A stretch of DNA of 64,000 nt, taken from contig CALVZS010000002.1 of NCBI GenBank assembly GCA_944372575.1, positions 62,001-126,000 of the forward strand, written 5' to 3'. This document shows, piece by piece, positions 1 to 64,000 of this stretch. Origin of the DNA: an uncultured Clostridia bacterium (GTDB lineage: Bacteria; Bacillota; Clostridia; Christensenellales; Borkfalkiaceae). The position numbers and the translations under genes are program-made. How positions within the stretch are numbered: the stretch's first letter is position 1; each line of letters opens with the position of its first letter. The notes beneath the pieces were generated by a model that was not told the DNA's origin, made no database searches, and saw only the letters and a list, made by a program, of their open reading frames with translations.

Positions 1-2
1 AG

Positions 3-203
3 GCGTTCTGCAGCATGGCGCTTGCCTCGCGTGCAAAACTTGCCGTCCTTCCCGTGCAGGATATCCTCGGCCTTGACAACGAGGCGCGCATGAATTATCC
101 CGGGACAAATGAGGGAAACTGGAGATTCCGCATGGAAAAGCTCCCCGGCGGGCGGCCCATGCGAAAGCTGAAAAAGGAAATCAAAAAATACAGGAGAATA
201 TAA
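3..203 (+). CDS. malQ: 4-alpha-glucanotransferase (amylomaltase), C-terminal end only
   Basis: The frame is open from the first complete codon at position 3, so only the last 66 residues are in the window. The tail FPVQD-type segment (here LPVQDILGLDNEARMNYPGT) followed by GNWRFRM is the conserved C-terminal signature of MalQ/DPE1 enzymes of glycoside hydrolase family 77, which transfer alpha-1,4-glucan segments in maltodextrin and glycogen metabolism. The end is lysine-rich (KKLKKEIKKYRR-like), which is not conserved in the family. The stop lies 3 bases before the mscL start, so the two are probably cotranscribed. The catalytic domain is upstream of the window and cannot be judged. Confidence 0.85.
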   Translation, partial: AFCSMALASRAKLAVLPVQDILGLDNEARMNYPGTNEGNWRFRMEKLPGGRPMRKLKKEIKKYRRI

Positions 204-206
204 GAC

Positions 207-770
207 ATGGCAGACGAACAAAAGAAGGAAAAGAAGGGATTCTGGAAGGAATTCAAGGAGTTCATTGCGCGCGGCAACGTGCTGGACATGGCCGTCGGCA
301 TCATTATCGGCGGCGCATTCACGGCGATCGTCAATGCGCTCTGCAACAATATATTAAAGCCGATCATCAACTGGCTGCTTGCCGTCATCTTCGGCGCGGA
401 CTCCCTGTCGGGCGTCTATACGTTCCTCAAGACGGCGACCATGATCGATGAAACGACGGGTGCAGAGGTGATCGACCTCGCCAATTCCATCTACATCGAC
501 TGGGGTACCTGCATCAATGCGGTCATTAACTTCCTTCTGACGGCGCTCGTCCTCTTCCTCATCATCAAGGCGGTGATGAAGGTGAGCAGAGTGCGTGAGG
601 AGGCGAAGAAAGCTCTGGAGGAAGCTGCCGAAAAGCGCAGGGCAGAAAAGGAAGCCGAGGCTGCAGAGGCGGCAAACGGCACAGCGTCCGTTCCGGCATC
701 TCCCGCGGAGAACGGGACGGAGAACGGCCAGACGGCTCCGGCGGCGGAGAGTGTGAAAAAATCCGAATAG
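207..770 (+). CDS. mscL: Large-conductance mechanosensitive channel MscL
   Basis: MscL is a pentameric membrane channel that opens under extreme membrane tension to release solutes after hypo-osmotic shock. The 187-residue product has the family N-terminus (FKEFIARGNVLDMAVGIIIG at about 16-35), TM1 at about 25-47, an extracellular loop, and TM2 at about 102-122. The cytoplasmic helix after TM2 is long and charged, followed by an Ala/Glu/Pro-rich tail from about 150 to 187. That makes it longer than the usual 130-150 residues, and the tail is probably disordered. A ribosome binding site (AGGAGA) lies inside the end of malQ. The gene ends before a strong bidirectional hairpin. Confidence 0.95.
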   Translation: MADEQKKEKKGFWKEFKEFIARGNVLDMAVGIIIGGAFTAIVNALCNNILKPIINWLLAVIFGADSLSGVYTFLKTATMIDETTGAEVIDLANSIYIDWGTCINAVINFLLTALVLFLIIKAVMKVSRVREEAKKALEEAAEKRRAEKEAEAAEAANGTASVPASPAENGTENGQTAPAAESVKKSE

Positions 771-790
771 ACGCGCTGCTTTCGGCGCAA

Positions 791-825
791 ATGAAACGCC
801 CGCGGGAAAACCGCGGGCGTTTCAT
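791..825. terminator. Bidirectional hairpin terminator between mscL and the convergent genes
   Basis: A perfect 15-bp inverted repeat (791-805 with 811-825, loop GAAAA) has an A-rich/T-rich outer end. It can stop transcription of mscL on the plus strand and of the convergent minus-strand gene that ends at 842. Confidence 0.85.
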
Positions 826-841
826 TTCGTATCGGTTCGGT

Positions 842-1342
842 TCAGCGGGAGCGTTCCGTCCGGAGCTGTGCGTCGCGTGCGAGGACGCGCTGCATGAGCT
901 CTTCCGCTTCGGCGATCTTTTTTTGTGCGGCAGCAAGCCCGCCGTCGTCATCGGCGGCACGCGCCCCGGTTCGGTAGACGGCAAGTTCGGCGCGCATCTG
1001 TTCCAGGAGCGCGGAGACGTTTGCGATCTCGCCGTCGCGCTCCTTGTCCGCCATGCGGTCTGTCACATAGATGAGTTTGTCGGCATTGTAGAGGAGACGG
1101 GAGAGCGCCTTGAGCCATTTGAGCCGCGGGGGATCGGCTTTCCGGAGCGCCGAAAGCTCTGCGGCGAGCGCGCCCAACTGCGCACGCAGTTCGCTGTGGC
1201 GGGGCAGGCGCGTCTTTCTGCGCAGCAGAAGGAGGATGAGGATGCCCACGACGATGACGGCGGCGTAGAGCAGATATTCGAGTACAAGGCGCACGGTGCC
1301 GCTCTCCGCGGCAGCGTCTGCAAGCAGAATCAGTCCGTTCAT
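842..1342 (-). CDS. Hypothetical single-pass membrane protein with coiled coil
   Basis: I do not recognise a family. The 166-residue product has one hydrophobic segment at about 18-40, then a basic patch (RRK) and a long charged Ala/Leu/Glu/Arg-rich region consistent with cytoplasmic coiled coil (about 48-165). Its start overlaps the stop of the upstream mscS-like gene by 4 bp (ATGA), so translation is probably coupled and the protein may work with that channel. The anchor-plus-coiled-coil layout would suit a partner or scaffold, but that is inference from context only. Confidence 0.6.
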   Translation of the reverse strand: MNGLILLADAAAESGTVRLVLEYLLYAAVIVVGILILLLLRRKTRLPRHSELRAQLGALAAELSALRKADPPRLKWLKALSRLLYNADKLIYVTDRMADKERDGEIANVSALLEQMRAELAVYRTGARAADDDGGLAAAQKKIAEAEELMQRVLARDAQLRTERSR

Positions 1343-2181
1343 ACGCCGTCCTCCCCGTCCGAAGATCTGCGCAGCCGCACTTCGAGCTGCGAATAGGGCT
1401 TTTCGATGCCGTGCGCTTCAAGCGCTTTCATGATGATCTCGCGCAGATCAAAGTAGAGATCCCAGTACTTGTTCGTCGTTCCCCATGCGCGGACGGAAAA
1501 TTTGAGGGTATCCTCGCCGAAATCCGCCAGCACGACCTGCGGGGCGGGCGTCTCTACAACGTATTTGTAGCCCGTAACGCTCTCCAGGAGCAGCGCCTTG
1601 ACTTCATCGATGTCCGCGGCATAGGGGACGGGAACCTCGATGACGACGCGGCGCAGCGGCATGTCGCTGTAGTTGACGAGCTTGGAACCGAGTACCTCGC
1701 TGTTGGGAACGATGATGGTCTCGTTGCTGTAGGTGACGATCTTCGTGTTGAACAGGCGGATGTCCTGTACCAGTCCCTCCATGCCGTCAATGGCGATATA
1801 GTCGCCCTTTTTGAAGGGCTTCGTGAAGATGATGATGACGCCGTTTGCCAGGCTGGCAAGGCTGTCCTTGAGGGCGAGCGCAATGGCGAGCGCCACCGCC
1901 GAAAATGCCGCAATGATGCCTGCCGTCGAGAATCCGAGCGAGCTGACGACGACGATGGCGAGCGCCACATAGAGCACGACCGTGATGAGAGAGACGACGA
2001 ACGTCGAGGCGGACTTGTCCAGCCGGCGGCTCTTGAGCGCCGCCGAACGCGCGATGACCTGTACGATGCGGATGATGACCAGTCCCAACACCAGGAAGGC
2101 GACCGCCCGCACGATGGCAAGCCCCGTATTCTGCACGAAGTCCCTTCCGATCTCTTTAAGGGTTTCCCAGAATTGTTCCAT
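1339..2181 (-). CDS. Small-conductance mechanosensitive ion channel (MscS family)
   Basis: The product is a membrane channel gated by tension. The 280 residues show TM1 (about 20-42), TM2 (62-82) and a Gly/Ala-rich pore helix TM3 (84-115), then the beta domain with the PNSEV signature at 159-163 and a C-terminal alpha/beta domain. The chosen start at 2181 is preceded by AGGAGA 7 bases upstream; an in-frame start at 2256 would add 25 residues that lie upstream of the promoter and is rejected. The length matches E. coli MscS (286). It sits close to mscL and forms a two-gene unit with the coiled-coil protein. Confidence 0.93.
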   Translation of the reverse strand: MEQFWETLKEIGRDFVQNTGLAIVRAVAFLVLGLVIIRIVQVIARSAALKSRRLDKSASTFVVSLITVVLYVALAIVVVSSLGFSTAGIIAAFSAVALAIALALKDSLASLANGVIIIFTKPFKKGDYIAIDGMEGLVQDIRLFNTKIVTYSNETIIVPNSEVLGSKLVNYSDMPLRRVVIEVPVPYAADIDEVKALLLESVTGYKYVVETPAPQVVLADFGEDTLKFSVRAWGTTNKYWDLYFDLREIIMKALEAHGIEKPYSQLEVRLRRSSDGEDGV

Positions 2182-2203
2182 ACGGTTTTCTCCTGTCTGA
2201 TTA

Positions 2204-2232
2204 AGTATAGCACATTTTCGAAAAGAAAACAA
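2204..2232 (-). promoter_or_regulatory. Promoter of the mscS-like operon
   Basis: On the minus strand there is a -35 TTGTTT (2227-2232), a 17-bp spacer and a -10 TATACT (2204-2209). The expected start of transcription is near 2197, giving a leader of about 16 nt that contains the AGGAGA ribosome binding site. Confidence 0.7.
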
Positions 2233-2260
2233 GAAGGTGCGGAATTTTTTCCGCACCTTC
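2233..2260 (-). terminator. Terminator of the minus-strand membrane-protein gene
   Basis: A 10-bp perfect stem (2233-2242 with 2251-2260) is followed on the minus strand by a T-rich stretch. It lies 25 bases after the stop of the gene at 2285-3382 and just before the mscS promoter. Confidence 0.75.
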
Positions 2261-2284
2261 CAAGTGATTTTAAGGGAGGGATCT

Positions 2285-3382
2285 CTATGCCCGCACCTGG
2301 CGGTTGAGTTGCCGGATTCTGTGTTTGATGGGGAACGCCCAGAAGATAGAGACGAACCAGAGCAGCAGATAGCACACGCCGCTCACCCACGCGAGCGTGG
2401 AGATCGCGCCGAGCGCCGCCGCGATGGTCGCATCCGGAATGAGAAATTCCGCCACAATGGGCGCAATGCCGAAGATGAGGCATGGGAAGAAGCCGAAGAG
2501 CTTGACGTACCACATCATAAAACGCTTGTTGCGCGCAAACATATGGAAGAATGCGAACAGGAACAGCACCGCCCAGACAAAGGCAAAGAAGAGGATGACG
2601 CCCGCGGCGGCCACAAAGAGATAGGGAGGGATCTGCGCGGTGACGTCCTCCGTGCTGAGAGAGGCGCTCATCCCGCTCATCATGTCGGAAAAGTTTGTGT
2701 AAACTTCGCCCGTTCCGCTGCCGCTCTCGTTGAGTGCTTCGGAGGCATTCACGCAGATAAAGGCCTCTGCCGAAAATGCGCCCTCCGTCTGCTCCACCGT
2801 CTTGTCGTACATATCCCGGATGACGCCCCGCGCATTCTCTTCATCCCAGCCGGAGAGCTGCTCTTCGGTGAGGAAGTCCTCCTTGATGACACCGAGAATG
2901 TCCGTGATGGCGGCGTCGATCTCCGTATCGTCCTCTGCCGTCTCCAGACCGCGCAGGGCGCCGTCTACCTTTTCCACTGCTTCATCGCTGACGTCGAGGT
3001 CGGCGCTCTCTGCTGCCGCCACGACCACCGCCTTTGCCGCGATCGTGCTCGACTGTTCGCTGAAGGAGGTGCCCACCTTTCTGACGAGGACGTCGACGGG
3101 TTCATCGGACATGGCAAGCGTCACGAAGTCCATGCCGTCCATCGAGACGGTCAGCCCCGTACCGCTCAGGAAGTCCGCTACCGAGACCTCCGTCGTCGTG
3201 TCCTCCTCCGATGCCTGGCCCGTCAGCAGGACGGAGAGGCTGTCCACGTCGATGCGCAGGAGGGGCAGGAAGAGAATGGAGAGCGCCGCGATCGCGGAAA
3301 TGAGCGCCACAAAGAGATTGAGAGGGGTGAGGCTGCGCTGGCGATAGCGCAGTTCCGCTTCGGCCGATGTAAATTCGCGCAT
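2285..3382 (-). CDS. Hypothetical multi-pass membrane protein
   Basis: No family is recognised. The 365 residues begin with a short cytoplasmic segment, a hydrophobic segment at about 24-44, then a large acidic, Ser/Thr/Asp/Glu-rich region (about 45-250) that is probably outside the cell. Several C-terminal hydrophobic helices follow (about 253-350), and the protein ends in a basic tail. The gene is monocistronic, with its own consensus promoter and terminator. A ribosome binding site (AAGGAG) lies upstream of the ATG. The topology (anchor, extracytoplasmic domain, membrane bundle) does not by itself give a function. Confidence 0.75.
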   Translation of the reverse strand: MREFTSAEAELRYRQRSLTPLNLFVALISAIAALSILFLPLLRIDVDSLSVLLTGQASEEDTTTEVSVADFLSGTGLTVSMDGMDFVTLAMSDEPVDVLVRKVGTSFSEQSSTIAAKAVVVAAAESADLDVSDEAVEKVDGALRGLETAEDDTEIDAAITDILGVIKEDFLTEEQLSGWDEENARGVIRDMYDKTVEQTEGAFSAEAFICVNASEALNESGSGTGEVYTNFSDMMSGMSASLSTEDVTAQIPPYLFVAAAGVILFFAFVWAVLFLFAFFHMFARNKRFMMWYVKLFGFFPCLIFGIAPIVAEFLIPDATIAAALGAISTLAWVSGVCYLLLWFVSIFWAFPIKHRIRQLNRQVRA

Positions 3383-3417
3383 TCCGGAAACTCCTTATTG
3401 TTTGGAAAGATAGTACC

Positions 3418-3446
3418 ATTCTATTATAAATCCGGGAATTTGTCAA
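3418..3446 (-). promoter_or_regulatory. Promoter of the 2285-3382 gene
   Basis: The minus strand shows TTGACA (3441-3446), a 17-bp spacer and TAGAAT (3418-3423). The leader is about 30 nt and includes AAGGAG. Confidence 0.75.
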
Positions 3447-3513
3447 ACGTTTTCCCCCGATATCGGGGCGGGCGGCAGAGGAAGTTCCTGCCTGTTTCCT
3501 CTTTCCTCCGTCC

Positions 3514-3544
3514 GGAAAAAATCCCCGGCTGATTTTGCCGGGGA
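3514..3544 (-). terminator. Terminator of the ABC exporter operon
   Basis: The stem TCCCCGGC/GCCGGGGA (3522-3529 with 3537-3544) is followed on the minus strand by a run of six T (3515-3521). It starts 6 bases past the permease stop. Confidence 0.85.
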
Positions 3545-3549
3545 GGAAT

Positions 3550-5640
3550 TTATTCGATGGCTTTGAGCGATTCGTTCATGTCGATGCTCACGATCTTGTG
3601 CCGCAGGATGAGCGTCACAAGGATGGTGAAGATGACGGACAGGATGGGGGCAAGCACCCAGACAAACCAGGAGATGCCAGGGATGGAGCCGAATCCCATC
3701 ACCTGAAAGACGAACAGGCACAGAAGGCAGCCGAGAGGGATGCCGAAGAGGATGCCGATGCCGCTTGTGATATAGATCTCGCGGTAGATATAGCCCGCCA
3801 CTTCGCCGTCGTAGTAGCCGAGTACCATCAGCGTTGCCAGTTCGCGCTCTCGTTCGCTGATGTTGATATTCGTCAGCGTGTAGGTGACGACAAAGTTTAA
3901 AAGTGCCGCAAAGACGAGAATGATAACGGAGATCGTGATCATGGACGTGCCGCCGATGTCCTGGAAGAGGCAGCAGTCAAGAACGGCAAGCCCCGCCAGC
4001 ACGAGCGCGGTCGAGAGCGCGACGGAGACGACGGTCATCAGAAAGCGCATGAAGAAGCGCAGCACGTTGCGCATGGTCGACTTGTATTTGAAGGAGAGGT
4101 GGTTCCAGATGAGCGGGATGCGCTCGAGGAACACCTTTTTGCCCGCTTTCGGCGTCTTGGGGCGCAGCAGGTCGGCAGGTTCCTGCCGCGTGAGCTTAAT
4201 GCCCGCGATCGCCGTGGCGGCAAGCGTCGCTATGAGGATGACGGCAAACGTGATGAGGTAGAATGTCATCGAAACGTGTGCGGAATAGGGCGGAAGCGTA
4301 TAGTTCCATTCAAAGTTGTTGTAGATGATCCTGCTCAGCCCGAGGCCGGCAAAATATGATCCCGCGCCGCCGATCAGAGTGCCGATCAGCGCAAAGAGCA
4401 GGTATTTTACAATGATGCGCGCGGGGGAGTATCCCAGCGTCAGAAGGCAGGCGATCTGTCCGCGCTCCTCGTCCAGAAGGCGCGTCATCGTCGAGAGGAC
4501 GACAAGGATTGTGACGAACAGGAACACTGCCATCAGAACATATCCGATCCCGGCGATCTTGTTGCCGTATTCGCGGAAGGACTCGAAGGAGAAGTTCTCG
4601 TGCAGTGTCAGCACCTCGTAAAACGCTTCCGTGTCCGCATCGCCGCCTTCCGAGTCGCGCGTGAGGATTTCATGCACGGCATTCGTCTGCGCATCGACGT
4701 AATCGTCATATCCCGCACTGAACAGGGTATAGTCCGCCCGTTCGGGCAGGGTGATGTAGATTTGGTTGCGCAGCTCGGAGGCGGGAACCTGAACGGACTG
4801 TTCTTCCTCGATGTCCATATCGATCTGCTGGCTGCTGCCGAACATTTCAAGCGTTCCCGTGACGTGCGGGGAAGAGAGCGTATCGATGAGGGTGTCCCCG
4901 AAGACGTAATAGATCGCCGAAAGGGGGAGCATATCTTCCTCATCGTCGGAGGCGGGATCGTCCGCATAGCTCGGATCGTCGCGCACCGCCATGTGCAGCG
5001 GGTTGAGGAGCGTCCCGCCCAGCACATACGTCTGTTCGACGGGGGCGGTGATGGTCGCATCCGTCAGGGTGACGCCGCCCGCTTCGTATTCGTCATAGTG
5101 CTGCGTCACCGTTGCGGACAGGGTGAACGTCCTCTCCTCCGGGTCGGAGAACTGCACGGTGGCGCGCTCCTTGTAGACGGTGATGGCGCCCTCGGGGGCG
5201 GAGGAGGTGTCATAGTTATACGTCTCCACTTCGGTAAAGAGGTTCTGGCCGACGTCCTCCGGGCCGTCGCAGGGAAAGAGGTAGACGCGGATCATGCCGT
5301 CCGGGACGTTGGTAAACGTGACTTCGGTGTCATTGATGACCGCCTTCCCGTCCGTCACTTCAAATTCGAGCATCCCGCCCGCAAGCACGTTGTCCGCGCC
5401 GCAGCTCTCGGAGAGGGCATCGATGTCCTCCTCCCGGAAGGCGCCCTCCGTGTTCATGAGAATGAGGTCGCTGATATTTTCGGCATGGTAGTAATCGGAG
5501 AGGGAGTCGCCGATCTTGTCCGTTGCCATGCCGATGCCCGCCGTGAACCCGACGCTGACAAGCACCATCAGGATGACGGAGACAAGGCGGGTCGCGTGTT
5601 TTCGGAACATCCTTCCGAATGTCTTAAGGTAAGTTCTCAT
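3550..5640 (-). CDS. ABC transporter permease, FtsX family
   Basis: This is the membrane subunit of an ABC exporter, partner of the ATPase 5 bases upstream. The 696 residues show an N-terminal transmembrane helix (about 18-38), a long extracellular domain (about 40-360), a first FtsX/MacB-type three-helix block (about 365-490), a cytoplasmic linker rich in Lys/Arg/Pro, and a second FtsX block (about 535-685). This is the large, duplicated-FtsX form often used in Gram-positives to export peptides or lipids or to answer antimicrobial peptides. The substrate cannot be read from sequence. No two-component sensor is adjacent, unlike the BceAB type. Confidence 0.88.
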   Translation of the reverse strand: MRTYLKTFGRMFRKHATRLVSVILMVLVSVGFTAGIGMATDKIGDSLSDYYHAENISDLILMNTEGAFREEDIDALSESCGADNVLAGGMLEFEVTDGKAVINDTEVTFTNVPDGMIRVYLFPCDGPEDVGQNLFTEVETYNYDTSSAPEGAITVYKERATVQFSDPEERTFTLSATVTQHYDEYEAGGVTLTDATITAPVEQTYVLGGTLLNPLHMAVRDDPSYADDPASDDEEDMLPLSAIYYVFGDTLIDTLSSPHVTGTLEMFGSSQQIDMDIEEEQSVQVPASELRNQIYITLPERADYTLFSAGYDDYVDAQTNAVHEILTRDSEGGDADTEAFYEVLTLHENFSFESFREYGNKIAGIGYVLMAVFLFVTILVVLSTMTRLLDEERGQIACLLTLGYSPARIIVKYLLFALIGTLIGGAGSYFAGLGLSRIIYNNFEWNYTLPPYSAHVSMTFYLITFAVILIATLAATAIAGIKLTRQEPADLLRPKTPKAGKKVFLERIPLIWNHLSFKYKSTMRNVLRFFMRFLMTVVSVALSTALVLAGLAVLDCCLFQDIGGTSMITISVIILVFAALLNFVVTYTLTNINISERERELATLMVLGYYDGEVAGYIYREIYITSGIGILFGIPLGCLLCLFVFQVMGFGSIPGISWFVWVLAPILSVIFTILVTLILRHKIVSIDMNESLKAIE

Positions 5641-5644
5641 GGCT

Positions 5645-6367
5645 TCACCACTCGATGCGCTCGATGGGCATGGGATGTGCGTTGCGCTCGACCGCTTCGA
5701 TGCGCCCGCTGCGGATATGGATGACCTTGTCTGCCATCTCCTTGAGCGCCGCGTTGTGCGTCACGATGATGACGGGTTTTTGCTGCTCCTTCGCCACGTC
5801 GTACAGCAATTTCAGCACAAGTTTGCCCGTGACGTAATCGAGGGCGCCCGTCGGTTCATCGCACAGGAGGAGCTTGGGGTTCTTTGCAAGGGCGCGTGCA
5901 ATGGAAACGCGCTGCTGCTCGCCTCCCGAGAGCTGTGCGGGGAAGTTGTTCATCCGTTCGCCCAGCCCCACTTCGGTGAGGATGGCCTTCGGATCGAGCG
6001 CGTTTTTGCAGATCTCGACGGCAATCTCCACGTTTTCAAGCGCCGTAAGGTTGGGCATGAGATTGTAGAACTGAAAGACGAATCCGACGTCCGTTCTCCG
6101 ATAGGCGGTCAGACCCCGCTTGTCGAGCGCGGTCACGTCCTTTCCGTCCAGTACGATCTGTCCGCTCGTTGCGCTGTCCATGCCGCCCAAAAGATTGAGC
6201 AGGGTGGTCTTTCCCGCGCCGGAGGAACCAAGTACGACCACGCACTCGCCGTTCTCCACGGTGAAGGAGGCATTCTGCAGCGCATCCACACAGATGTCGC
6301 CCGTCCGGTACTGTTTGCATACGTTTGTCAGGGTCAGATAGCTCACGATTCGGCACCATTCCGTCAC
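5645..6367 (-). CDS. ABC transporter ATP-binding protein (MacB/LolD type)
   Basis: This is the ATPase that energises the FtsX-type permease encoded just downstream. The 240-residue protein has Walker A GSSGAGKT (47-54), Q-loop region VFQFYNL (about 98-104), signature LSGGEQQR (146-153), Walker B LLLCDEPT (166-173) and the H-loop VTHN. The start is taken as GTG at 6367, with GGAA a short distance upstream and a promoter whose predicted transcript start is only about 9 nt upstream. A GTG at 6346 is a weaker alternative because its spacing to any ribosome binding site is poor. Confidence 0.92.
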
Positions 6368-6382
6368 ATTGTTTCCAAGTGA

Positions 6383-6410
6383 ATTATACCATATTTTAAG
6401 GACTTTTCAA
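6383..6410 (-). promoter_or_regulatory. Promoter of the ABC exporter operon
   Basis: On the minus strand: TTGAAA (6405-6410), a 16-bp spacer, TATAAT (6383-6388). The predicted leader before the GTG at 6367 is only about 9 nt. Confidence 0.7.
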
Positions 6411-6607
6411 TCGCTTTGGTGCCGGATTTTTGAAGTTTTCACGCATATTTCGCGGAAAAAAGATGTGTAATTTTTTAAGTATAATGAGAAAAAATGACTT
6501 TCATTTTCTTTGTCATTCCATGCTGTGACAGTCAGGGGCGCTGTCCGCCGGCGGACGGAGAGCGGAAGGAATTGCGTGCATAGGGGGGGAATTTTGTGGT
6601 CGGGGTA

Positions 6608-6636
6608 TTGCAATCCGCATTCAAATGCGCTATAAT
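6608..6636 (+). promoter_or_regulatory. fbp promoter
   Basis: TTGCAA (6608-6613), 17-bp spacer, TATAAT (6631-6636). The predicted transcript starts near 6643, giving an 18-nt leader with the AGGGGA ribosome binding site. Confidence 0.8.
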
Positions 6637-6660
6637 GAAAAAAGAAAAAGGGGAATGAAT

Positions 6661-8622
6661 ATGCAGGACAAAAAGTATCTCGAACGGCTCTCCGTTCAGT
6701 TTCCAACCGCGGCGGACGCGGCAACGGAGATCATCAATCTCTCCTCTGTACTCAACCTGCCCAAGGGGACGGAGCATTTCATCACGGATATCCACGGCGA
6801 GTACGAGCCCTTTCTGCATATATTGAAGAACGGCTCCGGCTCCATCCGCAAGAAGATCGAGGAGGAGTTCAAGGGATCTCTTTCCATGAAGGAGAAGAAG
6901 TCGCTCGCCACGCTCATCTACTATCCTTCCGAAAAGCTCGCCCAGATCGAGGCGACGGAGGAGGATCTGGACGACTGGTACAAGACCACCATTTACCGTC
7001 TGGTGCGGGTGAACCGTCGCATTGCGTCCAAGTACACCCGTTCGCGCGTCAGAAAGGAACTGCCCCACGACTACGCCTATATCATCGAGGAGCTGCTGGG
7101 CGAAAAGGAGGAGGTGGAGGACAAGGAGGCGTACTACAACGGCATCATCTCCGCCATCATCTCCACCAAGCGGGCGCGCCACTTCGTCATCGCCTTCTGC
7201 AACCTCATCCAGCGACTGGCGGTCGATCGCATCCACATTCTCGGCGACCTCTTTGACCGCGGCCCCGGGGCGCACATCATTCTCGATACCCTCCTCGGGT
7301 TCGACAACGTGGACTTCCAGTGGGGGAACCACGACATCTGCTGGATGGGCGCGGCGAGCGGCAGCCTTGCCTGCATCGCCTCCGTCGTGCGCATCTCGGC
7401 AAAGTACGGCAACTTCGCCACCATTGAAAACGGCTACGGCATCAATTTGCTGCCCCTCGCCAAGTTCGCCATCGATACCTACGCGGGAGACCCGTGCGGG
7501 TGCTTCGTCATCAACGGTTCGCAGAGCTATGAACCGTACGATCCCGATATGGATCGCAAGATCCACAAGGCGATCACCGTCATCCTGTTCAAGCTGGAGG
7601 GGCAGCTCATCGCGCGCCATCCCGAATACAAGATGGAGGGGCGCAGGCTGCTCGATAAGATCGACCGCGAAAAGGGGACGGTCACCATCGACGGTAAGGC
7701 GTATCCTCTGGAGGACACCAACTTTCCCACCATCGACCCCGCCGATCCCTACAAGCTCTCCGCAGGCGAAGCGCTCGTCATGGAGAAGCTGCGCTATGCC
7801 TTTGTCAACAGCGAAAAGCTGCGCCGGCACGTCGCCTATCTCTTCACCCGCGGCAGTATGTACCGCGTGTGCAACGGCAATCTGCTCTACCACGGCTGTG
7901 TGCCGCTCAACGAGGACGGTTCCTTCAAAAAGGTGCGCGTGGGGGAGAAGGAATACGCAGGCAAGGCGCTCTTCGACGAACTGGAGAGCTGGGCGAGGAA
8001 GGGCTATTACCTGCCGGACGGCGAGGAAAAGCGGTTCGGGCAGGACACCATGTGGTTTCTGTGGGCGAACGAAAATTCCCCCCTCTACGGCAAGGAGCGC
8101 ATGACCACTTTCGAGCGCTACTTCGTCAAGGACGAGAGCTGCTATTTCGAGGCGAAGAACTCCTACTACAGCTATCTCAACGACGATAAAGTGATCTCGG
8201 CGATCATGCGCGAATTCGGGCTGGATCCCGCCTCGCCCGCCTCGCACATCATCAACGGGCATATGCCCGTACACCTGAAGAACGGCGAGACGCCCATCAA
8301 GTGTGGGGGCAGGCTGCTGATGATCGACGGCGGGATGTCCCGTCCCTATCAGCGGGAGACGGGCATTGCGGGCTACACCCTCATCGGCAACTCCTACGGG
8401 ATGCGCCTGGTCGCCTACGAGCCTTTCCGCTCGGCGGAGGACGCCATCCGCAGCGAGAGCGATATCCACTCCGTCACCGAGGTGGTGCAGAAGACCAACT
8501 ACCGCCTGTCCATCCGCGACACCGACGAGGGGCGGCGGATGCGGGAGACGATCACGGAACTCACCGACCTTCTGGAGGCGTATCGTCTGGGCGTCATCCG
8601 TGAAAAGAATCTGCGGCTGTAA
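6661..8622 (+). CDS. fbp: Fructose-1,6-bisphosphatase class III
   Basis: The enzyme hydrolyses fructose 1,6-bisphosphate to fructose 6-phosphate in gluconeogenesis. Class III enzymes are Firmicutes-specific metallophosphoesterases of about 640-670 residues; this one has 653. Visible metal-site motifs are DIHGE (D43, H45), GDLFDRGPG near 195, WGNHD near 221 and a late NGHMP/IDGG region. The ATG at 6661 was chosen because AGGGGA lies 6 bases before it; the ATG at 6655 abuts that site, and one at 6625 lies upstream of the -10 box. The next gene follows after 21 bases. With pfkA elsewhere in the window, opposing steps of glycolysis are both present. Confidence 0.96.
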   Translation: MQDKKYLERLSVQFPTAADAATEIINLSSVLNLPKGTEHFITDIHGEYEPFLHILKNGSGSIRKKIEEEFKGSLSMKEKKSLATLIYYPSEKLAQIEATEEDLDDWYKTTIYRLVRVNRRIASKYTRSRVRKELPHDYAYIIEELLGEKEEVEDKEAYYNGIISAIISTKRARHFVIAFCNLIQRLAVDRIHILGDLFDRGPGAHIILDTLLGFDNVDFQWGNHDICWMGAASGSLACIASVVRISAKYGNFATIENGYGINLLPLAKFAIDTYAGDPCGCFVINGSQSYEPYDPDMDRKIHKAITVILFKLEGQLIARHPEYKMEGRRLLDKIDREKGTVTIDGKAYPLEDTNFPTIDPADPYKLSAGEALVMEKLRYAFVNSEKLRRHVAYLFTRGSMYRVCNGNLLYHGCVPLNEDGSFKKVRVGEKEYAGKALFDELESWARKGYYLPDGEEKRFGQDTMWFLWANENSPLYGKERMTTFERYFVKDESCYFEAKNSYYSYLNDDKVISAIMREFGLDPASPASHIINGHMPVHLKNGETPIKCGGRLLMIDGGMSRPYQRETGIAGYTLIGNSYGMRLVAYEPFRSAEDAIRSESDIHSVTEVVQKTNYRLSIRDTDEGRRMRETITELTDLLEAYRLGVIREKNLRL

Positions 8623-8643
8623 ACGGGCCGCAAGGGAGCAGAT

Positions 8644-10329
8644 ATGAAAGTCGTCATCATCGGCGGCGTGGCGGGCGGCGCCACTGCCGCGGCGCGCATC
8701 CGCCGCCTGGACGAGCGTGCCGAGATCGTCATGCTCGAGCGCACGGGCTATGTGTCCTACGCCAACTGCGGGCTTCCCTACTATATCGGCGGAGAGATTG
8801 AGGATGAAGAGGAACTCACCCTCCAGACGCCGCAGTCCTTTTGGGCGCGCTACCGCGTGGACGTACGCGTTCACAGCGAGGCGCTCTCCATCGACCGCGC
8901 CGCAAAGGCGGTCACGGTCAAAGATCTTAAAACGGGCAGGACGTATGCGGAATCCTATGATAGGCTGCTGCTCTCCCCGGGGGCAAGGTCTCTCGTTCCG
9001 CAGGCGGCACAGACCGGTGACGGGCGCGTGTTCACGCTGCGCACGGTGGAGGATACCCTCGCCATTTCCGATTTTATCCGTCTCAATGCTCCGCAGCGCG
9101 CCGTCATTGTGGGCGGCGGTTTCATCGGACTGGAGATGGCAGAAAACCTCGTACGCAGGGGCGTGAAGGTCGTCCTCATCCAGCGCGGAAAACAGGTGCT
9201 TCCGCCCTTGGATGCGGATATGGCGTCCTTTCTGCACGCAGAACTGGTGCGTAGCGGCGTCGAACTGCGCCTGGGCGAGAGCTTTTCCTCTCTTGAAACG
9301 GACAAGGTGCTCGCCGTCTGCACGGACAGGGGGATGTACCGCGCTGACCTTGTCATTCTCGCCGTGGGTGTTGCGCCCGAAAGCGATCTGGCGCGGGAGG
9401 CAGGGCTTGCGCTCGGGCAGAAGGGGAGCATCGCCGTGGACGCACATATGCGCACGTCGGATGAAAATATCTATGCGGTGGGGGATGCCGTCGAGGTGCG
9501 GCAGTTCGTCACAGGCGAGAGGGCGCTCATCGCGCTCGCAGGCCCCGCCAACAAGCAGGGGCGCATTGCGGCGGACAACATCTGCGGCATTGCGAGCGAG
9601 TACCGCGGCTCGCAGGGTTCGAGCGTTTTGCGTGTGTTCTCCCTGACCGCCGCCTCCACGGGCATCAACGAAAAGACGGCGCGCTCGCTGGGATTGGACT
9701 GCGACAAGGTGGTGCTCTCGCCCGTCGGTCATGCCTCCTACTATCCCGGGGCGCAGGTCATGACGATGAAGGTGCTCTTTGAGCGCGGGAGCGGCCGCCT
9801 GCTCGGGGCGCAGATCGTGGGCGGCGAAGGAGTGGACAAGCGCATCGACGTCCTTGCCACCGCCATCCGCGCAAGGGTATCCGCGCCCGCCCTCAAGGAT
9901 CTCGATCTCGCCTATGCGCCGCCCTATTCCTCGGCAAAGGATCCCGTCAATATGGCGGGCTTCATGATCGAAAATGTCATGGTGGGCAGGGTGAAGCAGT
10001 TCCATTTTGAGGACGTCGCTTCCCTTCCCCTCGACGGCAGCGTGACGCTGCTCGACGCGCGCACGCCGCGCGAATATGCGCGCGGCCATGCCGAGGGGTT
10101 TGTCAACCTCCCCGTGGACGAGCTGCGCGACCGGCTTGCAGATGTTCCGGCAGGCAAGCCCGTGTACGTCATGTGCCAGAGCGGGCTGCGCAGCTACCTC
10201 GCCTGCCGCATCCTCATGCAGAACGGGTTTGACTGCTATAATTTCTCGGGCGGCTACCGCTTCTACGATGCGGTGCGCAGGGGGAGTTCGCAGAACCTCT
10301 CGGCATATCCCTGCGGCATGGAAAAATAA
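8644..10329 (+). CDS. CoA-disulfide reductase fused to a rhodanese domain
   Basis: This flavoprotein disulfide reductase uses NAD(P)H to reduce CoA disulfide or related per/polysulfides; fusions with rhodanese are known as CoADR-RHD. The 561 residues begin with a FAD-binding GGVAGGATAAARIRR motif (7-21) and the redox Cys in YANCGLPYY (C42). A second dinucleotide fold (IVGGGFIGLEMAE near 156), the GDAVE FAD motif and a dimerisation domain follow. The C-terminal rhodanese domain (about 460-555) carries its own Cys in MCQSGLRS (C511). Both cysteines are therefore present and the fusion appears intact. A terminator follows. Confidence 0.92.
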   Translation: MKVVIIGGVAGGATAAARIRRLDERAEIVMLERTGYVSYANCGLPYYIGGEIEDEEELTLQTPQSFWARYRVDVRVHSEALSIDRAAKAVTVKDLKTGRTYAESYDRLLLSPGARSLVPQAAQTGDGRVFTLRTVEDTLAISDFIRLNAPQRAVIVGGGFIGLEMAENLVRRGVKVVLIQRGKQVLPPLDADMASFLHAELVRSGVELRLGESFSSLETDKVLAVCTDRGMYRADLVILAVGVAPESDLAREAGLALGQKGSIAVDAHMRTSDENIYAVGDAVEVRQFVTGERALIALAGPANKQGRIAADNICGIASEYRGSQGSSVLRVFSLTAASTGINEKTARSLGLDCDKVVLSPVGHASYYPGAQVMTMKVLFERGSGRLLGAQIVGGEGVDKRIDVLATAIRARVSAPALKDLDLAYAPPYSSAKDPVNMAGFMIENVMVGRVKQFHFEDVASLPLDGSVTLLDARTPREYARGHAEGFVNLPVDELRDRLADVPAGKPVYVMCQSGLRSYLACRILMQNGFDCYNFSGGYRFYDAVRRGSSQNLSAYPCGMEK

Positions 10330-10347
10330 CTTCGGAGCATAAAAACG

Positions 10348-10391
10348 GCGCGCCCGCGGCAATTCAGCCGCGGGCGCGCTCTTCCTTTTTT
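10348..10391 (+). terminator. Terminator after the CoADR-rhodanese gene
   Basis: A perfect 13-bp GC stem (10348-10360 with 10367-10379, loop AATTCA) is followed by CTTCC and a run of eight T. Confidence 0.9.
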
Positions 10392-10462
10392 TCAGTTGTC
10401 TGCCGCGCAGGCCGGCGGTCTTTATAGTGCCGCCAAAAGCGTGGTTTGTATTTTTCCTTACA

Positions 10463-11647
10463 CTATACGAACAGCGTCTCGAACTCGCCCGTATGCCTGC
10501 CTGTGAGGACGTTGTACAGGTCGTTGGCGCGCACGTCCGTCTCAAAGCAGGCAAGTGCCTCCTTTCTGAGCAGGGAGGCATCGCTCTTGCGCACGATGAG
10601 GGGGAATTTTCCCTCCTTGAGCGCAGCGAGCGTCTCCTCCGCGCCCTCCTTTTTGACGGCGAGCGTGCGCACATACAGCGGGGCGGCAAGGTAATCGGAT
10701 ACATCTATGCGCGAAATTTTGAGGAAGTTCTGCATGAGAACCCGCCGTATGCGTGCGGCGGTGTAGCGTTTTGTCACCGTCTTTTCCAGGAGCGTTTTCT
10801 GGTCGGGATTGGCGCGCAGCATGGCGCGAATGCGGTTCTCCAGCCCCTCGGCGCAGTCGGGGCAGTCGGCCGCCTGTTCGCCCGTCGCCTCCAGGAATGC
10901 GCACAGCACCGCCTTTTCCCACCCGAGGGGGGAATAGGCGAGGGCGGCGCGGTAGACGTCGTCGGGCAGATTGTGCTTCATGGCTCTTCTTGCCCTGCGC
11001 GAGCCGTCCGCCATGGCGGCGCGCAGCGCCGTTGCCGAGGAGAAGTTGTCAAAGAGCGAAGTATCCGCATAGCCGCCCCCGACGCGGGGGATGGGCAGCG
11101 GCTCGATGGCGGCGTTTTCTGCAAGGATGGCACGGCAGTATTCCGTCCCCAGAATGTTGTTGGGGGAGGTGAGCAACGCTTCGTCCACGTCCGCGCCCGT
11201 GGCAAGCAGCGCCGCGTTGCGCGCGCGGATATAGCTTGTCCCGTCCTTCATGCCCTCCTTGAGCGCCGCCCGGAACTGTTTGCTCTCGGCAAGGGTGGCG
11301 TTTGCCGTCTTAAGAAAACTGTCCTTATCCCCGCTCTCGCAGCCGAAGGCAAGCGTCTGCATACAGGGCAGCGCGGCAAGGATGTGCATTGCGCCGCGCG
11401 CGAACAGTTCGGCGGGCGCGACCGCAAAGGCGGCGGGCAGCTCTAATACGGCGTCCGCACCGTTTTCGATGGCGTGCCTTGCGCGCGTGTATTTGTCAAA
11501 GACGGCGGCCTCCCCGCGCTGGGTGAAGTTTCCGCTCATCAGGCAGATCACTTTATCGCAGCCCGAGCGCCTGCGCGCCTCAACAAGCTGATATTTGTGG
11601 CCGTTGTGGAAGGGGTTGTATTCGCAAATTATCGCACAAAATTTCAT
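10463..11647 (-). CDS. tmcAL: tRNA(Met) cytidine acetate ligase
   Basis: TmcAL activates acetate with ATP and acetylates the wobble cytidine (C34) of elongator tRNA(Met), the Firmicutes counterpart of TmcA. The 394-residue product has the nucleotidyltransferase HxGH motif in YNPFHNGH (H14-H17), the SGNFTQRGE motif at 38-46 and the family arrangement of a Rossmann domain plus a helical C-terminal half. Length agrees with B. subtilis YlbM (about 415). It is divergent from pta-ackA, with 120 bases between the starts. Acetate, the product of the neighbouring Pta-AckA pathway, is its substrate; the adjacency may be chance. Confidence 0.93.
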   Translation of the reverse strand: MKFCAIICEYNPFHNGHKYQLVEARRRSGCDKVICLMSGNFTQRGEAAVFDKYTRARHAIENGADAVLELPAAFAVAPAELFARGAMHILAALPCMQTLAFGCESGDKDSFLKTANATLAESKQFRAALKEGMKDGTSYIRARNAALLATGADVDEALLTSPNNILGTEYCRAILAENAAIEPLPIPRVGGGYADTSLFDNFSSATALRAAMADGSRRARRAMKHNLPDDVYRAALAYSPLGWEKAVLCAFLEATGEQAADCPDCAEGLENRIRAMLRANPDQKTLLEKTVTKRYTAARIRRVLMQNFLKISRIDVSDYLAAPLYVRTLAVKKEGAEETLAALKEGKFPLIVRKSDASLLRKEALACFETDVRANDLYNVLTGRHTGEFETLFV

Positions 11648-11665
11648 GTTTTTTACCTTGTGTCC

Positions 11666-11694
11666 TTTACAAGCTGTGCAAAATGTTGTATAAT
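11666..11694 (+). promoter_or_regulatory. pta-ackA promoter
   Basis: TTTACA (11666-11671), 17-bp spacer, TATAAT (11689-11694). The leader to the pta start is about 67 nt. Confidence 0.85.
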
Positions 11695-11767
11695 AGCATA
11701 GGAAATGGGCTCGGATCCATTATACACGAAATCTGAAAAAAAGAAAAGGGGTTATAAAGGAAAGACT

Positions 11768-12817
11768 ATGGCGAATTTCATGAGACAGATCAAGCAGCTC
11801 GGCAGAAAGATCGTGGAAACGGGTTCCTTTGCCGAGGAGCTGAAGAAGCGCGCGGGTGAGAAGCAGCGTACCATCGTCCTGTGCGAGGGAGAGGATCAGC
11901 GCGTCGTCGAGGCGGCGCAGCGCTGCGTGGAGGAGGAGGTCGCCAAGATCATCCTGCTCGGCAAAGAGGCGGAGATCAAGGCCGCCAATCCGGAGGCAGA
12001 CCTCACGGGGATCGAGATCATCAACCCCGTCACTTCGCCCAAACTCGAGGAATACGCCGATCTTCTGTATGAGCTGCGCAAGGCAAAGGGCATGACGCAG
12101 GAGCAGGCGAAGGAGCAGGCAAAGGACAACACCTTCTTCGGCGCGCTCATGCTCAAGGCGGGGGATGCGGACGGGCTCGTCTCGGGCGCCTGCCATTCCA
12201 CGGCGAACACGCTCCGTCCCGGCTTGCAGATCATCAAGACGGCGCCCGGCGTCCAGGCGGTGTCCAGCTTCAATCTCATGATCGCGCCCGCGGGCGGCAA
12301 CAAGTACATGGACGGCGACGTCCTCGTCTTTGCCGACTGCGGCCTCAATCCCACCTATACGGCGGAGGGGCTTGCGGACTGTGCGATCGCCACGGCGCAG
12401 AGCGCCAAGGAGATCGCGGGCATCGAGCCGTGCATCGCCATGCTCTCCTTCTCCACGAAGGGCAGCGCCAAGCATGACAACGTCACGCTCGTGCAGGAGG
12501 CGACGCGCATCGCCAAGGAGAAGGCGCCCGAACTCGCTCTGGACGGCGAGCTTCAGTTCGATGCGGCGCTCGTACCGGAGGTCGCGGCGCTCAAGGCGCC
12601 CGGTTCCGCCGTCGCGGGCCATGCGAACGTGTTCATCTTCCCCGACCTGCAGTCGGGCAATATCGGTTATAAGATCGCCGAGCGCCTGGGCGGGTTCCAG
12701 GCAGTCGGCCCCATCTGTCAGGGATTTGCAAAGCCTCTGAACGACCTCTCGCGCGGCTGCAAGGCGTCCGACATCGTGCTGGCGGTCGCCATCACGGCGC
12801 TTCAGGTAAAGGACTGA
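11768..12817 (+). CDS. pta: Phosphate acetyltransferase
   Basis: Pta converts acetyl-CoA and phosphate to acetyl phosphate, the first step of acetate fermentation. The 349 residues match the short, single-domain Firmicutes Pta (about 325-335 residues). The family regions VLCEGEDQRVVEAA, the DGLVSGA(C)HSTANTLRPGLQIIK block and the C-terminal ANVFIFPDLQSGNIGYKI block are clear. The ATG at 11768 has AAAGGAAAG upstream; an in-frame ATG at 11705 would add 21 residues coded by the mRNA leader and has no ribosome binding site. ackA starts 16 bases after the stop, so the two form the usual operon. Confidence 0.97.
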   Translation: MANFMRQIKQLGRKIVETGSFAEELKKRAGEKQRTIVLCEGEDQRVVEAAQRCVEEEVAKIILLGKEAEIKAANPEADLTGIEIINPVTSPKLEEYADLLYELRKAKGMTQEQAKEQAKDNTFFGALMLKAGDADGLVSGACHSTANTLRPGLQIIKTAPGVQAVSSFNLMIAPAGGNKYMDGDVLVFADCGLNPTYTAEGLADCAIATAQSAKEIAGIEPCIAMLSFSTKGSAKHDNVTLVQEATRIAKEKAPELALDGELQFDAALVPEVAALKAPGSAVAGHANVFIFPDLQSGNIGYKIAERLGGFQAVGPICQGFAKPLNDLSRGCKASDIVLAVAITALQVKD

Positions 12818-12833
12818 CAAAAAGGGGATCGCG

Positions 12834-14027
12834 ATGAAGATACTTGTCATCAACGCGGGGAGTTCCTCGCTCAAATATCAGCTCATCAACATTGAAACGG
12901 AGGAAGTGCTCGCCAAGGGCAACGTCGAGCGCATCGGCATCAAGGGCGGGTCGCTCACGCACAAGGCGGGCGGCAGGACATTCGTCATCGAGAAGGAGAT
13001 CAAGGATCATACCGAGGCCATCCAGCTCGTCCTGAACGAACTCATCGACGGGGAGGCGGGCGTCATCAAGTCAATGGACGAGATCGACGCCGTCGGTCAC
13101 CGCGTGGTCGCCTCGGGCGAGGCGTTCAAAAAGACGACGCTCGTCACCGACGAGGTGATGAAGACGATGGACGAGATTGCGGAGCTTGCGCCCCTGCACA
13201 ATCCCGCGGCGATCAAGGGCGTCAACGCCTGCCGTGCGGTCATGCCGGACAAGAAGATGGCGCTCGTGTTCGACACCTCCTTCCATCAGACTATGCCCGA
13301 CTATGCCTATCTGTACGCCATCGACTACGATGACTACAAGACCTATCAGGTCAGAAAGTACGGCGCGCACGGCACGTCGCACAAGTATGTCTCGCAGATG
13401 GCGGCGGAATACCTCAAAAGGGATCCGGCGGAGCTGAAGATCATCACCTGTCACCTCGGCAACGGCTCCTCCATCTCCGCAGTCAAGGGCGGCATGTGCA
13501 TCGATACGTCTATGGGCTTCACGCCCCTTGCCGGCGTGCCGATGGGAACTCGCAGCGGCGACATCGACGCGGCTGCGGTGGAGTTCCTGTGCGAAAAGAA
13601 AGGCATGGACATCCACGAAGCGCTCGTCTACCTCAACAAGAAGTGCGGGATGCTGGGCGTCTCCGGCGTGTCGAGCGACTACCGCGACCTGACGGCAGCC
13701 GCAAAGGAGGGCAATTACCGCGCGCAGCTCGCGCTTAATATGTTCTCCTACGCCTGCAAGAAGTACATCGGCGCCTATATGGCGGCGCTGGGCGGATTGG
13801 ACGCCATTGTGTTCACGGCGGGCGTGGGGGAGAATACGCCTCACATCCGCGCCTCCATCCTTGCCGACCTGCAGTCGTTCGGCATCAAACTGGATGAGGC
13901 GAAGAACAACTATTCCAACGACGGCGCCATTCACGAGATCTCTGCGGAGGGCGCAAAGGTGAAGGTGCTCGTCATTCCCACCAACGAGGAACTCGTCATC
14001 GCGCGCGAGACGGCGGCGCTCCTTTGA
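12834..14027 (+). CDS. ackA: Acetate kinase
   Basis: AckA transfers phosphate from acetyl phosphate to ADP, making ATP and acetate. The 397-residue protein has the ASKHA-fold signatures NAGSSSLKYQ (6-15), the HGTSHKYV block with the catalytic region, the CHLGNGSSISAV phosphate loop, TPLAGVPMGTRSGDID, and the adenosine motif VFTAGVGEN. AGGGGATCG lies just before the ATG. The length is typical (about 400). Nothing unusual is seen. Confidence 0.97.
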   Translation: MKILVINAGSSSLKYQLINIETEEVLAKGNVERIGIKGGSLTHKAGGRTFVIEKEIKDHTEAIQLVLNELIDGEAGVIKSMDEIDAVGHRVVASGEAFKKTTLVTDEVMKTMDEIAELAPLHNPAAIKGVNACRAVMPDKKMALVFDTSFHQTMPDYAYLYAIDYDDYKTYQVRKYGAHGTSHKYVSQMAAEYLKRDPAELKIITCHLGNGSSISAVKGGMCIDTSMGFTPLAGVPMGTRSGDIDAAAVEFLCEKKGMDIHEALVYLNKKCGMLGVSGVSSDYRDLTAAAKEGNYRAQLALNMFSYACKKYIGAYMAALGGLDAIVFTAGVGENTPHIRASILADLQSFGIKLDEAKNNYSNDGAIHEISAEGAKVKVLVIPTNEELVIARETAALL

Positions 14028-14065
14028 AATTTGCAAAATTCCTTGCAAATACGCGCCAAAAAAGA

Positions 14066-14094
14066 TTGACAAAGCCTATAAAATCGCCTATACT
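14066..14094 (+). promoter_or_regulatory. yceD-rpmF promoter, very close to the start codon
   Basis: TTGACA (14066-14071), 17-bp spacer, TATACT (14089-14094). Only 11 bases separate the -10 box from the yceD ATG, so the leader should be about 5 nt and has no room for a Shine-Dalgarno site. Confidence 0.85.
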
Positions 14095-14105
14095 TTTGTA
14101 AGTCG

Positions 14106-14513
14106 ATGATTCCCGAGATTGATATCCGCGGCAGTATCGCGCAGAAAAAGACGGAAGGGTCGCTCTCCTTTTCCTATGAGGCGGACGAGACCCTTCTCGA
14201 TATCCCTTTCGTGAAGTTTGCAGGTCCCGTGCGGGCAGAGCTGACCTATCGCATCTTTGACGATCTCACCGTCGAAGTGAGGGGTACGATCTCCTTTGTA
14301 CTGGAGGGAGCCTGTTCGCGCTGCCTTGCCGATGCATCGGAGGAGATCGTCTATGAAGCCGAGGGGTTCTTTGCCCGCGGCGAGGACGACGGCGAAACGT
14401 ACGGCTACACGAACGGCAAGGTGCTTCTGGAGGAATTTTTGCGCGATTCTCTGATGTTTGCGCTTCCCTCGCGGCTCCTGTGCAAGGCGTGCGAGCAATG
14501 GGAAAATGAATAA
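14106..14513 (+). CDS. yceD: YceD/DUF177 family protein
   Basis: YceD proteins are encoded next to rpmF in most bacteria and are linked to 23S rRNA accumulation; the biochemical role is not fixed. The 135-residue product has the family's two Cys pairs (C70-x2-C73 in EGACSRC, and C126-x2-C129 near the end), which probably bind a metal. There is no ribosome binding site before the ATG; the promoter -10 box ends at 14094, so the message is close to leaderless. rpmF follows 16 bases later in the conserved order. An internal start seems unlikely because the N-terminus aligns with what is expected for the family. Confidence 0.88.
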   Translation: MIPEIDIRGSIAQKKTEGSLSFSYEADETLLDIPFVKFAGPVRAELTYRIFDDLTVEVRGTISFVLEGACSRCLADASEEIVYEAEGFFARGEDDGETYGYTNGKVLLEEFLRDSLMFALPSRLLCKACEQWENE

Positions 14514-14529
14514 GAAGAGGTGAAGAGAA

Positions 14530-14718
14530 ATGGCAGTCCCCAAGACAAAACAGTCGAAGAGCAGAACCAACAAGCGTTTTGCAAACTACAAGGCGACCGC
14601 GGCGACGCTCGTCGAATGCCCGCATTGCCATGAGCTGAAGGTTGCGCACCGTGTGTGCAAGAACTGCGGCTATTACGACGGCAAGGAAGTTGTTGCCGAG
14701 AAAGAAGAAGCGAAGTAA
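14530..14718 (+). CDS. rpmF: Large ribosomal subunit protein bL32
   Basis: The 62-residue product begins MAVPKTKQSKSRT and has the zinc ribbon with C30, C33, C43 and C46 (CPHCHE...CKNCGYY). It is therefore the zinc-binding (C+) form, usually the one made when zinc is sufficient. No zinc-free paralogue is visible in the window. Its position directly after yceD is the standard arrangement; the usual next genes (plsX, fabH) are absent here, and acpP is 16 kb away. A GAAGAGGTGAAG ribosome binding site precedes the ATG. Confidence 0.97.
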   Translation: MAVPKTKQSKSRTNKRFANYKATAATLVECPHCHELKVAHRVCKNCGYYDGKEVVAEKEEAK

Positions 14719-14793
14719 AAGGGATGCGGGCGCGGGTCGTCCGCTTTCTTTTATCAAAAGCCCCATGCGGGGCAGAGTTCCGGAGGGTGCGTC

Positions 14794-15429
14794 ATGAATA
14801 AAAAGGCATTTTATAACCTTTCCTACGGCGTGTATCTTTGCACGAGCTGGGATGAGGGCCGCCCCGTGGGCTGCGTTGCCAACAGCGCCATGCAGATCAC
14901 GTCGGATCCGGCGACCATCGCCGTTTCGCTCAATCACGAAAATTATACGAACAAGTGCGTAAAGGATACGGGCTACTTTGCCGTTTGCATCCTTGCCGAG
15001 GACTGCGATCCGCAGCTCATCGGAAAATTCGGCTTCTTCTCCTCCAAGGAGAGGGACAAGTTTGCCGATTTTTCGTGGCGGGTGCGCGGAAAACTCCCCG
15101 TGCCGGACGGCGCCATGTGCTATTTTTCCTGTAAGGTCATCGATCGGATGGAGACGTCCACGCATACCGTGTTTCTGGGCGAGGTAATGGATGCCGATAT
15201 TATTGCGGACGGCACGCCCATGACGTATGCCTATTACCATAAGGTATTGAAGGGCAGGACGGCGCCCAAGGCGCCCACCTATCAGGCGGAGGAAAAGGAA
15301 GGGGGCAGCTATGTCTGTAAGATCTGCGGCCATGTCTACAGCGGCGATATTCCCTTTGAGCAGCTCCCCGATGACTGGGTCTGTCCCGTCTGCGGCGCGC
15401 CCAAATCGCAGTTTGAAAGAAGGGCCTGA
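14794..15429 (+). CDS. High-molecular-weight rubredoxin (flavin reductase domain plus rubredoxin)
   Basis: The protein joins an FMN-binding flavin-reductase-like domain (about 1-155) to a C-terminal rubredoxin with C175, C178, C197 and C200 around one iron. Proteins of this build (Hrb in acetogens such as Moorella) pass electrons from NADH to flavodiiron proteins that remove O2 or NO in anaerobes. No flavodiiron gene is adjacent, so its partner is elsewhere. The 211-residue length is typical. GGAGG lies upstream of the ATG. A strong terminator follows. Confidence 0.9.
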
Positions 15430-15450
15430 GAAAAGAGAAACTGAACAGAG

Positions 15451-15477
15451 AATCGGAGAGGAATCTCCGATTTTTTT
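15451..15477 (+). terminator. Terminator after the rubredoxin gene
   Basis: The 9-bp stem AATCGGAGA/TCTCCGATT (15451-15459 with 15464-15472) with loop GGAA runs into seven T. Confidence 0.92.
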
Positions 15478-15489
15478 ATGCCGAAATCC

Positions 15490-15518
15490 TTGACATATAT
15501 ACCCAAAGGGGGTATAAT
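15490..15518 (+). promoter_or_regulatory. csoR-copA promoter with CsoR operator in the spacer
   Basis: TTGACA (15490-15495), 17-bp spacer, TATAAT (15513-15518). The spacer and -10 box contain TATACCC-N5-GGGTATA (15498-15516), which fits the known Bacillus CsoR site TACCC-N5-GGGTA. A bound CsoR would cover the RNA polymerase contact region; Cu(I) should release it. This is direct evidence of copper-responsive autoregulation. Confidence 0.88.
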
Positions 15519-15541
15519 ATAAATACCCTATGGAGGTACTT

Positions 15542-15859
15542 ATGGAGGACGATATGCAGGGATGCGAACATTGCACGGAACATTATAAGGACTCACCGCG
15601 CAGCGAGGAGCAGATCAAAAATCTGGTGCATCGCCTCAACCGCATCAGCGGACAGATCGCGGGCATCAAAAAGATGATCGAGGAAAACCGCTACTGCGGC
15701 GAGGTGCTGGTGCAGGTATCCGCGGTGGAGAGCGCCGTGCGTGCCTTTGGCTATTTTGTGCTGGAGGATCATATGAACACCTGCGTCGCGGAAAAGATCA
15801 GGGCGGGAGATGAAAACATCGTCTCCGAGACGGTGGAACTCATCAAAAAACTCAACTGA
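15542..15859 (+). CDS. csoR: Copper-sensing transcriptional repressor CsoR
   Basis: CsoR is a helical tetramer that represses copper export genes until Cu(I) binds. The 105-residue product has the Cu(I) ligand set C52 (NRYC), H77 and C81 (EDHMNTC). It also carries an N-terminal C8-x-H10-C11-x2-H14 cluster that the classic proteins lack; it could be an extra metal site. The ATG at 15542 was chosen because GGAGG lies 5 bases before it; the in-frame ATG at 15530 overlaps that site. copA follows 22 bases after the stop, and the operator lies in the promoter. Confidence 0.94.
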   Translation: MEDDMQGCEHCTEHYKDSPRSEEQIKNLVHRLNRISGQIAGIKKMIEENRYCGEVLVQVSAVESAVRAFGYFVLEDHMNTCVAEKIRAGDENIVSETVELIKKLN

Positions 15860-15881
15860 GTTTGCGGAGGCAGGACGGCAG

Positions 15882-18338
15882 ATGGAAAAGAAATATTCGA
15901 TCACGGGGATGACATGCGCGGCGTGCTCTTCGGGCATCGAGCGCACCGTGAAAAAACTGGACGGCGTGACGGAGTGCAGCGTGTCTCTGATGGGAGAGAG
16001 CATGGACGTCACGTTTGATGAGAACGTTTTAACGGATGCGGGCATCAAAAAGGCGGTCTCTGGGCTCGGCTACGGCGCCTACGACTACGGGCAGGTGCCG
16101 CAGAAGAGGGAGCGGCGGCTCACGCTGGGCGTGCGCTTCCTCATCTCACTCATTCTGCTCCTGCCCGAGATGTACTTTGCGATGGGGCATATGATCAGCG
16201 AGAATATCGTGCCGCACGGTTGGCTCAATTACGGCTTTCAGGTGGGGCTGACCCTCGCCATTCTGTGTGTCAACTATCAGTTCTTCGTCAGCGGCGTGCG
16301 CGCCGCCGTCAAGCTCGTTCCCAACATGGACACGCTGGTGACGCTGGGCGCGGCGGTATCCTTTGTCTATTCCCTCGTCATGGCGATCGTCACGCCCGAG
16401 CAGCCCACGATGTTCTTTGAATCGGCGGCGATGATCGTCACCCTCGTCACGCTGGGCAAGTGGCTGGAGGACAAGAGCAAGCGGCGCACGGGGCGGGAGA
16501 TCGAAAAACTGCTCTCTCTCGCGCCCGATACCGTCACCGTGGAGCGGAACGGGCGGGAGACGACGATCACGCTCTCCGAGGTCGCGGAGGGAGACATCGT
16601 CATTGTAAAGCAGGGCGAGTCGATCGCCGTGGACGGCACCGTGCTGGAGGGCCATGCCTTTGCCGACCAGTCCGCCGTAACGGGGGAGAGTCTTCCCGTT
16701 GAGCTCTCTGCGGGCAGCCGCGCCATGAGCGCCTGCCTTGTGACGAGCGGGTATCTGAAGATCAGGGCGGAGAAGGTGGGCGAGCAGACCATGCTCTCCT
16801 CCATCATCCGCATGGTGCGTGAGGCGGGCGCGAGCAAGGCGCCCATCCAGAAACTTGCGGACAAGATCTCCGCCGTGTTCGTTCCCGTGGTGCTCGGCAT
16901 CGCGCTCGTCGCCTTTCTCGTCTGGCTGTTTACGACGTGGGATGTGGCGGCTGCGTTCAATTTCGGCGTGAGCGTTATCGTCATTTCCTGTCCGTGCGCA
17001 TTGGGACTTGCCACGCCCGTCGCCGTCATGGCGGCAACGGGGAGGGGCGCGTCGCTCGGCGTGCTCGTCAGGAATGCCGAGGCGCTGCAGCGGGCGGCGG
17101 ACGTCGGAACGGTGCTGCTCGACAAGACGGCGACCATCACCGAGGGCAAACCCTCCGTCGTGTTCTTCGAGGCCTATTCGGACGAGGCGGCGGCGAAGTC
17201 GGCGGCCGGAGCACTGGAGAGCAAACTCAACCATCCGCTGGCGCAGTGCATCGTTGCCTACTGCGGCGCGGGCGGACAGGCGCAGGAGGTGGAATACGTC
17301 GTCGGACAGGGCGCGCGCGGGATCGTGGACGGGCAGGAATATCTGCTGGGGAACGACAGGATGATGGCGGCGCGCGGCGTGGACATATGCGCGCAGCGCC
17401 GTCGCTTTGAGGAGCTCTCGGCGCGTGGGCAGACCGTGCTGTTCCTTGCAAGCGGGGGCAGTGTGATCGCCATGTTCGGCCTCGCCGATACCATCAAGCC
17501 GGGCAGCCGCGCCGCCATTGCACAGTTGCACAGGCTCGGGCTGGAGACGTATATGCTCACGGGCGACAACGCCGCCTGCGCCCGCTCCGTTGCGGAGAGC
17601 GCGGGCATTCCTGCCGATAAGGTCTATGCCGAGGTGCTGCCGCAGGAGAAGCTCAGCCGCGTCATAGAGCACAAGCAGAGGAATGCCGGGCAGGGCAGGC
17701 ACGAGCGGAGGGGCGTCGCCATGATCGGGGACGGCATCAACGATTCCCCTGCTCTGAAAGAGGCGGACGTCGGCATTGCGATGGGCAGCGGGACGGACGT
17801 CGCCATCGAGAGCGCGGACATCGTGCTCATGGGCGGCGACCTCGCCGCTGCGCCCCGCGCCTTTGCGCTGGCAAGGCGCACCATGCGCATCATCAAACAG
17901 AACCTCTTCTGGGCATTCTTTTATAATTGCGTCTGTATCCCGCTCGCGGCGGGCTGCTTCGCAGCGCTGGGCGTCACGCTCAACCCCATGATCGCGGCGG
18001 CGGCGATGAGCTGTTCCTCGCTGTTCGTGGTGGGCAATGCGCTGCGCCTGACGGTGTTCATGCGCGGCAAGAGCGGCAAGAAATATAAAAATCAACTCCC
18101 GCAGGGAGAGCAAAAAGGAGATATTACCATGAAAAAGTTACTCAAAGTGGAAGGCATGATGTGCCAGCATTGCGTCAAGCACGTCACCGACGCGCTGATG
18201 GGCGTTGCGGGCGTGACGAGCGTGGACGTCAACCTCAAAAAGAAGGGCGCGCTTGTCGAGTGCAGCGATGACGTGACGGATGAAGCGCTCACCGCCGCCG
18301 TCAAAGCGGCAGGGTACGATGCTGCCGTCGTCGGCTGA
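15882..18338 (+). CDS. copA: Cu(+)-exporting P1B-type ATPase with an extra C-terminal CopZ-like domain
   Basis: CopA pumps Cu(I) out of the cell. The 818-residue product has an N-terminal HMA domain (GMTCAAC, C12/C15), membrane helices, TGES in the actuator domain, the CPC transport motif (C370-P-C372), and the phosphorylation site at D414. ATP-binding motifs include an HP pair in NHPLA, then MLTGDN and GDGINDSP. Two oddities stand out. The P-loop reads DKTAT rather than the near-universal DKTGT. After the last helix a hydrophilic linker (about 727-749) leads in frame into a complete second HMA domain from M750 (C761/C764), where CopZ would normally be a separate gene. AGGC-type ribosome binding sites precede the start. 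Confidence 0.93.
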   Translation: MEKKYSITGMTCAACSSGIERTVKKLDGVTECSVSLMGESMDVTFDENVLTDAGIKKAVSGLGYGAYDYGQVPQKRERRLTLGVRFLISLILLLPEMYFAMGHMISENIVPHGWLNYGFQVGLTLAILCVNYQFFVSGVRAAVKLVPNMDTLVTLGAAVSFVYSLVMAIVTPEQPTMFFESAAMIVTLVTLGKWLEDKSKRRTGREIEKLLSLAPDTVTVERNGRETTITLSEVAEGDIVIVKQGESIAVDGTVLEGHAFADQSAVTGESLPVELSAGSRAMSACLVTSGYLKIRAEKVGEQTMLSSIIRMVREAGASKAPIQKLADKISAVFVPVVLGIALVAFLVWLFTTWDVAAAFNFGVSVIVISCPCALGLATPVAVMAATGRGASLGVLVRNAEALQRAADVGTVLLDKTATITEGKPSVVFFEAYSDEAAAKSAAGALESKLNHPLAQCIVAYCGAGGQAQEVEYVVGQGARGIVDGQEYLLGNDRMMAARGVDICAQRRRFEELSARGQTVLFLASGGSVIAMFGLADTIKPGSRAAIAQLHRLGLETYMLTGDNAACARSVAESAGIPADKVYAEVLPQEKLSRVIEHKQRNAGQGRHERRGVAMIGDGINDSPALKEADVGIAMGSGTDVAIESADIVLMGGDLAAAPRAFALARRTMRIIKQNLFWAFFYNCVCIPLAAGCFAALGVTLNPMIAAAAMSCSSLFVVGNALRLTVFMRGKSGKKYKNQLPQGEQKGDITMKKLLKVEGMMCQHCVKHVTDALMGVAGVTSVDVNLKKKGALVECSDDVTDEALTAAVKAAGYDAAVVG
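18129..18338 (+). CDS. copZ: Possible free copper chaperone CopZ from an internal start in copA
   Basis: The last 69 residues of the copA reading frame form a complete HMA copper chaperone (C12-x2-C15 counted from this ATG). A strong ribosome binding site, AAAAAGGAG at 18112-18120, lies 8 bases before ATG 18129, exactly where an independent copZ would have one. Translation could therefore begin here and give free CopZ as well as the CopA fusion. The alternatives are a recent loss of the copA stop codon or a base error in the sequence: reading one base off would give a stop overlapping this ATG. Confidence 0.5.
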   Translation: MKKLLKVEGMMCQHCVKHVTDALMGVAGVTSVDVNLKKKGALVECSDDVTDEALTAAVKAAGYDAAVVG

Positions 18339-18359
18339 TGCCAAAAAGAGGAACTTCAT

Positions 18360-18400
18360 GTGCGGCGGCCGCCCTGCGGGACGGCCGCCGCACCGCTTTT
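18360..18400 (+). terminator. Terminator of the csoR-copA operon
   Basis: A 12-bp perfect stem GTGCGGCGGCCG/CGGCCGCCGCAC (18360-18371 with 18382-18393) is followed by CGCTTTT, a short T-run. Confidence 0.8.
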
Positions 18401-18487
18401 CCGGACAAAATTCGCCCGACTCTGACATGATCTCTATGTGTGTACAGGTGAGCATGTGATATCCTTGTCAAAAAAAGGAGGATCGCC

Positions 18488-18823
18488 ATGCAGACGCTAC
18501 TATTGGACAGACGCACACAAGATATGATCGAGGGGTATGTTCCGGAGGGGGATGTCCTCACGGCGCTCGTGCGCTTTTTCTCCATCTTTGCGGACAGCAC
18601 GCGTTTGCGTATGCTCTCCGCGCTCGCCATCTCGGAGATGTGCGTGACGGACATTTCACGGGTTTTGGGCATCAACCAGACGACGGTCAGCCACCAGCTG
18701 CGCTTTTTGAAGGATGCCGGCATGGTGCGCTGTCTGCGCCATGGCAAGATCATTTTTTACTCCCTCTCCAACGACATCGTGAACGACGTCCTCTTAAAGG
18801 GCGTGGAATTTCTGGGGTACTGA
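18488..18823 (+). CDS. ArsR/SmtB family transcriptional regulator
   Basis: The 111-residue winged helix-turn-helix protein has the ArsR-family run FSIFADSTRLRMLSAL (about 31-46) and the recognition helix NQTTVSHQLRFLKDAGMV. In many metal sensors helix alpha-3 reads ELCVCDL; here it is SEMCVTDIS with one Cys, so the classic alpha-3 thiolate pair is not complete and the inducer is unknown. AAAGGAGG precedes the ATG. There is no target gene beside it: the copper operon ends upstream and uvrC has its own promoter, so it may act in trans or only on itself. No clear promoter was recognised. Confidence 0.88.
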   Translation: MQTLLLDRRTQDMIEGYVPEGDVLTALVRFFSIFADSTRLRMLSALAISEMCVTDISRVLGINQTTVSHQLRFLKDAGMVRCLRHGKIIFYSLSNDIVNDVLLKGVEFLGY

Positions 18824-18839
18824 TCCGCCGCGCAGGCGC

Positions 18840-18891
18840 GATCATGCACCGCGGGCGGGCAGAGCGATCATGCGCCGCGGGCGGGCAGAGC
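18840..18891 (+). repeat. 26-bp tandem duplication feeding a terminator arm
   Basis: Two copies of a 26-bp unit (18840-18865 and 18866-18891) differ at one base. The second copy supplies the left arm of the terminator; the first carries nearly the same arm and could pair with the right arm instead. Confidence 0.85.
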
Positions 18892-18914
18892 GATCTGCCC
18901 GCCCGCGGCGTTTT
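18873..18914 (+). terminator. Terminator after the arsR gene
   Basis: A 17-bp perfect stem (18873-18889 with 18894-18910, loop GCGA) is followed by TTTT. It lies 50 bases after the arsR stop and before the uvrC promoter. Confidence 0.88.
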
Positions 18915-18944
18915 GCGTGTTTTCGGAATATTTCCCGCATTTGC

Positions 18945-18973
18945 TTGAAAAATACGCGCAAAGCGTGTATAAT
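18945..18973 (+). promoter_or_regulatory. uvrC operon promoter, leaderless arrangement
   Basis: TTGAAA (18945-18950), 17-bp spacer, TATAAT (18968-18973). Six bases separate the -10 box from the uvrC ATG at 18980, so transcription should start on or next to the start codon. Confidence 0.85.
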
Positions 18974-18979
18974 GGAGGC

Positions 18980-20794
18980 ATGAGCGAGAGCGTCATCCGC
19001 GAAAAATTAAAACTGCTGCCCGACAGCCCGGGGGTCTATCTCATGATGGACGCGGACGGCGTGATCATCTATGTGGGCAAGGCGCGCGTACTCAAAAACC
19101 GCGTGCGGCAGTACTTCCATTCCTCGCTCAAGTCTCCCAAAGTGCAGGCGATGGTGGACAACATTGCCGACTTCGCCTACGTCGTCACGCCCACCGAGGT
19201 GGACGCGCTCGCACTGGAAAACACCTATATCAAGAAGTACAAACCTAAATACAACATTCTGCTCAAGGACGACAAGACGTACCCCTATATCAAAGTTTTT
19301 ATCCGCGAGGAATTTCCTCATATCGGCATCACGCGCAGGGTAAAGCGGGGGGACGGGCGCTACTTCGGCCCCTTCATGGGGGGGATCGCCGCCAAGGAGA
19401 TCGTGGACGTGGCGGCGAAGGTCTATCACATCCGTACCTGCACGGCAGCCGTCAGGGAAAAGCCCGCAAAGCCCTGTCTGGAATATCATCTCGGGCGGTG
19501 CGGCGCGCCGTGCGCCCACCTCATCCCGCGCGAGGAATACGCGCAGCTTGTGGAAAAGGTACTCGCCTTTCTGGCGGGCGACTATGAGGAGGCGGAGCGT
19601 ATCCTCACCCGGAAGATGACCGCCTTTGCCGAGAACGAGGAGTTCGAACTCGCCATGGAGTACCGCGACCGCATCGAGATGCTCTCCCGCCTGGGCGAGC
19701 GGCGCATCACGGCGATGCCGCGCGATGTGGACGCCGATATATGGGCGTTCGAGGCCAACGGGCTGTACGCGGCGGCGAGCGTGCTGCTCACGCGGGGCGG
19801 AATCATGCAGGGCAGCCGCAACTTTTCCCTGGACGACGGCGCGGCGGAGCGCGGGGAGAGCTTCCTCTCCTTCCTCACGCAGTACTATTCCGCGCACGAA
19901 CTGCCGCACGAGCTGGTCGCCGACGAGCCGTTCGACGAGGCGCTCTTTCAGGCGTATGCCGAGCAGCGTGCCGGACGCAAAATCACGATCACACGCCCCA
20001 AGTTCGGCATCCGCCGCGAACTCCTGGACATGGCGAAGGGAAACGTCAGGGAGTACCTGGAAAAATCGGTGTCCGCCATTGCCCACCGAGACGATATGAC
20101 GACGGGCGCCTGCGAGCGCCTTCGGGCGCTGCTCTCCCTTTCCCGCTATCCCAAGCGCATGGAGTGCTACGACATCTCCAACATTTCCGGCGTGGACAAG
20201 GTGGGCAGCATGGTGGTCTTTACGGACGGCGAGGCGGACAAAGTCCAGTACCGCCGCTTCCGCATCCGCACGGTGGAGGGGGCGAACGACTTCGCCTCGC
20301 TGCAGGAGGTGCTGCGCCGCCGCCTTGCCAAACTGGGAACGCCTGAGGAGGAGCGCTTTGCCAGGCCGCAGCTCATCGTCATCGACGGCGGCAGGGGGCA
20401 GCTCAACGCGGTTCATGCGATCTTCGAGGAGCTGGGCATAAACGATATCGACCTCATCGCCCTTGCCAAGCAGGAGGAGGAAGTGTACACGCTCTCCTCG
20501 GACACCCCCGTGCGCATCGACCGGCGCGACTACGCCCTGAAGGTTCTTCAGCGCATCCGCGACGAGGCGCACCGCTTCGCCATCACCTATTTCCGCAGCC
20601 TGCACTCCAAGCGCAACCTCGCCTCCGTACTCGATGAGATCGGGGGTGTGGGCAAGAGCAAGCGCACGGCGCTCATGCAGGCGTTCGGCGACATTGACAA
20701 GATCATGCACGCAAGCGAGGAGGAACTTGCCAAGGTGCCGGGCATCGGCCCCGCCCTTGCCGCGCGCATCCGCAAATACTTCGAGGAATTATGA
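18980..20794 (+). CDS. uvrC: Excinuclease ABC subunit C
   Basis: UvrC makes both incisions in nucleotide excision repair. The 604 residues show the N-terminal GIY-YIG nuclease (LPDSPGVYLM...IIYVGKA at about 11-34), a UVR motif near 200-235, the C-terminal RNase H-like nuclease (ECYDISNISG... and VIDGGRGQ) and two helix-hairpin-helix motifs at the end (VPGIGPALAARI). The start at MSESVIREKL fits the family; the in-frame ATG at 18917 lies upstream of the promoter. GGAGG lies 1 base before the ATG, too close to work in the usual way, which agrees with a leaderless transcript. The stop overlaps the next gene. Confidence 0.96.
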   Translation: MSESVIREKLKLLPDSPGVYLMMDADGVIIYVGKARVLKNRVRQYFHSSLKSPKVQAMVDNIADFAYVVTPTEVDALALENTYIKKYKPKYNILLKDDKTYPYIKVFIREEFPHIGITRRVKRGDGRYFGPFMGGIAAKEIVDVAAKVYHIRTCTAAVREKPAKPCLEYHLGRCGAPCAHLIPREEYAQLVEKVLAFLAGDYEEAERILTRKMTAFAENEEFELAMEYRDRIEMLSRLGERRITAMPRDVDADIWAFEANGLYAAASVLLTRGGIMQGSRNFSLDDGAAERGESFLSFLTQYYSAHELPHELVADEPFDEALFQAYAEQRAGRKITITRPKFGIRRELLDMAKGNVREYLEKSVSAIAHRDDMTTGACERLRALLSLSRYPKRMECYDISNISGVDKVGSMVVFTDGEADKVQYRRFRIRTVEGANDFASLQEVLRRRLAKLGTPEEERFARPQLIVIDGGRGQLNAVHAIFEELGINDIDLIALAKQEEEVYTLSSDTPVRIDRRDYALKVLQRIRDEAHRFAITYFRSLHSKRNLASVLDEIGGVGKSKRTALMQAFGDIDKIMHASEEELAKVPGIGPALAARIRKYFEEL

Positions 20795-21606
20795 AATATC
20801 CGCTCTTTTTATCCGACTTTGACGGGACACTCGTCCGCGCGGACGGAACGGTCTCGGAAACCAACAAGCGCGCCATTGCCGCGTACCGCGCGGCGGGAGG
20901 GATCTTTGCCGTATGCACGGGCAGGGGGCTTCCCGCCATCCTTCCGCGGCTGAAGGAACTCGGCCTGACCGACGGGCTGGTCGTCGCCTATCAGGGAGCA
21001 ACGATCGCCGACATCGCCACGGGGGCGCTGCTCAAAGACGACGGCTTTACGCGTGAGGAGGCGGTGAAAGCCGTGCGCCTTCTGGAGGAGGACGGCCGCC
21101 ACGTTCACATCTACACGGTGGACAAGCTGTATTCCAACGTGGAGGACGACGCGCTGCATATGTATGAACGTATCTGCGGTGTCAGGGCGGAGATCATCAG
21201 GGATGTGCCGCTTTCTGAATTTATCCTGTTGAAAAACCTGCGCATCGTCAAAGAACTTGCGATGGTGCGCCCGCAGGAGCGCCGCCCGCTCGTCGAGTGG
21301 CTCTCCTCCCGCCTCGGCGAGGGGTTTTATGTGACCTGCTCGGCGGACTTTCTGGTGGAGGTCATGCCGGCGGGGCAGAGCAAGGCGGCGGCCGTCGATT
21401 TTCTCTGCAATTATTATCACATCCCGCGTGAGAAGTGCGCCGCCATCGGCGATCAGCTCAACGATCTGCCCATGATCGCGCGCGCAGGCGGGAAATTTGC
21501 CGTCGCCAACGCGGAGGAGACGCTGCGCCGCCATGCGCAGACGGTCGCCTCGGTGGAGGAGGACGGCGTGGCACAGGCACTTTCCGTTGCGATGGGGGAG
21601 GAATAG
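20791..21606 (+). CDS. HAD-superfamily hydrolase, Cof type (phosphatase)
   Basis: The 271-residue protein has the HAD motif DFDGT (D9 nucleophile, D11), motif II TGR, a large C2-type cap domain in the middle, a Lys in GQSKAAAV, and motif IV GDQLNDLPMI. This is the Cof/YidA subfamily, which dephosphorylates sugar phosphates, nucleotides or cofactors with broad specificity; the true substrate cannot be read. Motif IV is usually GDxxND. The gene overlaps the uvrC stop by 4 bp and is followed closely by hprK, so it is part of the operon. Confidence 0.9.
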   Translation: MKYPLFLSDFDGTLVRADGTVSETNKRAIAAYRAAGGIFAVCTGRGLPAILPRLKELGLTDGLVVAYQGATIADIATGALLKDDGFTREEAVKAVRLLEEDGRHVHIYTVDKLYSNVEDDALHMYERICGVRAEIIRDVPLSEFILLKNLRIVKELAMVRPQERRPLVEWLSSRLGEGFYVTCSADFLVEVMPAGQSKAAAVDFLCNYYHIPREKCAAIGDQLNDLPMIARAGGKFAVANAEETLRRHAQTVASVEEDGVAQALSVAMGEE

Positions 21607-21615
21607 GGAGGAATT

Positions 21616-22542
21616 ATGACAGAGAATATTTTGCCCAAGGAAACGGTCATGCTCGACAAGTTCGCTTCCGATCTGGGGCTGGAAATGCTGTATGCGGGCA
21701 GGGGCATCATCACGCTCACCAGCATCAGCGTCGACCGCCCCGGGCTGCGCCTTGCCGGGTTCTTCAGCTATTTTGATACGCAGCGCATCATGCTCATCGG
21801 TCTGACCGAGCATGAGTATCTGCATTCCTTCCCCTCCGAGGAGCGGCTGGAAAAGATCCGCCGCCTCTTTGACTGCGGCGAGATCCCGTGCGTCATCTTC
21901 GCGCGCGATCTGCCCGTTCTGCCCGAGTTCATGGAGTGTGCCCGCGCCACGCAGACGCCCATCTTCCGTTCGGGCAAGATGACCTCCTCCGTCACGGTGG
22001 ATCTGTGTATCTACCTCAACCGCCTGCTTGCACCCACGACCACCATGCACGGCGTGCTCATGGACGTGTTCGGCGCGGGGATCCTGCTCACGGGCAACAG
22101 CGGCGTGGGCAAGAGCGAGACGGCAATGGAACTCATCAAGCGCGGACACCGCCTGGTCGCGGACGACTCCGTGCTCATCAAGCGCATCGAGAACGAACTC
22201 GTCGGCACCGCGCCCGAGCGCATCCGCTACTTCATGGAACTGCGCGGCATCGGCATCATCAACGTCAAGAACATGTACGGCTCGGGCGCCGTGATGACGG
22301 AGAAGGCGATCGAACTGGTCATGGAGCTGGAGCCGTGGCGCAAGGACAAGGAATATGACCGCATCGGCGGGGAGGACAGCAAGGAGACCATCCTCGGGCT
22401 GGAGATCCCCAAACTCACCGTGCCGGTCAGCGCGGGGCGCAACCTTGCCATCCTCATCGAGGTCGCCGCGCGCGACCAGCGCCTGAAGAATATGGGCTAC
22501 GATGCGGCGCAGGAACTCATTGCCCGCACGATCGGACGATAA
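21616..22542 (+). CDS. hprK: HPr kinase/phosphorylase
   Basis: HprK phosphorylates and dephosphorylates Ser46 of HPr and so controls carbon catabolite repression in Gram-positives. The 308-residue product has an N-terminal regulatory domain, the Walker A loop GNSGVGKS (about 160-167), ADDSV, and the signature GIINVKNMYG with the downstream conserved helix. Length and motifs are typical. It overlaps the next gene by one base (TAATG). No ptsH or ccpA gene is in the window. Confidence 0.96.
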   Translation: MTENILPKETVMLDKFASDLGLEMLYAGRGIITLTSISVDRPGLRLAGFFSYFDTQRIMLIGLTEHEYLHSFPSEERLEKIRRLFDCGEIPCVIFARDLPVLPEFMECARATQTPIFRSGKMTSSVTVDLCIYLNRLLAPTTTMHGVLMDVFGAGILLTGNSGVGKSETAMELIKRGHRLVADDSVLIKRIENELVGTAPERIRYFMELRGIGIINVKNMYGSGAVMTEKAIELVMELEPWRKDKEYDRIGGEDSKETILGLEIPKLTVPVSAGRNLAILIEVAARDQRLKNMGYDAAQELIARTIGR

Positions 22543-24701
22543 TGGCAGAACTTCTGGCCCCTGCGGGCAGCGAACAGTCGGCGTATGCGGCGCTCCGTGC
22601 GGGCGCGGATGCGCTTTATCTTGGCATGACGCGATTTTCCGCGCGCGAGAGCGCGGAAAATTTTTGTGCTTCTTCGCTGGAGAAGCTCGCGCGGGAGGCA
22701 CACCTTCTGGGGGCGAAGGTGTACGTCGCCCTCAATACACTCGTCAAAGACGGGGAACTTTCCGACTTCTTTTCGGCGGCGCGCGAGGCGTGGAATGCGG
22801 GCGCGGACGCCATCCTGATACAGGACTTTTTTTTGGGGAAGGCGCTCAAAGAGATGTATCCCGCCATCGAGCTGCACCTCTCCACGCAGGCGGGGTGCTG
22901 CAACGAGCACGGCGCACGGCTGGCAAAGGAGTGCGGCTTTTCGCGCGTGGTGCTCGCGCGCGAGACCCCGGTCGCGGACATTGCGCGCATCTCCCGGATC
23001 ATTGAGACAGAGGCGTTCGTGCAGGGGGCGCTGTGTACCTGCTTTTCGGGGCAGTGCTATCTCTCCTCTTTTGCGGGCAACAATTCGGGCAACCGCGGCA
23101 GGTGCAAGCAGCCCTGCCGCAGACAGTATACCATCGACCGCGCGGGGTTTGACGCTCCCGCCTATGTGCTCTCCCTTGCCGATCTTTCGGTGGGGGAGCG
23201 GGTGCGCGACCTGCTCGCGGCGGGCGTGACCTCGCTGAAGATCGAGGGGCGGCTGCGCTCCGCGGCATATGCCTGCGCGGCGGTGGAGTATTACCGTGCG
23301 ATCCTGGACGGCGCGCCGGAGGGGGAGCGCGCGGCTGCACTCTCCCGCCTGAAGCGCGCCTTCAACCGCGGCGATTACACGCGCGGCCTCGCCTTCGGAC
23401 AGGACGAAAATCTGCTCTCCCGCAATGTGCAGGGCCACATCGGCGAGCGCGCGGGGACGCTCTCGCGCATTGGCGGAAGATATTTTTGCAGGAGCGCCTT
23501 CGCCGCGCGGACGGGGGACGCCTTCAAGATTTTGCGCGGCGGGAAAGAGGTCGGAGGCGCGCAGTTTGCGGGTGCGGGGAAGGGGGGATTCTACCTCTCC
23601 TCGCGCGAGCGCCTTTCGGAGGGCGACGAGGTGCGCGTCACGCTGGACACCTCCCTTGCGGAGCGCGCCCTCTCAAACGAGAGAAAGCGCCCCGTGCGCG
23701 TGCGTGTCACGCTGCTTGCGGGACAGGAGATGCGCGCCGAGGGGGAGGGTGTCTCCCTCGCGGGCGCAGTGTGCGAGCCGGCGAGGAGCGCGCCGCTCAC
23801 GCAACAGGACATCGCCTCCTGTTTTTGCAGGACGGACGCCCTTCCCTTTGCGCCCGAGGTCACGGCGGAGACGGACGGGGTGTTTGTCCCGAAGTCCGTC
23901 CTCAACGCCTTTCGCCGCGCCTTTTATGCCGCGCTTGCAGACCGCCTCGCGCCGCCGCGCACGCCCCTTGCCGAAAAGCCCGTGCCCATGCCCGCGTTCA
24001 TGGCGGAGCAGGGGGGCATGACCGCGGTCATTTCGGCGGGGGATACCGTGCCGGAGGGTGCGGACATGGTCATCTGGAAACCCGTGGACTATACGGACAT
24101 GGCGCCCCCCGAGGGGGCATGGCTGTACCTGCCGCCCCTGCTCACGGCGGCGGACGAAGCGTGCATCGCGCCGCAGCTTGCCCGCTTTGCGGGCGTGTAC
24201 TGTGAGGGGACGTACGGCATCGCATTCGCGCGGAAATACGGCGTAAAGCTGTTTGCGGGAACGGGGTGGAACCTCACCAACCGCATTTCCGTCGCTGCCG
24301 CCCTGCAGCGGGCGGAGTATGTCGCCCTCTCCAAGGAGCTTACCCTGCGCGAGCAGGACGCGCTCGCCGCCCGCGGCGTGTTTGCACTCGCGGCGGGGGA
24401 GATCAAGGTGATGGATCTCGCCTACTGCCCGTTCGGCAGGACGTGCGCTTCCTGCGACAGGCGGGAGCGTTATACGCTCACGGATGAGGCGGGGAGGACG
24501 TTCCCGCTGCGCCGCTATCGCGCCGCGGACGGGTGCCGCTTTGAAGTATATAACTGTGCGTCGCTTGCGGCGGGGGTGCGCCTTGCTTCGGCGCTTGCCG
24601 ACTGTTCGCTCGGCGATCTCACCGCGGCGGGCTGTGCGCGCGCTCCGGCGGGGAAACTTCCCGGCGCAACGCGCGGCCACGCCGAAAGGAGCCTGCTATG
24701 A
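22542..24701 (+). CDS. Peptidase U32 family protein (two-domain YhbU/TrhP-like)
   Basis: U32 proteins are Fe-S proteins; several make prephenate-dependent 5-hydroxyuridine in tRNA, and older names call them collagenase-like proteases. The 719-residue protein has the N-terminal U32 barrel (ELLAPAGS, then the Cys-rich block CTCFSGQC..CKQPCR near 166-190, which probably holds a 4Fe-4S cluster) and a SLKIEGR motif. A C-terminal domain ends with a further Cys set CPFGRTCASCDRR. It starts one base inside the hprK stop and overlaps mutS2 by 4 bp. The exact substrate is uncertain. Confidence 0.9.
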   Translation: MAELLAPAGSEQSAYAALRAGADALYLGMTRFSARESAENFCASSLEKLAREAHLLGAKVYVALNTLVKDGELSDFFSAAREAWNAGADAILIQDFFLGKALKEMYPAIELHLSTQAGCCNEHGARLAKECGFSRVVLARETPVADIARISRIIETEAFVQGALCTCFSGQCYLSSFAGNNSGNRGRCKQPCRRQYTIDRAGFDAPAYVLSLADLSVGERVRDLLAAGVTSLKIEGRLRSAAYACAAVEYYRAILDGAPEGERAAALSRLKRAFNRGDYTRGLAFGQDENLLSRNVQGHIGERAGTLSRIGGRYFCRSAFAARTGDAFKILRGGKEVGGAQFAGAGKGGFYLSSRERLSEGDEVRVTLDTSLAERALSNERKRPVRVRVTLLAGQEMRAEGEGVSLAGAVCEPARSAPLTQQDIASCFCRTDALPFAPEVTAETDGVFVPKSVLNAFRRAFYAALADRLAPPRTPLAEKPVPMPAFMAEQGGMTAVISAGDTVPEGADMVIWKPVDYTDMAPPEGAWLYLPPLLTAADEACIAPQLARFAGVYCEGTYGIAFARKYGVKLFAGTGWNLTNRISVAAALQRAEYVALSKELTLREQDALAARGVFALAAGEIKVMDLAYCPFGRTCASCDRRERYTLTDEAGRTFPLRRYRAADGCRFEVYNCASLAAGVRLASALADCSLGDLTAAGCARAPAGKLPGATRGHAERSLL

Positions 24702-27049
24702 ACGAAAATCTCACACGGCTGGAACTCGATAAAATTCTGTCGGCGTGTGCCTGCCACGCCGTTCTGGAGGCGGGAAAGGCACGCCTGCTGTCCTGCGAGC
24801 CGACGCACGAGCTTGCCGAGGCGCGCAGGCTTCTCGCCCTAACCGAGGAGGCGACCCTCCTTCTCTTCACGCTCGGCGCGGGCAAGGTGGAGGAATTTCC
24901 TCCCTGCGCGCAGTGGTTGGAGCGCGCCGCGAAGGGCGCGGCCCTTTCGATGGCGGAGCTTCTGGGCATCGCCCGCCTTCTGCGCTCGGCGCGCGTGCTC
25001 TACCGCTCGGTGCGCTCCTTCTCCGATGAACGCATCACGGCGTTCAAAGAACTCACCGAACACCTGATGTTTGACGAGGGGCTGGAGGAGGAGATCGGCA
25101 GGAAGATCCTCAACGAAAACGAACTTGCCGACCATGCCAGTGAAAAGCTCTTCTCGCTGCGCACGCAGATCCGCACGCTCGGCGAGCGCATCCGCGCCCG
25201 CCTGCAGGGATACCTTGCAGGGGAGGAGCGCAAATATCTGCAGGAGGGCATCGTCACCGTACGCGGCGATCGGTTTGTCATCCCCGTCAAGTCAGAATAT
25301 AAGCGCAGCGTCAGGGGATTTGTGCATGACCGCTCGCAGAGCGGCGCCACCGTGTTCATCGAGCCGGAGGAAGTGCTGGAGATGAACAACGAGCTGCGCT
25401 CGCTGATATTGGACGAAAAGGAGGAGGTCGCCCGTATCCTTGCCGACCTGTCCCGCGCCGTCGGGCGCATGAGCGGGGCGCTCATTGCGGACATGGATAC
25501 GCTTGCCGAGGCGGATGCCTTCTATGCCCGCGCCGAATACGGCTACCGCCTGCGCGCCGTCCGCCCGGACATGGGTGTCTCCGGCAGACTGGAGATCGTC
25601 AAGGGGCGGCATCCGCTGCTCGACGCCGCGAGCGCCGTTCCCGTATCCCTCTCACTGGGGGAGGGATACCGCATCCTGCTCATCAGCGGCGCAAACACGG
25701 GCGGCAAGACGGTCACCCTCAAGATGTGCGGGCTCTTCTGCCTGATGGCGGCGTGCGGGCTGTTCGTGCCTGCCGCCGAAGGAACCCGCCTTCTGGTATT
25801 CGACGGCGTCTGGTGCGACATCGGTGACAGCCAGTCCATTGAGGAGAACCTGTCCACGTTCTCCTCGCATGCCGTCCACATCCGCGAGATCCTGGAGCGC
25901 GCGACGGCAAAGTCCATCGTGCTCATCGATGAACCGGGCGGCGGCACCGATCCCGAGGAGGGCGCCGCGCTCGCACAGGCGGTGGTCGCGGAGCTCTTGC
26001 GCCGCGGCTGCTGCGGCGTGGTCACCACGCACTATTCGGCGCTCAAGGAGTTCGCCTACTCCAGGGAGGGCATCGAGAACGGCTGCATGGAGTTCGACGC
26101 CGCCGACTTCCGTCCCCTGTACCGCCTGAAGATCGGCGCGCCGGGCGCCTCCAACGCGCTGCTCATCTGCACGCGGCTGGGGCTGCCCGCCTCCGTTATC
26201 GAGGAGGCGCGCGGGTACCTTTCGGAGGGGGCGCGCGCCTTTGAAAATACGCTGCGCGCCGCCGAGGAGAGCCGCATCCGCACCGAGGAACTCGCCCATC
26301 GCGCGCGCGAGGAGCAGCGGGAGTGGGAGGAGCGGCTCAAAGCGCTCTCCAAAGAGGAGGAGGCCTTCCGCAGGGAGCGCGAAAAATTTCTCACTTCCTC
26401 CAAGGCGGAGGCGCGGCGCATCGTCACCGAACGCACCGCGCGCGCAGAGGAGCTGCTCTCCGAGATGGAGGAGATCTTCCGCAAAAACAACCCGACGCAG
26501 GCTGACCTCATCCGTGCCAGGACGCTCAAAAACAAAATGGCGCGCGAGGAGCCGGAAGAGGAGGCGCCCGTGCGCGCCCTGCCCGCCGACGCCGGAACAC
26601 TGCGCGAAGGGGACACGGTTTTCGTCGGCACGATGCAGGCGGAGGGCAGAGTGCTCTCGATCAACCGCGCCAAGGGAACGTGTGAGGTGCAGACGGGCGC
26701 GATGCGCGTGCGCGCAAAACTTTCCGACCTGTACCTTCCCGCTGCCCGCCCTTCCGGAAAAGGGGAGACGGTGCGCGTCACGCGCGACCTTGCGCCCCGC
26801 CCCTCGGCGCAGCGGGAGTGCAACCTCATCGGCATGACCACGTCGGAGGGCGTCGCACAGGCGGAGGCATTTCTGGATGCGGCGGTCGTTGCCAACCTGC
26901 ATGAAGTGCGCATCGTCCACGGCTACGGCACGGGCAGGCTGCGTGCCGCCGTGCAGGAGATGCTGCGCCGCCATCCGCGCGTGGAGAGCTTCCGCCCCGG
27001 AAAATACGGCGAGGGCGAGGGCGGCGTGACCATCGTGACGCTCAAATAA
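24698..27049 (+). CDS. mutS2: MutS2 ATPase/endonuclease (ribosome rescue and anti-recombination)
   Basis: MutS2 has been linked to suppression of recombination and, in B. subtilis, to splitting collided ribosomes. The 783 residues show a MutS core and clamp domain, the ATPase with Walker A GANTGGKT (about 330-337), Walker B (VLIDEPGGGTDPEEG), a KOW-like linker (about 640-690) and a C-terminal Smr nuclease domain (about 708-783, with VRIVHGYGTGRL). All domains are complete and the length is typical. The start overlaps the previous stop by 4 bp. Confidence 0.95.
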   Translation: MNENLTRLELDKILSACACHAVLEAGKARLLSCEPTHELAEARRLLALTEEATLLLFTLGAGKVEEFPPCAQWLERAAKGAALSMAELLGIARLLRSARVLYRSVRSFSDERITAFKELTEHLMFDEGLEEEIGRKILNENELADHASEKLFSLRTQIRTLGERIRARLQGYLAGEERKYLQEGIVTVRGDRFVIPVKSEYKRSVRGFVHDRSQSGATVFIEPEEVLEMNNELRSLILDEKEEVARILADLSRAVGRMSGALIADMDTLAEADAFYARAEYGYRLRAVRPDMGVSGRLEIVKGRHPLLDAASAVPVSLSLGEGYRILLISGANTGGKTVTLKMCGLFCLMAACGLFVPAAEGTRLLVFDGVWCDIGDSQSIEENLSTFSSHAVHIREILERATAKSIVLIDEPGGGTDPEEGAALAQAVVAELLRRGCCGVVTTHYSALKEFAYSREGIENGCMEFDAADFRPLYRLKIGAPGASNALLICTRLGLPASVIEEARGYLSEGARAFENTLRAAEESRIRTEELAHRAREEQREWEERLKALSKEEEAFRREREKFLTSSKAEARRIVTERTARAEELLSEMEEIFRKNNPTQADLIRARTLKNKMAREEPEEEAPVRALPADAGTLREGDTVFVGTMQAEGRVLSINRAKGTCEVQTGAMRVRAKLSDLYLPAARPSGKGETVRVTRDLAPRPSAQRECNLIGMTTSEGVAQAEAFLDAAVVANLHEVRIVHGYGTGRLRAAVQEMLRRHPRVESFRPGKYGEGEGGVTIVTLK

Positions 27050-27130
27050 AGGGGACGGAAGCACAACCGCGCATATTTTTGCAGCAATCCCAATACAATG
27101 TGGGTGAAAACGCTCTGTTTGGGGGAAACT

Positions 27131-27856
27131 GTGAAAAAGCTCTCATCCCGCGCCGTCGCCATGCTCACCAACGGCGTCCTCGCCGCCGTGCTCATCGTCG
27201 TGGCGTGCGTATGTTTTTTCCCCGCCGCCGCCAACGTATCCTCGCAGCTCGAGGGGCGCGTCATCCGCAGCGGCAGTTCGCCGGACGGCGTGTCGCTCAT
27301 GTTCAACGTCTACTGGGGAACGGAGGAAGTGGAGGGCATCCTCGATGTGCTGGAGGAACACGGCGCCAAAGCGACCTTCTTTCTGGGCGGGAGCTGGGCA
27401 GACGATAACGCCGCCTGCGTCCGCAGGATCGCAGCGGAGGGGCATGAGATCGGCTCGCACGGGTATTTTCACCGCGACCATACGACGCTCGGCTACGAGG
27501 GAAACGTCGAGGAGATCGCCCGCAGCGTGCAGTTTCTCTCCCTCATCACGGGGGAGGGGGTCACGCTGTTTGCGCCTCCCTCCGGCGCATATGACGAGGA
27601 TACCGTCTCTGCCGCCGAGGCGCTCGGGCTCAAGACCATTCTCTGGACAAAGGATACCGTTGACTGGCGGGACAAAGACGCCGACACCTGCTATCTGCGC
27701 GCGACGAGAGATGTCGCGGCGGGGGACTTTGTCCTCATGCACCCCATGCAGCACACCCTTGCCGCGCTGCCGCGCATTCTCGCCGAATACGAGCGGCTGG
27801 GGCTGCGCGCCGTCACGGTGAGCGAAAATCTGACGCAGACAACATCAACTACATAG
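27131..27856 (+). CDS. Polysaccharide deacetylase family protein, possibly inactive
   Basis: This is a membrane-anchored NodB-homology protein: an N-terminal transmembrane helix, then the deacetylase barrel (about 45-235). The His pair of the metal site is kept (GSHGYFHRDH) and so are the later PPSGAY and HPMQHT motifs. The first motif, normally TFDDG or FDAGWG, reads FNVYWG, so the catalytic base Asp is Asn and the usual metal Asp is Val. Related sporulation-linked YlxY proteins show a similar change. GTG 27131 (GGGGGAAACT before it) was chosen over ATG 27098, which has no ribosome binding site. Confidence 0.8.
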   Translation: MKKLSSRAVAMLTNGVLAAVLIVVACVCFFPAAANVSSQLEGRVIRSGSSPDGVSLMFNVYWGTEEVEGILDVLEEHGAKATFFLGGSWADDNAACVRRIAAEGHEIGSHGYFHRDHTTLGYEGNVEEIARSVQFLSLITGEGVTLFAPPSGAYDEDTVSAAEALGLKTILWTKDTVDWRDKDADTCYLRATRDVAAGDFVLMHPMQHTLAALPRILAEYERLGLRAVTVSENLTQTTSTT

Positions 27857-27866
27857 GAGAAGATAC

Positions 27867-29105
27867 ATGATCCGGACTGAAAAACTTGCAAACGGCGTAC
27901 GCGTCATCGTCAAACAGATGGAGGGGCTCCTGTCCGTCTCGATGGGCGTGCTCGTGGGAACGGGCGCCGCGTACGAAACGGATGCCGAGGACGGCATTTC
28001 GCACTTCATCGAGCATATGCTCTTCAAGGGGACGCCCTCGTACACGGCGTTCGAACTCTCGGATGCCTTTGACGCGCTCGGTGCGCAGGTCAACGCCTTT
28101 ACGGGCAAGGATATGACCTGTTTTTATTCCAAGGCGACGAGCGATCACGCCGCCGAGGCGTTTGCCCTGCTCGCCGAACTCTTCCTGAACGCCTCCTTCC
28201 CGGAGGAGGAGATGGTGCGGGAGAAGGGGGTGGTCATCGAGGAGATCCACATGGATGAGGACTCGCCCGAGGATCTCTGCCTCGACCTGCTCTCCCGCGC
28301 GGCATTCGGAACGGGCGGCTACGGCCGCAACATTCTCGGCCCCGAGCGCAACGTGAAGGGGTTCACGCGGGAGGATCTGTTTGCCTACCGCAGGGAGCGC
28401 TACTGCCCCGAAAACATCGTCGTCTCCTTTGCGGGCAACATCGAGGTCGGGGAGGCGCTCTCCCTCGCGCAGAAGTATTTCGGCGGGATGCAGGCGACCC
28501 GCTTTTCCGACCGCACAAAGGACGCCTCGATGCATGCGGACACGCTCTTCAAGAAAAAGCCCATCGAGCAGGCGCACTTCGCCATCGGCTTTCCCACCGT
28601 CGCGCGCGAGGATAAGATGCTCCCTGCCGTGCAGGTCATGAACACCATCCTGGGCGGCGGGATGAGTTCGCGCCTCTTCAAGCGGGTGCGCGAGGAGCTG
28701 GGGCTTGCCTACTCCGTCTACTCCTACGGCACGTTCTACGCCGAGACGGGGCTGCTCACCATCTATGCGGGCGTCAATCCCGCCAAGGCGCAGGATGCCC
28801 TGTCCGCCGTGCGGGAGGCCGTGGAGACCTTCGTGAAGGAGGGCGTTACCGAGGAGGAGTTCGCCCGCGGCAGGGAACAGGTCAAGTCGGGCGCCGTCTT
28901 TTCGCAGGAGAACACCGCCTCGCAGATGCTGCTCTACGGAAAGGAGATGCTCTACAACAACCGCGTCTATGACTTTGAGGCGCGCATGGCGGAGATCGCC
29001 GCCCTGAAGCGGGAAGACGTCACGCGGGCGATCGCGGCGAATTTTGATTTCTCCCGCGCCGCGATGGCGAGCGTCGGCAACCTCAAGGCGGGGCTTTCTC
29101 TGTGA
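27867..29105 (+). CDS. M16 family zinc metallopeptidase (YmxG/MlpA-like)
   Basis: The 412-residue protein is an insulinase/processing-peptidase homologue. It has the inverted zinc motif HxxEH (H46-x2-E49-H50 in HFIEHMLFKG), the distal Glu in EEIHMDED (near 125), and the C-terminal GGGMSSRLF block of the inactive second half. One-chain M16 proteins of this size are widespread in Firmicutes and act in the cytoplasm or on peptides. The deacetylase gene upstream and this gene are adjacent in many Clostridia and Bacilli. The stop overlaps the next start (GTGA). Confidence 0.93.
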   Translation: MIRTEKLANGVRVIVKQMEGLLSVSMGVLVGTGAAYETDAEDGISHFIEHMLFKGTPSYTAFELSDAFDALGAQVNAFTGKDMTCFYSKATSDHAAEAFALLAELFLNASFPEEEMVREKGVVIEEIHMDEDSPEDLCLDLLSRAAFGTGGYGRNILGPERNVKGFTREDLFAYRRERYCPENIVVSFAGNIEVGEALSLAQKYFGGMQATRFSDRTKDASMHADTLFKKKPIEQAHFAIGFPTVAREDKMLPAVQVMNTILGGGMSSRLFKRVREELGLAYSVYSYGTFYAETGLLTIYAGVNPAKAQDALSAVREAVETFVKEGVTEEEFARGREQVKSGAVFSQENTASQMLLYGKEMLYNNRVYDFEARMAEIAALKREDVTRAIAANFDFSRAAMASVGNLKAGLSL

Positions 29106-29587
29106 GCGGGCGCATCGAGGGGTTTGCGCCCTTCGTGTTCCCGGACAGCCGCGTACTCATTCTGGGCAGCTTTCCCTCCGTCAGAAGCCGTGCGCAGGGG
29201 TTTTATTACGGCAACCCGCAGAACCGCTTCTGGCGGACGGTCAGCGCCTTTTTCGGCGAGGTCGTTCCGCGCGAAATCGGACAAAAGCGCGATTTCCTGC
29301 GGCGCAGGCAGATCGCGCTCTGGGACGTGGTGACCGCGTGTGAGATCGTCGGCTCCTCCGATGCGTCCATCCGCAACGAGGAGCTTGCCGACGTTGCCGC
29401 GCTGGTGCGCGGCAGCCGCATCGAGGCGGTTCTGTGCAACGGCAAGACGGCATATACCCTGCTGATGCGGGGCGGCGCGCTGCCCGTGCGCACGGTGTGT
29501 ATGCCGTCCACCTCGCCCGCCAATCCGCGCTTTTCGCAGGGCGCGTGGGCGCAGGAACTGGAAAAAATTTTCGGAGAATGCAGATGA
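29102..29587 (+). CDS. DNA-deoxyinosine glycosylase (uracil-DNA glycosylase superfamily)
   Basis: The 161-residue enzyme belongs to the UDG superfamily, subfamily acting on deoxyinosine and G:U mismatches (family 6-like). The first motif is LILGSFPSVRSRAQGFYYGNPQNRFW, with the conserved GSFPS and YYGNPxNxFW; the second is MPSTSPAN near the end. Start is GTG, overlapping the M16 stop. It lies beside another base-repair gene (AlkD-type), which supports a repair role. Confidence 0.88.
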   Translation: MSGRIEGFAPFVFPDSRVLILGSFPSVRSRAQGFYYGNPQNRFWRTVSAFFGEVVPREIGQKRDFLRRRQIALWDVVTACEIVGSSDASIRNEELADVAALVRGSRIEAVLCNGKTAYTLLMRGGALPVRTVCMPSTSPANPRFSQGAWAQELEKIFGECR

Positions 29588-30273
29588 TCACTTATGAGGA
29601 AGTGCTGCGCCGCCTGTTTGCGCTGGCGGATGAGGGGTACCGCGTCTTTCAGTCCAAGCTGCTCAAAAACGATGCCATCCGCGTCATCGGCGTGCGCACG
29701 CCCGCGCTGCGCGCCCTTGCAAAGGAGTGGAAGGGGGAGATCGATGCGCTGCTCACCTTTCCCGATGAATACTATGAGGTGACGATGCTCAAATGCGCGG
29801 TGGCAAGTTTACTGCCCTATACGCAGCTTGTCTCCGTTGTCGACCGGCTTGTGGGGCTGCTCGACAACTGGGCGACCTGCGATATGTTCGCGCCCGCCTG
29901 CATCAGAAAGCACCGCGATCTGTTCAGGCCCAATATCCTGCGTTATCTTGCGGACGGGCGCGTGTTCGTCAGGCGCTTTGCGCTCACCACGCTGCTGCAT
30001 TTTTACGTCACGGAGGAGGAGCTGCCCTTTGTGCTGGACTGCCTGCGGCAGGCGGATGCGCGGGAATATTACGTCTCGATGGCGGCGGCATGGCTGACGG
30101 CGGAGATCCTTGTCAAATTTTTCGACAGGGGCGCCGCGTTTTTGCGGGAGGGGGCGCTCCTGCCCGAGACGCACAACCGCGCCATCCGCAAGGCGTGCGA
30201 GAGCTTCCGCCTCACGCAGGAGCAGAAGGCGCTTCTTCGCGCCATGCGGGCGGAATGTCACAAAAAAGAATGA
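29584..30273 (+). CDS. DNA alkylation repair protein (AlkD-like HEAT-repeat glycosylase)
   Basis: AlkD-family enzymes excise alkylated purines with a HEAT-repeat fold. The 229-residue product shows the helical-repeat pattern, GVRTPALRALAKEW near 36-50, the DNWATCDMFAP motif (about 93-103) with the conserved Trp/Asp pair, and a late VRRFAL helix. The start at 29584 overlaps the previous stop (ATGA), with GGAG 8 bases before; a start 6 bases earlier is possible. It closes the nine-gene unit that begins with uvrC. Confidence 0.88.
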   Translation: MITYEEVLRRLFALADEGYRVFQSKLLKNDAIRVIGVRTPALRALAKEWKGEIDALLTFPDEYYEVTMLKCAVASLLPYTQLVSVVDRLVGLLDNWATCDMFAPACIRKHRDLFRPNILRYLADGRVFVRRFALTTLLHFYVTEEELPFVLDCLRQADAREYYVSMAAAWLTAEILVKFFDRGAAFLREGALLPETHNRAIRKACESFRLTQEQKALLRAMRAECHKKE

Positions 30274-30301
30274 CTTTTTGCGACGAATTTCGGCAAAAGC
30301 A

Positions 30302-30330
30302 TTGACAAACCCCTCTGAATGGGGTACAAT
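30302..30330 (+). promoter_or_regulatory. acpP promoter
   Basis: TTGACA (30302-30307), 17-bp spacer, TACAAT (30325-30330). The leader of about 48 nt has a small hairpin (GTTCCGC/GCGGAAC, about 30348-30364) just before the ribosome binding site. Confidence 0.85.
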
Positions 30331-30384
30331 ATGAAAAAATATACAAACCGTTCCGCACTGCGGAACGATCGGAGGTTGCAGGTC

Positions 30385-30612
30385 ATGTACGAAAAAGTAT
30401 GCAAAATGCTCGCAGAGCAGCTCGATATTTCCGCCGACACCATCACGCCCCAGTCCGAGGTCGTCAAGGATCTCGGCGCGGATTCGCTCGACGTCGTGGA
30501 GCTGATGATGGCGCTCGAGGACGAGTACGGCATCACGCTGCCAGAGGGCGAGGTGGAGAACGTCAAGACGGTGCAGGACATCGTCGACATGATGGAGAAG
30601 CTCGCAAAGTAA
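30385..30612 (+). CDS. acpP: Acyl carrier protein
   Basis: The 75-residue acidic helical protein carries the phosphopantetheine site in GADSLDVVELMM (Ser34). The ATG at 30385 is preceded by CGGAGG; an in-frame ATG at 30319 lies inside the promoter and is rejected. It is a single gene with its own promoter and a strong terminator, not beside fab genes or rnc as is more usual, so it could serve fatty acid synthesis or a separate pathway. Sequence resembles the housekeeping form. Confidence 0.95.
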   Translation: MYEKVCKMLAEQLDISADTITPQSEVVKDLGADSLDVVELMMALEDEYGITLPEGEVENVKTVQDIVDMMEKLAK

Positions 30613-30665
30613 GCCCATCGTTTTTTGGAGCGCATTTTGTGCTTCGGGAATATGAATACGTCTGA

Positions 30666-30709
30666 AAACCCCGCTGCCCGAAAGCGATTGCTTTCGGGCA
30701 GCGGGGTTT
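30666..30709. terminator. Long bidirectional terminator after acpP
   Basis: A 20-bp perfect stem (30666-30685 with 30690-30709, loop GATT) carries AAA/TTT at its base. It separates acpP from the convergent lipoprotein gene. Confidence 0.9.
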
Positions 30710-30788
30710 GTGGTTGTTGTATTATAATAAGTAAAAACACTAATTCGATAATGCGTCGGGAACCCTGTTGCCAATGAGATTGTAAGTA

Positions 30789-31487
30789 TTATAAAACTGT
30801 AATAGATAAGCTAATATAATATTCATTTGAAGAATCGTATGCTGCGCTCATAGTTTCTGTGTCACTCAACGTGGTTAGGGAATTATATTTTAATCTACCG
30901 CTTTTCATCAATGTTGCTTCATATGATTTTGTGGTGTTGTTTACAAGTGTAATGACTAAAAAAATATTACAAGAATAGTTTCCGCTTGCAAAGACAGTCA
31001 TTTTAATTTGCGTAGAGCCCTCTGTGGCATCTAGGAATATTATGTATGATCCTGTTTGATGTGTGTAATAATTATACAGATCATCAAAGCCGGAATTTAT
31101 GTTTATTTTATTAAATTCATCCTTTATTTTTTTGCAATACTTACAAAAACTGCCTGCATAATCATGTTCTTTTTTTGCGGAATATTCCGTTCGTGTTGAT
31201 TCACACATTGAGCATTGATAAGTAATATTTCCAGACGATTGACAAGTTGCGGTATCAGAGACCAGAACAGAATAATCGTGTTCAATTGTCGGAATTTCAA
31301 ATGTAAAAGTTTCCTTGCAATCATAGCAGTAAAATTCTTTTTGTCCAACAGTAGTACAGGTGGGTTCTACTATAATTGTTTCTTGTCCATTTTCATGGCT
31401 ACAACCACAAGCGGCCAAAGAAAGGGAAGAAATGCATATTATTAAGGCAACAATAAAAGATGTGATTTTTTCATTATTTATTAGCAT
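30789..31487 (-). CDS. Putative lipoprotein with two CxxC repeats
   Basis: The 232-residue product begins with a signal peptide and a lipobox LAAC (Cys27), so it is probably a membrane-anchored surface lipoprotein. Two repeats of about 35 residues follow (about 42-105). Each has the pattern PTC...G...Y-C-x2-C...EHDY, seen in many Firmicutes surface proteins as a small Cys-rich module. The C-terminal half is Ser/Thr/Asn/Tyr-rich and unrecognised. The coding region is far richer in A+T than its neighbours, which suggests transfer. AGGAG lies next to the ATG, unusually close; the gene starts 9 bases after the stop of the other lipoprotein. Confidence 0.72.
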   Translation of the reverse strand: MLINNEKITSFIVALIICISSLSLAACGCSHENGQETIIVEPTCTTVGQKEFYCYDCKETFTFEIPTIEHDYSVLVSDTATCQSSGNITYQCSMCESTRTEYSAKKEHDYAGSFCKYCKKIKDEFNKININSGFDDLYNYYTHQTGSYIIFLDATEGSTQIKMTVFASGNYSCNIFLVITLVNNTTKSYEATLMKSGRLKYNSLTTLSDTETMSAAYDSSNEYYISLSITVL

Positions 31488-31496
31488 CTCCTCGTG

Positions 31497-31916
31497 TTAG
31501 CTGTTGCGGTATGTTGCTTCTAAACCATTATCCGGATGATATTTCCATGTGACCGTGATTCCGTTAGCGGTTTCTGATAATCTGCCGTCCATTGCGCTTG
31601 TTTGCAACATTTCTTCCCAAACATAATCAGGCAAGCCAAGTTTGTCGTTGAGAGCTTCGACGGCATCAAAAACATTTGGAACAAAATAGTCGTCTAAATC
31701 GTATGGATTTGTGTCAACGCTGATGAAAGATCCGTCTTCAGCAAAATCGAAGCAGGAAGTTACAGACGGATATGTTTCAATTATCCAATCATAGGCTTCC
31801 TTCAGTTTATTTGTTTGGAAAAGTGGAGTGGTAATGGTATTGCTTCCATTGCATCCCGCGAAACATAAAATTCCGACAGCAATAATTCCGAGAACCCCAA
31901 TTTTTTTCATTTGCAT
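31497..31916 (-). CDS. Putative small lipoprotein
   Basis: No family is recognised. The 139-residue product has a signal peptide with lipobox FAGC (Cys22) and an acidic extracellular domain of about 115 residues. AAGGAG lies 8 bases before the ATG. A TATAAT lies upstream on the minus strand (about 31953-31958), but its -35 is weak. It is AT-rich like the lipoprotein gene that follows, and the two form a pair that interrupts an otherwise GC-rich housekeeping region. Confidence 0.7.
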   Translation of the reverse strand: MQMKKIGVLGIIAVGILCFAGCNGSNTITTPLFQTNKLKEAYDWIIETYPSVTSCFDFAEDGSFISVDTNPYDLDDYFVPNVFDAVEALNDKLGLPDYVWEEMLQTSAMDGRLSETANGITVTWKYHPDNGLEATYRNS

Positions 31917-32022
31917 GATAAAAACTCCTTAATTTTTATTTTTATCACATTATATCAAATAGGTATCGCAGTTTTTGATAATAGGGGAAAAATTTTTACA
32001 AAATGTTAGAAAAAAATTTTAT

Positions 32023-32057
32023 AACAAAAAACCTCCGGGCTTCGGAGGTTTTTTGTT
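32023..32057. terminator. Terminator of the fumarase operon
   Basis: The GC core CCTCCG/CGGAGG (32032-32037 with 32043-32048) is extended by A-run/T-run pairing to 32023-32057, which works on both strands. It lies 22 bases after the fumarase beta stop. Confidence 0.9.
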
Positions 32058-32078
32058 CAAATTGTTCAGATATTTTTG

Positions 32079-32615
32079 TCAGGCCTGATCGGCACGATCG
32101 TAGACGCTCTTTCCGTAGGCGTCGATGGCGACCACGGCGGGAAAGTTTACGACCTCCATGCAGTAGATCGCCTCGCTCAGAAGGTCGGGGAAGGCGACAA
32201 GCTGCATTGTCTTGACGGACTGCGCGTACTGCGTGCCCGCGCCGCCGATGGCGGCAAAGTACACCCGTTGGTTGCGTACGAGGGCGGCGTGCGTCTCCTC
32301 GCTCATCTCCCCCTTGCCGATCATGCCCAAGAGCCCCAGGTCGAGCAGACGGGGCGCAAAGGCGTTCATGCGTGCGGAGGTGGTGGGGCCGCAGCTGCCG
32401 CACGCCCTTCCTGCGGGCGCGGGGCAGGGGCCTGCGTAGTAGATATATGTCTTGTCAAGCTGCACGGGCAGAGGCTTTCCGGCGTCCAGCAGTTCGAACA
32501 GCCTGCGGTGGGCGCAGTCGCGCGCCGTATAGATGGTTCCCGTGAGCAACACGCCGTCGCCCGCGTGCAGGGCAAGGTTGTCCTCCTTTGTAAGGGGAAG
32601 GGTGAGCTCTTTCAT
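32079..32615 (-). CDS. Fumarate hydratase class I, beta subunit
   Basis: The 178-residue product is the C-terminal (beta) half of the oxygen-sensitive 4Fe-4S fumarase, or the related tartrate dehydratase, which adds water to fumarate to give malate. The family blocks GTIYTARDCAHRR, the YYAGPCPAP...GSCGPTTSARMN region and the MIGKGEMS motif are present. AAAGGAG precedes the ATG at 32615. Its start overlaps the acetyltransferase gene by 4 bp, not the alpha subunit as is usual. Confidence 0.92.
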   Translation of the reverse strand: MKELTLPLTKEDNLALHAGDGVLLTGTIYTARDCAHRRLFELLDAGKPLPVQLDKTYIYYAGPCPAPAGRACGSCGPTTSARMNAFAPRLLDLGLLGMIGKGEMSEETHAALVRNQRVYFAAIGGAGTQYAQSVKTMQLVAFPDLLSEAIYCMEVVNFPAVVAIDAYGKSVYDRADQA

Positions 32616-33289
32616 GGTGTCTCCTTTTGGGCAAGCGCCTCTTTGACGGCTTGTTTGACGGATGCAAGATCGCTGCTGCACAGAACGGGCAGAAAGGCGG
32701 TGAGCTTCTCGGGCGGGAAGTCCCACCATTTCAGCACGAGCAGCAACCCGGTCAGCTCCTCGTCAAAGCGGTTTTTGAGGAAGCGCGCGGGGTTTCCGCC
32801 CACCACGGTGTAGGGGGCGATGTCCCTCGTGACCACGCTCTGCGCGGCGACGATGGCGCCGTCGCCGATCTTCACGCCGGGCATGATCACACAGTTCCTG
32901 CCCAGCCATACGTCGTTCCCCACCACCGTGTCCCCCTTGTGGGGGAGTTCCTCGATGTGCGGTGTGGAGATCTCCCGCCATATGCCGCCCATCACGTTGA
33001 AGGGATAGGTGCTCGCCGTGCCGAGGCGGTGGTTTGCCGCGCCCATTAAGAACTGCGTCCCGCTTGCGATCTGGCAGAACTTGCCGATGATGAGTTTGTC
33101 GCCGAAAAAGGGATAGTTGAACAGGATATTGCGCGTCTCGAACTGCTCGGGCGCATCGTCGCTGTCATAGTAGGTATAGTCCCCGATGAAAACGTTGGGC
33201 GCCTTGACGACGTTTTTCAAAAAGCAGGTCGTCCCGTATTCGTTGGGAAAGGGATCGTCCTGGGAGGGAATGCGTCCTTCCGGTGTCAT
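32612..33289 (-). CDS. Xenobiotic (Vat/CatB-type) hexapeptide acetyltransferase
   Basis: This is a left-handed beta-helix acyltransferase of the XAT family, whose best-known members (Vat, CatB) O-acetylate streptogramin A or chloramphenicol. The 225 residues contain the family's IGDYTYYDSDD, DKLIIGKFCQIA, ANHR (the His that acts as base), GNDVWLG..VIMPGVKIGDGAIVAA and YTVVGGNPA blocks. The start at 33289 has GGAGG upstream. The gene lies between the two fumarase subunits, overlapping both by 4 bp. The native substrate is unknown; drug resistance should not be assumed. Confidence 0.9.
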   Translation of the reverse strand: MTPEGRIPSQDDPFPNEYGTTCFLKNVVKAPNVFIGDYTYYDSDDAPEQFETRNILFNYPFFGDKLIIGKFCQIASGTQFLMGAANHRLGTASTYPFNVMGGIWREISTPHIEELPHKGDTVVGNDVWLGRNCVIMPGVKIGDGAIVAAQSVVTRDIAPYTVVGGNPARFLKNRFDEELTGLLLVLKWWDFPPEKLTAFLPVLCSSDLASVKQAVKEALAQKETP

Positions 33290-34122
33290 AGAACCTCCTT
33301 TTCGCAGCGGATGCAGTGGCATTGGATGTTGACGGCGACGGGCAGCCCCGCAATGTGGGTGGGAGCGATCTCGCAGGCGACGCCGAGCGCCGTCACCGCT
33401 CCGCCGAAGCCCTGCGCGCCGATGCCGAGGGCGTTGATCTTTTCCAGCGCCTCCTCCTCGATGGACGCCACGTCTTCGCGCGGATTGCGGCTGCCCACGT
33501 CGCGCGTCAGCGCCTTTTTGGCGAGGAGGGCGCACGAATCGAAGGCGCCGCCGATGCCCACGCCCACGTAGACGGGCGGGCAGGGGCGGGAGCCGGCAAG
33601 GCGCACCGTCTGCACAATGGCGTTCACGATGCCCGCGCGCCCTTCGGAGGGGGTAAGCATATACAGACGGCTCATGTTCTCGCTTCCGAAGCCCTTGGGC
33701 AAAAAGGTTACGCGCACCTTATCCCCGGGGACGATGTCCGTGTGCAGGTGGGCAGGGGTGTTGTCCCCCGTGTTGACGCGCGTCAGGGGATCGCAGATGC
33801 TCCTGCGGAAGTATCCCTCCCGGTAGGCGCGGCGCACGCCGTCGTTCACGGCGTCCGAAAGCGGCGCGCCCGCAAGGCAGACCTCCTGCCCGATCTCCAG
33901 CAGCACCACAGCCATGCCCGTGTCCTGGCAGACGGGCATCTGTTCCGCCTGCGCCGTTGCGGCATTCTGCACAAGGGTATCGAGGGCGAAGCGCGCCGCG
34001 CCCTTCTCGCTTGCGGCGGCGTTCGCGAGCGCCGTGCGGCAGGCAGGGGTGAGCGTCGTTCCCGCCCTTTTCGCCAGGCGGCAGACGCAGTCTGCGATTT
34101 GTTGGGTGTCGATAGTTCTCAT
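33286..34122 (-). CDS. Fumarate hydratase class I, alpha subunit
   Basis: The 278-residue product is the N-terminal (alpha) subunit of Fe-S fumarase or a related hydro-lyase. Conserved cysteines for the cluster are in MPVCQDTG, the SRPCPP..GVGIGG block and the NIQCHCIRC end. There is no ribosome binding site; the -10 box TATAAT ends 6 bases before the ATG, so the transcript should begin at the start codon. The gene leads a three-gene unit with an acetyltransferase in the middle. Confidence 0.92.
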   Translation of the reverse strand: MRTIDTQQIADCVCRLAKRAGTTLTPACRTALANAAASEKGAARFALDTLVQNAATAQAEQMPVCQDTGMAVVLLEIGQEVCLAGAPLSDAVNDGVRRAYREGYFRRSICDPLTRVNTGDNTPAHLHTDIVPGDKVRVTFLPKGFGSENMSRLYMLTPSEGRAGIVNAIVQTVRLAGSRPCPPVYVGVGIGGAFDSCALLAKKALTRDVGSRNPREDVASIEEEALEKINALGIGAQGFGGAVTALGVACEIAPTHIAGLPVAVNIQCHCIRCEKEVL

Positions 34123-34128
34123 ACGGCT

Positions 34129-34157
34129 ATTATAGAATAAATTTCGCAAAAAGCAAA
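34129..34157 (-). promoter_or_regulatory. Fumarase operon promoter, leaderless arrangement
   Basis: Minus strand: TTTGCT (34152-34157), 17-bp spacer, TATAAT (34129-34134). Six bases to the ATG at 34122. Confidence 0.75.
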
Positions 34158-34165
34158 GTTTTTCC

Positions 34166-34194
34166 TTGGACATTTTCCAAAAAATCTGTATAAT
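34166..34194 (+). promoter_or_regulatory. CPBP protease promoter, leaderless arrangement
   Basis: TTGGAC (34166-34171), 17-bp spacer, TATAAT (34189-34194). Six bases to the ATG at 34201. It is back to back with the fumarase promoter, the two -35 boxes 8 bases apart. Confidence 0.78.
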
Positions 34195-34200
34195 AGCGGT

Positions 34201-35142
34201 ATGGGTAATGTGGCAGAACAGGAAGAAAAATTTTTCAGACAGCGGGCGCTTACGGAGGCGGGCGTCTCCTACTCGGTGGGGGCGGCTCTGCCCGTACTCG
34301 TCTCCCTCATTGTGGGCGTCATTGCCGCGCTTGCCGCGGGGCCGGCATATGCGGACACCGCGTGGTACCGCTTCCTTGCCTACCTTCTGCCGCAGGTGTG
34401 CTTTGCCGTGACGGCGCTCCTCTTCTTCCGCCGCAGCCGCGTGAGCGTGCGGGGGACGTATCGCGGATGCAAATGGTACTATTTTCCGATCGCCGTACTC
34501 ATGCAGTTCGGTCTCATGTTTTCGCTCTCCGAACTCAACAATCTGTTCGTGGAGTTTCTTTCCTCCCTCGGCTATCAGGATGCCTCGTCGCCGCTGCCGC
34601 CCCTGGAGGGGTGGTATCTGCTGCCCGCCCTGCTCATCATCGCGCTGCTGCCCGCGATCTTTGAAGAGACGCTCTTCCGCGGCATCCTGGTGGGGCGCAT
34701 GGCGGCGTCCGGCTGGGGGACGTGTGCGACCGTGCTCATCTCGGGCGCGCTCTTTTCCCTCTATCACGGCAATCCTGCGCAGACCATCTACCAGTTCATC
34801 TGTGGCGCGTGCTTTGCCCTGCTCGTCGTGCGCTCGGGCAGCATCCTGCCCTCCATGCTGGCACATTTTTTAAACAATGCCGTCATCCTCATCCTGACGT
34901 CGACGGGCTACGGCACGGAGGGGGGCTGGCAGCTGCCCTTCGGCTGGAGCGTGGGGCTGATCGTGAGCAGCGCGCTCTGCCTCGCCGCCGTGCTCGCCTT
35001 TCTCGTGTTCTTTGATAAATCGAATGCCCGCCGCGGCGGCGTGAAGGACGGCAAAAAGTTCTTTTTTGCCGCAGCCGTCGGCATCGCCGTATGCGCGGTG
35101 GAGTGGGCGGCGGTGCTCGTCTCGGGGTTCATCGGTGGTTAA
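34201..35142 (+). CDS. CPBP family intramembrane glutamic endopeptidase
   Basis: CPBP (Abi, Rce1-like) proteases cut or process membrane peptides. The 313-residue protein has about eight transmembrane helices and the family motifs EExxxR (E155, E156, R160 in FEETLFRG), a second with His in SLYHGN (near 190), and the HFLNN box. Possible roles are bacteriocin immunity or maturation of small peptides; no bacteriocin gene is near. The N-terminus starts MGNVAEQEEK, and the promoter -10 box is 6 bases upstream, so the message should lack a leader. It overlaps rlmH. Confidence 0.9.
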   Translation: MGNVAEQEEKFFRQRALTEAGVSYSVGAALPVLVSLIVGVIAALAAGPAYADTAWYRFLAYLLPQVCFAVTALLFFRRSRVSVRGTYRGCKWYYFPIAVLMQFGLMFSLSELNNLFVEFLSSLGYQDASSPLPPLEGWYLLPALLIIALLPAIFEETLFRGILVGRMAASGWGTCATVLISGALFSLYHGNPAQTIYQFICGACFALLVVRSGSILPSMLAHFLNNAVILILTSTGYGTEGGWQLPFGWSVGLIVSSALCLAAVLAFLVFFDKSNARRGGVKDGKKFFFAAAVGIAVCAVEWAAVLVSGFIGG

Positions 35143-35572
35143 GGTCAATCTTGTCTGCGTGGGAAAACTCAAGGAAAGCTACTGGCGGGACGCCGTGGCG
35201 GAGTACGCCAAGCGGCTCGGGCGTTTCTGCAGGTTTGAAGTAATCGAGCTTGCCGAGCGGCGCACGCCCGAGGAGGAGGCGGACGCGATCCTGCGCGCCT
35301 GCCGCGGTCACGTTATTGCGATGACGGTGGAGGGAAAACAGGTCACTTCCGAGCAGTTTGCGCAAAAAATCGCGGTGCTGTGCGACCGCGGGGAGGAGAT
35401 GACGTTTGTGATCGGCTCCTCGTGCGGCCTGGCGGAGCGCGTCAAGGCGGCGGCGGACGAGCGGCTCTCTTTCTCCGCGCTCACCTTCCCGCACCAGATG
35501 ATGCGCGTCATCCTGTCCGAGCAGATCTACCGTGCGTTCATGATCAACGCGGGGGCGGAATACCACAAGTAA
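35135..35572 (+). CDS. rlmH: 23S rRNA (pseudouridine1915-N3)-methyltransferase
   Basis: RlmH methylates pseudouridine 1915 in helix 69 of 23S rRNA using S-adenosylmethionine. The 145-residue SPOUT-fold protein has VCVGKLKESYW at the start, FVIGSSCGL (SAM knot) and the C-terminal HQMMRVILSEQIYRAFMI signature. The start is GTG at 35135, 8 bases inside the CPBP gene, with GGGG upstream; the length is slightly shorter than the usual 155-160. metK, making the methyl donor, is in the window but not in the same operon. Confidence 0.95.
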   Translation: MVKVNLVCVGKLKESYWRDAVAEYAKRLGRFCRFEVIELAERRTPEEEADAILRACRGHVIAMTVEGKQVTSEQFAQKIAVLCDRGEEMTFVIGSSCGLAERVKAAADERLSFSALTFPHQMMRVILSEQIYRAFMINAGAEYHK

Positions 35573-35604
35573 CCCGCCGCCGCGCGGACGGCATAGTATG
35601 AGGC

Positions 35605-36426
35605 ATGAATGTCTATGAGGAGATCGGGGCGTTCTACGAGAGCTACCCCGGGGAGAAACGCGTGATCGGCACGAGCCGGGAGGGGCGGGCGCTCTACGCC
35701 TTTTTTACGGGAAATCGCGGCGGTGCGGTGGGCATCGCGGTGTACGCCATCCATGCGCGGGAGTGGATCACCTCCTATTTGGCGCTGCGCCATATCCGCA
35801 GGGGCATGGCGCGCGGCGGCGTGTGGGCAGTTCCGCTCGCCAATCCGGACGGCGCGCTGCTCGTACAGGAGGGCGCGGGGAGCGTGCGGGAGGCGCTGCG
35901 CGGCGGTCTGCTCTACCTCAACGGCGGAACGGACTTCTCGCTGTGGAAGGCGAACGCCAGGGCGGTCGACCTCAATGTCAACTTTGATGCGGGCTGGGGG
36001 ACGGGGGAGAAGAACGTCCGCGTTCCCGCTTCCGCAAACTATATCGGCACCGCTCCCTTTTCGGAGCCGGAGACGCGCGCGCTCAGGGATTTTACGCTGG
36101 AGGTCTCCCCGGCCTTTACGGTGAGCTATCACACCAAGGGGGAGGTCATCTACTGGCGTTATCACCAGCCGCCGCTGCGCGCCGCGCGCGACAGGCGGTA
36201 TGCAAAGATCCTGCGTGCGGCGACGGGCTACCCGCTTGCGGAGGCGCCCGGCTCGGCGGGGGGATACAAGGACTGGTGCGTGGAAAAACTCAGGATCCCC
36301 GCCTTTACCGTGGAGGCGGGGCGGGAGAGTTTTTCCCACCCGCTGGGATTTTCCGCGCTTGCGGACATTGTGACAAAGAATACCGATGCGCTTGCAGCGC
36401 TTGCGGCAGGAGTTCGTTATGGATGA
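35605..36426 (+). CDS. M14 family zinc carboxypeptidase-like protein
   Basis: The 273-residue product is an M14 peptidase with the metal motif HxxE (H50-A-R-E53) and the specificity residues in ANPDGALL. The third zinc ligand His lies in SYHTKGE and the catalytic Glu in FTVEAG near the end. No signal peptide is visible, so it probably acts in the cytoplasm, for example on peptidoglycan fragments containing gamma-D-Glu-diaminopimelate as other bacterial M14 enzymes do; that substrate is inference. It overlaps tadA by 8 bases. The start has a weak ribosome binding site. Confidence 0.85.
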   Translation: MNVYEEIGAFYESYPGEKRVIGTSREGRALYAFFTGNRGGAVGIAVYAIHAREWITSYLALRHIRRGMARGGVWAVPLANPDGALLVQEGAGSVREALRGGLLYLNGGTDFSLWKANARAVDLNVNFDAGWGTGEKNVRVPASANYIGTAPFSEPETRALRDFTLEVSPAFTVSYHTKGEVIYWRYHQPPLRAARDRRYAKILRAATGYPLAEAPGSAGGYKDWCVEKLRIPAFTVEAGRESFSHPLGFSALADIVTKNTDALAALAAGVRYG

Positions 36427-36880
36427 AAATTTTATGCGCGAGGCGCTCCGCCTTGCGCAGAGGGCAAAAAAGAGGGGGGAAGTCCCCATCGGCGCAGTCG
36501 TGGTGCTGGACGGGAAGATCATCGGCAGGGGGTACAACCTGCGTACAAGAAAGCAGCTTGCAACGGCGCACGCGGAGATGCGCGCCATCGACCGGGCGTG
36601 CAGAAAGCTGCACTCCTGGCGGCTGCCCGGGGCGGAGATATATATCACGCTCGAGCCCTGCCCCATGTGCATGGGGGCGATCCTCAACGCCCGCATCGAC
36701 CGCGTGTATTTCGGCGCCTACGAGCAGAAGGGCAGAAGCCTGACGAACGAGCTTGCGAACGCCAACCTGCTCAACCATAGAGTGGAGGTGACGGGCGGCG
36801 TCCTGCAGGAGGAGTGCGCCGGGGTGCTCACCTCTTTCTTTGCCGAGATGCGCGCGAGGGAACGCGCCAGAAAGAGATGA
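36419..36880 (+). CDS. tadA: tRNA adenosine(34) deaminase
   Basis: TadA changes A34 to inosine in tRNA(Arg)ACG so that it can read CGN codons. The 153-residue protein has the deaminase zinc motifs HAE (H51-A-E53) and PCPMC (C81, C84) and the C-terminal arginine-rich helix. AGGAG lies before the ATG at 36419. Start and stop frame fit the family (150-170). A terminator follows. Confidence 0.95.
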   Translation: MDENFMREALRLAQRAKKRGEVPIGAVVVLDGKIIGRGYNLRTRKQLATAHAEMRAIDRACRKLHSWRLPGAEIYITLEPCPMCMGAILNARIDRVYFGAYEQKGRSLTNELANANLLNHRVEVTGGVLQEECAGVLTSFFAEMRARERARKR

Positions 36881-36884
36881 TATC

Positions 36885-36905
36885 AAGCCCCCTGCGGGCT
36901 TTTTT
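36885..36905 (+). terminator. Terminator after tadA
   Basis: A short stem AAGCCC/GGGCTT (36885-36890 with 36896-36901) merges with a run of T to 36905. Confidence 0.8.
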
Positions 36906-36944
36906 CATGCCCGTTTGTTATGGTATTTTATAAAAAACAGGTAT

Positions 36945-36973
36945 TTGACAGAGGGCAAAGCGGGGTATATAAT
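36945..36973 (+). promoter_or_regulatory. Promoter of the alcohol dehydrogenase gene (perfect consensus)
   Basis: TTGACA (36945-36950), 17-bp spacer, TATAAT (36968-36973): both hexamers match the sigma-A consensus exactly. The leader to the ATG at 37016 is about 36 nt. Confidence 0.92.
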
Positions 36974-37015
36974 AGAAGAAAAACGCGGCGTAGTGCCGCA
37001 GAGAAGGAGAATGGT

Positions 37016-38182
37016 ATGCTCGGAAATTTCACCTACTGCAACCCCACAAGGCTCTACTTCGGCAAGGGAGCCATCGAAAACCTCAAAACGGAGCTGGAAA
37101 AATACGGCAGGAACGTGCTGCTCGTCTACGGCGGCGGCTCCATCAAGAAGAACGGTATCTACGATCAGGTCATCTCCGTTCTCAAAGCGTGCGGCAAGAA
37201 CGTGACGGAGGACGCCGGCGTCATGCCCAATCCCACCACGCAGAAGCTCTATGAGGGCATCGCGCGCGCAAGGGAGTGCAAGGCGGACTTCATCCTCGCC
37301 GTGGGCGGCGGGTCGGTGTGCGACTATGCCAAGGCGGTGTCCGTCTCCGTCCACTGCGACGAGGACGCATGGGACAAGTACTTCATCCGCTTTGAGGAGC
37401 CGACCTGTGAGATCGTCCCCGTCGGCTGCGTGCTGACGATGGTCGGCACGGGCAGCGAGATGAACGGCGGCTCCGTCATCACCAACCATGAGCAGAAGCT
37501 CAAGATCGGACACGTGTTCGGCACCGAGGTGTTCCCCAAGTTCTCCATCCTCGACCCGACGTACACCTTCACCCTGCCCAGATATCAGATGGTGTCGGGC
37601 ATCTATGACATCTTCAACCACATCTGCGAGCAGTATTTCTCGGGTACGGACGACAACACGAGCGACTATCTCTCGGAGGGGCTGATGCGCTCGCTCATCC
37701 ACTCCAGCCGCATCGCCGTCAAGGATCCTACGGACTACGAGGCGCGCAGCAACATCATGTGGACGGCGACGTGGGCGCTCAACACGCTCATCGCGATGGG
37801 CAAGGACACCGACTGGGAGGTGCATATGCTCGGGCAGGCAGTGGGCGCGCATACGGACGCGACGCACGGCATGACGCTTGCTGCCGTCTCCATGGCGTAC
37901 TACCGCCACATTCTGCCCTACGGCCTGGCGAAATTCAGGCGCTTTGCCGTCAACGTATGGGGCGTCGACGGGACGGGTAAGACGGATGAGGCGATCGCCG
38001 AAGAGGGACTTGCCGCCATGGAGCGCTGGATGAAGGAGCTCGGACTGGTGATGAACCTGCGCGAGCTGGGCGTGAATGAGGGAATGATCGACGGGCTTGT
38101 CAAGAGCACGCTCGTGATGCGTACGGGCTATAAGGTACTCGGCGAGGAGGAGATCCGCGCCATCTTCCAAGAGAGCCTGTAA
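37016..38182 (+). CDS. Iron-containing (type III) alcohol dehydrogenase, butanol-dehydrogenase-like
   Basis: The 388-residue enzyme belongs to the group of clostridial NAD(P)H-dependent butanol dehydrogenases and YqhD, which reduce aldehydes. The nucleotide loop YGGGSIKKNGIYDQV (about 36-50), GGGSVCDYAKA, the MVGTGSEMNGG motif and the iron ligand region (DIFNHICEQYF, then HGMTLA) are all visible. AGAAGGAGA precedes the chosen ATG; an in-frame ATG at 36920 lies upstream of the promoter. It heads a two-gene unit with the iron-sulfur flavoprotein, under the strongest promoter in the window. Confidence 0.93.
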   Translation: MLGNFTYCNPTRLYFGKGAIENLKTELEKYGRNVLLVYGGGSIKKNGIYDQVISVLKACGKNVTEDAGVMPNPTTQKLYEGIARARECKADFILAVGGGSVCDYAKAVSVSVHCDEDAWDKYFIRFEEPTCEIVPVGCVLTMVGTGSEMNGGSVITNHEQKLKIGHVFGTEVFPKFSILDPTYTFTLPRYQMVSGIYDIFNHICEQYFSGTDDNTSDYLSEGLMRSLIHSSRIAVKDPTDYEARSNIMWTATWALNTLIAMGKDTDWEVHMLGQAVGAHTDATHGMTLAAVSMAYYRHILPYGLAKFRRFAVNVWGVDGTGKTDEAIAEEGLAAMERWMKELGLVMNLRELGVNEGMIDGLVKSTLVMRTGYKVLGEEEIRAIFQESL

Positions 38183-38206
38183 GAATACGAAGGAGAGGAG
38201 ATTGTT

Positions 38207-38827
38207 ATGAAAGTGTTATTGGTGAACGGCAGCCCGCGTGAGCACGGCTGCACGGATACGGCGCTTGCGGAGGTTGCCGGCGAGCTGCGTGCGGCGGGCA
38301 TTGAAACGGAGATCTTCTGGCTCGGCAACAAGCCGGTGCAGGACTGCATCGCCTGCAGGCGGTGCGTTGAACTGAAGAAGTGCGTGTTTGACGACATTGC
38401 AAACGAGCTGATCGAAAAGGCAAAGGGGGCGGACGGCTTTGTGTTCGGTACGCCCGTCTACTATGCCCACCCGTCTGGCAGGGTGCAGTCCGTGCTCGAT
38501 AGGGCATTCTATGCGGGCAAGTATGCCTTCCAGGGTAAGCCGGGTGCGGCGGTCGTCTCGGCGCGCAGGGGCGGCACGGCGGCGTCATACGACGTCATCA
38601 ACAAATATTTCGGCATCTCGTGTATGCCCATGATCTCCTCCACCTACTGGAACATGGTCTACGGCAACACGCCGGACGAGGTGCGGCGCGATGAGGAGGG
38701 GATGCAGACCATGCGCAACCTCGGCAGGAACATGGCGTACTTTTTAAAGTGTATCGAGGCGGGCAGAGCGGCGGGGATCGCCGAACCCGCCATGGAGACG
38801 GCGGCAAAGACCAACGTCATCCGGTGA
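38207..38827 (+). CDS. Iron-sulfur flavoprotein (flavodoxin-fold NAD(P)H oxidoreductase)
   Basis: The 206-residue protein has the flavodoxin-like FMN fold (LLVNGSPREHGCT at 4-16) and a compact cysteine motif C47-x2-C50-x2-C53-x5-C59. That is the pattern of archaeal and clostridial iron-sulfur flavoproteins (Isf), which hold one 4Fe-4S cluster beside FMN and reduce O2, peroxide or other acceptors. The GTPVYYAHPSGRVQSVLDR segment is typical of the family. It follows the alcohol dehydrogenase by 24 bases. An Isf call is made from the motif; a simple NADPH:FMN reductase is the alternative. Confidence 0.85.
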   Translation: MKVLLVNGSPREHGCTDTALAEVAGELRAAGIETEIFWLGNKPVQDCIACRRCVELKKCVFDDIANELIEKAKGADGFVFGTPVYYAHPSGRVQSVLDRAFYAGKYAFQGKPGAAVVSARRGGTAASYDVINKYFGISCMPMISSTYWNMVYGNTPDEVRRDEEGMQTMRNLGRNMAYFLKCIEAGRAAGIAEPAMETAAKTNVIR

Positions 38828-38850
38828 CGAAAGAGCATATGCGAAAAAAC

Positions 38851-38886
38851 GCGGCGGCGGACATAACGTCCGCCGCCGCATCCTTT
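38851..38886. terminator. Hairpin terminator shared by convergent genes
   Basis: The stem GCGGCGGCGGAC/GTCCGCCGCCGC (38851-38862 with 38868-38879, loop ATAAC) is followed by CATCCTTTT on the plus strand and by GTTTTTTCGC on the minus strand. The same 12-bp stem recurs at 39445-39475. Confidence 0.85.
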
Positions 38887-39117
38887 TCAGGACAGCAGCT
38901 TTCGCTTGAGGTCATCAAATTGTGCCTGTCCGATCTGCGCGCTGTCGAGCAGGCATTTCCACCAAAAGACGGATTGGATCATCTTGTGTGTCTTTTTGGG
39001 CTTTTGGAACAGCCTGCTCTGCAGAAAAAGCATTTCGTCCGGCAGGATGCAGCCGCAGCCGAGCAAGTGCTGTAATTTGTGCAGACCGTCTGCGATCAGA
39101 AAATTTTTGGAAAACAT
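38887..39117 (-). CDS. Small hypothetical protein with SHOCT-like tail, divergent from an XRE regulator
   Basis: The 76-residue product is unrecognised in its N-terminal part, which has Cys residues (LLGCGC), aromatic and basic residues and no transmembrane helix. Its last 20 residues, LLDSAQIGQAQFDDLKRKLL, resemble a degenerate SHOCT domain, the short helical tail also seen in the two genes to the right. The gene has a consensus promoter whose spacer holds a palindromic operator, and it ends at a terminator, so it is probably real. A GTG two codons upstream is an alternative start. Confidence 0.6.
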   Translation of the reverse strand: MFSKNFLIADGLHKLQHLLGCGCILPDEMLFLQSRLFQKPKKTHKMIQSVFWWKCLLDSAQIGQAQFDDLKRKLLS

Positions 39118-39162
39118 GGCCACCTGCGTTTTTTAGCAAATAGTATCCGCTCTTTTTCGGGA

Positions 39163-39191
39163 ATTGTATCATAGAATATTCTATATGTCAA
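39163..39191 (-). promoter_or_regulatory. Promoter of the 76-residue gene with palindromic operator O1
   Basis: Minus strand: TTGACA (39186-39191), 17-bp spacer, TACAAT (39163-39168). The spacer holds the perfect 14-bp palindrome ATAGAATATTCTAT (39171-39184), the probable XRE binding site. Confidence 0.85.
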
Positions 39192-39199
39192 GATAAAAA

Positions 39200-39218
39200 A
39201 TAGAAAATTCTATATACT
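39200..39218 (+). promoter_or_regulatory. Operator O2 over the xre -10 box
   Basis: ATAGAA-AA-TTCTAT (39200-39213) has the same arms as O1; its centre is 29 bp from that of O1. It touches the xre -10 TATACT (39213-39218). The -35 is poor. The ATG is 7 bases after the -10 box. Confidence 0.78.
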
Positions 39219-39225
39219 GATAGGC

Positions 39226-39438
39226 ATGGAAACGAGTTTTTCGGAGATCCTGCGGGAATTTCTCACGCTGAAGAATCTGACGCAGACGGCATTTGCGGCG
39301 GAGATCGGTGTCAGGCAGAGCCAGGTCAGCGAATGGCTGAGCGGAAAGGCAAAACCCGGCTACGATACGCTGCGCAGCATGGCGCTCGCCTACGGCGTAT
39401 CCGCCGACTACTTTTTGGGATTGCGGGAGGACTTTTAA
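39226..39438 (+). CDS. XRE-family transcriptional regulator (single HTH)
   Basis: The 70-residue protein is little more than one Cro/CI helix-turn-helix: LTQTAFAAEIGVRQSQVSEWLSGKAKPGYDTLRSMALAYGVSADYFLGL. It probably binds the two ATAGAA(W2)TTCTAT sites in the divergent promoter region and so represses both itself and the 76-residue gene. It has no sensor domain. The -10 box ends 7 bases before the ATG and no ribosome binding site is seen, so its own message is probably leaderless. The layout is that of a phage-type or toxin-antitoxin switch, but no toxin fold is recognised. Confidence 0.9.
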   Translation: METSFSEILREFLTLKNLTQTAFAAEIGVRQSQVSEWLSGKAKPGYDTLRSMALAYGVSADYFLGLREDF

Positions 39439-39444
39439 GAGAGT

Positions 39445-39475
39445 TGCGGCGGCGGACTTTTTGTCCGCCGCCGCA
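39445..39475. terminator. Bidirectional terminator after xre
   Basis: The 13-bp stem TGCGGCGGCGGAC/GTCCGCCGCCGCA (39445-39457 with 39463-39475, loop TTTTT) separates xre from the convergent SHOCT gene. Its stem is identical to the one at 38851. Confidence 0.85.
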
Positions 39476-39493
39476 TGGGTTTTTATGCTAAAA

Positions 39494-39913
39494 TTATTTG
39501 AGCAGCTTTGCCTTTTCCCTGTCAAATTCTTCCTGCGTGATGACGCCGTCATCCAACAGTTTCTTGAGCTGAAGGAGCTGCTCCATCGTATTGCCGTTCT
39601 CTGCAGGGGTGGGGGTGAAAGGCGTGTTGGAATATGTAAGGAAGGGGCTCAGATTGTCGTTTTCCGTCTCATACAGCTTATTGCGGATAAGTTTCACGTC
39701 GCAAAAAAAGTTGAGGATGAGGCGCAGAACGAGCCAGGAGAGCGCGCTGAATACGGGAAGCGCAAACAGGAGCGAGAGGCCGATCGAGAGCAGATACGAA
39801 TCAATGCAGCACAGGATGATCCCGGTAAGGATGCCTCCGATGATCCCGATCCACGTCACAACGTTGAGGATGACGCGTGCGATCGAGAGAAGCTTGTCAT
39901 TTTTTTCAAACAT
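39494..39913 (-). CDS. SHOCT-domain membrane protein (139 residues)
   Basis: Two hydrophobic segments (about 12-37 and 41-69) are followed by a cytoplasmic linker and a clear C-terminal SHOCT domain, MEQLLQLKKLLDDGVITQEEFDREKAKLL (about 109-138). SHOCT domains are short helical tails thought to help oligomerisation or recruitment; their precise job is not known. The gene overlaps the upstream membrane protein by 8 bases, so the two are cotranslated and may form one complex. Confidence 0.8.
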   Translation of the reverse strand: MFEKNDKLLSIARVILNVVTWIGIIGGILTGIILCCIDSYLLSIGLSLLFALPVFSALSWLVLRLILNFFCDVKLIRNKLYETENDNLSPFLTYSNTPFTPTPAENGNTMEQLLQLKKLLDDGVITQEEFDREKAKLLK

Positions 39914-40763
39914 TATGGTTTCCTCCTAAAATTTTATTTTTCTGTGCCTGAAATTCCTCTTCGCTCAGGATGCCCTTTTCGCGGAGGAGCTGCAGATCTT
40001 CCAGCTTTTTGACTTTTGCTTCAAAGGATACGGTATTGGCCTGATTTTTCTTGGGAACAGGCGCTGTACCGAATTTGCTCTCTGTATCCGATCGGCTCAT
40101 GATGTCGAACAGGATGTAGCCGCCCAGGGCGAGCAGCCAGATAAGTAGAATCCCGCAGAAGCGCAGCGTCGAGGCCTGGTTGCCGAACGCAGTGATCAGA
40201 CAGAGCCGTACGATGGTAAGAACGGCGTCGCAGCCGATGACGATGTAAGCGGCAGGCGATTTGAGCGGGATAAGATAGTGGAGCAGCAAATAGACGAGAA
40301 AGAGCAGGACAGCGAACAACGTGAAGAGATTGAGACTGAAACCGATCGCGCCGACGCCGAAAGTGCACAGTCCGGCTGCCAGGATGGAGAATAGGGAGAC
40401 GCCCAGCAGGTAGAATTTATCGTTGTCGGGGTTCTTTTTCTTCTCCCGCAGCAGGAATTGCGCCAAAAGATAGGCGAGTGCAAGGAAACAGGTGAGCAGA
40501 AGTGAGATAAGGTCGAGGTCATAATAGGCGGAATAGATCGTTGCGTACAGTAGATTGTAGATGAGCGCAAGTCCGGCAAAGATATGCAAGATCCAGGATT
40601 TGTTCGCGAAAAACAGAAAGTACAACCCGAGAAAGAGCACAACGGCAAGGATTAGGATCCCCGTCAGACCGAAAATAGTATAGTATACATCAGTCAGAAA
40701 TAGATACAGCGCCAGCAGGAACAGCATTCCTGCCACAGCGATCGTATAAGTTTTCTTTGCCAT
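39906..40763 (-). CDS. SHOCT-domain multi-pass membrane protein (285 residues)
   Basis: The product has about seven to eight hydrophobic helices (from about 8 to 225) and ends with a SHOCT domain, KKLEDLQLLREKGILSEEEFQAQKNKIL (about 252-279). Family beyond that is not recognised. It precedes and overlaps a second SHOCT membrane protein. AGGAGGAAGG lies before the ATG, and two TATAAT boxes lie at about 40787-40792 and 40797-40802 on the minus strand, though their -35 boxes are weak. Codon use is somewhat more AT-rich than the surrounding housekeeping genes. Confidence 0.8.
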   Translation of the reverse strand: MAKKTYTIAVAGMLFLLALYLFLTDVYYTIFGLTGILILAVVLFLGLYFLFFANKSWILHIFAGLALIYNLLYATIYSAYYDLDLISLLLTCFLALAYLLAQFLLREKKKNPDNDKFYLLGVSLFSILAAGLCTFGVGAIGFSLNLFTLFAVLLFLVYLLLHYLIPLKSPAAYIVIGCDAVLTIVRLCLITAFGNQASTLRFCGILLIWLLALGGYILFDIMSRSDTESKFGTAPVPKKNQANTVSFEAKVKKLEDLQLLREKGILSEEEFQAQKNKILGGNHNV

Positions 40764-40867
40764 AAACCTTCCTCCTGTTTTCCTCCATTATAGCACATTA
40801 TAGCAAATGGGTGTATCAGAAATTGAGAATGGCGAAAAAATTTTTTGCACTTTTTCCGGAAAATTTC

Positions 40868-40907
40868 AAAAAAATTCCGTGCTGCCCGTATTTCGGGCGG
40901 CACGGAA
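40868..40907 (-). terminator. Terminator of the SDR gene
   Basis: A 14-bp stem with one G-T pair (40875-40888 with 40894-40907) is followed on the minus strand by seven T (40868-40874). Confidence 0.9.
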
Positions 40908-40924
40908 CAGAAAATGTACCTTCA

Positions 40925-41698
40925 TCATTTGTCTTTGAGCTTCTGTTGAGCGATGAAAACCTTCATCACCAGCGAGTGGGGCAGCAGTTTGGTGAGCGCG
41001 TGCGTCGCCTTGGCGACAAAGCCGGGAACTACATAGTCCCGCTTTTTCTTCATCGCGCGGAAGGTCTTTTTTACAATGAAGGCGGGGTCGTACATACAGT
41101 CAAAGTGCGTGATGACGCTCTGTTTGTTGGCGCGGTCGAAGAAGGCGGTCTTTGTCCAGTAGGGGCAGACGGCGAGCACGCGTACCCCGCGCGGGCGCAA
41201 TTCCCTGTTGACGGCGCGCGAGAGGGAGAGAACATATGCCTTGGTGGCGGCGTACTCCGCGCCGAAGGGCACGGGCTGGAAGGCGGCGACGCTGGCAATG
41301 TTGACGATGATACTGCCCTTGCTGCAATAGGGCAGGGCGGTGTGCATGATCAGGGTGAGCGCGCGGCAGTTCAGATCGACCATGCCCGCGGCGTCCTCCT
41401 CGCCGATGCGGTCAAAGCGTTCAAACTTGCCGAAACCGCTCGCGTTGATCAGGACGCGCACGTCGGGCGCCTCGGCGGCGAGCTGCGCGCCGAATGCGGC
41501 AAGGCTTTCCTCCCTTGTCAGATCGAGGGGCAGAACGCGCACGGGGACGGACAGATCCTGCCCGACGGCATTCAGTTTTTGTTCGCTGCGCGCGATCAGC
41601 CACAGTTCGTCCACCGGGCAGTGTGCGGGCAGTTCCTTTGCGAGCAGCGCCCCGATGCCCGAGGATGCGCCCGTGACGACGGCAATGCGTTTTGGCAT
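40925..41698 (-). CDS. Short-chain dehydrogenase/reductase (classical SDR, DltE-like)
   Basis: The 257-residue Rossmann enzyme has the cofactor motif TGASSGIG (9-16), the NASG region, catalytic Ser in NIASVAAF and YAATK (Tyr and Lys of the active site). It is an NAD(P)H-dependent oxidoreductase of unknown substrate. The start at 41698 has CGGAGG upstream; an in-frame start at 41866 would add 56 residues running into the opposite promoter. No operon partner is seen. A terminator follows. Confidence 0.9.
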   Translation of the reverse strand: MPKRIAVVTGASSGIGALLAKELPAHCPVDELWLIARSEQKLNAVGQDLSVPVRVLPLDLTREESLAAFGAQLAAEAPDVRVLINASGFGKFERFDRIGEEDAAGMVDLNCRALTLIMHTALPYCSKGSIIVNIASVAAFQPVPFGAEYAATKAYVLSLSRAVNRELRPRGVRVLAVCPYWTKTAFFDRANKQSVITHFDCMYDPAFIVKKTFRAMKKKRDYVVPGFVAKATHALTKLLPHSLVMKVFIAQQKLKDK

Positions 41699-41730
41699 AA
41701 AAAAACCTCCGAAAGTTTGTTTGAAAAATG

Positions 41731-41758
41731 TTTGATTGAAAACAAAACGCGGTATAAT
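41731..41758 (+). promoter_or_regulatory. hsp20 promoter
   Basis: TATAAT (41753-41758) is clear; a weak -35 (TTTGAT, 41731-41736) is 16 bp upstream. No CIRCE element was seen. The leader has a short hairpin (CCTCC...GGAGG) just before the ribosome binding site, which could melt with heat, though this is inference. Confidence 0.6.
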
Positions 41759-41801
41759 ATATATGACCTCCGAAGGGGAGGCTCCAAAGGAGATAACAAT
41801 T

Positions 41802-42227
41802 ATGAAAACGTATCTGCAGAAGAGAAATTCGGGTGATGTGTTCGATGTGTTCGAGGACTTCTTCAAGCCGATGTTCTATGATGAACAGCTCGACAGCATG
41901 AGAACGGATATTAAGGAGACGGACAAGGACTACCAGCTCTCGATCGAGATGCCCGGCTTTAAGAAGGACGAGATCAAGGTCTCGCTGGAGAACGGCTATC
42001 TGACCGTCAGTGCGGAAAAGAACGAGACGGAAGAGGAAGGGAAGGAGAAGGAAAGCTCCAAGTACCTTCGCAGGGAGTGCCGTGTTTCCTGCCAGCGCAG
42101 CTACTACGTCGGCGACAAGGTGCAGGAAGAGAACGTCAAGGCAAAGTACGAGAACGGGATGCTTCAGCTCACCGTGCCGAAGGAAGAGCCCAAGAAGATC
42201 ACGGCGAAATCCATCGCCATCGAATAA
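41802..42227 (+). CDS. Small heat shock protein, Hsp20 family
   Basis: Hsp20 proteins hold unfolding proteins in soluble oligomers. The 141-residue product has an N-terminal region with FFKPMFYDE, the alpha-crystallin domain (about 34-130) with the strand pattern YQLSIEMPGFKKDEIKVSLENGYLTVSA, and the C-terminal GML-type A-x-x-x-GML motif in YENGMLQLTVPKE. The ATG at 41802 is preceded by AAAGGAG. The gene is single and ends at a strong terminator. Confidence 0.94.
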   Translation: MKTYLQKRNSGDVFDVFEDFFKPMFYDEQLDSMRTDIKETDKDYQLSIEMPGFKKDEIKVSLENGYLTVSAEKNETEEEGKEKESSKYLRRECRVSCQRSYYVGDKVQEENVKAKYENGMLQLTVPKEEPKKITAKSIAIE

Positions 42228-42246
42228 CGCGAGAATGATTTCTCCC

Positions 42247-42275
42247 ATCGCCGCCGTATGGCGGCGATTTTTTTT
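42247..42275 (+). terminator. Terminator after hsp20
   Basis: The 9-bp stem ATCGCCGCC/GGCGGCGAT (42247-42255 with 42260-42268) leads into eight T. Confidence 0.92.
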
Positions 42276-42311
42276 GCTCTTTTTTCCGCGCGGACAGCGG
42301 GTGCGCTCCCT

Positions 42312-44165
42312 TCAGATGAGCGTGCCGTATTCCTCGTAGAGCGCTTCGGTGCGCTCGGCGATCTGTGCCTGCCGCGCCGTGATCTGCTGCGCGCGTACAT
42401 AGTCCCTGCCGCAGCCGGCAAGCTCCTCCCCGAGCGCGGCATCCTCCTGTTCGAGGGCGGCAAGCTCCTCCTCGATGGCATGGACGCGGTTCCTGCGCTG
42501 CGCCTCGCGGGCGCGCTCCTCCCTGGAGCGGTACCCCGTAGTTTCGGCGGTCTTTTTCTCCTCCGCCTGTTCTTTGGCGGGCTGTTTTTTCCGGTTTAAA
42601 AACGCCTGATAGCCCCCTTCAAAGGGGTGCAGCTCGCCGTCCTCGATGAGTATCACGCGGTCGGCGACCGCCTCGGTAAACCTGCGGTCGTGCGAGACGA
42701 ACAGCACCGTGCCGGAATATTCCTTCAGCGCGCTCTCCAGCGCCTCGCGGGCGGGCAGGTCGAGGTGGTTGGTGGGCTCGTCCAGCACGAGCACGTTGCC
42801 CCGCTCCGCCTCCAGCATGGCAAGGGCGAGTTTTGCCTTCAGTCCGCCCGAGAGTTCGCCCACCGTCTTTTGCACGTCCTCGGCGTCCAGCCCCGCCTGC
42901 GCCAGCAGGCTGCGCATCTGCGTCTGTGACAGGGCGCGGTACTTCCCCCAGAAGGCGTCCAGCACGCGCTCGCGCGCATCGAGCTGCGCGTTCTCCTGGT
43001 CGTAGTAGGCGATGCGCACATACCTGCCGAGGCGAACCCGCCCGTCGCCGGAGAGGAGGAATTTGAGCAGCGTGCTCTTTCCCGTGCCGTTGTCGCCCAA
43101 AAGGGCGCACTTCTGTCCGCGCATGAGGGTGAAGGAGGCATCGTGCAGCAGCGTTTTGCCGTCAACGGTGAGGTCAAAATGTTCATAGCGCAGCACGCAC
43201 TCGTAGGGCTGTTCGTCAAAGGAAAAGCAAAAGCGGGGCGGACGTTTGGGCGGGACGGGCTTTTCCAGCCGCTCCATGCGCTCGAGCTGTTTGACGCGGC
43301 TCTGCGCGGCGGAGGCGGACGTCGCGCGCACGATATGGCGGTCGACGAAGTCCTGCAGCTTTGCGATCTCCTCGCACTGCTTTTCATACAGGCGTTCCTC
43401 CTCCTTGCGCCTCTCCTCGCGCTGGACGCGGTACTTGGAGTAGTTTCCCTTATACGAGGTGAGCGTGCCGTTCTCCAGTTCCAGCGTCCGCGCGGTGAGG
43501 CGGTCGAGAAAGTACCGGTCGTGGGATACGACGAGCAGAGCGCCCTTGTAGGAGGAGAGGTAGTCCTCCAGCCAAAAGAGGGTGGAGGTGTCCAGATGGT
43601 TGGTCGGCTCGTCCAGCACGAGCAGTTCCGGCTCCTCGAGCAGCAGGCGGCAGAGTTTGAGCTTGGTGCGCTCGCCCCCGGACATGGTAGCCACCTTCTG
43701 GGCGTAGACACCCTCGAAACCCATGCCATTGAGCACGGTGCGGATGCGCACGTCGCAGTGGTAGGAGTCGCGCGCCGCGATGCGCCTGTTCAGACTCTCT
43801 GCCCGCGCGGCAAGCGTGCGCATCTCCGCCTCGTCCGCGTGCGCCATCTGCGCCTCCGTCTCGCGCAGGCGGGCGATGAGCTGCCTGTCCTCCTCGAACA
43901 GTTCCTCCATCGCCCCGTACACGGTGGAGTTGGAGGTAAAGCCGCCGCTCTGTTCGAGGTAGCCGAGCGTGAGGGCGCTCTTTCTGACGATGCTGCCCTC
44001 GTCCGGGGCAAGTTCGCCCGTCAGCAGCTTCAGGATGGTGGTCTTTCCCTCGCCGTTGCCGCCGAGAAAGCCGATGCGCTCCTTTTCATGAACGGAAAAA
44101 CAGACGTCCTTCACGACGGGGACGCCCGCATAGCCGAATGTGACGTGTTCAAAGGTAACAAGCAT
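42312..44165 (-). CDS. ABC-F family ATPase (translation factor type)
   Basis: The 617-residue protein has two ABC domains in one chain and no membrane segment. Walker A loops are GGNGEGKTT (about 35-43) and GDNGTGKST (second half); signatures are MSGGERTK and LSGGLKAK; LDEPTNHLD appears in both halves. A linker of the P-site-tRNA-interacting type and a C-terminal coiled coil (about 525-617) are present. Such proteins act on the ribosome; some protect it from antibiotics, but that cannot be told from sequence alone. AGGAAAA precedes the start. Confidence 0.93.
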   Translation of the reverse strand: MLVTFEHVTFGYAGVPVVKDVCFSVHEKERIGFLGGNGEGKTTILKLLTGELAPDEGSIVRKSALTLGYLEQSGGFTSNSTVYGAMEELFEEDRQLIARLRETEAQMAHADEAEMRTLAARAESLNRRIAARDSYHCDVRIRTVLNGMGFEGVYAQKVATMSGGERTKLKLCRLLLEEPELLVLDEPTNHLDTSTLFWLEDYLSSYKGALLVVSHDRYFLDRLTARTLELENGTLTSYKGNYSKYRVQREERRKEEERLYEKQCEEIAKLQDFVDRHIVRATSASAAQSRVKQLERMERLEKPVPPKRPPRFCFSFDEQPYECVLRYEHFDLTVDGKTLLHDASFTLMRGQKCALLGDNGTGKSTLLKFLLSGDGRVRLGRYVRIAYYDQENAQLDARERVLDAFWGKYRALSQTQMRSLLAQAGLDAEDVQKTVGELSGGLKAKLALAMLEAERGNVLVLDEPTNHLDLPAREALESALKEYSGTVLFVSHDRRFTEAVADRVILIEDGELHPFEGGYQAFLNRKKQPAKEQAEEKKTAETTGYRSREERAREAQRRNRVHAIEEELAALEQEDAALGEELAGCGRDYVRAQQITARQAQIAERTEALYEEYGTLI

Positions 44166-44195
44166 ACTTTTTTCCTGTTCGGAGAAACTTCTGGT

Positions 44196-44315
44196 ATGAG
44201 AAAGAAATGGGAGCAGGCGGAGCGCCTGCGCGAGCGCCTTAAATGCGCGCCGCCCGCCAAGTGCGCGCGGCTCACCGAAAAGCTGGTGCGCCTTATGGAT
44301 GAGATCACTAAGTGA
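44196..44315 (+). CDS. Possible small basic/amphipathic protein (39 residues)
   Basis: A short frame begins MRKKWEQAERLRERLKC and ends LTEKLVRLMDEITK; it is a predicted charged helix with two Cys. GGAGAA lies 10 bases before the ATG, and it fills the gap between two convergent/tandem minus-strand genes, ending exactly at the stop of the radical SAM gene. No promoter is visible and no homologue is known to me, so it may be chance in GC-rich DNA. Confidence 0.3.
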   Translation: MRKKWEQAERLRERLKCAPPAKCARLTEKLVRLMDEITK

Positions 44316-45164
44316 TCAGAAGTCCCATGCGGGGATGAACGCCTTTCCCGCGCTCTCCTTCTCCTGCGTGTACAGGGGGTCGAAGCCGAGTGAGAGGGCA
44401 TAGTCCGTCACGCGGCGGTATTCGCGCGCGGTCAGCGTGCGCTGCAGTTCGGGCAGGTCGCTATGACCCATGGGCGTGTACTGCCGCATCAGGGATACGG
44501 GCGTGTGCGGGGGGAGCGTTTCGTGCAGGAAGTCGAGCACGCGCAGGGAATCGGAGGTACAGGATGGCATCACCAGGTGCCTGACCAGCAGCCCGCTCAG
44601 CAGCTTGCCGTCCTTCCATGCGGCGGGCTTTTGCGCCATAAAGGCGACGGCGGCGGAGGCATAGGCGAAGTAGTCCCTCCTCCCCGTGTAGCGCTCGGAG
44701 AGGTCGGGCGAATAAAATTTGAGGTCGGGCAGCCACACGTCGACGTAGGGGGCGATGCGCTCCAGCGCGTCCGCCTTGCAGTACCCGCCCGAATTGTACA
44801 CCACGGGGATGGAGGGCCTGTAGAGGGCGAGCGCCTCGCAGATCTGGTCGGAGACATGATCGGGCGTGACGAGGTTGATGTTGTCCGCGCCCATCTGCTC
44901 CAGCGTGCGGAAGATGTCCGCCAGCTCCTTGGGCGTGACCTCCCTGCCGCGCCTTGCGCGCGAGAGGTCGTAGTTCTGGCAGAACACGCACTTTAAGGAA
45001 CAGCCGCCGAAGAACACCGTGCCGCTGCCGCGCGCATGGGAGATGGGCGGCTCCTCGAAGGGGTGCAGATAGTATTTTGCGACGGTCAGCCCCTTCACTC
45101 CGCACGCACCCGCACGTTCGGGGCGGTCGGCGCCGCAGGAGATGGGACACAGGGTACATTGCAT
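44316..45164 (-). CDS. Radical SAM protein, pyruvate-formate-lyase-activating-enzyme-like
   Basis: The 282-residue protein has the radical SAM cluster motif CxxxCxxC (C55, C59, C62 in [13 protein letters not shown]) and an N-terminal Cys set (C3, C6, C10, C21) that may bind another cluster. The GGxP-like NSGGY region and [14 protein letters not shown] block resemble the AmmeMemoRadiSam/PflA-like group. Its target protein is unknown; no glycyl radical enzyme gene is adjacent. The -10 box TATACT ends 6 bases before the ATG and no ribosome binding site is seen, so the message is probably leaderless. Confidence 0.87.
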
Positions 45165-45170
45165 AAAAAA

Positions 45171-45199
45171 AGTATATCATGTCCGCATGGAAAAAGCAA
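45171..45199 (-). promoter_or_regulatory. Promoter of the radical SAM gene, leaderless arrangement
   Basis: Minus strand: TTGCTT (45194-45199), 17-bp spacer, TATACT (45171-45176). Six bases to the ATG at 45164. Confidence 0.8.
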
Positions 45200-45220
45200 C
45201 CTCCGGCGCGGCGGAATTAG

Positions 45221-45249
45221 TTGACTTTTTTACATCGGGATATTATAAT
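45221..45249 (+). promoter_or_regulatory. metK promoter, near-leaderless arrangement
   Basis: TTGACT (45221-45226), 17-bp spacer, TATAAT (45244-45249). Nine bases to the ATG at 45259; no SAM riboswitch could fit in the leader. Confidence 0.85.
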
Positions 45250-45258
45250 GAGCGGGCT

Positions 45259-46422
45259 ATGAGAAGATTTTTTACAAGCGAGAGCGTGACGGAAGGTCAC
45301 CCCGATAAAGTTTGCGACAGCATTGCGGACGCCATTCTGGACGAGTTGGTCGCGCGCGATCCCATGACGCGCTCGGCGATCGAGTGCTGCGCCGCCTACA
45401 ACACCCTGTTCCTGACGGGGGAGGTCACCTCCCGTGCGCAGGTGGATTATGAGGAGATCGCCCGCCGCGTCATCCGCGAGATCGGCTATGACGCCGGCGA
45501 TTTCGCATACGACAAGTGCCGCGTCATTACCCTCATTCACGGACAGTCGCCCGATATTGCAATGGGTGTGGATGCGTCCCGTGAGATGAAGGCGGGCGGC
45601 GCGGGGTACGACGCGTTGGGCGCGGGCGATCAGGGCATGATGTTCGGCTACGCCTGCCGTGAGACGGCGGAGTTCATGCCGCTGCCCATCATGCTTGCTC
45701 ACCGCCTGGCGTACCGCCTGAGCGAGGCGCGTAAGTCGGGCGAGCTTGCCTACCTGCGTCCCGACGGCAAGACGCAGGTCACCGTGGAGTATGAGGGCAA
45801 GACGCCCGTCCGCGTGGACACGGTGGTCGTCTCCACCCAGCACGATGCCGCCGTTTCGCAGGAGGAGATCGCCCGCGACGTTCGCGAGCACATCATCGGG
45901 CGGGTCATTCCTGCGCACCTGCTGGACGAAAAGACCCGCTACCTCATCAACCCGACGGGCAAGTTTGTCATCGGCGGGCCGGAAGGGGATTCCGGGCTGA
46001 CGGGCAGGAAGATCGTCGTCGATACCTACGGCGGCAGATGCCCGCACGGCGGCGGCGCATTCTCCGGAAAGGATGCGACCAAGGTGGATCGCAGTGCCGC
46101 ATACATCACCCGCTATATTGCCAAGAACCTGGTGGCGGCGGGCATTGCGGACGAGGCGGAACTGCAGGTCGCCTATGCCATTGGCGTGGCGCGCCCCGTC
46201 TCCGTGTTCGTGGAGACATTCGGCACGGGCAGGCTGCCTGACGACAGGATCGCCGAGATTGTCAAACGGGAAATTGACCTGCGCCCCGCTGCGATCATCG
46301 ATGCGCTCGGCTTGCGCAGACCCATATTCCGTGAAACGGCTGTCTACGGCCACTTCGGCAGAGAGCAGTTCTCCTGGGAGAGAACGGATCGCGTTGCCGA
46401 CCTAAAGAAGTATCTTATGTAA
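45259..46422 (+). CDS. metK: S-adenosylmethionine synthetase
   Basis: MetK makes S-adenosylmethionine from methionine and ATP. The 387-residue product begins [19 protein letters not shown] and has the [12 protein letters not shown] and GGGAFSGKD(A)TKVDRS signatures and DxGxTGRKI-type loop. The ATG at 45259 fits the family start; frames extending upstream pass through the promoter. Most Gram-positive metK genes have a long leader or SAM riboswitch; here the transcript has almost none. A terminator follows. Confidence 0.97.
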
Positions 46423-46464
46423 ACAGAATGACGGAGTTTTTAATTTGATGATCAATGTCTGAAG

Positions 46465-46487
46465 GAGCGGAGAAATCCGCTCTTTTT
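46465..46487 (+). terminator. Terminator after metK
   Basis: The 7-bp stem GAGCGGA/TCCGCTC (46465-46471 with 46476-46482, loop GAAA) is followed by five T. Confidence 0.88.
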
Positions 46488-46547
46488 ATATTCAAAAAAT
46501 TTATAGCTGTAATAAAAATAAATAATAAATATATTTTTGCATATATG

Positions 46548-46576
46548 TTGTGGAAACATGAAATTTGTGATATAAA
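46548..46576 (+). promoter_or_regulatory. Promoter of the broken substrate-binding protein gene
   Basis: TTGTGG (46548-46553), 17-bp spacer, TATAAA (46571-46576), in an AT-rich intergenic stretch (46488-46613). The match is moderate. Confidence 0.5.
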
Positions 46577-46613
46577 TGTGAATATAAAACTTCAAGCGAC
46601 TGGATGGTAGGGC

Positions 46614-47579
46614 ATGACAAAGACAAAGAAGGGATTGATCGGCTGGTTGATAACACTTGTACTATGCGCGGGGATGTTGGCAGGAGTTTTGCAGGGCGCA
46701 GCGCCGGCAGTCGCTTCTGCACAGGATGATTACACAATCGGCATATCGGTGCCGGAAAGCGGCAGTTATAATAATTTGGCAAATGCGATCGCTGCACGGA
46801 TTCCATCCGATTATAATGTGTATTCATAGTATTATCAGGATGCGGAAGAGCAGATCGAGCAATTTGATAAGATGATTTCATGGGGTGTAGATGCAATCAT
46901 CATTGTACCCTCGGATGAGGAAGCGCTGGCGGATGCCTTCCGGGAAATCCGGAGCGAGGGAATTGACTTGTTTGTGATCGGGGACTATATTGAAAACAGT
47001 CCGGAGGGAACGGTATTTTTTTCTAACGATTACTATGTTCTCGGTCTCAGCCATGCAAATTGGATTCGCAGCGGCTCCGATTTTAATGCCGATTCCGTCA
47101 TTTACCTCTATTATGCCTCCGATGCGAACGGCCAGTTGTACAAACAGGGCGTGCTGGATGGGTTGGCAGTTTTGGATATGCCGGGCGCCATAACGTGTGT
47201 TGAAGTCACCGGTTTGCAGGATATAGATCATGCCTTAAATGATTGGTTTGAAGAACACGGCGGGGAAGAAGTGAAGGAAAATGTAACATATTCATCGGCA
47301 TTTGCAGAACGTGTTCTTCAATACTATCATGCACACGGGTACAGCGATGCGGCTTCCGGCACGGGAATCAGGGCATTTTCCGATCCGACGGATGAGGACG
47401 CTCCGCTTGGATATGACGATGAGTATGCGGCATATCTGTCATCAGTCGGGCAGTCGATTGCAGATACCATTCAAACTGTTCTGGAAGGCGGTGAGCCGGA
47501 GAATGCCACCGAAATCAACGGGTGCTATGTTGTATATTATGATTTTGTACCTGGTTATATAAAATATGTCAGCCGTTAA
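46614..47579 (+). pseudogene. Periplasmic-type sugar-binding protein interrupted by an in-frame TAG
   Basis: A signal peptide (1-40, MTKTKKGLIG...VASAQ) leads into DDYTIGISVPESGSYNNLAN, typical of a type I solute-binding protein of the RbsB/XylF class. Codon 72 (46827-46829) is TAG; the same frame then continues to a normal end at 47579, with family features such as VDAIIIVPSDEEAL and GIDLFVIGDY. Upstream and downstream parts therefore form one gene with a single amber codon, about 321 codons in total. No transporter genes are beside it. TAG is used as an ordinary stop elsewhere in this window (e.g. mscL), so the gene is probably broken rather than recoded. Confidence 0.82.
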
Positions 47580-47597
47580 ATGAAAGGAGAGGAAAGG

Positions 47598-47645
47598 ATG
47601 AAAAAGAGAGCGCATATCATGTGCGGGGTGGCGGCGGCTATGTAA
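47598..47645 (+). other. 15-codon frame: gene remnant or leader peptide before the ZIP gene
   Basis: A strong ribosome binding site (AAAGGAGAGGAAAGG) precedes ATG 47598, which encodes MKKRAHIMCGVAAAM and stops. It looks like the first part of a signal peptide, so it may be the stump of a deleted gene. It could also be a leader peptide with His, Cys and Met residues upstream of the metal transporter. A hairpin (TGCGCT/AGCGCA, about 47654-47675) follows it. Confidence 0.35.
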
Positions 47646-47729
47646 AGATGCGTGCGCTGCAGGAGGGGAGCGCAGAATGGTCGTTATAAAAGGGCGCTTC
47701 GATGGCAATGCTCCTTGCGGGAGGAATAT

Positions 47730-48518
47730 ATGAGCAATGCGGCAATGCTGGCGCTGGGTTTTGTCATCGTGTTTGCGATGAATGCGTTCGGCGCGGCGTT
47801 TGTGTTCGCGTTTCGCGGGGACGTATCGGAAAAAATCAATACATTGTTTCTCGGATTTGCCTCCGGCGTGATGGTGGCGGCAAGCGTGTTTTCGCTGCTG
47901 CTGCCCGCCATCGAACAGGCGCAGGGTTGGGGCAGATGGAACTTTCTGCCTGCCGTCATCGGCTTTTTTGCGGGCGGGGCATTCCTTGTGCTGCTCGACA
48001 GGCTCATCCCGCATCTGCACTACGCCACGAACGAGGAAGAAGGGCCGCGCGTCGCGCTTCCAAAACCTGCCCGGCTCTTCTTTGCCGTCACTATCCACAA
48101 CATCCCCGAAGGGCTTGCGGTGGGCCTTGCCTTCGGGGCTGCCGCAACGGACGGCACGAGTGCGGCATACCTGGCGGCTCTCATGCTCGCCGTGGGTATC
48201 GGCATCCAGAACCTGCCCGAGGGGGCAGCCGTCGCCCTTCCCATGAAGGCGGCGACGGGCAGCCGGTGGAAGGCATTCTGTCTGGGGACGCTCTCCGGTG
48301 CGGTGGAACCGCTCTTTGCCGCAGTGGGATTTTTCCTGGCGTCGCAGCTTGCGGGCGCGCAGCCGTGGCTGCTCTCCTTTGCCGCGGGCGCCATGGTGTT
48401 CGTCGTTGCGGAGGATCTCATTCCCGATGCCAAGCTGGAGACCCATCCCCATCTGAGTGCATGGGGAGTAATGGCGGGGTTTGCACTGATGATGGCGCTC
48501 GACGTCGCATTCGGCTGA
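47730..48518 (+). CDS. ZIP family divalent metal transporter
   Basis: The 262-residue product has about eight transmembrane helices and the ZIP signature HNIPEGLAVGLAFG, followed by the matching QNLPEGAAVALP. These form the binuclear metal path for Zn(II), Fe(II) or other divalent ions (ZupT/GufA-type). A His pair in LIPHLHYATNEEE lies in the variable loop. The ATG at 47730 is preceded by GGGAGG. The following genes (DUF3793, flavodoxin) are under a separate promoter with palindromes, which suggests a metal-linked neighbourhood. Confidence 0.92.
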   Translation: MSNAAMLALGFVIVFAMNAFGAAFVFAFRGDVSEKINTLFLGFASGVMVAASVFSLLLPAIEQAQGWGRWNFLPAVIGFFAGGAFLVLLDRLIPHLHYATNEEEGPRVALPKPARLFFAVTIHNIPEGLAVGLAFGAAATDGTSAAYLAALMLAVGIGIQNLPEGAAVALPMKAATGSRWKAFCLGTLSGAVEPLFAAVGFFLASQLAGAQPWLLSFAAGAMVFVVAEDLIPDAKLETHPHLSAWGVMAGFALMMALDVAFG

Positions 48519-48536
48519 AAATTTGGCCCGAAACAG

Positions 48537-48565
48537 TTGACAAAAGGCGGCAAAATGTGTAAAAT
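48537..48565 (+). promoter_or_regulatory. Promoter of the DUF3793-flavodoxin operon
   Basis: TTGACA (48537-48542), 17-bp spacer, TAAAAT (48560-48565). Predicted transcript start near 48572, just before two palindromes. Confidence 0.85.
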
Positions 48566-48575
48566 AAAGCAAGAG

Positions 48576-48626
48576 GTTCGCAATGGCGAACTATTTGATT
48601 GCCGTTTAGTTCGCATATGCGAACTA
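48576..48626 (+). promoter_or_regulatory. Tandem palindromic operator GTTCGC-N4-GCGAAC
   Basis: Two sites share the arms GTTCGC/GCGAAC with a 4-bp centre: 48576-48591 (centre AATG) and a perfect 20-bp palindrome at 48607-48626 (centre ATAT, outer TA/TA). They lie right after the transcript start and before the ribosome binding site. Such an arrangement fits repression by a dimeric regulator, possibly metal-dependent; the regulator is not identified. Confidence 0.75.
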
Positions 48627-48641
48627 AAAAGGAGGCGAGGG

Positions 48642-49202
48642 ATGAGTGAGACGGAATACTCTCTCGGCAGGGTGTGCGCTGCGATGTTTGCGGGGATCAA
48701 GCCCGCCGGTCTTGTCTCGGTAAGGGCGCGGGAGAGGGCGACGCTTGTGCGCATCTGCAGAAGTTTTCATGAAAAGGGGTTCTCCTGTGCCGTACTGCGG
48801 GAGGGGGAAGAGCGCGTTCTCGTATGTATCTATCACAGGGAACGGCTCGCGCATCTGCTCTCCTCTTCGCAGATCCGCTCTTTTTTGGAGGCGCGCGGAT
48901 ACCGGTATACAGGCGTAAAGGAGGCATTTGCCTGTCTGAAGGTGCGCATGGCGTCCGGGACGTTCCCGCATGAGGTGGGGGTGTTTCTCGGCTATCCCCT
49001 GCATGACGTGGAAGGATTCATCGCGGATCCGCGCGGCGGTACGCCGTGCGGTGCATGGAAAGCGTACGGCGATGAGGAGGGCGCGGCAAGGACGTCTGCG
49101 CGCTGGCGCAGATGTACGGATGCCGTCTGCCGCATGATGGACAGCGGAAAATCGCTCACGCAGATCTTCGGCGTGGGAGAAAAAAGGAGGAATATCGTAT
49201 GA
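48642..49202 (+). CDS. DUF3793 family protein
   Basis: The 186-residue protein has the family's FPHEVGVFLGYPLHDVEGFI block (about 105-125), with the Tyr/Asp pattern kept, and the N-terminal CAAMFAGIKPAGLVSV region. DUF3793 is common in anaerobic Clostridia, often beside flavodoxins and iron-transport genes; its function is unknown. AAAGGAGG lies before the ATG at 48642. The stop overlaps the flavodoxin start (ATGA). Confidence 0.88.
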   Translation: MSETEYSLGRVCAAMFAGIKPAGLVSVRARERATLVRICRSFHEKGFSCAVLREGEERVLVCIYHRERLAHLLSSSQIRSFLEARGYRYTGVKEAFACLKVRMASGTFPHEVGVFLGYPLHDVEGFIADPRGGTPCGAWKAYGDEEGAARTSARWRRCTDAVCRMMDSGKSLTQIFGVGEKRRNIV

Positions 49203-49618
49203 AGGTACTTATTGTGTATTGGTCGGGAACGGGCAATACTGAGGCGATGGCGCAGGCCGCCGCACAGGGCGTGCAGGCTGCGGGAGGGGAGGCGGAACTT
49301 CTGCCTGTTGCGGCGGCGCCCGCAGGGCTTGATGGGGACGTCATCCTCATGGGGTGTCCCGCCATGGGGTCGGAGGAGCTGGAAGAAAGCGAGTTCGAGC
49401 CGTGGTTTGCGCAAGTCCTGCCTGCCCTTGCAGGGAAACGGGTGGGGCTGTTCGGCTCCTATGACTGGGGGGACGGCGAATGGATGCGCGCCTGGCAGGC
49501 GCGCGTGCAGGAGGCGGGCGGTATCATGATCGCCGACGGACTCATCTGCAACAATGCGCCGGATGCGCGGGCGCTCGCGGCGTGCGAAGCGCTCGGAGCG
49601 GCAGCGGCAAGAGCATAA
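49199..49618 (+). CDS. Flavodoxin
   Basis: The 139-residue product begins MKVLIVYWSGTGNTEAMA, the FMN phosphate loop (SGTGNT at 9-14), and ends in the short flavodoxin form with GSYDWGDGEWMR near 86-98. Flavodoxins often replace ferredoxin under iron limitation. It is translationally coupled to the DUF3793 gene, under the same palindromic operator. AAAAGGAGG precedes the ATG. A terminator follows. Confidence 0.94.
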   Translation: MKVLIVYWSGTGNTEAMAQAAAQGVQAAGGEAELLPVAAAPAGLDGDVILMGCPAMGSEELEESEFEPWFAQVLPALAGKRVGLFGSYDWGDGEWMRAWQARVQEAGGIMIADGLICNNAPDARALAACEALGAAAARA

Positions 49619-49624
49619 AGTTAT

Positions 49625-49664
49625 AAAAACGGGGGCGGAACGGCGGTTTCGCCCCCGTTTTTGT
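49625..49664 (+). terminator. Terminator after flavodoxin
   Basis: The stem AAAAACGGGGGCG/CGCCCCCGTTTTT (49625-49637 with 49650-49662) has a 12-base loop and ends in a T-run. Confidence 0.9.
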
Positions 49665-49750
49665 GTGCGGGACGGTCTGTAACGCAGATGTCACGCAGTT
49701 GTAAAAAAATGTAAAATATGTCGAAGCGGGGTAAATTGCGCCGCCGCGCC

Positions 49751-49779
49751 TTGACAACCGTGTAAAAAAACAGTACAAT
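49751..49779 (+). promoter_or_regulatory. pfkA promoter
   Basis: TTGACA (49751-49756), 17-bp spacer, TACAAT (49774-49779). Leader about 24 nt with GGGAGGAGGAAGG. Confidence 0.87.
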
Positions 49780-49809
49780 GGAGAGCGGGTAATACGGGAG
49801 GAGGAAGGT

Positions 49810-50883
49810 ATGAAATTCGGGATTCTGACAAGCGGCGGCGATTGTGCGGGGCTCAACGCCGTCATCCGTGCCATCGGACTGTATCTCTTGCGCAACGGAA
49901 AGAATGTGGAACTCGTGGGCATTCCGGACGGCTACGGCGGACTCATCCGCGGGGAGAGTTATCCCCTGAAGCGGGAGGACTTTGAGGGCATTTTATCCCT
50001 CGGCGGCACCATTCTGCACACGTCGCGCCAGCCATTCAAGCGCATGACCGTCCCCGAGGAGGGCGGAACCAGGCTCTCCAGGATGCTTGCAAACTATAAG
50101 AAGATGGGGCTGGACTGCCTCTTCACGCTGGGCGGCGCGGGGACGCACAAGACGGCGGCGATGCTCTCCATGGAGGGGTGCAATGTCATCGGCGTACCTA
50201 AGACCATTGACAACGACATCTTCGGCACGGACGTCACCTTCGGGTTCCGCACGGCGGTGGAGGTAGTGACGGACGCATTCGACCGCATCTCCACGACGGC
50301 GGCAAGCCACAGCCGCATCATGCTCGTGGAAGTCATGGGCAACAAGGCGGGCTGGCTCACGCTGTATTCCGGCATCGCGGCGGGCGCTGATATGATCCTC
50401 ATCCCGGAGATCCCTTTCAGCCTCGATGCGGTGTGCGAATTTCTCTCCGCGCGCCTCGCGGCGGGAAAACGCTCGACGATGGTCGCCGTCGCCGAGGGCG
50501 CCGTGCTCGATTCGGAGGCAAAGTTCAAAAAGGAGCAGCGCGCCTTTGTGCGCACCGCACTGGGGGAGGCGACCGTCACCCGTCACCTCGCCGAAGTCAT
50601 CGGGCAGCGCACGGGCGCGGAGACGCGCTATTCCGTGCTCGGCTATCTCCAGCGGGGCGGCACGCCGTGCGCATACGACAGGCTGCTCTGTTCGCGCCTG
50701 GGCGGCTATGCGGCAAAGCTCGCGCTGGAGGGAAAGTTCGGCGTCACGGCGGCAGTCTCCGGCAGCGCCATCACCTTCAACGCGCTCGCAGACATCGCGG
50801 GCAAGTACAAGTTCGTGGATCCGAAGGGGGACGATGTGCAGTTTGCGCGCGGGATCGGCATTTCCCTCGGCGACCGGGCATAA
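49810..50883 (+). CDS. pfkA: 6-phosphofructokinase
   Basis: PFK phosphorylates fructose 6-phosphate, the committed step of glycolysis. The 357-residue product has LTSGGDCAGLNAVIR at the start, the substrate motif PKTIDND, and VEVMGNKAGWLTL. Lys in PKTIDND occurs in PPi-type and clostridial PFKs, whereas classic ATP enzymes have PGTIDND. The donor-site loop reads GGAGTHKTA, where related enzymes have GGDG or GGNG; the replaced residue helps bind Mg-ATP. The phosphate donor is therefore uncertain. The next gene starts 39 bases on. Confidence 0.92.
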   Translation: MKFGILTSGGDCAGLNAVIRAIGLYLLRNGKNVELVGIPDGYGGLIRGESYPLKREDFEGILSLGGTILHTSRQPFKRMTVPEEGGTRLSRMLANYKKMGLDCLFTLGGAGTHKTAAMLSMEGCNVIGVPKTIDNDIFGTDVTFGFRTAVEVVTDAFDRISTTAASHSRIMLVEVMGNKAGWLTLYSGIAAGADMILIPEIPFSLDAVCEFLSARLAAGKRSTMVAVAEGAVLDSEAKFKKEQRAFVRTALGEATVTRHLAEVIGQRTGAETRYSVLGYLQRGGTPCAYDRLLCSRLGGYAAKLALEGKFGVTAAVSGSAITFNALADIAGKYKFVDPKGDDVQFARGIGISLGDRA

Positions 50884-50922
50884 AATACACACAACGCGCT
50901 TTTCAAAGAAGGAGAAGAAACT

Positions 50923-52125
50923 ATGAAATATGCAGTGATCGACATCAGCTCCAGCAGCATCTCCATGATCGTTGCGGTGCAGGAGGGCGGCAAGACGGAG
51001 GTCGTGTTCAAGGAGCGCGCCTCCCTCTCGCTCGTACACTATCTGGAAGAGGAGGGGCTCTCCGCGCGCGGAACGGAAAAACTCGCTGATATGCTCACGC
51101 GTTTCAAGGAGACGGCGGCGGAGCTGGGCGTGGAGCGCGGCTACCTCATTGCCACGGCGGCATTGCGCCATGTGAAGAACTTCGATGCGATCGCCAAATG
51201 CGTCTTTGAGGTGACCGGGCTCACCGTCAACCTCATTGACGGAACGACCGAGGCGTACTGTGACTACGTCGCGAATCTCTATTATAAGACATGCGAGCGC
51301 CCCGTTCTCATCGACCTCGGCGGCAAGAGCATTGAGATCTGCGACCTCGCCAAGTCGAGCAAGGAGGACATGATGTGCTTCTCTTTCGGTCTGCTCGATT
51401 TGTACCGCAAGTTCGTCTCCAATATCTATCCCGATGCGAAGGAGGCAAAGGAGATCAAGCGTTACGTCAAGGAAAAGTTTGACCGTGCGCATCTCGCGGG
51501 AGAGGGGGTGTATTCCACCGCCGTCATGGTGGGCGCGTCCAACGCGGCGATCTATGACATCTATGCCGAATTTTCCGATGAGAGCGAGACCAACGGCGTC
51601 AAGACCATCCGCCGCAAGAAGTTCAAAAAGCTCGTCAAGCATCTTCTGACGGGGGAGGATCGTTCCCGGCTCGTGCTCAACAACGCGCCTGAAAAGCTCT
51701 ATCTCATCGGTTCGGCCGCGATCGTACTGAAATACCTCTTCAAACGCTTTGACGTCGAGCATATCGTCGTCAGCGAGCGCGGCGTCAAGGAGGGGTATCT
51801 GCAGCTCGTCCTTGAGGGGAAGGAGACGGGCGCATACTATGATTTTACGCGCGGCAGCGCGGACGGCGAGGCGCGCCTTTTGCCCGAAAAGCAGCCGGCG
51901 CCGAAAGCGGGCGGCAAGCGCGGCAGGCCCAAGAAGGCGGCAGCCGACGCGCAACAGCCCGTGCAGGCAGAGCCTGCCAGGAAAGCGGGCGGCAAGCGCG
52001 GCAGGCCCAAGAAGGCGGCAGCCGACGCGCGACAGCCCGCGCAGGCGGCTGAGTCCTCCGGCGGGGAAGCCGTTCCCTCCGATGCGGCTGCCTCGTCCTC
52101 CCCGTCCGAAGGCGGGCGCGCATGA
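50923..52125 (+). CDS. ppx: Exopolyphosphatase (Ppx/GppA) with two C-terminal AT-hook-like repeats
   Basis: Residues 1-320 form an ASKHA-fold Ppx/GppA phosphatase (AVIDISSSSISMIV near 4-17; TTEAYCDYVA; LIDLGGKSIEI), which removes phosphate from polyphosphate or pppGpp. The first loop is ISSSSIS where the family usually has GSNS. The tail (about 325-400) holds two near-identical 26-residue repeats with the core KRGRPKK (332-338 and 358-364), which is the AT-hook DNA-binding motif, in an Ala/Gln/Pro linker. The gene sits directly before ppk1, so the pair controls polyphosphate turnover. Confidence 0.88.
   Translation: MKYAVIDISSSSISMIVAVQEGGKTEVVFKERASLSLVHYLEEEGLSARGTEKLADMLTRFKETAAELGVERGYLIATAALRHVKNFDAIAKCVFEVTGLTVNLIDGTTEAYCDYVANLYYKTCERPVLIDLGGKSIEICDLAKSSKEDMMCFSFGLLDLYRKFVSNIYPDAKEAKEIKRYVKEKFDRAHLAGEGVYSTAVMVGASNAAIYDIYAEFSDESETNGVKTIRRKKFKKLVKHLLTGEDRSRLVLNNAPEKLYLIGSAAIVLKYLFKRFDVEHIVVSERGVKEGYLQLVLEGKETGAYYDFTRGSADGEARLLPEKQPAPKAGGKRGRPKKAAADAQQPVQAEPARKAGGKRGRPKKAAADARQPAQAAESSGGEAVPSDAAASSSPSEGGRA
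51904..52059 (+). repeat. 78-bp tandem repeat encoding the AT-hook segment
   Basis: Two copies (51904-51981 and 51982-52059), nearly identical for the first 65 bases, encode 26 residues each and keep the ppx frame. Confidence 0.88.
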
Positions 52126-52164
52126 TCGCCGGAACAATGCATTGAGAAGAGAAAGGGAAGATTT

Positions 52165-54249
52165 ATGATCAAGGAATTCGCCATACCGCAGAAAATCAAA
52201 AGAAAGTTCATCCGCGACATCTATGTCAACCGGGAATTCAGCTGGCTGCTCTTCAACAAGCGGGTACTCGATCAGAGCGTCGATCTCACCAACCCCATTC
52301 TGGAGCGGTGCAAATTTTTGTCCATTTTCACGTCCAATCTCGATGAATTTTTCATGGTGCGCGTGGGAAGCCTCGTCAATGAGAACCTGACCGAACCGAC
52401 GGAGACGGAGAACAAGACGCAGCTCACGGCCGCAAAACAGCTGGACGGCATTGCCGAAGTGGTGCGCCGGCTGTATGAGGCGCGTGCAGTCTGCTACAAT
52501 GTCCTGCGCAAGGAGCTCTCCTCCGTCGGTGTGAAGATCCTGCGCGCGTCCGATCTCACGCCCCGTCAGACGGAGGAATGCAGAGAGATCTTCCAGCACC
52601 ATGTGCTTCCTCTGCTCTCCATCATGGTGCTGGACGCAAAACATCCGCTCATGCAGTTTGAAAACAAGCGCAGCTACCTCATCTGCCAGCTGGAAAGGGA
52701 CGGCCGCCGTACGATCGGCGTCGTCGCCGTCAATCCTTCGCTCGACCGGCTGTACCGCCTGAGCGGGGAAAAGAAGGTGCGCCTCATCCCGCTCGAGGAG
52801 CTGGTGCGCCTGTTTGCAAAATATGCCTTTACCGGTTACACGGTCAGCGATCAGATGCTGCTGCGCGTCACGCGCAATGCCGACTTCGACACCGCCATCG
52901 AGGATACCGATCTGGAGCGCGACTTCACCGAGATCATGAAGCAGCGCGTCGAATCGCGCGCGAGGATGGGCATCGTCCGCCTGGAGGTGGACAGGGCGGA
53001 GAGCAAACTGAAGGAATTTGTCCTCAAGATCCTTAAACTCAATCCGAAGTTCTGCTTTACGGACGAGCGCTTCTTCGATTACAAGTTCCTCTTCTCGGTG
53101 GGGAATTATCTCCCGCGCGAGGAGGCGGCAAAGCTCAAATATCCTCCCTTCAAGGGGGCGATCCCGCCGGAGGTTGCCGTAGCGCCCTCGCTCATCGACC
53201 TCATTTCGGCGAGGGATGTCTTTTTGTCCTATCCCTATGACAGCATGGATCCCGTCGTCGATCTGCTGGAGGAGTGCTCCAAGGACGGACGCGTCAGCTC
53301 CATCATGATCACCATCTACCGCCTTGCGCATCACTCGCGCATTGCGGAACTTCTGTGCCGCGCCGCCGAGAACGGCAAACAGGTCACCGTCGTCATCGAA
53401 CTGTGCGCCCGCTTTGATGAGGAGAACAATCTCTATTTCGCCAACAAATTGCAGGAGGCGGGATGCACCATCATCTACGGCATGGAGAACTACAAGGTGC
53501 ATTCCAAGATCATCTCCATCGTCTTGAAAGACGGCGAGGAGGTGCGCTACATCACCCACCTCGGTACGGGAAACTACAACGAATCCACCTCCCGCCAGTA
53601 TACCGATCTGAATATTCTGACGGCGGACAGGGCGATCGGCGAGGACGCCGTGGCGTTCTTCCGCAACGTCTCCATCTGCAATCCGGACTTCACCTATGAG
53701 CGCCTGCTGGTCGCGCCCAAGACGCTCAAGAGCGGGCTCATCCGCTGTATCGACCGCGAGATCGAGAAGGCGAAGGCGGGCAAGGGCGGAAGCATCCTCG
53801 CCAAGATGAATTCCCTCACCGACAAGGAGATCATCGACAAGTTCGTGGCGGCGAGCGAGGCGGGCGTCCGCATCCGGCTCATCGTCCGCGGCATCTGCTG
53901 CCTGCTGCCCGGCGTCCCCGGAAAGACGGAAAATATCCGCGTCATCAGCATCGTCGGCAGGTTTCTGGAACATTCGCGCGTCTATTCGTTCGGGGACGGC
54001 GAAGATCGGGTCATGTACATCTCCAGCGCCGATCTCATGACGCGCAACACGGATAAGCGTGTGGAGATCGCCACACCCGTGCTCGACACCCGCATTGCCG
54101 AGCGCATCGACGGGATCCTGCAGACCATGCTCTCTGACAATATCAAGGCGCGCAAACTCTGCCCGGACGGGGAGTACCGCCGCGTGGAGATGTTGGGCGA
54201 AGCGCTCGACGCGCAGGAATATTTCCTTGCACATGCGGCGCAAAAATAA
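52165..54249 (+). CDS. ppk1: Polyphosphate kinase 1
   Basis: Ppk1 makes long-chain inorganic polyphosphate from ATP and can run in reverse. The 694-residue protein has the N domain (VNREFSWLLFNKRVLDQ), the head domain (FLSIFTSNLDEFFMVRVG), and two PLD-like catalytic domains. The autophosphorylated His lies in the YKVHSKI segment (53491-53511), with THLGTGNYNE downstream. The length is standard. The ribosome binding site is GAGAAAGGGAAG. The gene follows ppx by 39 bases and ends at a terminator. Confidence 0.96.
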   Translation: MIKEFAIPQKIKRKFIRDIYVNREFSWLLFNKRVLDQSVDLTNPILERCKFLSIFTSNLDEFFMVRVGSLVNENLTEPTETENKTQLTAAKQLDGIAEVVRRLYEARAVCYNVLRKELSSVGVKILRASDLTPRQTEECREIFQHHVLPLLSIMVLDAKHPLMQFENKRSYLICQLERDGRRTIGVVAVNPSLDRLYRLSGEKKVRLIPLEELVRLFAKYAFTGYTVSDQMLLRVTRNADFDTAIEDTDLERDFTEIMKQRVESRARMGIVRLEVDRAESKLKEFVLKILKLNPKFCFTDERFFDYKFLFSVGNYLPREEAAKLKYPPFKGAIPPEVAVAPSLIDLISARDVFLSYPYDSMDPVVDLLEECSKDGRVSSIMITIYRLAHHSRIAELLCRAAENGKQVTVVIELCARFDEENNLYFANKLQEAGCTIIYGMENYKVHSKIISIVLKDGEEVRYITHLGTGNYNESTSRQYTDLNILTADRAIGEDAVAFFRNVSICNPDFTYERLLVAPKTLKSGLIRCIDREIEKAKAGKGGSILAKMNSLTDKEIIDKFVAASEAGVRIRLIVRGICCLLPGVPGKTENIRVISIVGRFLEHSRVYSFGDGEDRVMYISSADLMTRNTDKRVEIATPVLDTRIAERIDGILQTMLSDNIKARKLCPDGEYRRVEMLGEALDAQEYFLAHAAQK

Positions 54250-54260
54250 GATCGATTATG

Positions 54261-54295
54261 AAAAAGGGGCTGCCTTGCAGGGCAGTCCCTTTTTT
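54261..54295. terminator. Terminator after ppk1, also serving the convergent gene
   Basis: AAAAAGGG...CCCTTTTT flanks an inner CTGCC/GGCAG stem (about 54270-54286). Symmetric A/T tracts allow termination in both directions. Confidence 0.88.
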
Positions 54296-54333
54296 GTGCG
54301 ATGATCGGGCGGGTGTACTGTTTTGCCGGTGTG

Positions 54334-54780
54334 TCATTGCATGAATGCGCCGCGGCGGGTTTTTTCCGGAAGGAGGTACAGGAGAGCAGACAGGATATAT
54401 ACCGCCGATGCGCACAATGCCTGCATGGGATAGAGGGCGACGGCCTGCTCCGGGATGAGCATGGCGAGCAGCACGAGCTGCCCCGCAAGGTACGCCGCGG
54501 CAAGCTGCCAGGCAAGGGGCAGGGGCAGGAAGCGCACGATGACAACGCCGATGCAGGCGCACAGCGCGATGGTCACAAGGATGCCCGCCTTGTCCGTTCT
54601 CCACGCAAGGCGCGGAGCGGCAAGCGCGCCGAGGGCGATGGCGGCCGCCTCCGGGAAGAGGATCTCCCGTTCGCGGAAAAGTTCCGCGGCGCCCGTCATA
54701 CCCGAGATCACAACAAGAAAAAGGGCGCAGGGCAGCAGGCGGCGCAGCCGCCCGGAAATTGTCCCGCGTTCCTTTTTCAT
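54334..54780 (-). CDS. Hypothetical multi-pass membrane protein
   Basis: The 148-residue product has a basic N-terminus and about four to five hydrophobic helices (from about 17 to 138). The FPEAAAIALGALAAP segment recalls HPP-type membrane proteins, but the match is too weak for a call. The start at 54780 has CGGAG upstream, and lies just after the 6S RNA terminator on the same strand, so it may be read through from that promoter; no separate promoter is seen. Confidence 0.65.
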   Translation of the reverse strand: MKKERGTISGRLRRLLPCALFLVVISGMTGAAELFREREILFPEAAAIALGALAAPRLAWRTDKAGILVTIALCACIGVVIVRFLPLPLAWQLAAAYLAGQLVLLAMLIPEQAVALYPMQALCASAVYILSALLYLLPEKTRRGAFMQ

Positions 54781-54790
54781 ACTCGCTCCG

Positions 54791-54823
54791 GAAAACGCCC
54801 CGGATGCACAAGGCATCCGGGGC
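54791..54823 (-). terminator. Terminator of the 6S RNA gene
   Basis: The 11-bp perfect stem GCCCCGGATGC/GCATCCGGGGC (54797-54807 with 54813-54823) is followed on the minus strand by GTTTTC. Confidence 0.85.
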
Positions 54824-55019
54824 AGAAATATGCAAAAGAAGGACATCCGCCTGTGCCGCAGCGCAAAGAATGGTGAACCCGCTTCTCGCAGGTGGGTGCG
54901 CCGCGCAGGAGTATCGGCCTTTCCGTCAGCGACAGACCTCGCCTAGCTCCTTCCGACAAGCGCTCCCGTAACATCTTTGTGGATTCCGCTTAATTTACGC
55001 TCCGAACACCGCAGGTGTC
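54793..55019 (-). ncRNA. ssrS: 6S RNA (SsrS-like)
   Basis: A stretch with no protein frame has its own promoter and terminator and gives an RNA of about 190-230 nt. The 5' part has TGTTCGGAGCG and ATCCACAAAGATGTT, and the 3' part has GGTTCACC and CTGCGGCACAGGCGGATG. The two ends can pair over long helices with a large central bubble, as 6S RNA does when it mimics an open promoter and binds sigma-A RNA polymerase. An SRP RNA is the main alternative because GGAAGGAGC occurs, but the layout fits 6S better. This RNA occupies most of the otherwise empty gap 54781-55085. Confidence 0.72.
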
Positions 55020-55025
55020 ATCTAT

Positions 55026-55054
55026 AGTATAGCACGCTGCACAAAAAAATGCAA
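55026..55054 (-). promoter_or_regulatory. Promoter of the 6S RNA gene
   Basis: Minus strand: TTGCAT (55049-55054), 17-bp spacer, TATACT (55026-55031). The predicted transcript start is near 55019. Confidence 0.85.
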
Positions 55055-55085
55055 CTGCTCGGCGCAGGAAAGATGCGGAAAAGAA

Positions 55086-55583
55086 CTATACCCGGTAGAG
55101 CAGGGAAAACAATCTCTTTCCCGTCTGCGTCCGTACGATATGTTCGGCGAAGTGCGCAAGGCTCTCCGGCGGCACGCCCTCCTCGAAGGCGTTGACCAGC
55201 ATATCCGCCTCCACCAGGATGCGCAGGAGCAAATCGTCCCCGATCCTGGAATAACTGTGGTGCAGCGAGATCATGCGGCAGATGCGCTCCGCCGTCTGTG
55301 TATCTTCCCCGAGGGAAGCGAGCAGCTCCCTTGCGACGGGGACGCCCTCGATCTGCTGGTACTTCCCGTCCGCGCAGCCGTACTTTTTCTCGCTGTTGGG
55401 GATGCCGATGTCATGCAGGCAGGCGGCCATCTGCAGGAGTTCCTCCTCCTGCGGGGGAAGCGCCTCCTCCTCGGCTATGAGGGAGGAGATCTGCAGCACT
55501 TTTAGAAAATGCTGGATGCGCTTCACGTCGCCGTCGAAGTAGCCGATCGCGGCGAAACAGACCGCGCGCACGCGGGGCGTCAC
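55086..55583 (-). CDS. HD-domain phosphohydrolase
   Basis: The 165-residue protein has the HD metal-site pattern: H25, the HD pair (H57-D58 in CLHDIG), a later His pair in SLHHSYSRI and Asp in VEADMLV. It resembles small predicted HD hydrolases of Clostridia (metal-dependent phosphatases acting on nucleotides or related compounds). The start is GTG at 55583 with GGAGG upstream, overlapping the pyridoxamine kinase stop by 4 bp, so the two are cotranslated. Confidence 0.87.
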   Translation of the reverse strand: MTPRVRAVCFAAIGYFDGDVKRIQHFLKVLQISSLIAEEEALPPQEEELLQMAACLHDIGIPNSEKKYGCADGKYQQIEGVPVARELLASLGEDTQTAERICRMISLHHSYSRIGDDLLLRILVEADMLVNAFEEGVPPESLAHFAEHIVRTQTGKRLFSLLYRV

Positions 55584-56386
55584 TTTGCCGCCTCCGCCTC
55601 GAGGGCGGTGAGGAAGGGGTAGATCTCGCGCTCGTAGTTGAGTCCGTACCGGCGATCCGTCACTTCCTTTTGGGTGCGCAGGATGGCGTGGTAGCAGAAC
55701 TGTGCGGTGAGCGCGAGCGCACGCTCCATCTCCAGCCCGCGCGCAAGGCAGCCGCAGAATGCCGAGGCAAACACGTCGCCCGCCCCGTGGAAGGAGCCTT
55801 CCACGCAGGGGATCTCCATGCGTTTTTCCGCGCCGTCGAAGTAATAGATGCCGTATCCGTCCTCCGTCTTTGCGCCCGTGATGACGGGGTGCGGACAGAC
55901 GCCGTGCAGGGCGCGCAGGGCGGCGGAGAAGTCGCGCGTACCCGTCAGAAGAAAGCTCTCCGTCTCGTTGGGCAGGATGTAATCCGCCTCGGCGCACAGG
56001 GAGAGCATCTCCTGCGCAAAGGCGCCGTCAAAGCCCTTGTAGAAGGTGAAATTGTCCCCGAGGACGGGATCGACCACAAAGGTGCCGCCCTCCTTCAGAA
56101 AGCGCCGTCTGACGTCTTTCACAAAGGAGATCTGCGTGCGGCTGCCCAGATACCCGCTGTAGATGAGGTCATACCTGAGCCCGAGCCTTTCCCAATGGTC
56201 ACAGATCCTGCCCATTTCCTCATCCAGAGCCAGGAAGGTATAGCCCGAAAATCCGCCCGTGTGGGTGGACAGAAGGGCGGTGGGCAGGATGTCGCACGTC
56301 ACGCCGCACGCCGAGAGGACGGGCAGCGCAACGGTCAGGGAGCATTTGCCCACGCAGGAGATATCGTTGATACACAGCACGCGCAT
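55580..56386 (-). CDS. Pyridoxamine/pyridoxal kinase
   Basis: The 268-residue ribokinase-fold protein begins MRVLCINDISCVGKCSLTVALPVLSACGV, the usual start of PdxK/PdxY-type kinases that salvage vitamin B6. It has the TGGFSGYTF loop, DPVLGDN and the catalytic GSFHGAGDVFASA motif near 205-217 (GAGD anion hole). Length is typical. A perfect-consensus promoter lies upstream and an HD hydrolase gene follows. Confidence 0.92.
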   Translation of the reverse strand: MRVLCINDISCVGKCSLTVALPVLSACGVTCDILPTALLSTHTGGFSGYTFLALDEEMGRICDHWERLGLRYDLIYSGYLGSRTQISFVKDVRRRFLKEGGTFVVDPVLGDNFTFYKGFDGAFAQEMLSLCAEADYILPNETESFLLTGTRDFSAALRALHGVCPHPVITGAKTEDGYGIYYFDGAEKRMEIPCVEGSFHGAGDVFASAFCGCLARGLEMERALALTAQFCYHAILRTQKEVTDRRYGLNYEREIYPFLTALEAEAAK

Positions 56387-56416
56387 AGGAGCACCTCAGT
56401 CAAAAGGATGGTTTGC

Positions 56417-56445
56417 ATTATACGCGGTTTGTAAAATTTTGTCAA
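56417..56445 (-). promoter_or_regulatory. Pyridoxamine kinase promoter (perfect consensus)
   Basis: Minus strand: TTGACA (56440-56445), 17-bp spacer, TATAAT (56417-56422). Leader about 24 nt. Confidence 0.9.
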
Positions 56446-56492
56446 GGGATCCGGATACGGCGCGCAAAAATCAGAATTTTTGCCGGCAGACC

Positions 56493-56520
56493 TTGCATTT
56501 TTTTCGCTGTGTGCTATAAT
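56493..56520 (+). promoter_or_regulatory. Promoter of the HMA protein gene
   Basis: TTGCAT (56493-56498), 16-bp spacer, TATAAT (56515-56520). Nine bases to the ATG at 56530. Confidence 0.75.
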
Positions 56521-56529
56521 AAAGGGGTC

Positions 56530-56754
56530 ATGAAACGTGTCATCGAAGTGGACGGAATGTGCTGCAAGCGCTGCGCCGAGCGCGCGGAACGCAAACTTTT
56601 GCTGCTGGACGGCGTAACGGGCGCCAAGGCAAACTTCAAAAAGGGGATCATTTTCGTGGAGACCTCGCTCCCCGACGCTGCCCTTGCGGACTGCGTGAAC
56701 GACGCGGGGTTCAAGGTGACGCTCGTGCGCGAGCGGCGCGGGCTGTTCGACTGA
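56530..56754 (+). CDS. Small heavy-metal-associated (HMA) domain protein
   Basis: The 74-residue protein is one ferredoxin-like HMA domain with the metal loop GMCCKRC (C11, C12, C15), that is, a CxxC with an extra adjacent Cys in place of the usual Thr/His. It resembles copper chaperones or the N-terminal domains of P-type ATPases but no pump is beside it. An AAAGGGG sequence lies 2-8 bases before the ATG, though the predicted transcript start is near 56527, so it may not be in the mRNA. The next gene is a membrane protein, 14 bases after the stop. Confidence 0.85.
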   Translation: MKRVIEVDGMCCKRCAERAERKLLLLDGVTGAKANFKKGIIFVETSLPDAALADCVNDAGFKVTLVRERRGLFD

Positions 56755-56768
56755 AAAGGGGCGCTGTT

Positions 56769-57476
56769 ATGAATGACGATCTGCTGACGCAGATGATCTA
56801 CCGCATTGTCCTGTGCTGCGTGTCGGCACTCGCCGTGCTCTTTACGTTCAACTTTGTCTATGTCGGGCAGGGGCCGTTCGAACCCACATGGGAGACGTTC
56901 AAATATTACACCTGCATCTCCAATTATTTCGTGTTCGGCGTGTCCGCCGCCGTGCTCGCCGACAATGTGCGGCGCGTGCGGGCGGGGGAGCGGCACGGCT
57001 TCAACCGCCGCATCCGCCTGCTCAAATTCATGACGACCGTCATGATCCTCGTCACCTTTCTCGTCGTCATCGTCCTGCTGGGCAATCCGTTTACGCTGGC
57101 GTTCTGGCGCGACTTTGCCAACGTCTGCTATCACGTTGCCGCGCCCGCGCTGTTTTTGCTCGACTTCTTCCTCTTTGACGAACACAGGAGCGTGAGCGTG
57201 TTCGCGCCGCTTCTGAGCGCCGTGCTGCCCCTCCTCTACGTCGTTTACATCTTCCTGCTCGGCGCGTTTATCCCCGATTTCACCTATCCCTATTTCTTTC
57301 TCGACGTCAATGCGATCGGCTACGGCGGCGTGGCGGTGTGGCTGCTCATCCTGCTCGCCGTGTTTCTGGCGCTCGGGTATCTCATGTGGCTGTACGACAA
57401 ACTTGTGCGCGTGAACGGAAAATGGAAGTTGTACTTCTCCAAAAAGCTGCCTGAACCAAAAGGCCCGCCGCAATAA
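56769..57476 (+). CDS. Multi-pass membrane protein, Pr6Pr-like
   Basis: The 235-residue product has about six hydrophobic helices, and the YYTCISNYFVFGVSAAV segment (about 47-63) resembles the Pr6Pr membrane protein group, for which no function is established. A His in NVCYHVAAPALF and the FFLDVNAIGYGG segment are further conserved-looking points. It is in the same operon as the HMA protein. The ribosome binding site is AAAAGGGG. Confidence 0.75.
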   Translation: MNDDLLTQMIYRIVLCCVSALAVLFTFNFVYVGQGPFEPTWETFKYYTCISNYFVFGVSAAVLADNVRRVRAGERHGFNRRIRLLKFMTTVMILVTFLVVIVLLGNPFTLAFWRDFANVCYHVAAPALFLLDFFLFDEHRSVSVFAPLLSAVLPLLYVVYIFLLGAFIPDFTYPYFFLDVNAIGYGGVAVWLLILLAVFLALGYLMWLYDKLVRVNGKWKLYFSKKLPEPKGPPQ

Positions 57477-57490
57477 CTTCCGAAAAATGC

Positions 57491-57519
57491 TTTACATTTG
57501 CGGGACAAAAGGGTATAAT
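57491..57519 (+). promoter_or_regulatory. ileS promoter
   Basis: TTTACA (57491-57496), 17-bp spacer, TATAAT (57514-57519). The transcript should start near 57526. Confidence 0.87.
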
Positions 57520-57525
57520 AGAACA

Positions 57526-57779
57526 AAACGAATTCGGCGTCAAGAGAGGACGCGTCCGTGCGCAGGGCGCTCTGCACAGAGAGTTTCCCGTCTGCTGAGA
57601 GGGAAACCGGGGTGCGCGCACGGGTATCACCGCTCGTGCCTGCGGGGGGAACCAAGTAACTCCGCACGGGGTCGCAGCCCGTTATCCTCTGCGGCATATG
57701 TCGGTATGTTTTGGTGGTAGAGTCATCGTATGTTCCAAAATACGGTGGCTTATTTTTTAGCAGAGAGCACAGGAGGAGC
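57526..57779 (+). promoter_or_regulatory. T-box leader (isoleucine, specifier ATC)
   Basis: A 254-nt leader with no protein frame precedes ileS. It contains the Stem I landmarks CAGAGAG (57577-57583) and GCTGAGAG (about 57594-57601), closed by TTTCCC/GGGAAA. An ATC triplet at 57626-57628 lies in the expected specifier position for Ile. Downstream GGTGGTA (57713-57719) is the T-box bulge region that reads the tRNA acceptor end. It departs from the usual GGTGGTACCGCG, and a T-run at 57752-57758 follows a hairpin (GTATGTTTTGG with CCAAAATAC). Uncharged tRNA(Ile) should favour expression. Fold details at the 3' end are uncertain. Confidence 0.85.
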
Positions 57780-57780
57780 T

Positions 57781-60700
57781 ATGTACAAAAAGGTGGACAC
57801 GTCGCTCGACTTCGTGGAGCGCGAAAAAGAGATCATCGATTTCTGGAAGAAGAACGACATCTTTGAAAAGTCCGTAAAGAAGAACGAGGGCGGGGAGGAG
57901 TTCTCTTTCTTCGACGGCCCGCCCACGGCGAACGGCAAGCCGCACATCGGGCATATCCTGACGCGCGTCATGAAGGACATCATCCCGCGCTACCAGACGA
58001 TGAAGGGCAAGCACGTCCTCAGGAAGGCGGGCTGGGATACGCACGGCCTGCCCGTCGAGCTGGAGGTGGAAAAGTCCCTCGGCATGGACGGCAAGCAGGA
58101 TATCGAAAAGTACGGCATCGAGCCGTTCATCAAGAAGTGCAAGGAATCGGTATGGAAGTACACCGACGAATGGCGCAGGATGAGCGAGCGCGTGGGCTAT
58201 TGGGTGGACATGGATCATCCCTACGTCACCTATCACGACGACTACATCGAATCGGTGTGGTGGGCGCTCAAGGAGATCTACAAAAAGGGGCTGCTCTACA
58301 AGGGGCACAAGATCGTACCCTACTGCCCGCGCTGCGGCACGGCGCTCTCCTCGCACGAGGTCGCGCAGGGGTACAAGGACGTCAAGGAGACCTCCGTCGT
58401 CGCGCGCTTTCCCGTGAAGGGGAGGAAGAACACCTTCATCCTCGCCTGGACGACCACGCCGTGGACGCTTCCCTCCAACGTGGCGCTCTGCATGAACCCC
58501 GACGAGAGCTATGTGGAGATCGCCGCGGAGGACGGTACGCACTACATTCTCGCCGAGGCGCTCGCCGGAAAATTCTTTGAAAATTACACCGTCGCCGAAC
58601 GGCGCACAGGCAGGGAGTATGAGGGGACGGAATACGAATCGCTCTTTGCCTGGGCGCAGGGGACGTTCACCGAGAAGGCGTACTACGTCGTGTGCGACGG
58701 TTACGTCACGCTCACAGACGGCACGGGCGTCGTGCATATTGCGCCCGCCTTCGGCGAGGACGACTACAAGGTGGGCAGGCGCTATCATCTGCCCGTGGTG
58801 CAGCTCGTCAACGAGCGCGGCTGCTTTGACGCGCGCTGCCCCGAACTGGACGGCCTGTTCGCCAAGAAGGCGGACAAGCCCATCATGCAGATGCTCGAGG
58901 AGAAGGGGCTGCTCTTTGAGAAGATCCCCTTCGAGCACAGCTATCCCTTCTGCTGGCGGTGCGACACGCCCCTTTTGTACTATGCGCGTTCGAGCTGGTT
59001 CATCGAGGTGACCAAGGTCAAGGAACACCTCATCGCCGCCAACCGCTCCGTCAACTGGATGCCCGAAACGATCAAGGAAGGACGTATGGGCAACTTCCTG
59101 GAAAACGTCATCGACTGGGGACTCTCTCGCGACCGCTACTGGGGGACGCCGCTGCCCGTGTGGGTGTGTCCCGACTGCGGCGCGATCGAGGTCATCGGCT
59201 CCAAGGCGGAACTGAAGGAAAGGTGCCATGTGGAGGGGGACATCGAGCTGCACCGTCCCTATTTGGACGACCTCACCTGCACCTGCGAAAAATGCGGCGG
59301 AAAGATGAAGCGCACGCCCGAGGTCATCGACTGCTGGTTTGACTCCGGCTCCATGCCGTTTGCGCAGTATCACTATCCCTTTGAGAACGAGAATCTGTTC
59401 AAAGAGACCTTCCCCGCCGACTTCATTTCGGAGGCGGTCGATCAGACGCGCGGCTGGTTCTACACGCTGCTCGCCATTTCCACCATCCTCTTTGACCGCG
59501 CGCCCTTCAAGAACTGCATCGTCTTGGGTCACGTCAACGACAAGGACGGCATCAAGATGAGCAAACACAAGGGCAACGTGGTCGACCCGTGGAGCGTTCT
59601 GGACAAGCAGGGCGCGGACGCCGTCCGCTGGTACTTTTACACGAACAGCGCGCCGTGGATTCCGTCCCGCTTCGGCGCCGAGGCGGTCAGCGAAGTGCAG
59701 AGAAAGTTCCAGGGTACCCTCTGGAACACCTATGCCTTCTTCGCGCTGTATGCCGAGATCGACGGCTACGACCCTTCGAAATACGACTTAAAGAAATGCA
59801 GGCTCTCACTGATGGACAAGTGGGTGCTCTCAAAACTCAATACGATCGTGAAAAAAGTGGATGCGATGCTCGCCGAATACAACATCACGGACAGTGCTCG
59901 CGCCATTCAGGACTTTGTGGACGAGCTCTCCAACTGGTACGTCCGCCGCGGCCGCGAGCGCTACTGGGGCAGCGAGATGACGGACGATAAGGCGGCGGCA
60001 TACACCACGCTTTACACGGTACTCGTCACACTCGCCAAAGTCATCGCGCCATATACGCCTTTCATGGCGGAGATGATGTATCGCAATCTCGTGCCGCAGT
60101 TCTTTGCGGATGCGCCCGAATCGGTGCATCTGTGCGACTTCCCCAAGGCGGACGAGAGTCTCATCGACCCCGCGCTCGAGAAGGGCATGGAGGATGTGCT
60201 GGACGTCGTCGTGCTGGGCAGAGCGGCGCGCAATGCGGGGAATCTCAAGAACCGCCAGCCCCTTTCGGAGATGATCGTGGCGGTCGACGATCACCTGACG
60301 CTTGACTTGAGTGAAGAGCTGGTCGGCATCATTTTGGATGAGCTGAATATCAAGAAGATGACGCTCACGCGTGATCCGAGGGCGCTCATCACCTATAAAC
60401 TCAAACCGCAGATGCGCACGCTCGGCCCCAAATACGGCAAGCTGCTGGGCGGCATCCGCACCTATTTGGAGCAGTGCGACGCGGTGGAGGTCATGGCGCA
60501 CATCATGAGCGAAGGAGTTTTCCGCACGCAGATCGATGGTGCAGAGGTGGTGCTGTGCGAGGACGACCTGCTCATCTCCACGGAGAGTGCGCAGGGGTAT
60601 GTCACGGCGGGCGACAAGGGGATCACGGTCGCTTTGGATACGCGCCTCACCGAGGAGCTGCTGGACGAGGGCTGCGAGCGTGAGCTCGTCTCCAAGGTGC

Positions 60701-60909
60701 AGACTATGCGCAAGGAGGCAGATTTTGAGGTCACCGACCGCATCCGCATCTTTTTCAGCGCGGAGGGCAGGGCAAAGCGGATGCTCGAAAGGGGCAATTT
60801 TGCTGCAGACGTCCTTGCCGAAAGCGTGCAGGAGGGCAGCGCGGAGGGCTTCACCAGGGCGCTGGAGGTCAACGGCGACAAGGTGACGCTCACCCTTGTC
60901 AGGGTATGA
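57781..60909 (+). CDS. ileS: Isoleucyl-tRNA synthetase (IleS2 type)
   Basis: The enzyme charges tRNA(Ile) and edits misactivated valine. The 1042-residue protein has HIGH at 55-58 (GKPHIGHIL), the CP1 editing domain, and KMSKH at 592-596 followed by GNVVDPWSVL. Two points place it in the eukaryote-like IleS2 class (about 1030-1050 residues, often less sensitive to mupirocin): the PVELEVEKSLG segment and the lack of the C-terminal zinc finger typical of IleS1. AGGAGG lies before the ATG at 57781. A T-box leader controls it. A terminator follows. Confidence 0.96.
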   Translation: MYKKVDTSLDFVEREKEIIDFWKKNDIFEKSVKKNEGGEEFSFFDGPPTANGKPHIGHILTRVMKDIIPRYQTMKGKHVLRKAGWDTHGLPVELEVEKSLGMDGKQDIEKYGIEPFIKKCKESVWKYTDEWRRMSERVGYWVDMDHPYVTYHDDYIESVWWALKEIYKKGLLYKGHKIVPYCPRCGTALSSHEVAQGYKDVKETSVVARFPVKGRKNTFILAWTTTPWTLPSNVALCMNPDESYVEIAAEDGTHYILAEALAGKFFENYTVAERRTGREYEGTEYESLFAWAQGTFTEKAYYVVCDGYVTLTDGTGVVHIAPAFGEDDYKVGRRYHLPVVQLVNERGCFDARCPELDGLFAKKADKPIMQMLEEKGLLFEKIPFEHSYPFCWRCDTPLLYYARSSWFIEVTKVKEHLIAANRSVNWMPETIKEGRMGNFLENVIDWGLSRDRYWGTPLPVWVCPDCGAIEVIGSKAELKERCHVEGDIELHRPYLDDLTCTCEKCGGKMKRTPEVIDCWFDSGSMPFAQYHYPFENENLFKETFPADFISEAVDQTRGWFYTLLAISTILFDRAPFKNCIVLGHVNDKDGIKMSKHKGNVVDPWSVLDKQGADAVRWYFYTNSAPWIPSRFGAEAVSEVQRKFQGTLWNTYAFFALYAEIDGYDPSKYDLKKCRLSLMDKWVLSKLNTIVKKVDAMLAEYNITDSARAIQDFVDELSNWYVRRGRERYWGSEMTDDKAAAYTTLYTVLVTLAKVIAPYTPFMAEMMYRNLVPQFFADAPESVHLCDFPKADESLIDPALEKGMEDVLDVVVLGRAARNAGNLKNRQPLSEMIVAVDDHLTLDLSEELVGIILDELNIKKMTLTRDPRALITYKLKPQMRTLGPKYGKLLGGIRTYLEQCDAVEVMAHIMSEGVFRTQIDGAEVVLCEDDLLISTESAQGYVTAGDKGITVALDTRLTEELLDEGCERELVSKVQTMRKEADFEVTDRIRIFFSAEGRAKRMLERGNFAADVLAESVQEGSAEGFTRALEVNGDKVTLTLVRV

Positions 60910-60933
60910 GTGCGCAGGATATGATCGGATGGA

Positions 60934-60966
60934 ACAGGAGCCGGGGCGACCCGGCTCCTGTCTCTT
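60934..60966 (+). terminator. Terminator after ileS
   Basis: The 12-bp stem ACAGGAGCCGGG/CCCGGCTCCTGT (60934-60945 with 60950-60961, allowing loop closure) is followed by CTCTTT. Confidence 0.85.
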
Positions 60967-60978
60967 TGCGGCGGGGCG

Positions 60979-61007
60979 TTGCATTGTGCCGCCGGTTGTG
61001 CTATAAT
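60979..61007 (+). promoter_or_regulatory. Promoter of the XRE-TM-InlB gene
   Basis: TTGCAT (60979-60984), 17-bp spacer, TATAAT (61002-61007). Leader about 45 nt with CCGGAGCG. Confidence 0.85.
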
Positions 61008-61057
61008 ACGGCTGTACAGATAGATGGATGCGGCGTTGCATCCGGAGCGTGATACGA

Positions 61058-64000
61058 ATGAAATTTGCAGAACGGTTAAAAGAACTCCGCAGGGAGAGGC
61101 ATCTGACGCAGGAGGCGCTTGCGGAGCGCCTCAACGTCCATGTGCAGACGGTGTCCAAGTGGGAGCGCGGCGTCTCCGAGCCGGACATCTCCCAGCTGGG
61201 GGAGCTGGCGCAATCGCTCAATGTTCCCGTCGAGCGTCTGGTCGGCGCGCCGGAGACGGAACTGTTTACGGGGTCATTCGATGCTGCCGCTTTCGGGAAG
61301 AACCTCTCTTCTCTGCGCAAAAAACGCGGGGAGCTGCAGGAGGATGTGGCGAATGCCGTGGGAACGACGGCGGACATCGTCTCCAAGTGGGAGCGCGGGA
61401 TCATCTGCCCGGATGTTGAACGGCTGCTCCTTCTGTCCGGACATTTCGGAGTGTCCTTTTCCAGGCTGTACTTCGGGATCGGCGAGGAGGAGCGCACGGA
61501 GACGCCCGCCGCATCGCGGCGCAGAAAGCGCTTTTCGCTTGCATGGCTGGGCGGGACAGCCGTCCTCGGCGCGGCGGCGATCGTCTGCACCGTTTTGCTC
61601 GTGCAGCAGCGCACGCCGGCCGCGGGGGACATAACGGAGCCGGAAGAGATCAGCTATACGGTGACGGTCGGTTCCGCGCAGTACGAGGTGAGCGAGCGTG
61701 ACTGGTTCACGCCAGCCCCTGCCGAACGGGAGGGCTATGACTTTGTCGGCTATGCCGGCGAGGACGGGGAGATTGTGGAGTTCCCCGTCAGGATCGAAGA
61801 GGATACGGCATTTACGGCGGTCTTTCTCCCGCATGAATATACCATCGACTATTGGCTGAACGGCGGATACTTTCTGAGTACGCCGCAGAGTTCGTTCACC
61901 GTGGAGAGCGGCGCGCTCACGCTCCCCGTCCCCGCCAGACAGGGAGCGTCCTTCGAGGGCTGGTACCTTGCGGCGGACTATGCGGGGGAGGCGGTCGGCA
62001 GCCTCTCCTGCAGCGGCGCGGACGTCAGCGTCTATGCGCGCTGGAGCGACGAGGTCTACACGGTGCGCTACGAGATGGACGGCGGCATTCTCTACGGGAA
62101 CAATCCCTCGGAAGTGACGCAAAATGAGGAGGTCGTCCTCGCCGAACCGGTGCGGGAGGGGTATCATTTTCTCGGCTGGTACACCTCGCCGACGGGCGGG
62201 GAGTGCCGGGAGAGCGTGGGAGGGGAGGGGGCAAGCAACCTCACCCTCTATGCACTCTGGCAGGAGTGCGGGGATCTGTACACGGTGCGTTATGAGATGG
62301 GCGGCGGCACGCTGACGGCGGAAAACCCGCTCTCGGTCGGGGCGGGGGAGGTGCATCCCCTCCATGGGGCGGTGCGCACGGGGTACGACTTTGTCGGCTG
62401 GAACACCGATGCGGACGGCTCCGGAACATACTATGAAGTGCTGATGGGCATCCGCGCTGACTTCACCCTGTATGCCGTCTGGACGCCGAAGATCTATACG
62501 GTGCGCTATGAGCTGGACGGCGGCTCCTTCTACGAGGGGGGCAACCCCAATCTCATCCGCTACGGGGAGGAGGTGCAGCTTGCGCCCGCCGCCAAGTACG
62601 GGCATACCTTCCTCGGCTGGTACACCTCGCCGACGGGCGGCGAGCACGTGGAGCGCATCGGCACGGACAATGTCCTGCGCCTTTCAACGCTGTATGCGCG
62701 CTTTTCAGCCAACAGCTATACCGTGCGCCTTCTGGGCGCGGGCGGCACGTTCAGCCTGGACGGTGAGACGGTGAGCGAGGGCGCGCTCACGCTCAGATTC
62801 GGCGACGAGGCGGCGCTGCCCGACTGCCTGCGCGCAGGCTATGATTTTTTGGGCTGGTTCGATAAAGACGGGAGGGAGTATTCCGTCATCGACGTCACCA
62901 ACCTCGGCGATCTCACGCTGACGGCAAAATACCGCCAGTCCGGGCTGACCTATCCCGTGGAATATGTGCTGAACGGCGGCATCCTCTCGGAGGGAAATCC
63001 CGCGAACGTGGGATACGGACAGGTGATCCCTCTCCATGCTCCCGAGCGCTACGGCTACCTCTTTCTCGGCTGGAACACCCGTCCGGACGGCTCGGGCGTC
63101 TATTATACCGCTACGCCCGCGGGGCAGGAGACGGCGCTCACGCTGTATGCCGTCTGGCAGGAGATCGTTGTGAGCGGCAGCGCCGAGAACTTTACCTACC
63201 AGAAAGGGCAGACCTCTGTCACGATCACGGGCTATACGGGGCCGTTCGGCGAGAAAGTCGACCTCGTCATTCCCTCCTATATCGACGGCCTCCCCGTCGT
63301 TGCGATCGAGGGGCGGATGAACCCTTCCCAAAAGGATCCTGGAAAGCCTCTCAGAAGCCTTACGCTTCCCGATACGCTTGTCCGGCTGGGGGAGGGGAAT
63401 TTCTCTTTCATAATAATCCGGGAGTCTGTCACCATTCCCGCAGGCGTCAGAGAGATCGGGCGCGATTGTTTTCGTGTTTCGGAGTTTTCGCTCGCGTTTG
63501 AGGAGGGCAGCGCGCTCACGCAGATCGATGAATACGCATTTCGGAGCGCCAATATCCGGAACGTTCTCGTGCTTCCCGAAGGCATCCGCGTACTCTGTAC
63601 GGGGGCGTTTGAGTCTGCGGTCATCCCCGGGATGGTTCTGCCCGATACGCTGGAGATCATCTGCACGATGTCTCTGCAGTTTACTGCGGGCAGCGATGTT
63701 TCGCGTCTGCTCATTCCCGCCTCGGTGAGGGTGGTGGAGGAGATGGCGTACGGAAGCGGTTTGGAGATCATTGACGGTGCATCGCGCCCGGCATACAGCG
63801 TCATGCTCGATTTCGGCAACGGGGAAAAACAGTTCCTTGCGGGACAGGCGATCGCGCTGCCAAAGGCGCAGCGGGAGGGGTATCGCTTTTTCGGCTGGTA
63901 TGATGCGCGTAAGGACGAGTATGCCGCATCGCTCTATCTTACCTACTACGAGGGCGCCGTACTGCAGGCGGTCTTTACGGAGATATCCTCCCATGACGGC
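61058..64000 (+). CDS. Tandem-XRE, transmembrane, InlB B-repeat and BspA-LRR protein (3' end beyond window)
   Basis: The frame is open to the last base, giving 981 residues without a stop. Order: HTH 1 (about 1-62) and HTH 2 (about 79-141), both Cro/CI type, each with SKWERG; a basic stretch and one transmembrane helix (159-182). Outside, seven InlB B-type (Listeria-Bacteroides) repeats follow (about 200-705), with signatures like YTVRYEMDGG, GYHFLGWYTSPTGG, LTLYALW. Next come BspA-type leucine-rich repeats (about 706-905: VIPSYIDGLPV, LTLPDTLVRLG) and then an eighth B-repeat. The cytoplasmic DNA-binding end and surface end are joined in one chain. It could sense a surface ligand and control transcription; this is inference. 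CCGGAG precedes the ATG. Confidence 0.9.
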   Translation, partial: MKFAERLKELRRERHLTQEALAERLNVHVQTVSKWERGVSEPDISQLGELAQSLNVPVERLVGAPETELFTGSFDAAAFGKNLSSLRKKRGELQEDVANAVGTTADIVSKWERGIICPDVERLLLLSGHFGVSFSRLYFGIGEEERTETPAASRRRKRFSLAWLGGTAVLGAAAIVCTVLLVQQRTPAAGDITEPEEISYTVTVGSAQYEVSERDWFTPAPAEREGYDFVGYAGEDGEIVEFPVRIEEDTAFTAVFLPHEYTIDYWLNGGYFLSTPQSSFTVESGALTLPVPARQGASFEGWYLAADYAGEAVGSLSCSGADVSVYARWSDEVYTVRYEMDGGILYGNNPSEVTQNEEVVLAEPVREGYHFLGWYTSPTGGECRESVGGEGASNLTLYALWQECGDLYTVRYEMGGGTLTAENPLSVGAGEVHPLHGAVRTGYDFVGWNTDADGSGTYYEVLMGIRADFTLYAVWTPKIYTVRYELDGGSFYEGGNPNLIRYGEEVQLAPAAKYGHTFLGWYTSPTGGEHVERIGTDNVLRLSTLYARFSANSYTVRLLGAGGTFSLDGETVSEGALTLRFGDEAALPDCLRAGYDFLGWFDKDGREYSVIDVTNLGDLTLTAKYRQSGLTYPVEYVLNGGILSEGNPANVGYGQVIPLHAPERYGYLFLGWNTRPDGSGVYYTATPAGQETALTLYAVWQEIVVSGSAENFTYQKGQTSVTITGYTGPFGEKVDLVIPSYIDGLPVVAIEGRMNPSQKDPGKPLRSLTLPDTLVRLGEGNFSFIIIRESVTIPAGVREIGRDCFRVSEFSLAFEEGSALTQIDEYAFRSANIRNVLVLPEGIRVLCTGAFESAVIPGMVLPDTLEIICTMSLQFTAGSDVSRLLIPASVRVVEEMAYGSGLEIIDGASRPAYSVMLDFGNGEKQFLAGQAIALPKAQREGYRFFGWYDARKDEYAASLYLTYYEGAVLQAVFTEISSHDG

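What the first reader, a model, noticed from the sequence alone, without database searches (positions are those of the whole stretch)
61058..64000. Membrane-spanning one-component regulator: two XRE domains fused to InlB/BspA adhesin repeats
One uninterrupted frame encodes two Cro/CI helix-turn-helix domains, a basic stretch, a single transmembrane helix and then at least eight InlB B-repeats plus BspA leucine-rich repeats. DNA-binding domains sit on the N-terminal side and adhesin-like modules on the outside, which implies a single-chain link from surface contact to gene control. XRE proteins with a membrane helix exist, but this pairing with a long adhesin-like ectodomain looks unusual. The second HTH has weaker helix-turn-helix residues (QEDVANAVGTTADIVSKW), so it may be structural. 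The C-terminus (LPXTG anchor, more repeats or a stop) is outside the window.
Basis: partly seen in the sequence, partly recalled or inferred. Interest (0 to 1): 0.72.

Follow-up and report, generated by a model that had tools for sequence, protein, structure and literature searches.

The report
Membrane receptor with predicted DNA target
A gut bacterium makes a single protein with adhesin-like repeats outside the cell and two DNA-reading domains inside; comparison with dozens of relatives shows it belongs to a conserved family and predicts the DNA array it binds and the small regulator gene that it probably switches on.

Summary
One open frame (1084 aa; start 61058; stop 312 bases past the window) encodes two complete Cro/CI domains, a basic stretch, one transmembrane helix, InlB repeats, a BspA leucine-rich region, another InlB-type repeat and an unassigned beta-rich tail without LPXTG. 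About 40 relatives keep this order, so it is not an assembly join. The same head also carries other ectodomains (BspA; BspA+M23; M23).

The new part lies outside the window. In most relatives the next gene encodes a ~70-aa winged-helix protein ('S'). Its promoter has a good extended -10, no -35, and a gapless array: two direct bipartite sites 21 bp apart and one inverted site where the -35 should be. In this genome array and S lie on another contig. Array and receptor co-occur: 9 of 11 receptor genomes versus 0 of 92 others in the genus; 7 of 9 versus 0 of 387 in an order-wide sample. The array's second half-site tracks recognition-helix residues of the second HTH, though largely along one clade.

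Best reading: a transmembrane one-component activator that senses an unknown envelope or external signal and switches on S. DNA binding, direction, ligand and S's targets are inferred. New variant of transmembrane transcription regulators.

The parts
60933..60961 (+). inverted repeat acaggagccggg/cccggctcctgt, probable intrinsic terminator of the upstream ileS gene
   Evidence: sequence
60979..61007 (+). sigma-A-type promoter of the receptor gene: TTGCAT, 17-bp spacer, extended -10 TGTGCTATAAT
   Evidence: sequence; the same extended -10 recurs upstream of many relatives
61058..64000 (+). receptor gene (R); runs to window-equivalent 64312; 1084 aa. An in-frame ATG also lies at 61028
61076..61237 (+). 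HTH1 (Cro/CI, HTH_3)
   Evidence: 64.5 bits; AlphaFold2 helices 2-62
61142..61168 (+). HTH1 recognition helix, residues 29-37, just after the invariant H28 (H-x-Q-T-V-S-K-W-E-R)
61310..61465 (+). HTH2 (Cro/CI, HTH_3)
   Evidence: 39.6 bits, over cut-off; AlphaFold2 helices 76-138
61370..61393 (+). HTH2 recognition helix, residues 105-112; D106 and K110 track half-site B of the array in relatives
61514..61531 (+). basic stretch RRRKRF (residues 153-158)
61538..61603 (+). single transmembrane helix (residues ~161-182)
   Evidence: hydropathy 2.29, far above the rest of the protein; helix 150-181
61652..61831 (+). degenerate InlB-type repeat next to the membrane
   Evidence: alignment and AlphaFold2 strands
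61838..63154 (+). six InlB B-repeats (Flg_new)
   Evidence: genome positions: 61838-62038, 62057-62254, 62279-62479, 62495-62698, 62747-62929, 62951-63154
63179..63772 (+). BspA-type leucine-rich region (Pfam LRR_5 match at about 63347-63670)
   Evidence: Foldseek matches to TpLRR, PcpA and other LRR proteins
63773..63994 (+). further InlB-type repeat; a ~105-aa beta-rich tail follows, mostly outside the window

Best explanation
A transmembrane one-component transcription activator (receptor R). The InlB/BspA ectodomain senses an unknown ligand or envelope state outside the membrane. Inside, the tandem XRE head binds bipartite sites (box A TTMAGC, read by HTH1; box B TTCC/TTGCC/GCGG, read by HTH2) arranged as two direct sites 21 bp apart and one inverted site over the missing -35 of one dedicated promoter. 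There it recruits RNA polymerase (class-II activation) to express a ~70-aa winged-helix protein (S), which passes the signal on. In this genome R and the array-S unit are unlinked, so R must act in trans. Shown: architecture, conservation, S, array geometry, missing -35, co-occurrence. Inferred: that R binds the array, that it activates rather than represses, the signal, and S's targets.
For: Conserved order in about 40 relatives; same head on LRR and M23 ectodomains; S downstream in 33 loci; array aligns gaplessly over 96 columns in 26 loci; array in 9 of 11 receptor genomes versus 0 of 92 others in the genus, Fisher 2e-11, and 7 of 9 versus 0 of 387 in the order sample, 1e-13; own-genome array 61 bits on another contig; S promoters have -35 matches at background (2.28 of 6) but a fixed -10 in 29 of 29, R promoters 4.14 (p 4e-8); HTH2 residue 110 is the column most associated with box B of 984; D106 loss and TTGCC concur in two supported clades; box B does not follow S type in L172, L173, L167.
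Against: No experiment. R110/GCGG is essentially one evolutionary change, so the statistical link between HTH2 and box B is weak once ancestry is counted; L148 and L167 are exceptions. G089 has a full-length divergent receptor without array or S; two M23-type genomes (G381, G443) lack a detectable array. L137 has an array but no S was recognised. The co-occurrence tests are not corrected for shared descent.
Confidence: 0.68

Rival explanations
1. The array is bound by S itself (autoregulation), and R does something else, for example acts structurally or on other DNA targets.
For: S and R co-occur, so co-occurrence alone cannot separate them; S is a predicted winged helix and lies next to the array.
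Against: Box B class is decoupled from S type in L172, L173 and L167, whereas the palindrome before the S start follows S type. Each site is bipartite, which fits a tandem HTH better than a single one. Box B varies with HTH2 residues.
Confidence: 0.15
2. R represses S until a signal releases it, rather than activating S.
For: Site 3 lies over the -35 region, where a repressor could also block polymerase; many XRE proteins are repressors (general knowledge).
Against: The S promoter has no recognisable -35, so it should be weak without help; two sites upstream plus one at -35 is a common activator layout (general knowledge).
Confidence: 0.2
3. RodZ-like structural protein whose HTHs bind protein, not DNA, and anchor the envelope repeats.
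For: RodZ has the same N-in, single-helix, C-out layout with an HTH (general knowledge); no RodZ HTH_25 domain is detected in this genome.
Against: HTH_25 scores 12.1 bits against a cut-off of 24.6; two HTHs with conserved recognition-helix positions; only 11 of 103 genus genomes have the head, unlike a core shape gene; co-occurrence with a DNA array.
Confidence: 0.05
4. The HTH part is a vestige fused to a surface adhesin and has no regulatory role.
For: One paralogue (G021:C21) has the ectodomain without any HTH head.
Against: HTH1 is the best conserved domain of the protein (64% mean identity versus 21-62% for ectodomain parts); the head is kept while ectodomains are exchanged.
Confidence: 0.05

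Closest known systems
Transmembrane transcription regulators (TTRs; Demey et al. 2023, PMC10269533), type cases ToxR, TcpP, CadC
   Same: DNA-binding domain and transmembrane helix in one chain; single-pass; predicted inside-out topology; one-component logic.
   Different: Tandem XRE head instead of one winged helix; long InlB/BspA ectodomain; dedicated relay gene S under a three-site array; no membrane partner such as ToxS found next to it.
RodZ
   Same: Cytoplasmic HTH, one transmembrane helix, beta-rich part outside (general knowledge).
   Different: HTH_25 model not met; two HTHs; patchy distribution; associated DNA array.
XRE/Cro-CI repressors (P22 c2, C.AhdI, ImmR)
   Same: Fold of the head: P22 c2 bound to operator aligns at ~0.9 A, TM-score by target 0.89-0.91, 32% identity.
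   Different: Those are soluble proteins with one HTH per chain.
InlB B-repeat / BspA surface proteins
   Same: Ectodomain families Flg_new and LRR_5; Foldseek matches to TpLRR and PcpA.
   Different: Here they sit behind a transmembrane helix and a DNA-binding head, without LPXTG.
Winged-helix regulators: PurR N-terminus, WYL regulators CapW/BrxR, NiaR, Mga HTH (for S)
   Same: Predicted winged-helix fold, TM-score by query ~0.7-0.76 to PurR; Mga HTH matches in 13 of 28 members, best E 2e-6.
   Different: S has no effector domain and no NCBIfam or PADLOC family; no Foldseek match below E 0.03.

Membership tests
Transmembrane transcription regulators (TTR) | DNA-binding domain plus at least one transmembrane region in one chain (definition in PMC10269533) | tested here: met
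   HTH_3 twice, hydrophobic helix 161-182
Transmembrane transcription regulators (TTR) | DNA-binding domain cytoplasmic, sensor outside | tested here: inconclusive
   positive-inside charge bias in 43 sequences; no topology experiment
Transmembrane transcription regulators (TTR) | controls transcription from the membrane in response to an external signal | not testable with these tools
   candidate operator and promoter found; binding and response need the bench
ToxR/CadC family | OmpR-type winged-helix DNA-binding domain | tested here: not met
   Pfam and fold give Cro/CI domains
RodZ | HTH_25 domain (PF13413) at its cut-off | tested here: not met
   12.1 bits versus 24.6
RodZ | binds MreB | not testable with these tools
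   no interaction assay
LPXTG-anchored InlB/BspA adhesins | C-terminal LPXTG, hydrophobic segment and basic tail | tested here: not met
   full C-terminus read; relatives' C-termini likewise
LPXTG-anchored InlB/BspA adhesins | binds host or other surface ligand | not tested

The most novel reading that the evidence does not exclude
An undescribed signalling module of gut Clostridia (Ca. Gallimonas, Borkfalkia, Coproplasma, Limadaptatus, Fimimonas and relatives): a tandem-XRE transmembrane receptor with exchangeable ectodomains (InlB+BspA, BspA, BspA+M23, M23) that reads a fixed three-site bipartite operator at one dedicated -35-less promoter, driving a minimal winged-helix relay S, with HTH2 and half-site B co-evolving.
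Probability: 0.6. Interest if true: 0.78.

Novelty: new variant of a known kind. Interest (0 to 1): 0.68.

Why it matters
Targets and ligands of most transmembrane transcription regulators are unknown. Here comparative genomics supplies a candidate operator, a candidate single target gene and candidate specificity residues for a whole family in uncultured gut bacteria, so the question how a membrane-bound protein finds one promoter becomes directly testable. The head appears with several ectodomains next to the same kind of partner gene, which suggests a modular receptor platform.

Tried and rejected
Assembly or frameshift artefact: rejected, ~40 relatives keep the order. Autoregulation of R through the array: the array model finds none in the window. 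Conserved operator upstream of R: only a sigma-A promoter with extended -10 was seen. Wider regulon of R: no second strong array per receptor. Regulon of S through AAAGCGCTTTA: two sites in this genome, background level across 18 genomes. RodZ: rejected. Phage origin: viral contigs gave only XRE-head matches. PADLOC and NCBIfam: generic HTH and repeat matches, none for S. Literature searches found no description of this combination in the open-access library held; Treponema TrtA was checked and is a 104-aa XRE protein.

Full report
OBSERVATION. The frame starting at 61028 (ATG) or, more likely, 61058 (MKFAERL...) is open to the window edge and stops 312 bases beyond it on the same contig. The protein has 1084 residues. 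Pfam and AlphaFold2 agree on two complete Cro/CI domains (HTH_3 64.5 and 39.6 bits, cut-off 23; helices 2-62 and 76-138, pLDDT about 92), a basic stretch, a single long helix 150-181, then a beta-rich ectodomain of InlB B-repeats, a BspA leucine-rich region, a further InlB-type repeat and a ~105-aa tail. The tail has no LPXTG. K/R are concentrated before the helix (mean 4.5 versus 1.3 after it in 43 sequences), so the head is predicted inside.

CONSERVATION. Relatives of the head occur in 11 of 103 genomes of the genus (one is a contig-edge fragment, one a divergent full-length copy), and about 40 loci with the InlB form came from the GTDB collection, in records named Ca. Gallimonas, Borkfalkia, Coproplasma, Limadaptatus and Fimimonas and in unnamed Clostridia, several from chicken and ruminant guts. 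One genus member is Ca. Gallimonas faecavium (G061:C35 and the contig of L129 have the same length and gene), so the window is probably from a Ca. Gallimonas species. HTH1 is the best conserved domain (64% mean identity to the window protein), HTH2 54%, InlB repeats 31-62%, LRR 41%, C-terminal tail 21%. In HTH1, H28, Q30, T31, S33 and K34 do not vary; the stretch from Q30 on was one of the two patterns used to collect the loci, so of these only H28 is free of that bias. In one copy of G001 (C10) head and body lie in different frames; in G021:C21 the paralogue has the ectodomain but no HTH head.

OTHER ECTODOMAINS. The same head and helix carry BspA repeats (L172, L173), BspA plus M23 peptidase (L176) or M23 alone (L177, L178). 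The M23 copies keep HxxxD and HxH motifs by eye. This modularity fits a receptor.

PARTNER GENE. Neighbourhoods are otherwise not conserved, but a protein S of about 70 aa lies downstream in 33 loci across all ectodomain types. AlphaFold2 on the S of this genome (G000:C24, L250:5832-6047) gives a winged helix, pLDDT 94, nearest by Foldseek to PurR, ScpB, NiaR and WYL-regulator domains at TM-scores up to ~0.76 but without a significant E-value. In the genus strong S matches occur only in genomes with R (8 of 11 versus 0 of 92).

ARRAY. Upstream of S lies a block that aligns without a gap over 96 columns in 26 loci: site 1 ATTMAGC followed by box B; site 2 the same, 21 bp on; site 3 inverted, with TTMAGC to GCTSAA at 34 bp; then an extended -10 at a fixed distance (offset 62 in 29 of 29). 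Site 3 lies where the -35 should be. Across 29 S promoters the best -35 match is 2.28 of 6, equal to background (2.33), whereas R promoters reach 4.14 (p 4e-8). That is the layout of an activator-dependent promoter. Majority-base frequency falls from ~0.66-0.76 in the array to 0.36 well upstream of it.

CO-OCCURRENCE. A sequence-only model of the array was run on whole genomes. In the genus every hit above 22 bits (eleven, 41-78 bits) lies in a genome with R: 9 of 11 R genomes, 0 of 92 others, with two arrays in the genomes that have two R-type genes with S (G021, G078) (Fisher 2e-11). In 396 genomes drawn across the order it hits 7, all among the 9 with a strong head, 0 of 387 others (Fisher 1e-13). 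The model was built partly from these genomes' sister loci, and the tests do not correct for shared descent, but the order hits span several families. In the window's own genome the array (61 bits) and S are on another contig, at least ~13 kb from R by contig arithmetic; R has neither next to it. In G356 the array-S unit is inverted relative to R. The unit is therefore independent of R's 3' end, and here R would act in trans.

WHICH PROTEIN BINDS. Box B comes as TTCC, TTGCC or GCGG; I assigned classes by eye. Of 984 receptor columns, HTH2 residue 110 associates most with box B (R in 12 of 13 GCGG, K in all 21 others); residue 106 ranks 12th. By alignment to 434 repressor (general knowledge) these correspond to Gln33 and Gln29, both base contacts. 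The tree shows the limit of this: R110/GCGG is essentially one change; D106 loss with TTGCC occurred in two supported clades, one InlB-type and one LRR-type, while L148 is an unpaired loss. Five arrays not used there agree in four cases and partly in the fifth. Box B does not follow S type (L172, L173, L167), whereas a palindrome just before the S start largely does. I infer that R's head binds the array and that S may bind the palindrome.

MECHANISM. Shown: architecture, conservation, S, array, missing -35, co-occurrence. Inferred: binding by R, activation, the external signal and S's targets. The closest kind is the transmembrane transcription regulator (PMC10269533), whose anatomical definition R meets. 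The tandem XRE head, repeat ectodomain, exchangeable sensors and a dedicated relay gene make it a new variant, as far as the held literature shows.

Noticed in passing
L094:790-3693 (G021:C21): Paralogue with the same ectodomain and a transmembrane helix but no HTH head; it still has an S gene and a weaker array (41 bits) downstream. Possibly a decoy or decayed receptor.
   Followed up: partly
L136, L142, L144, L152, L168 (5' leader of S type b): Between the GACGGCGCCGTC palindrome and the S start, GTCTGC...GCAGAC could form an RNA hairpin around the ribosome-binding site, suggesting a translational layer of control.
   Followed up: no
upstream of S in most loci, just after the -10: GTTGCAAC, a perfect 8-bp palindrome near the presumed transcription start, is conserved in most loci including this genome (L250).
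   Followed up: no
L009, L010, L015, L016 (own genome): Four other single-HTH XRE proteins with one to four hydrophobic segments, so membrane XRE proteins are not rare in this genome.
   Followed up: partly
L308 (G265:C9) and L312 (G267:C6): Other tandem-XRE transmembrane proteins of the order, more distant in sequence and without the array; the one in G265 carries a coiled coil and one InlB-type repeat, so this kind of fusion may have arisen more than once.
   Followed up: partly
L137:9558-9647: A clear array downstream of a receptor where no S gene was recognised.
   Followed up: partly
G000:C3:16890-29457: A cluster of long open frames with many InlB B-repeats, the richest such region found in this genome.
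   Followed up: no
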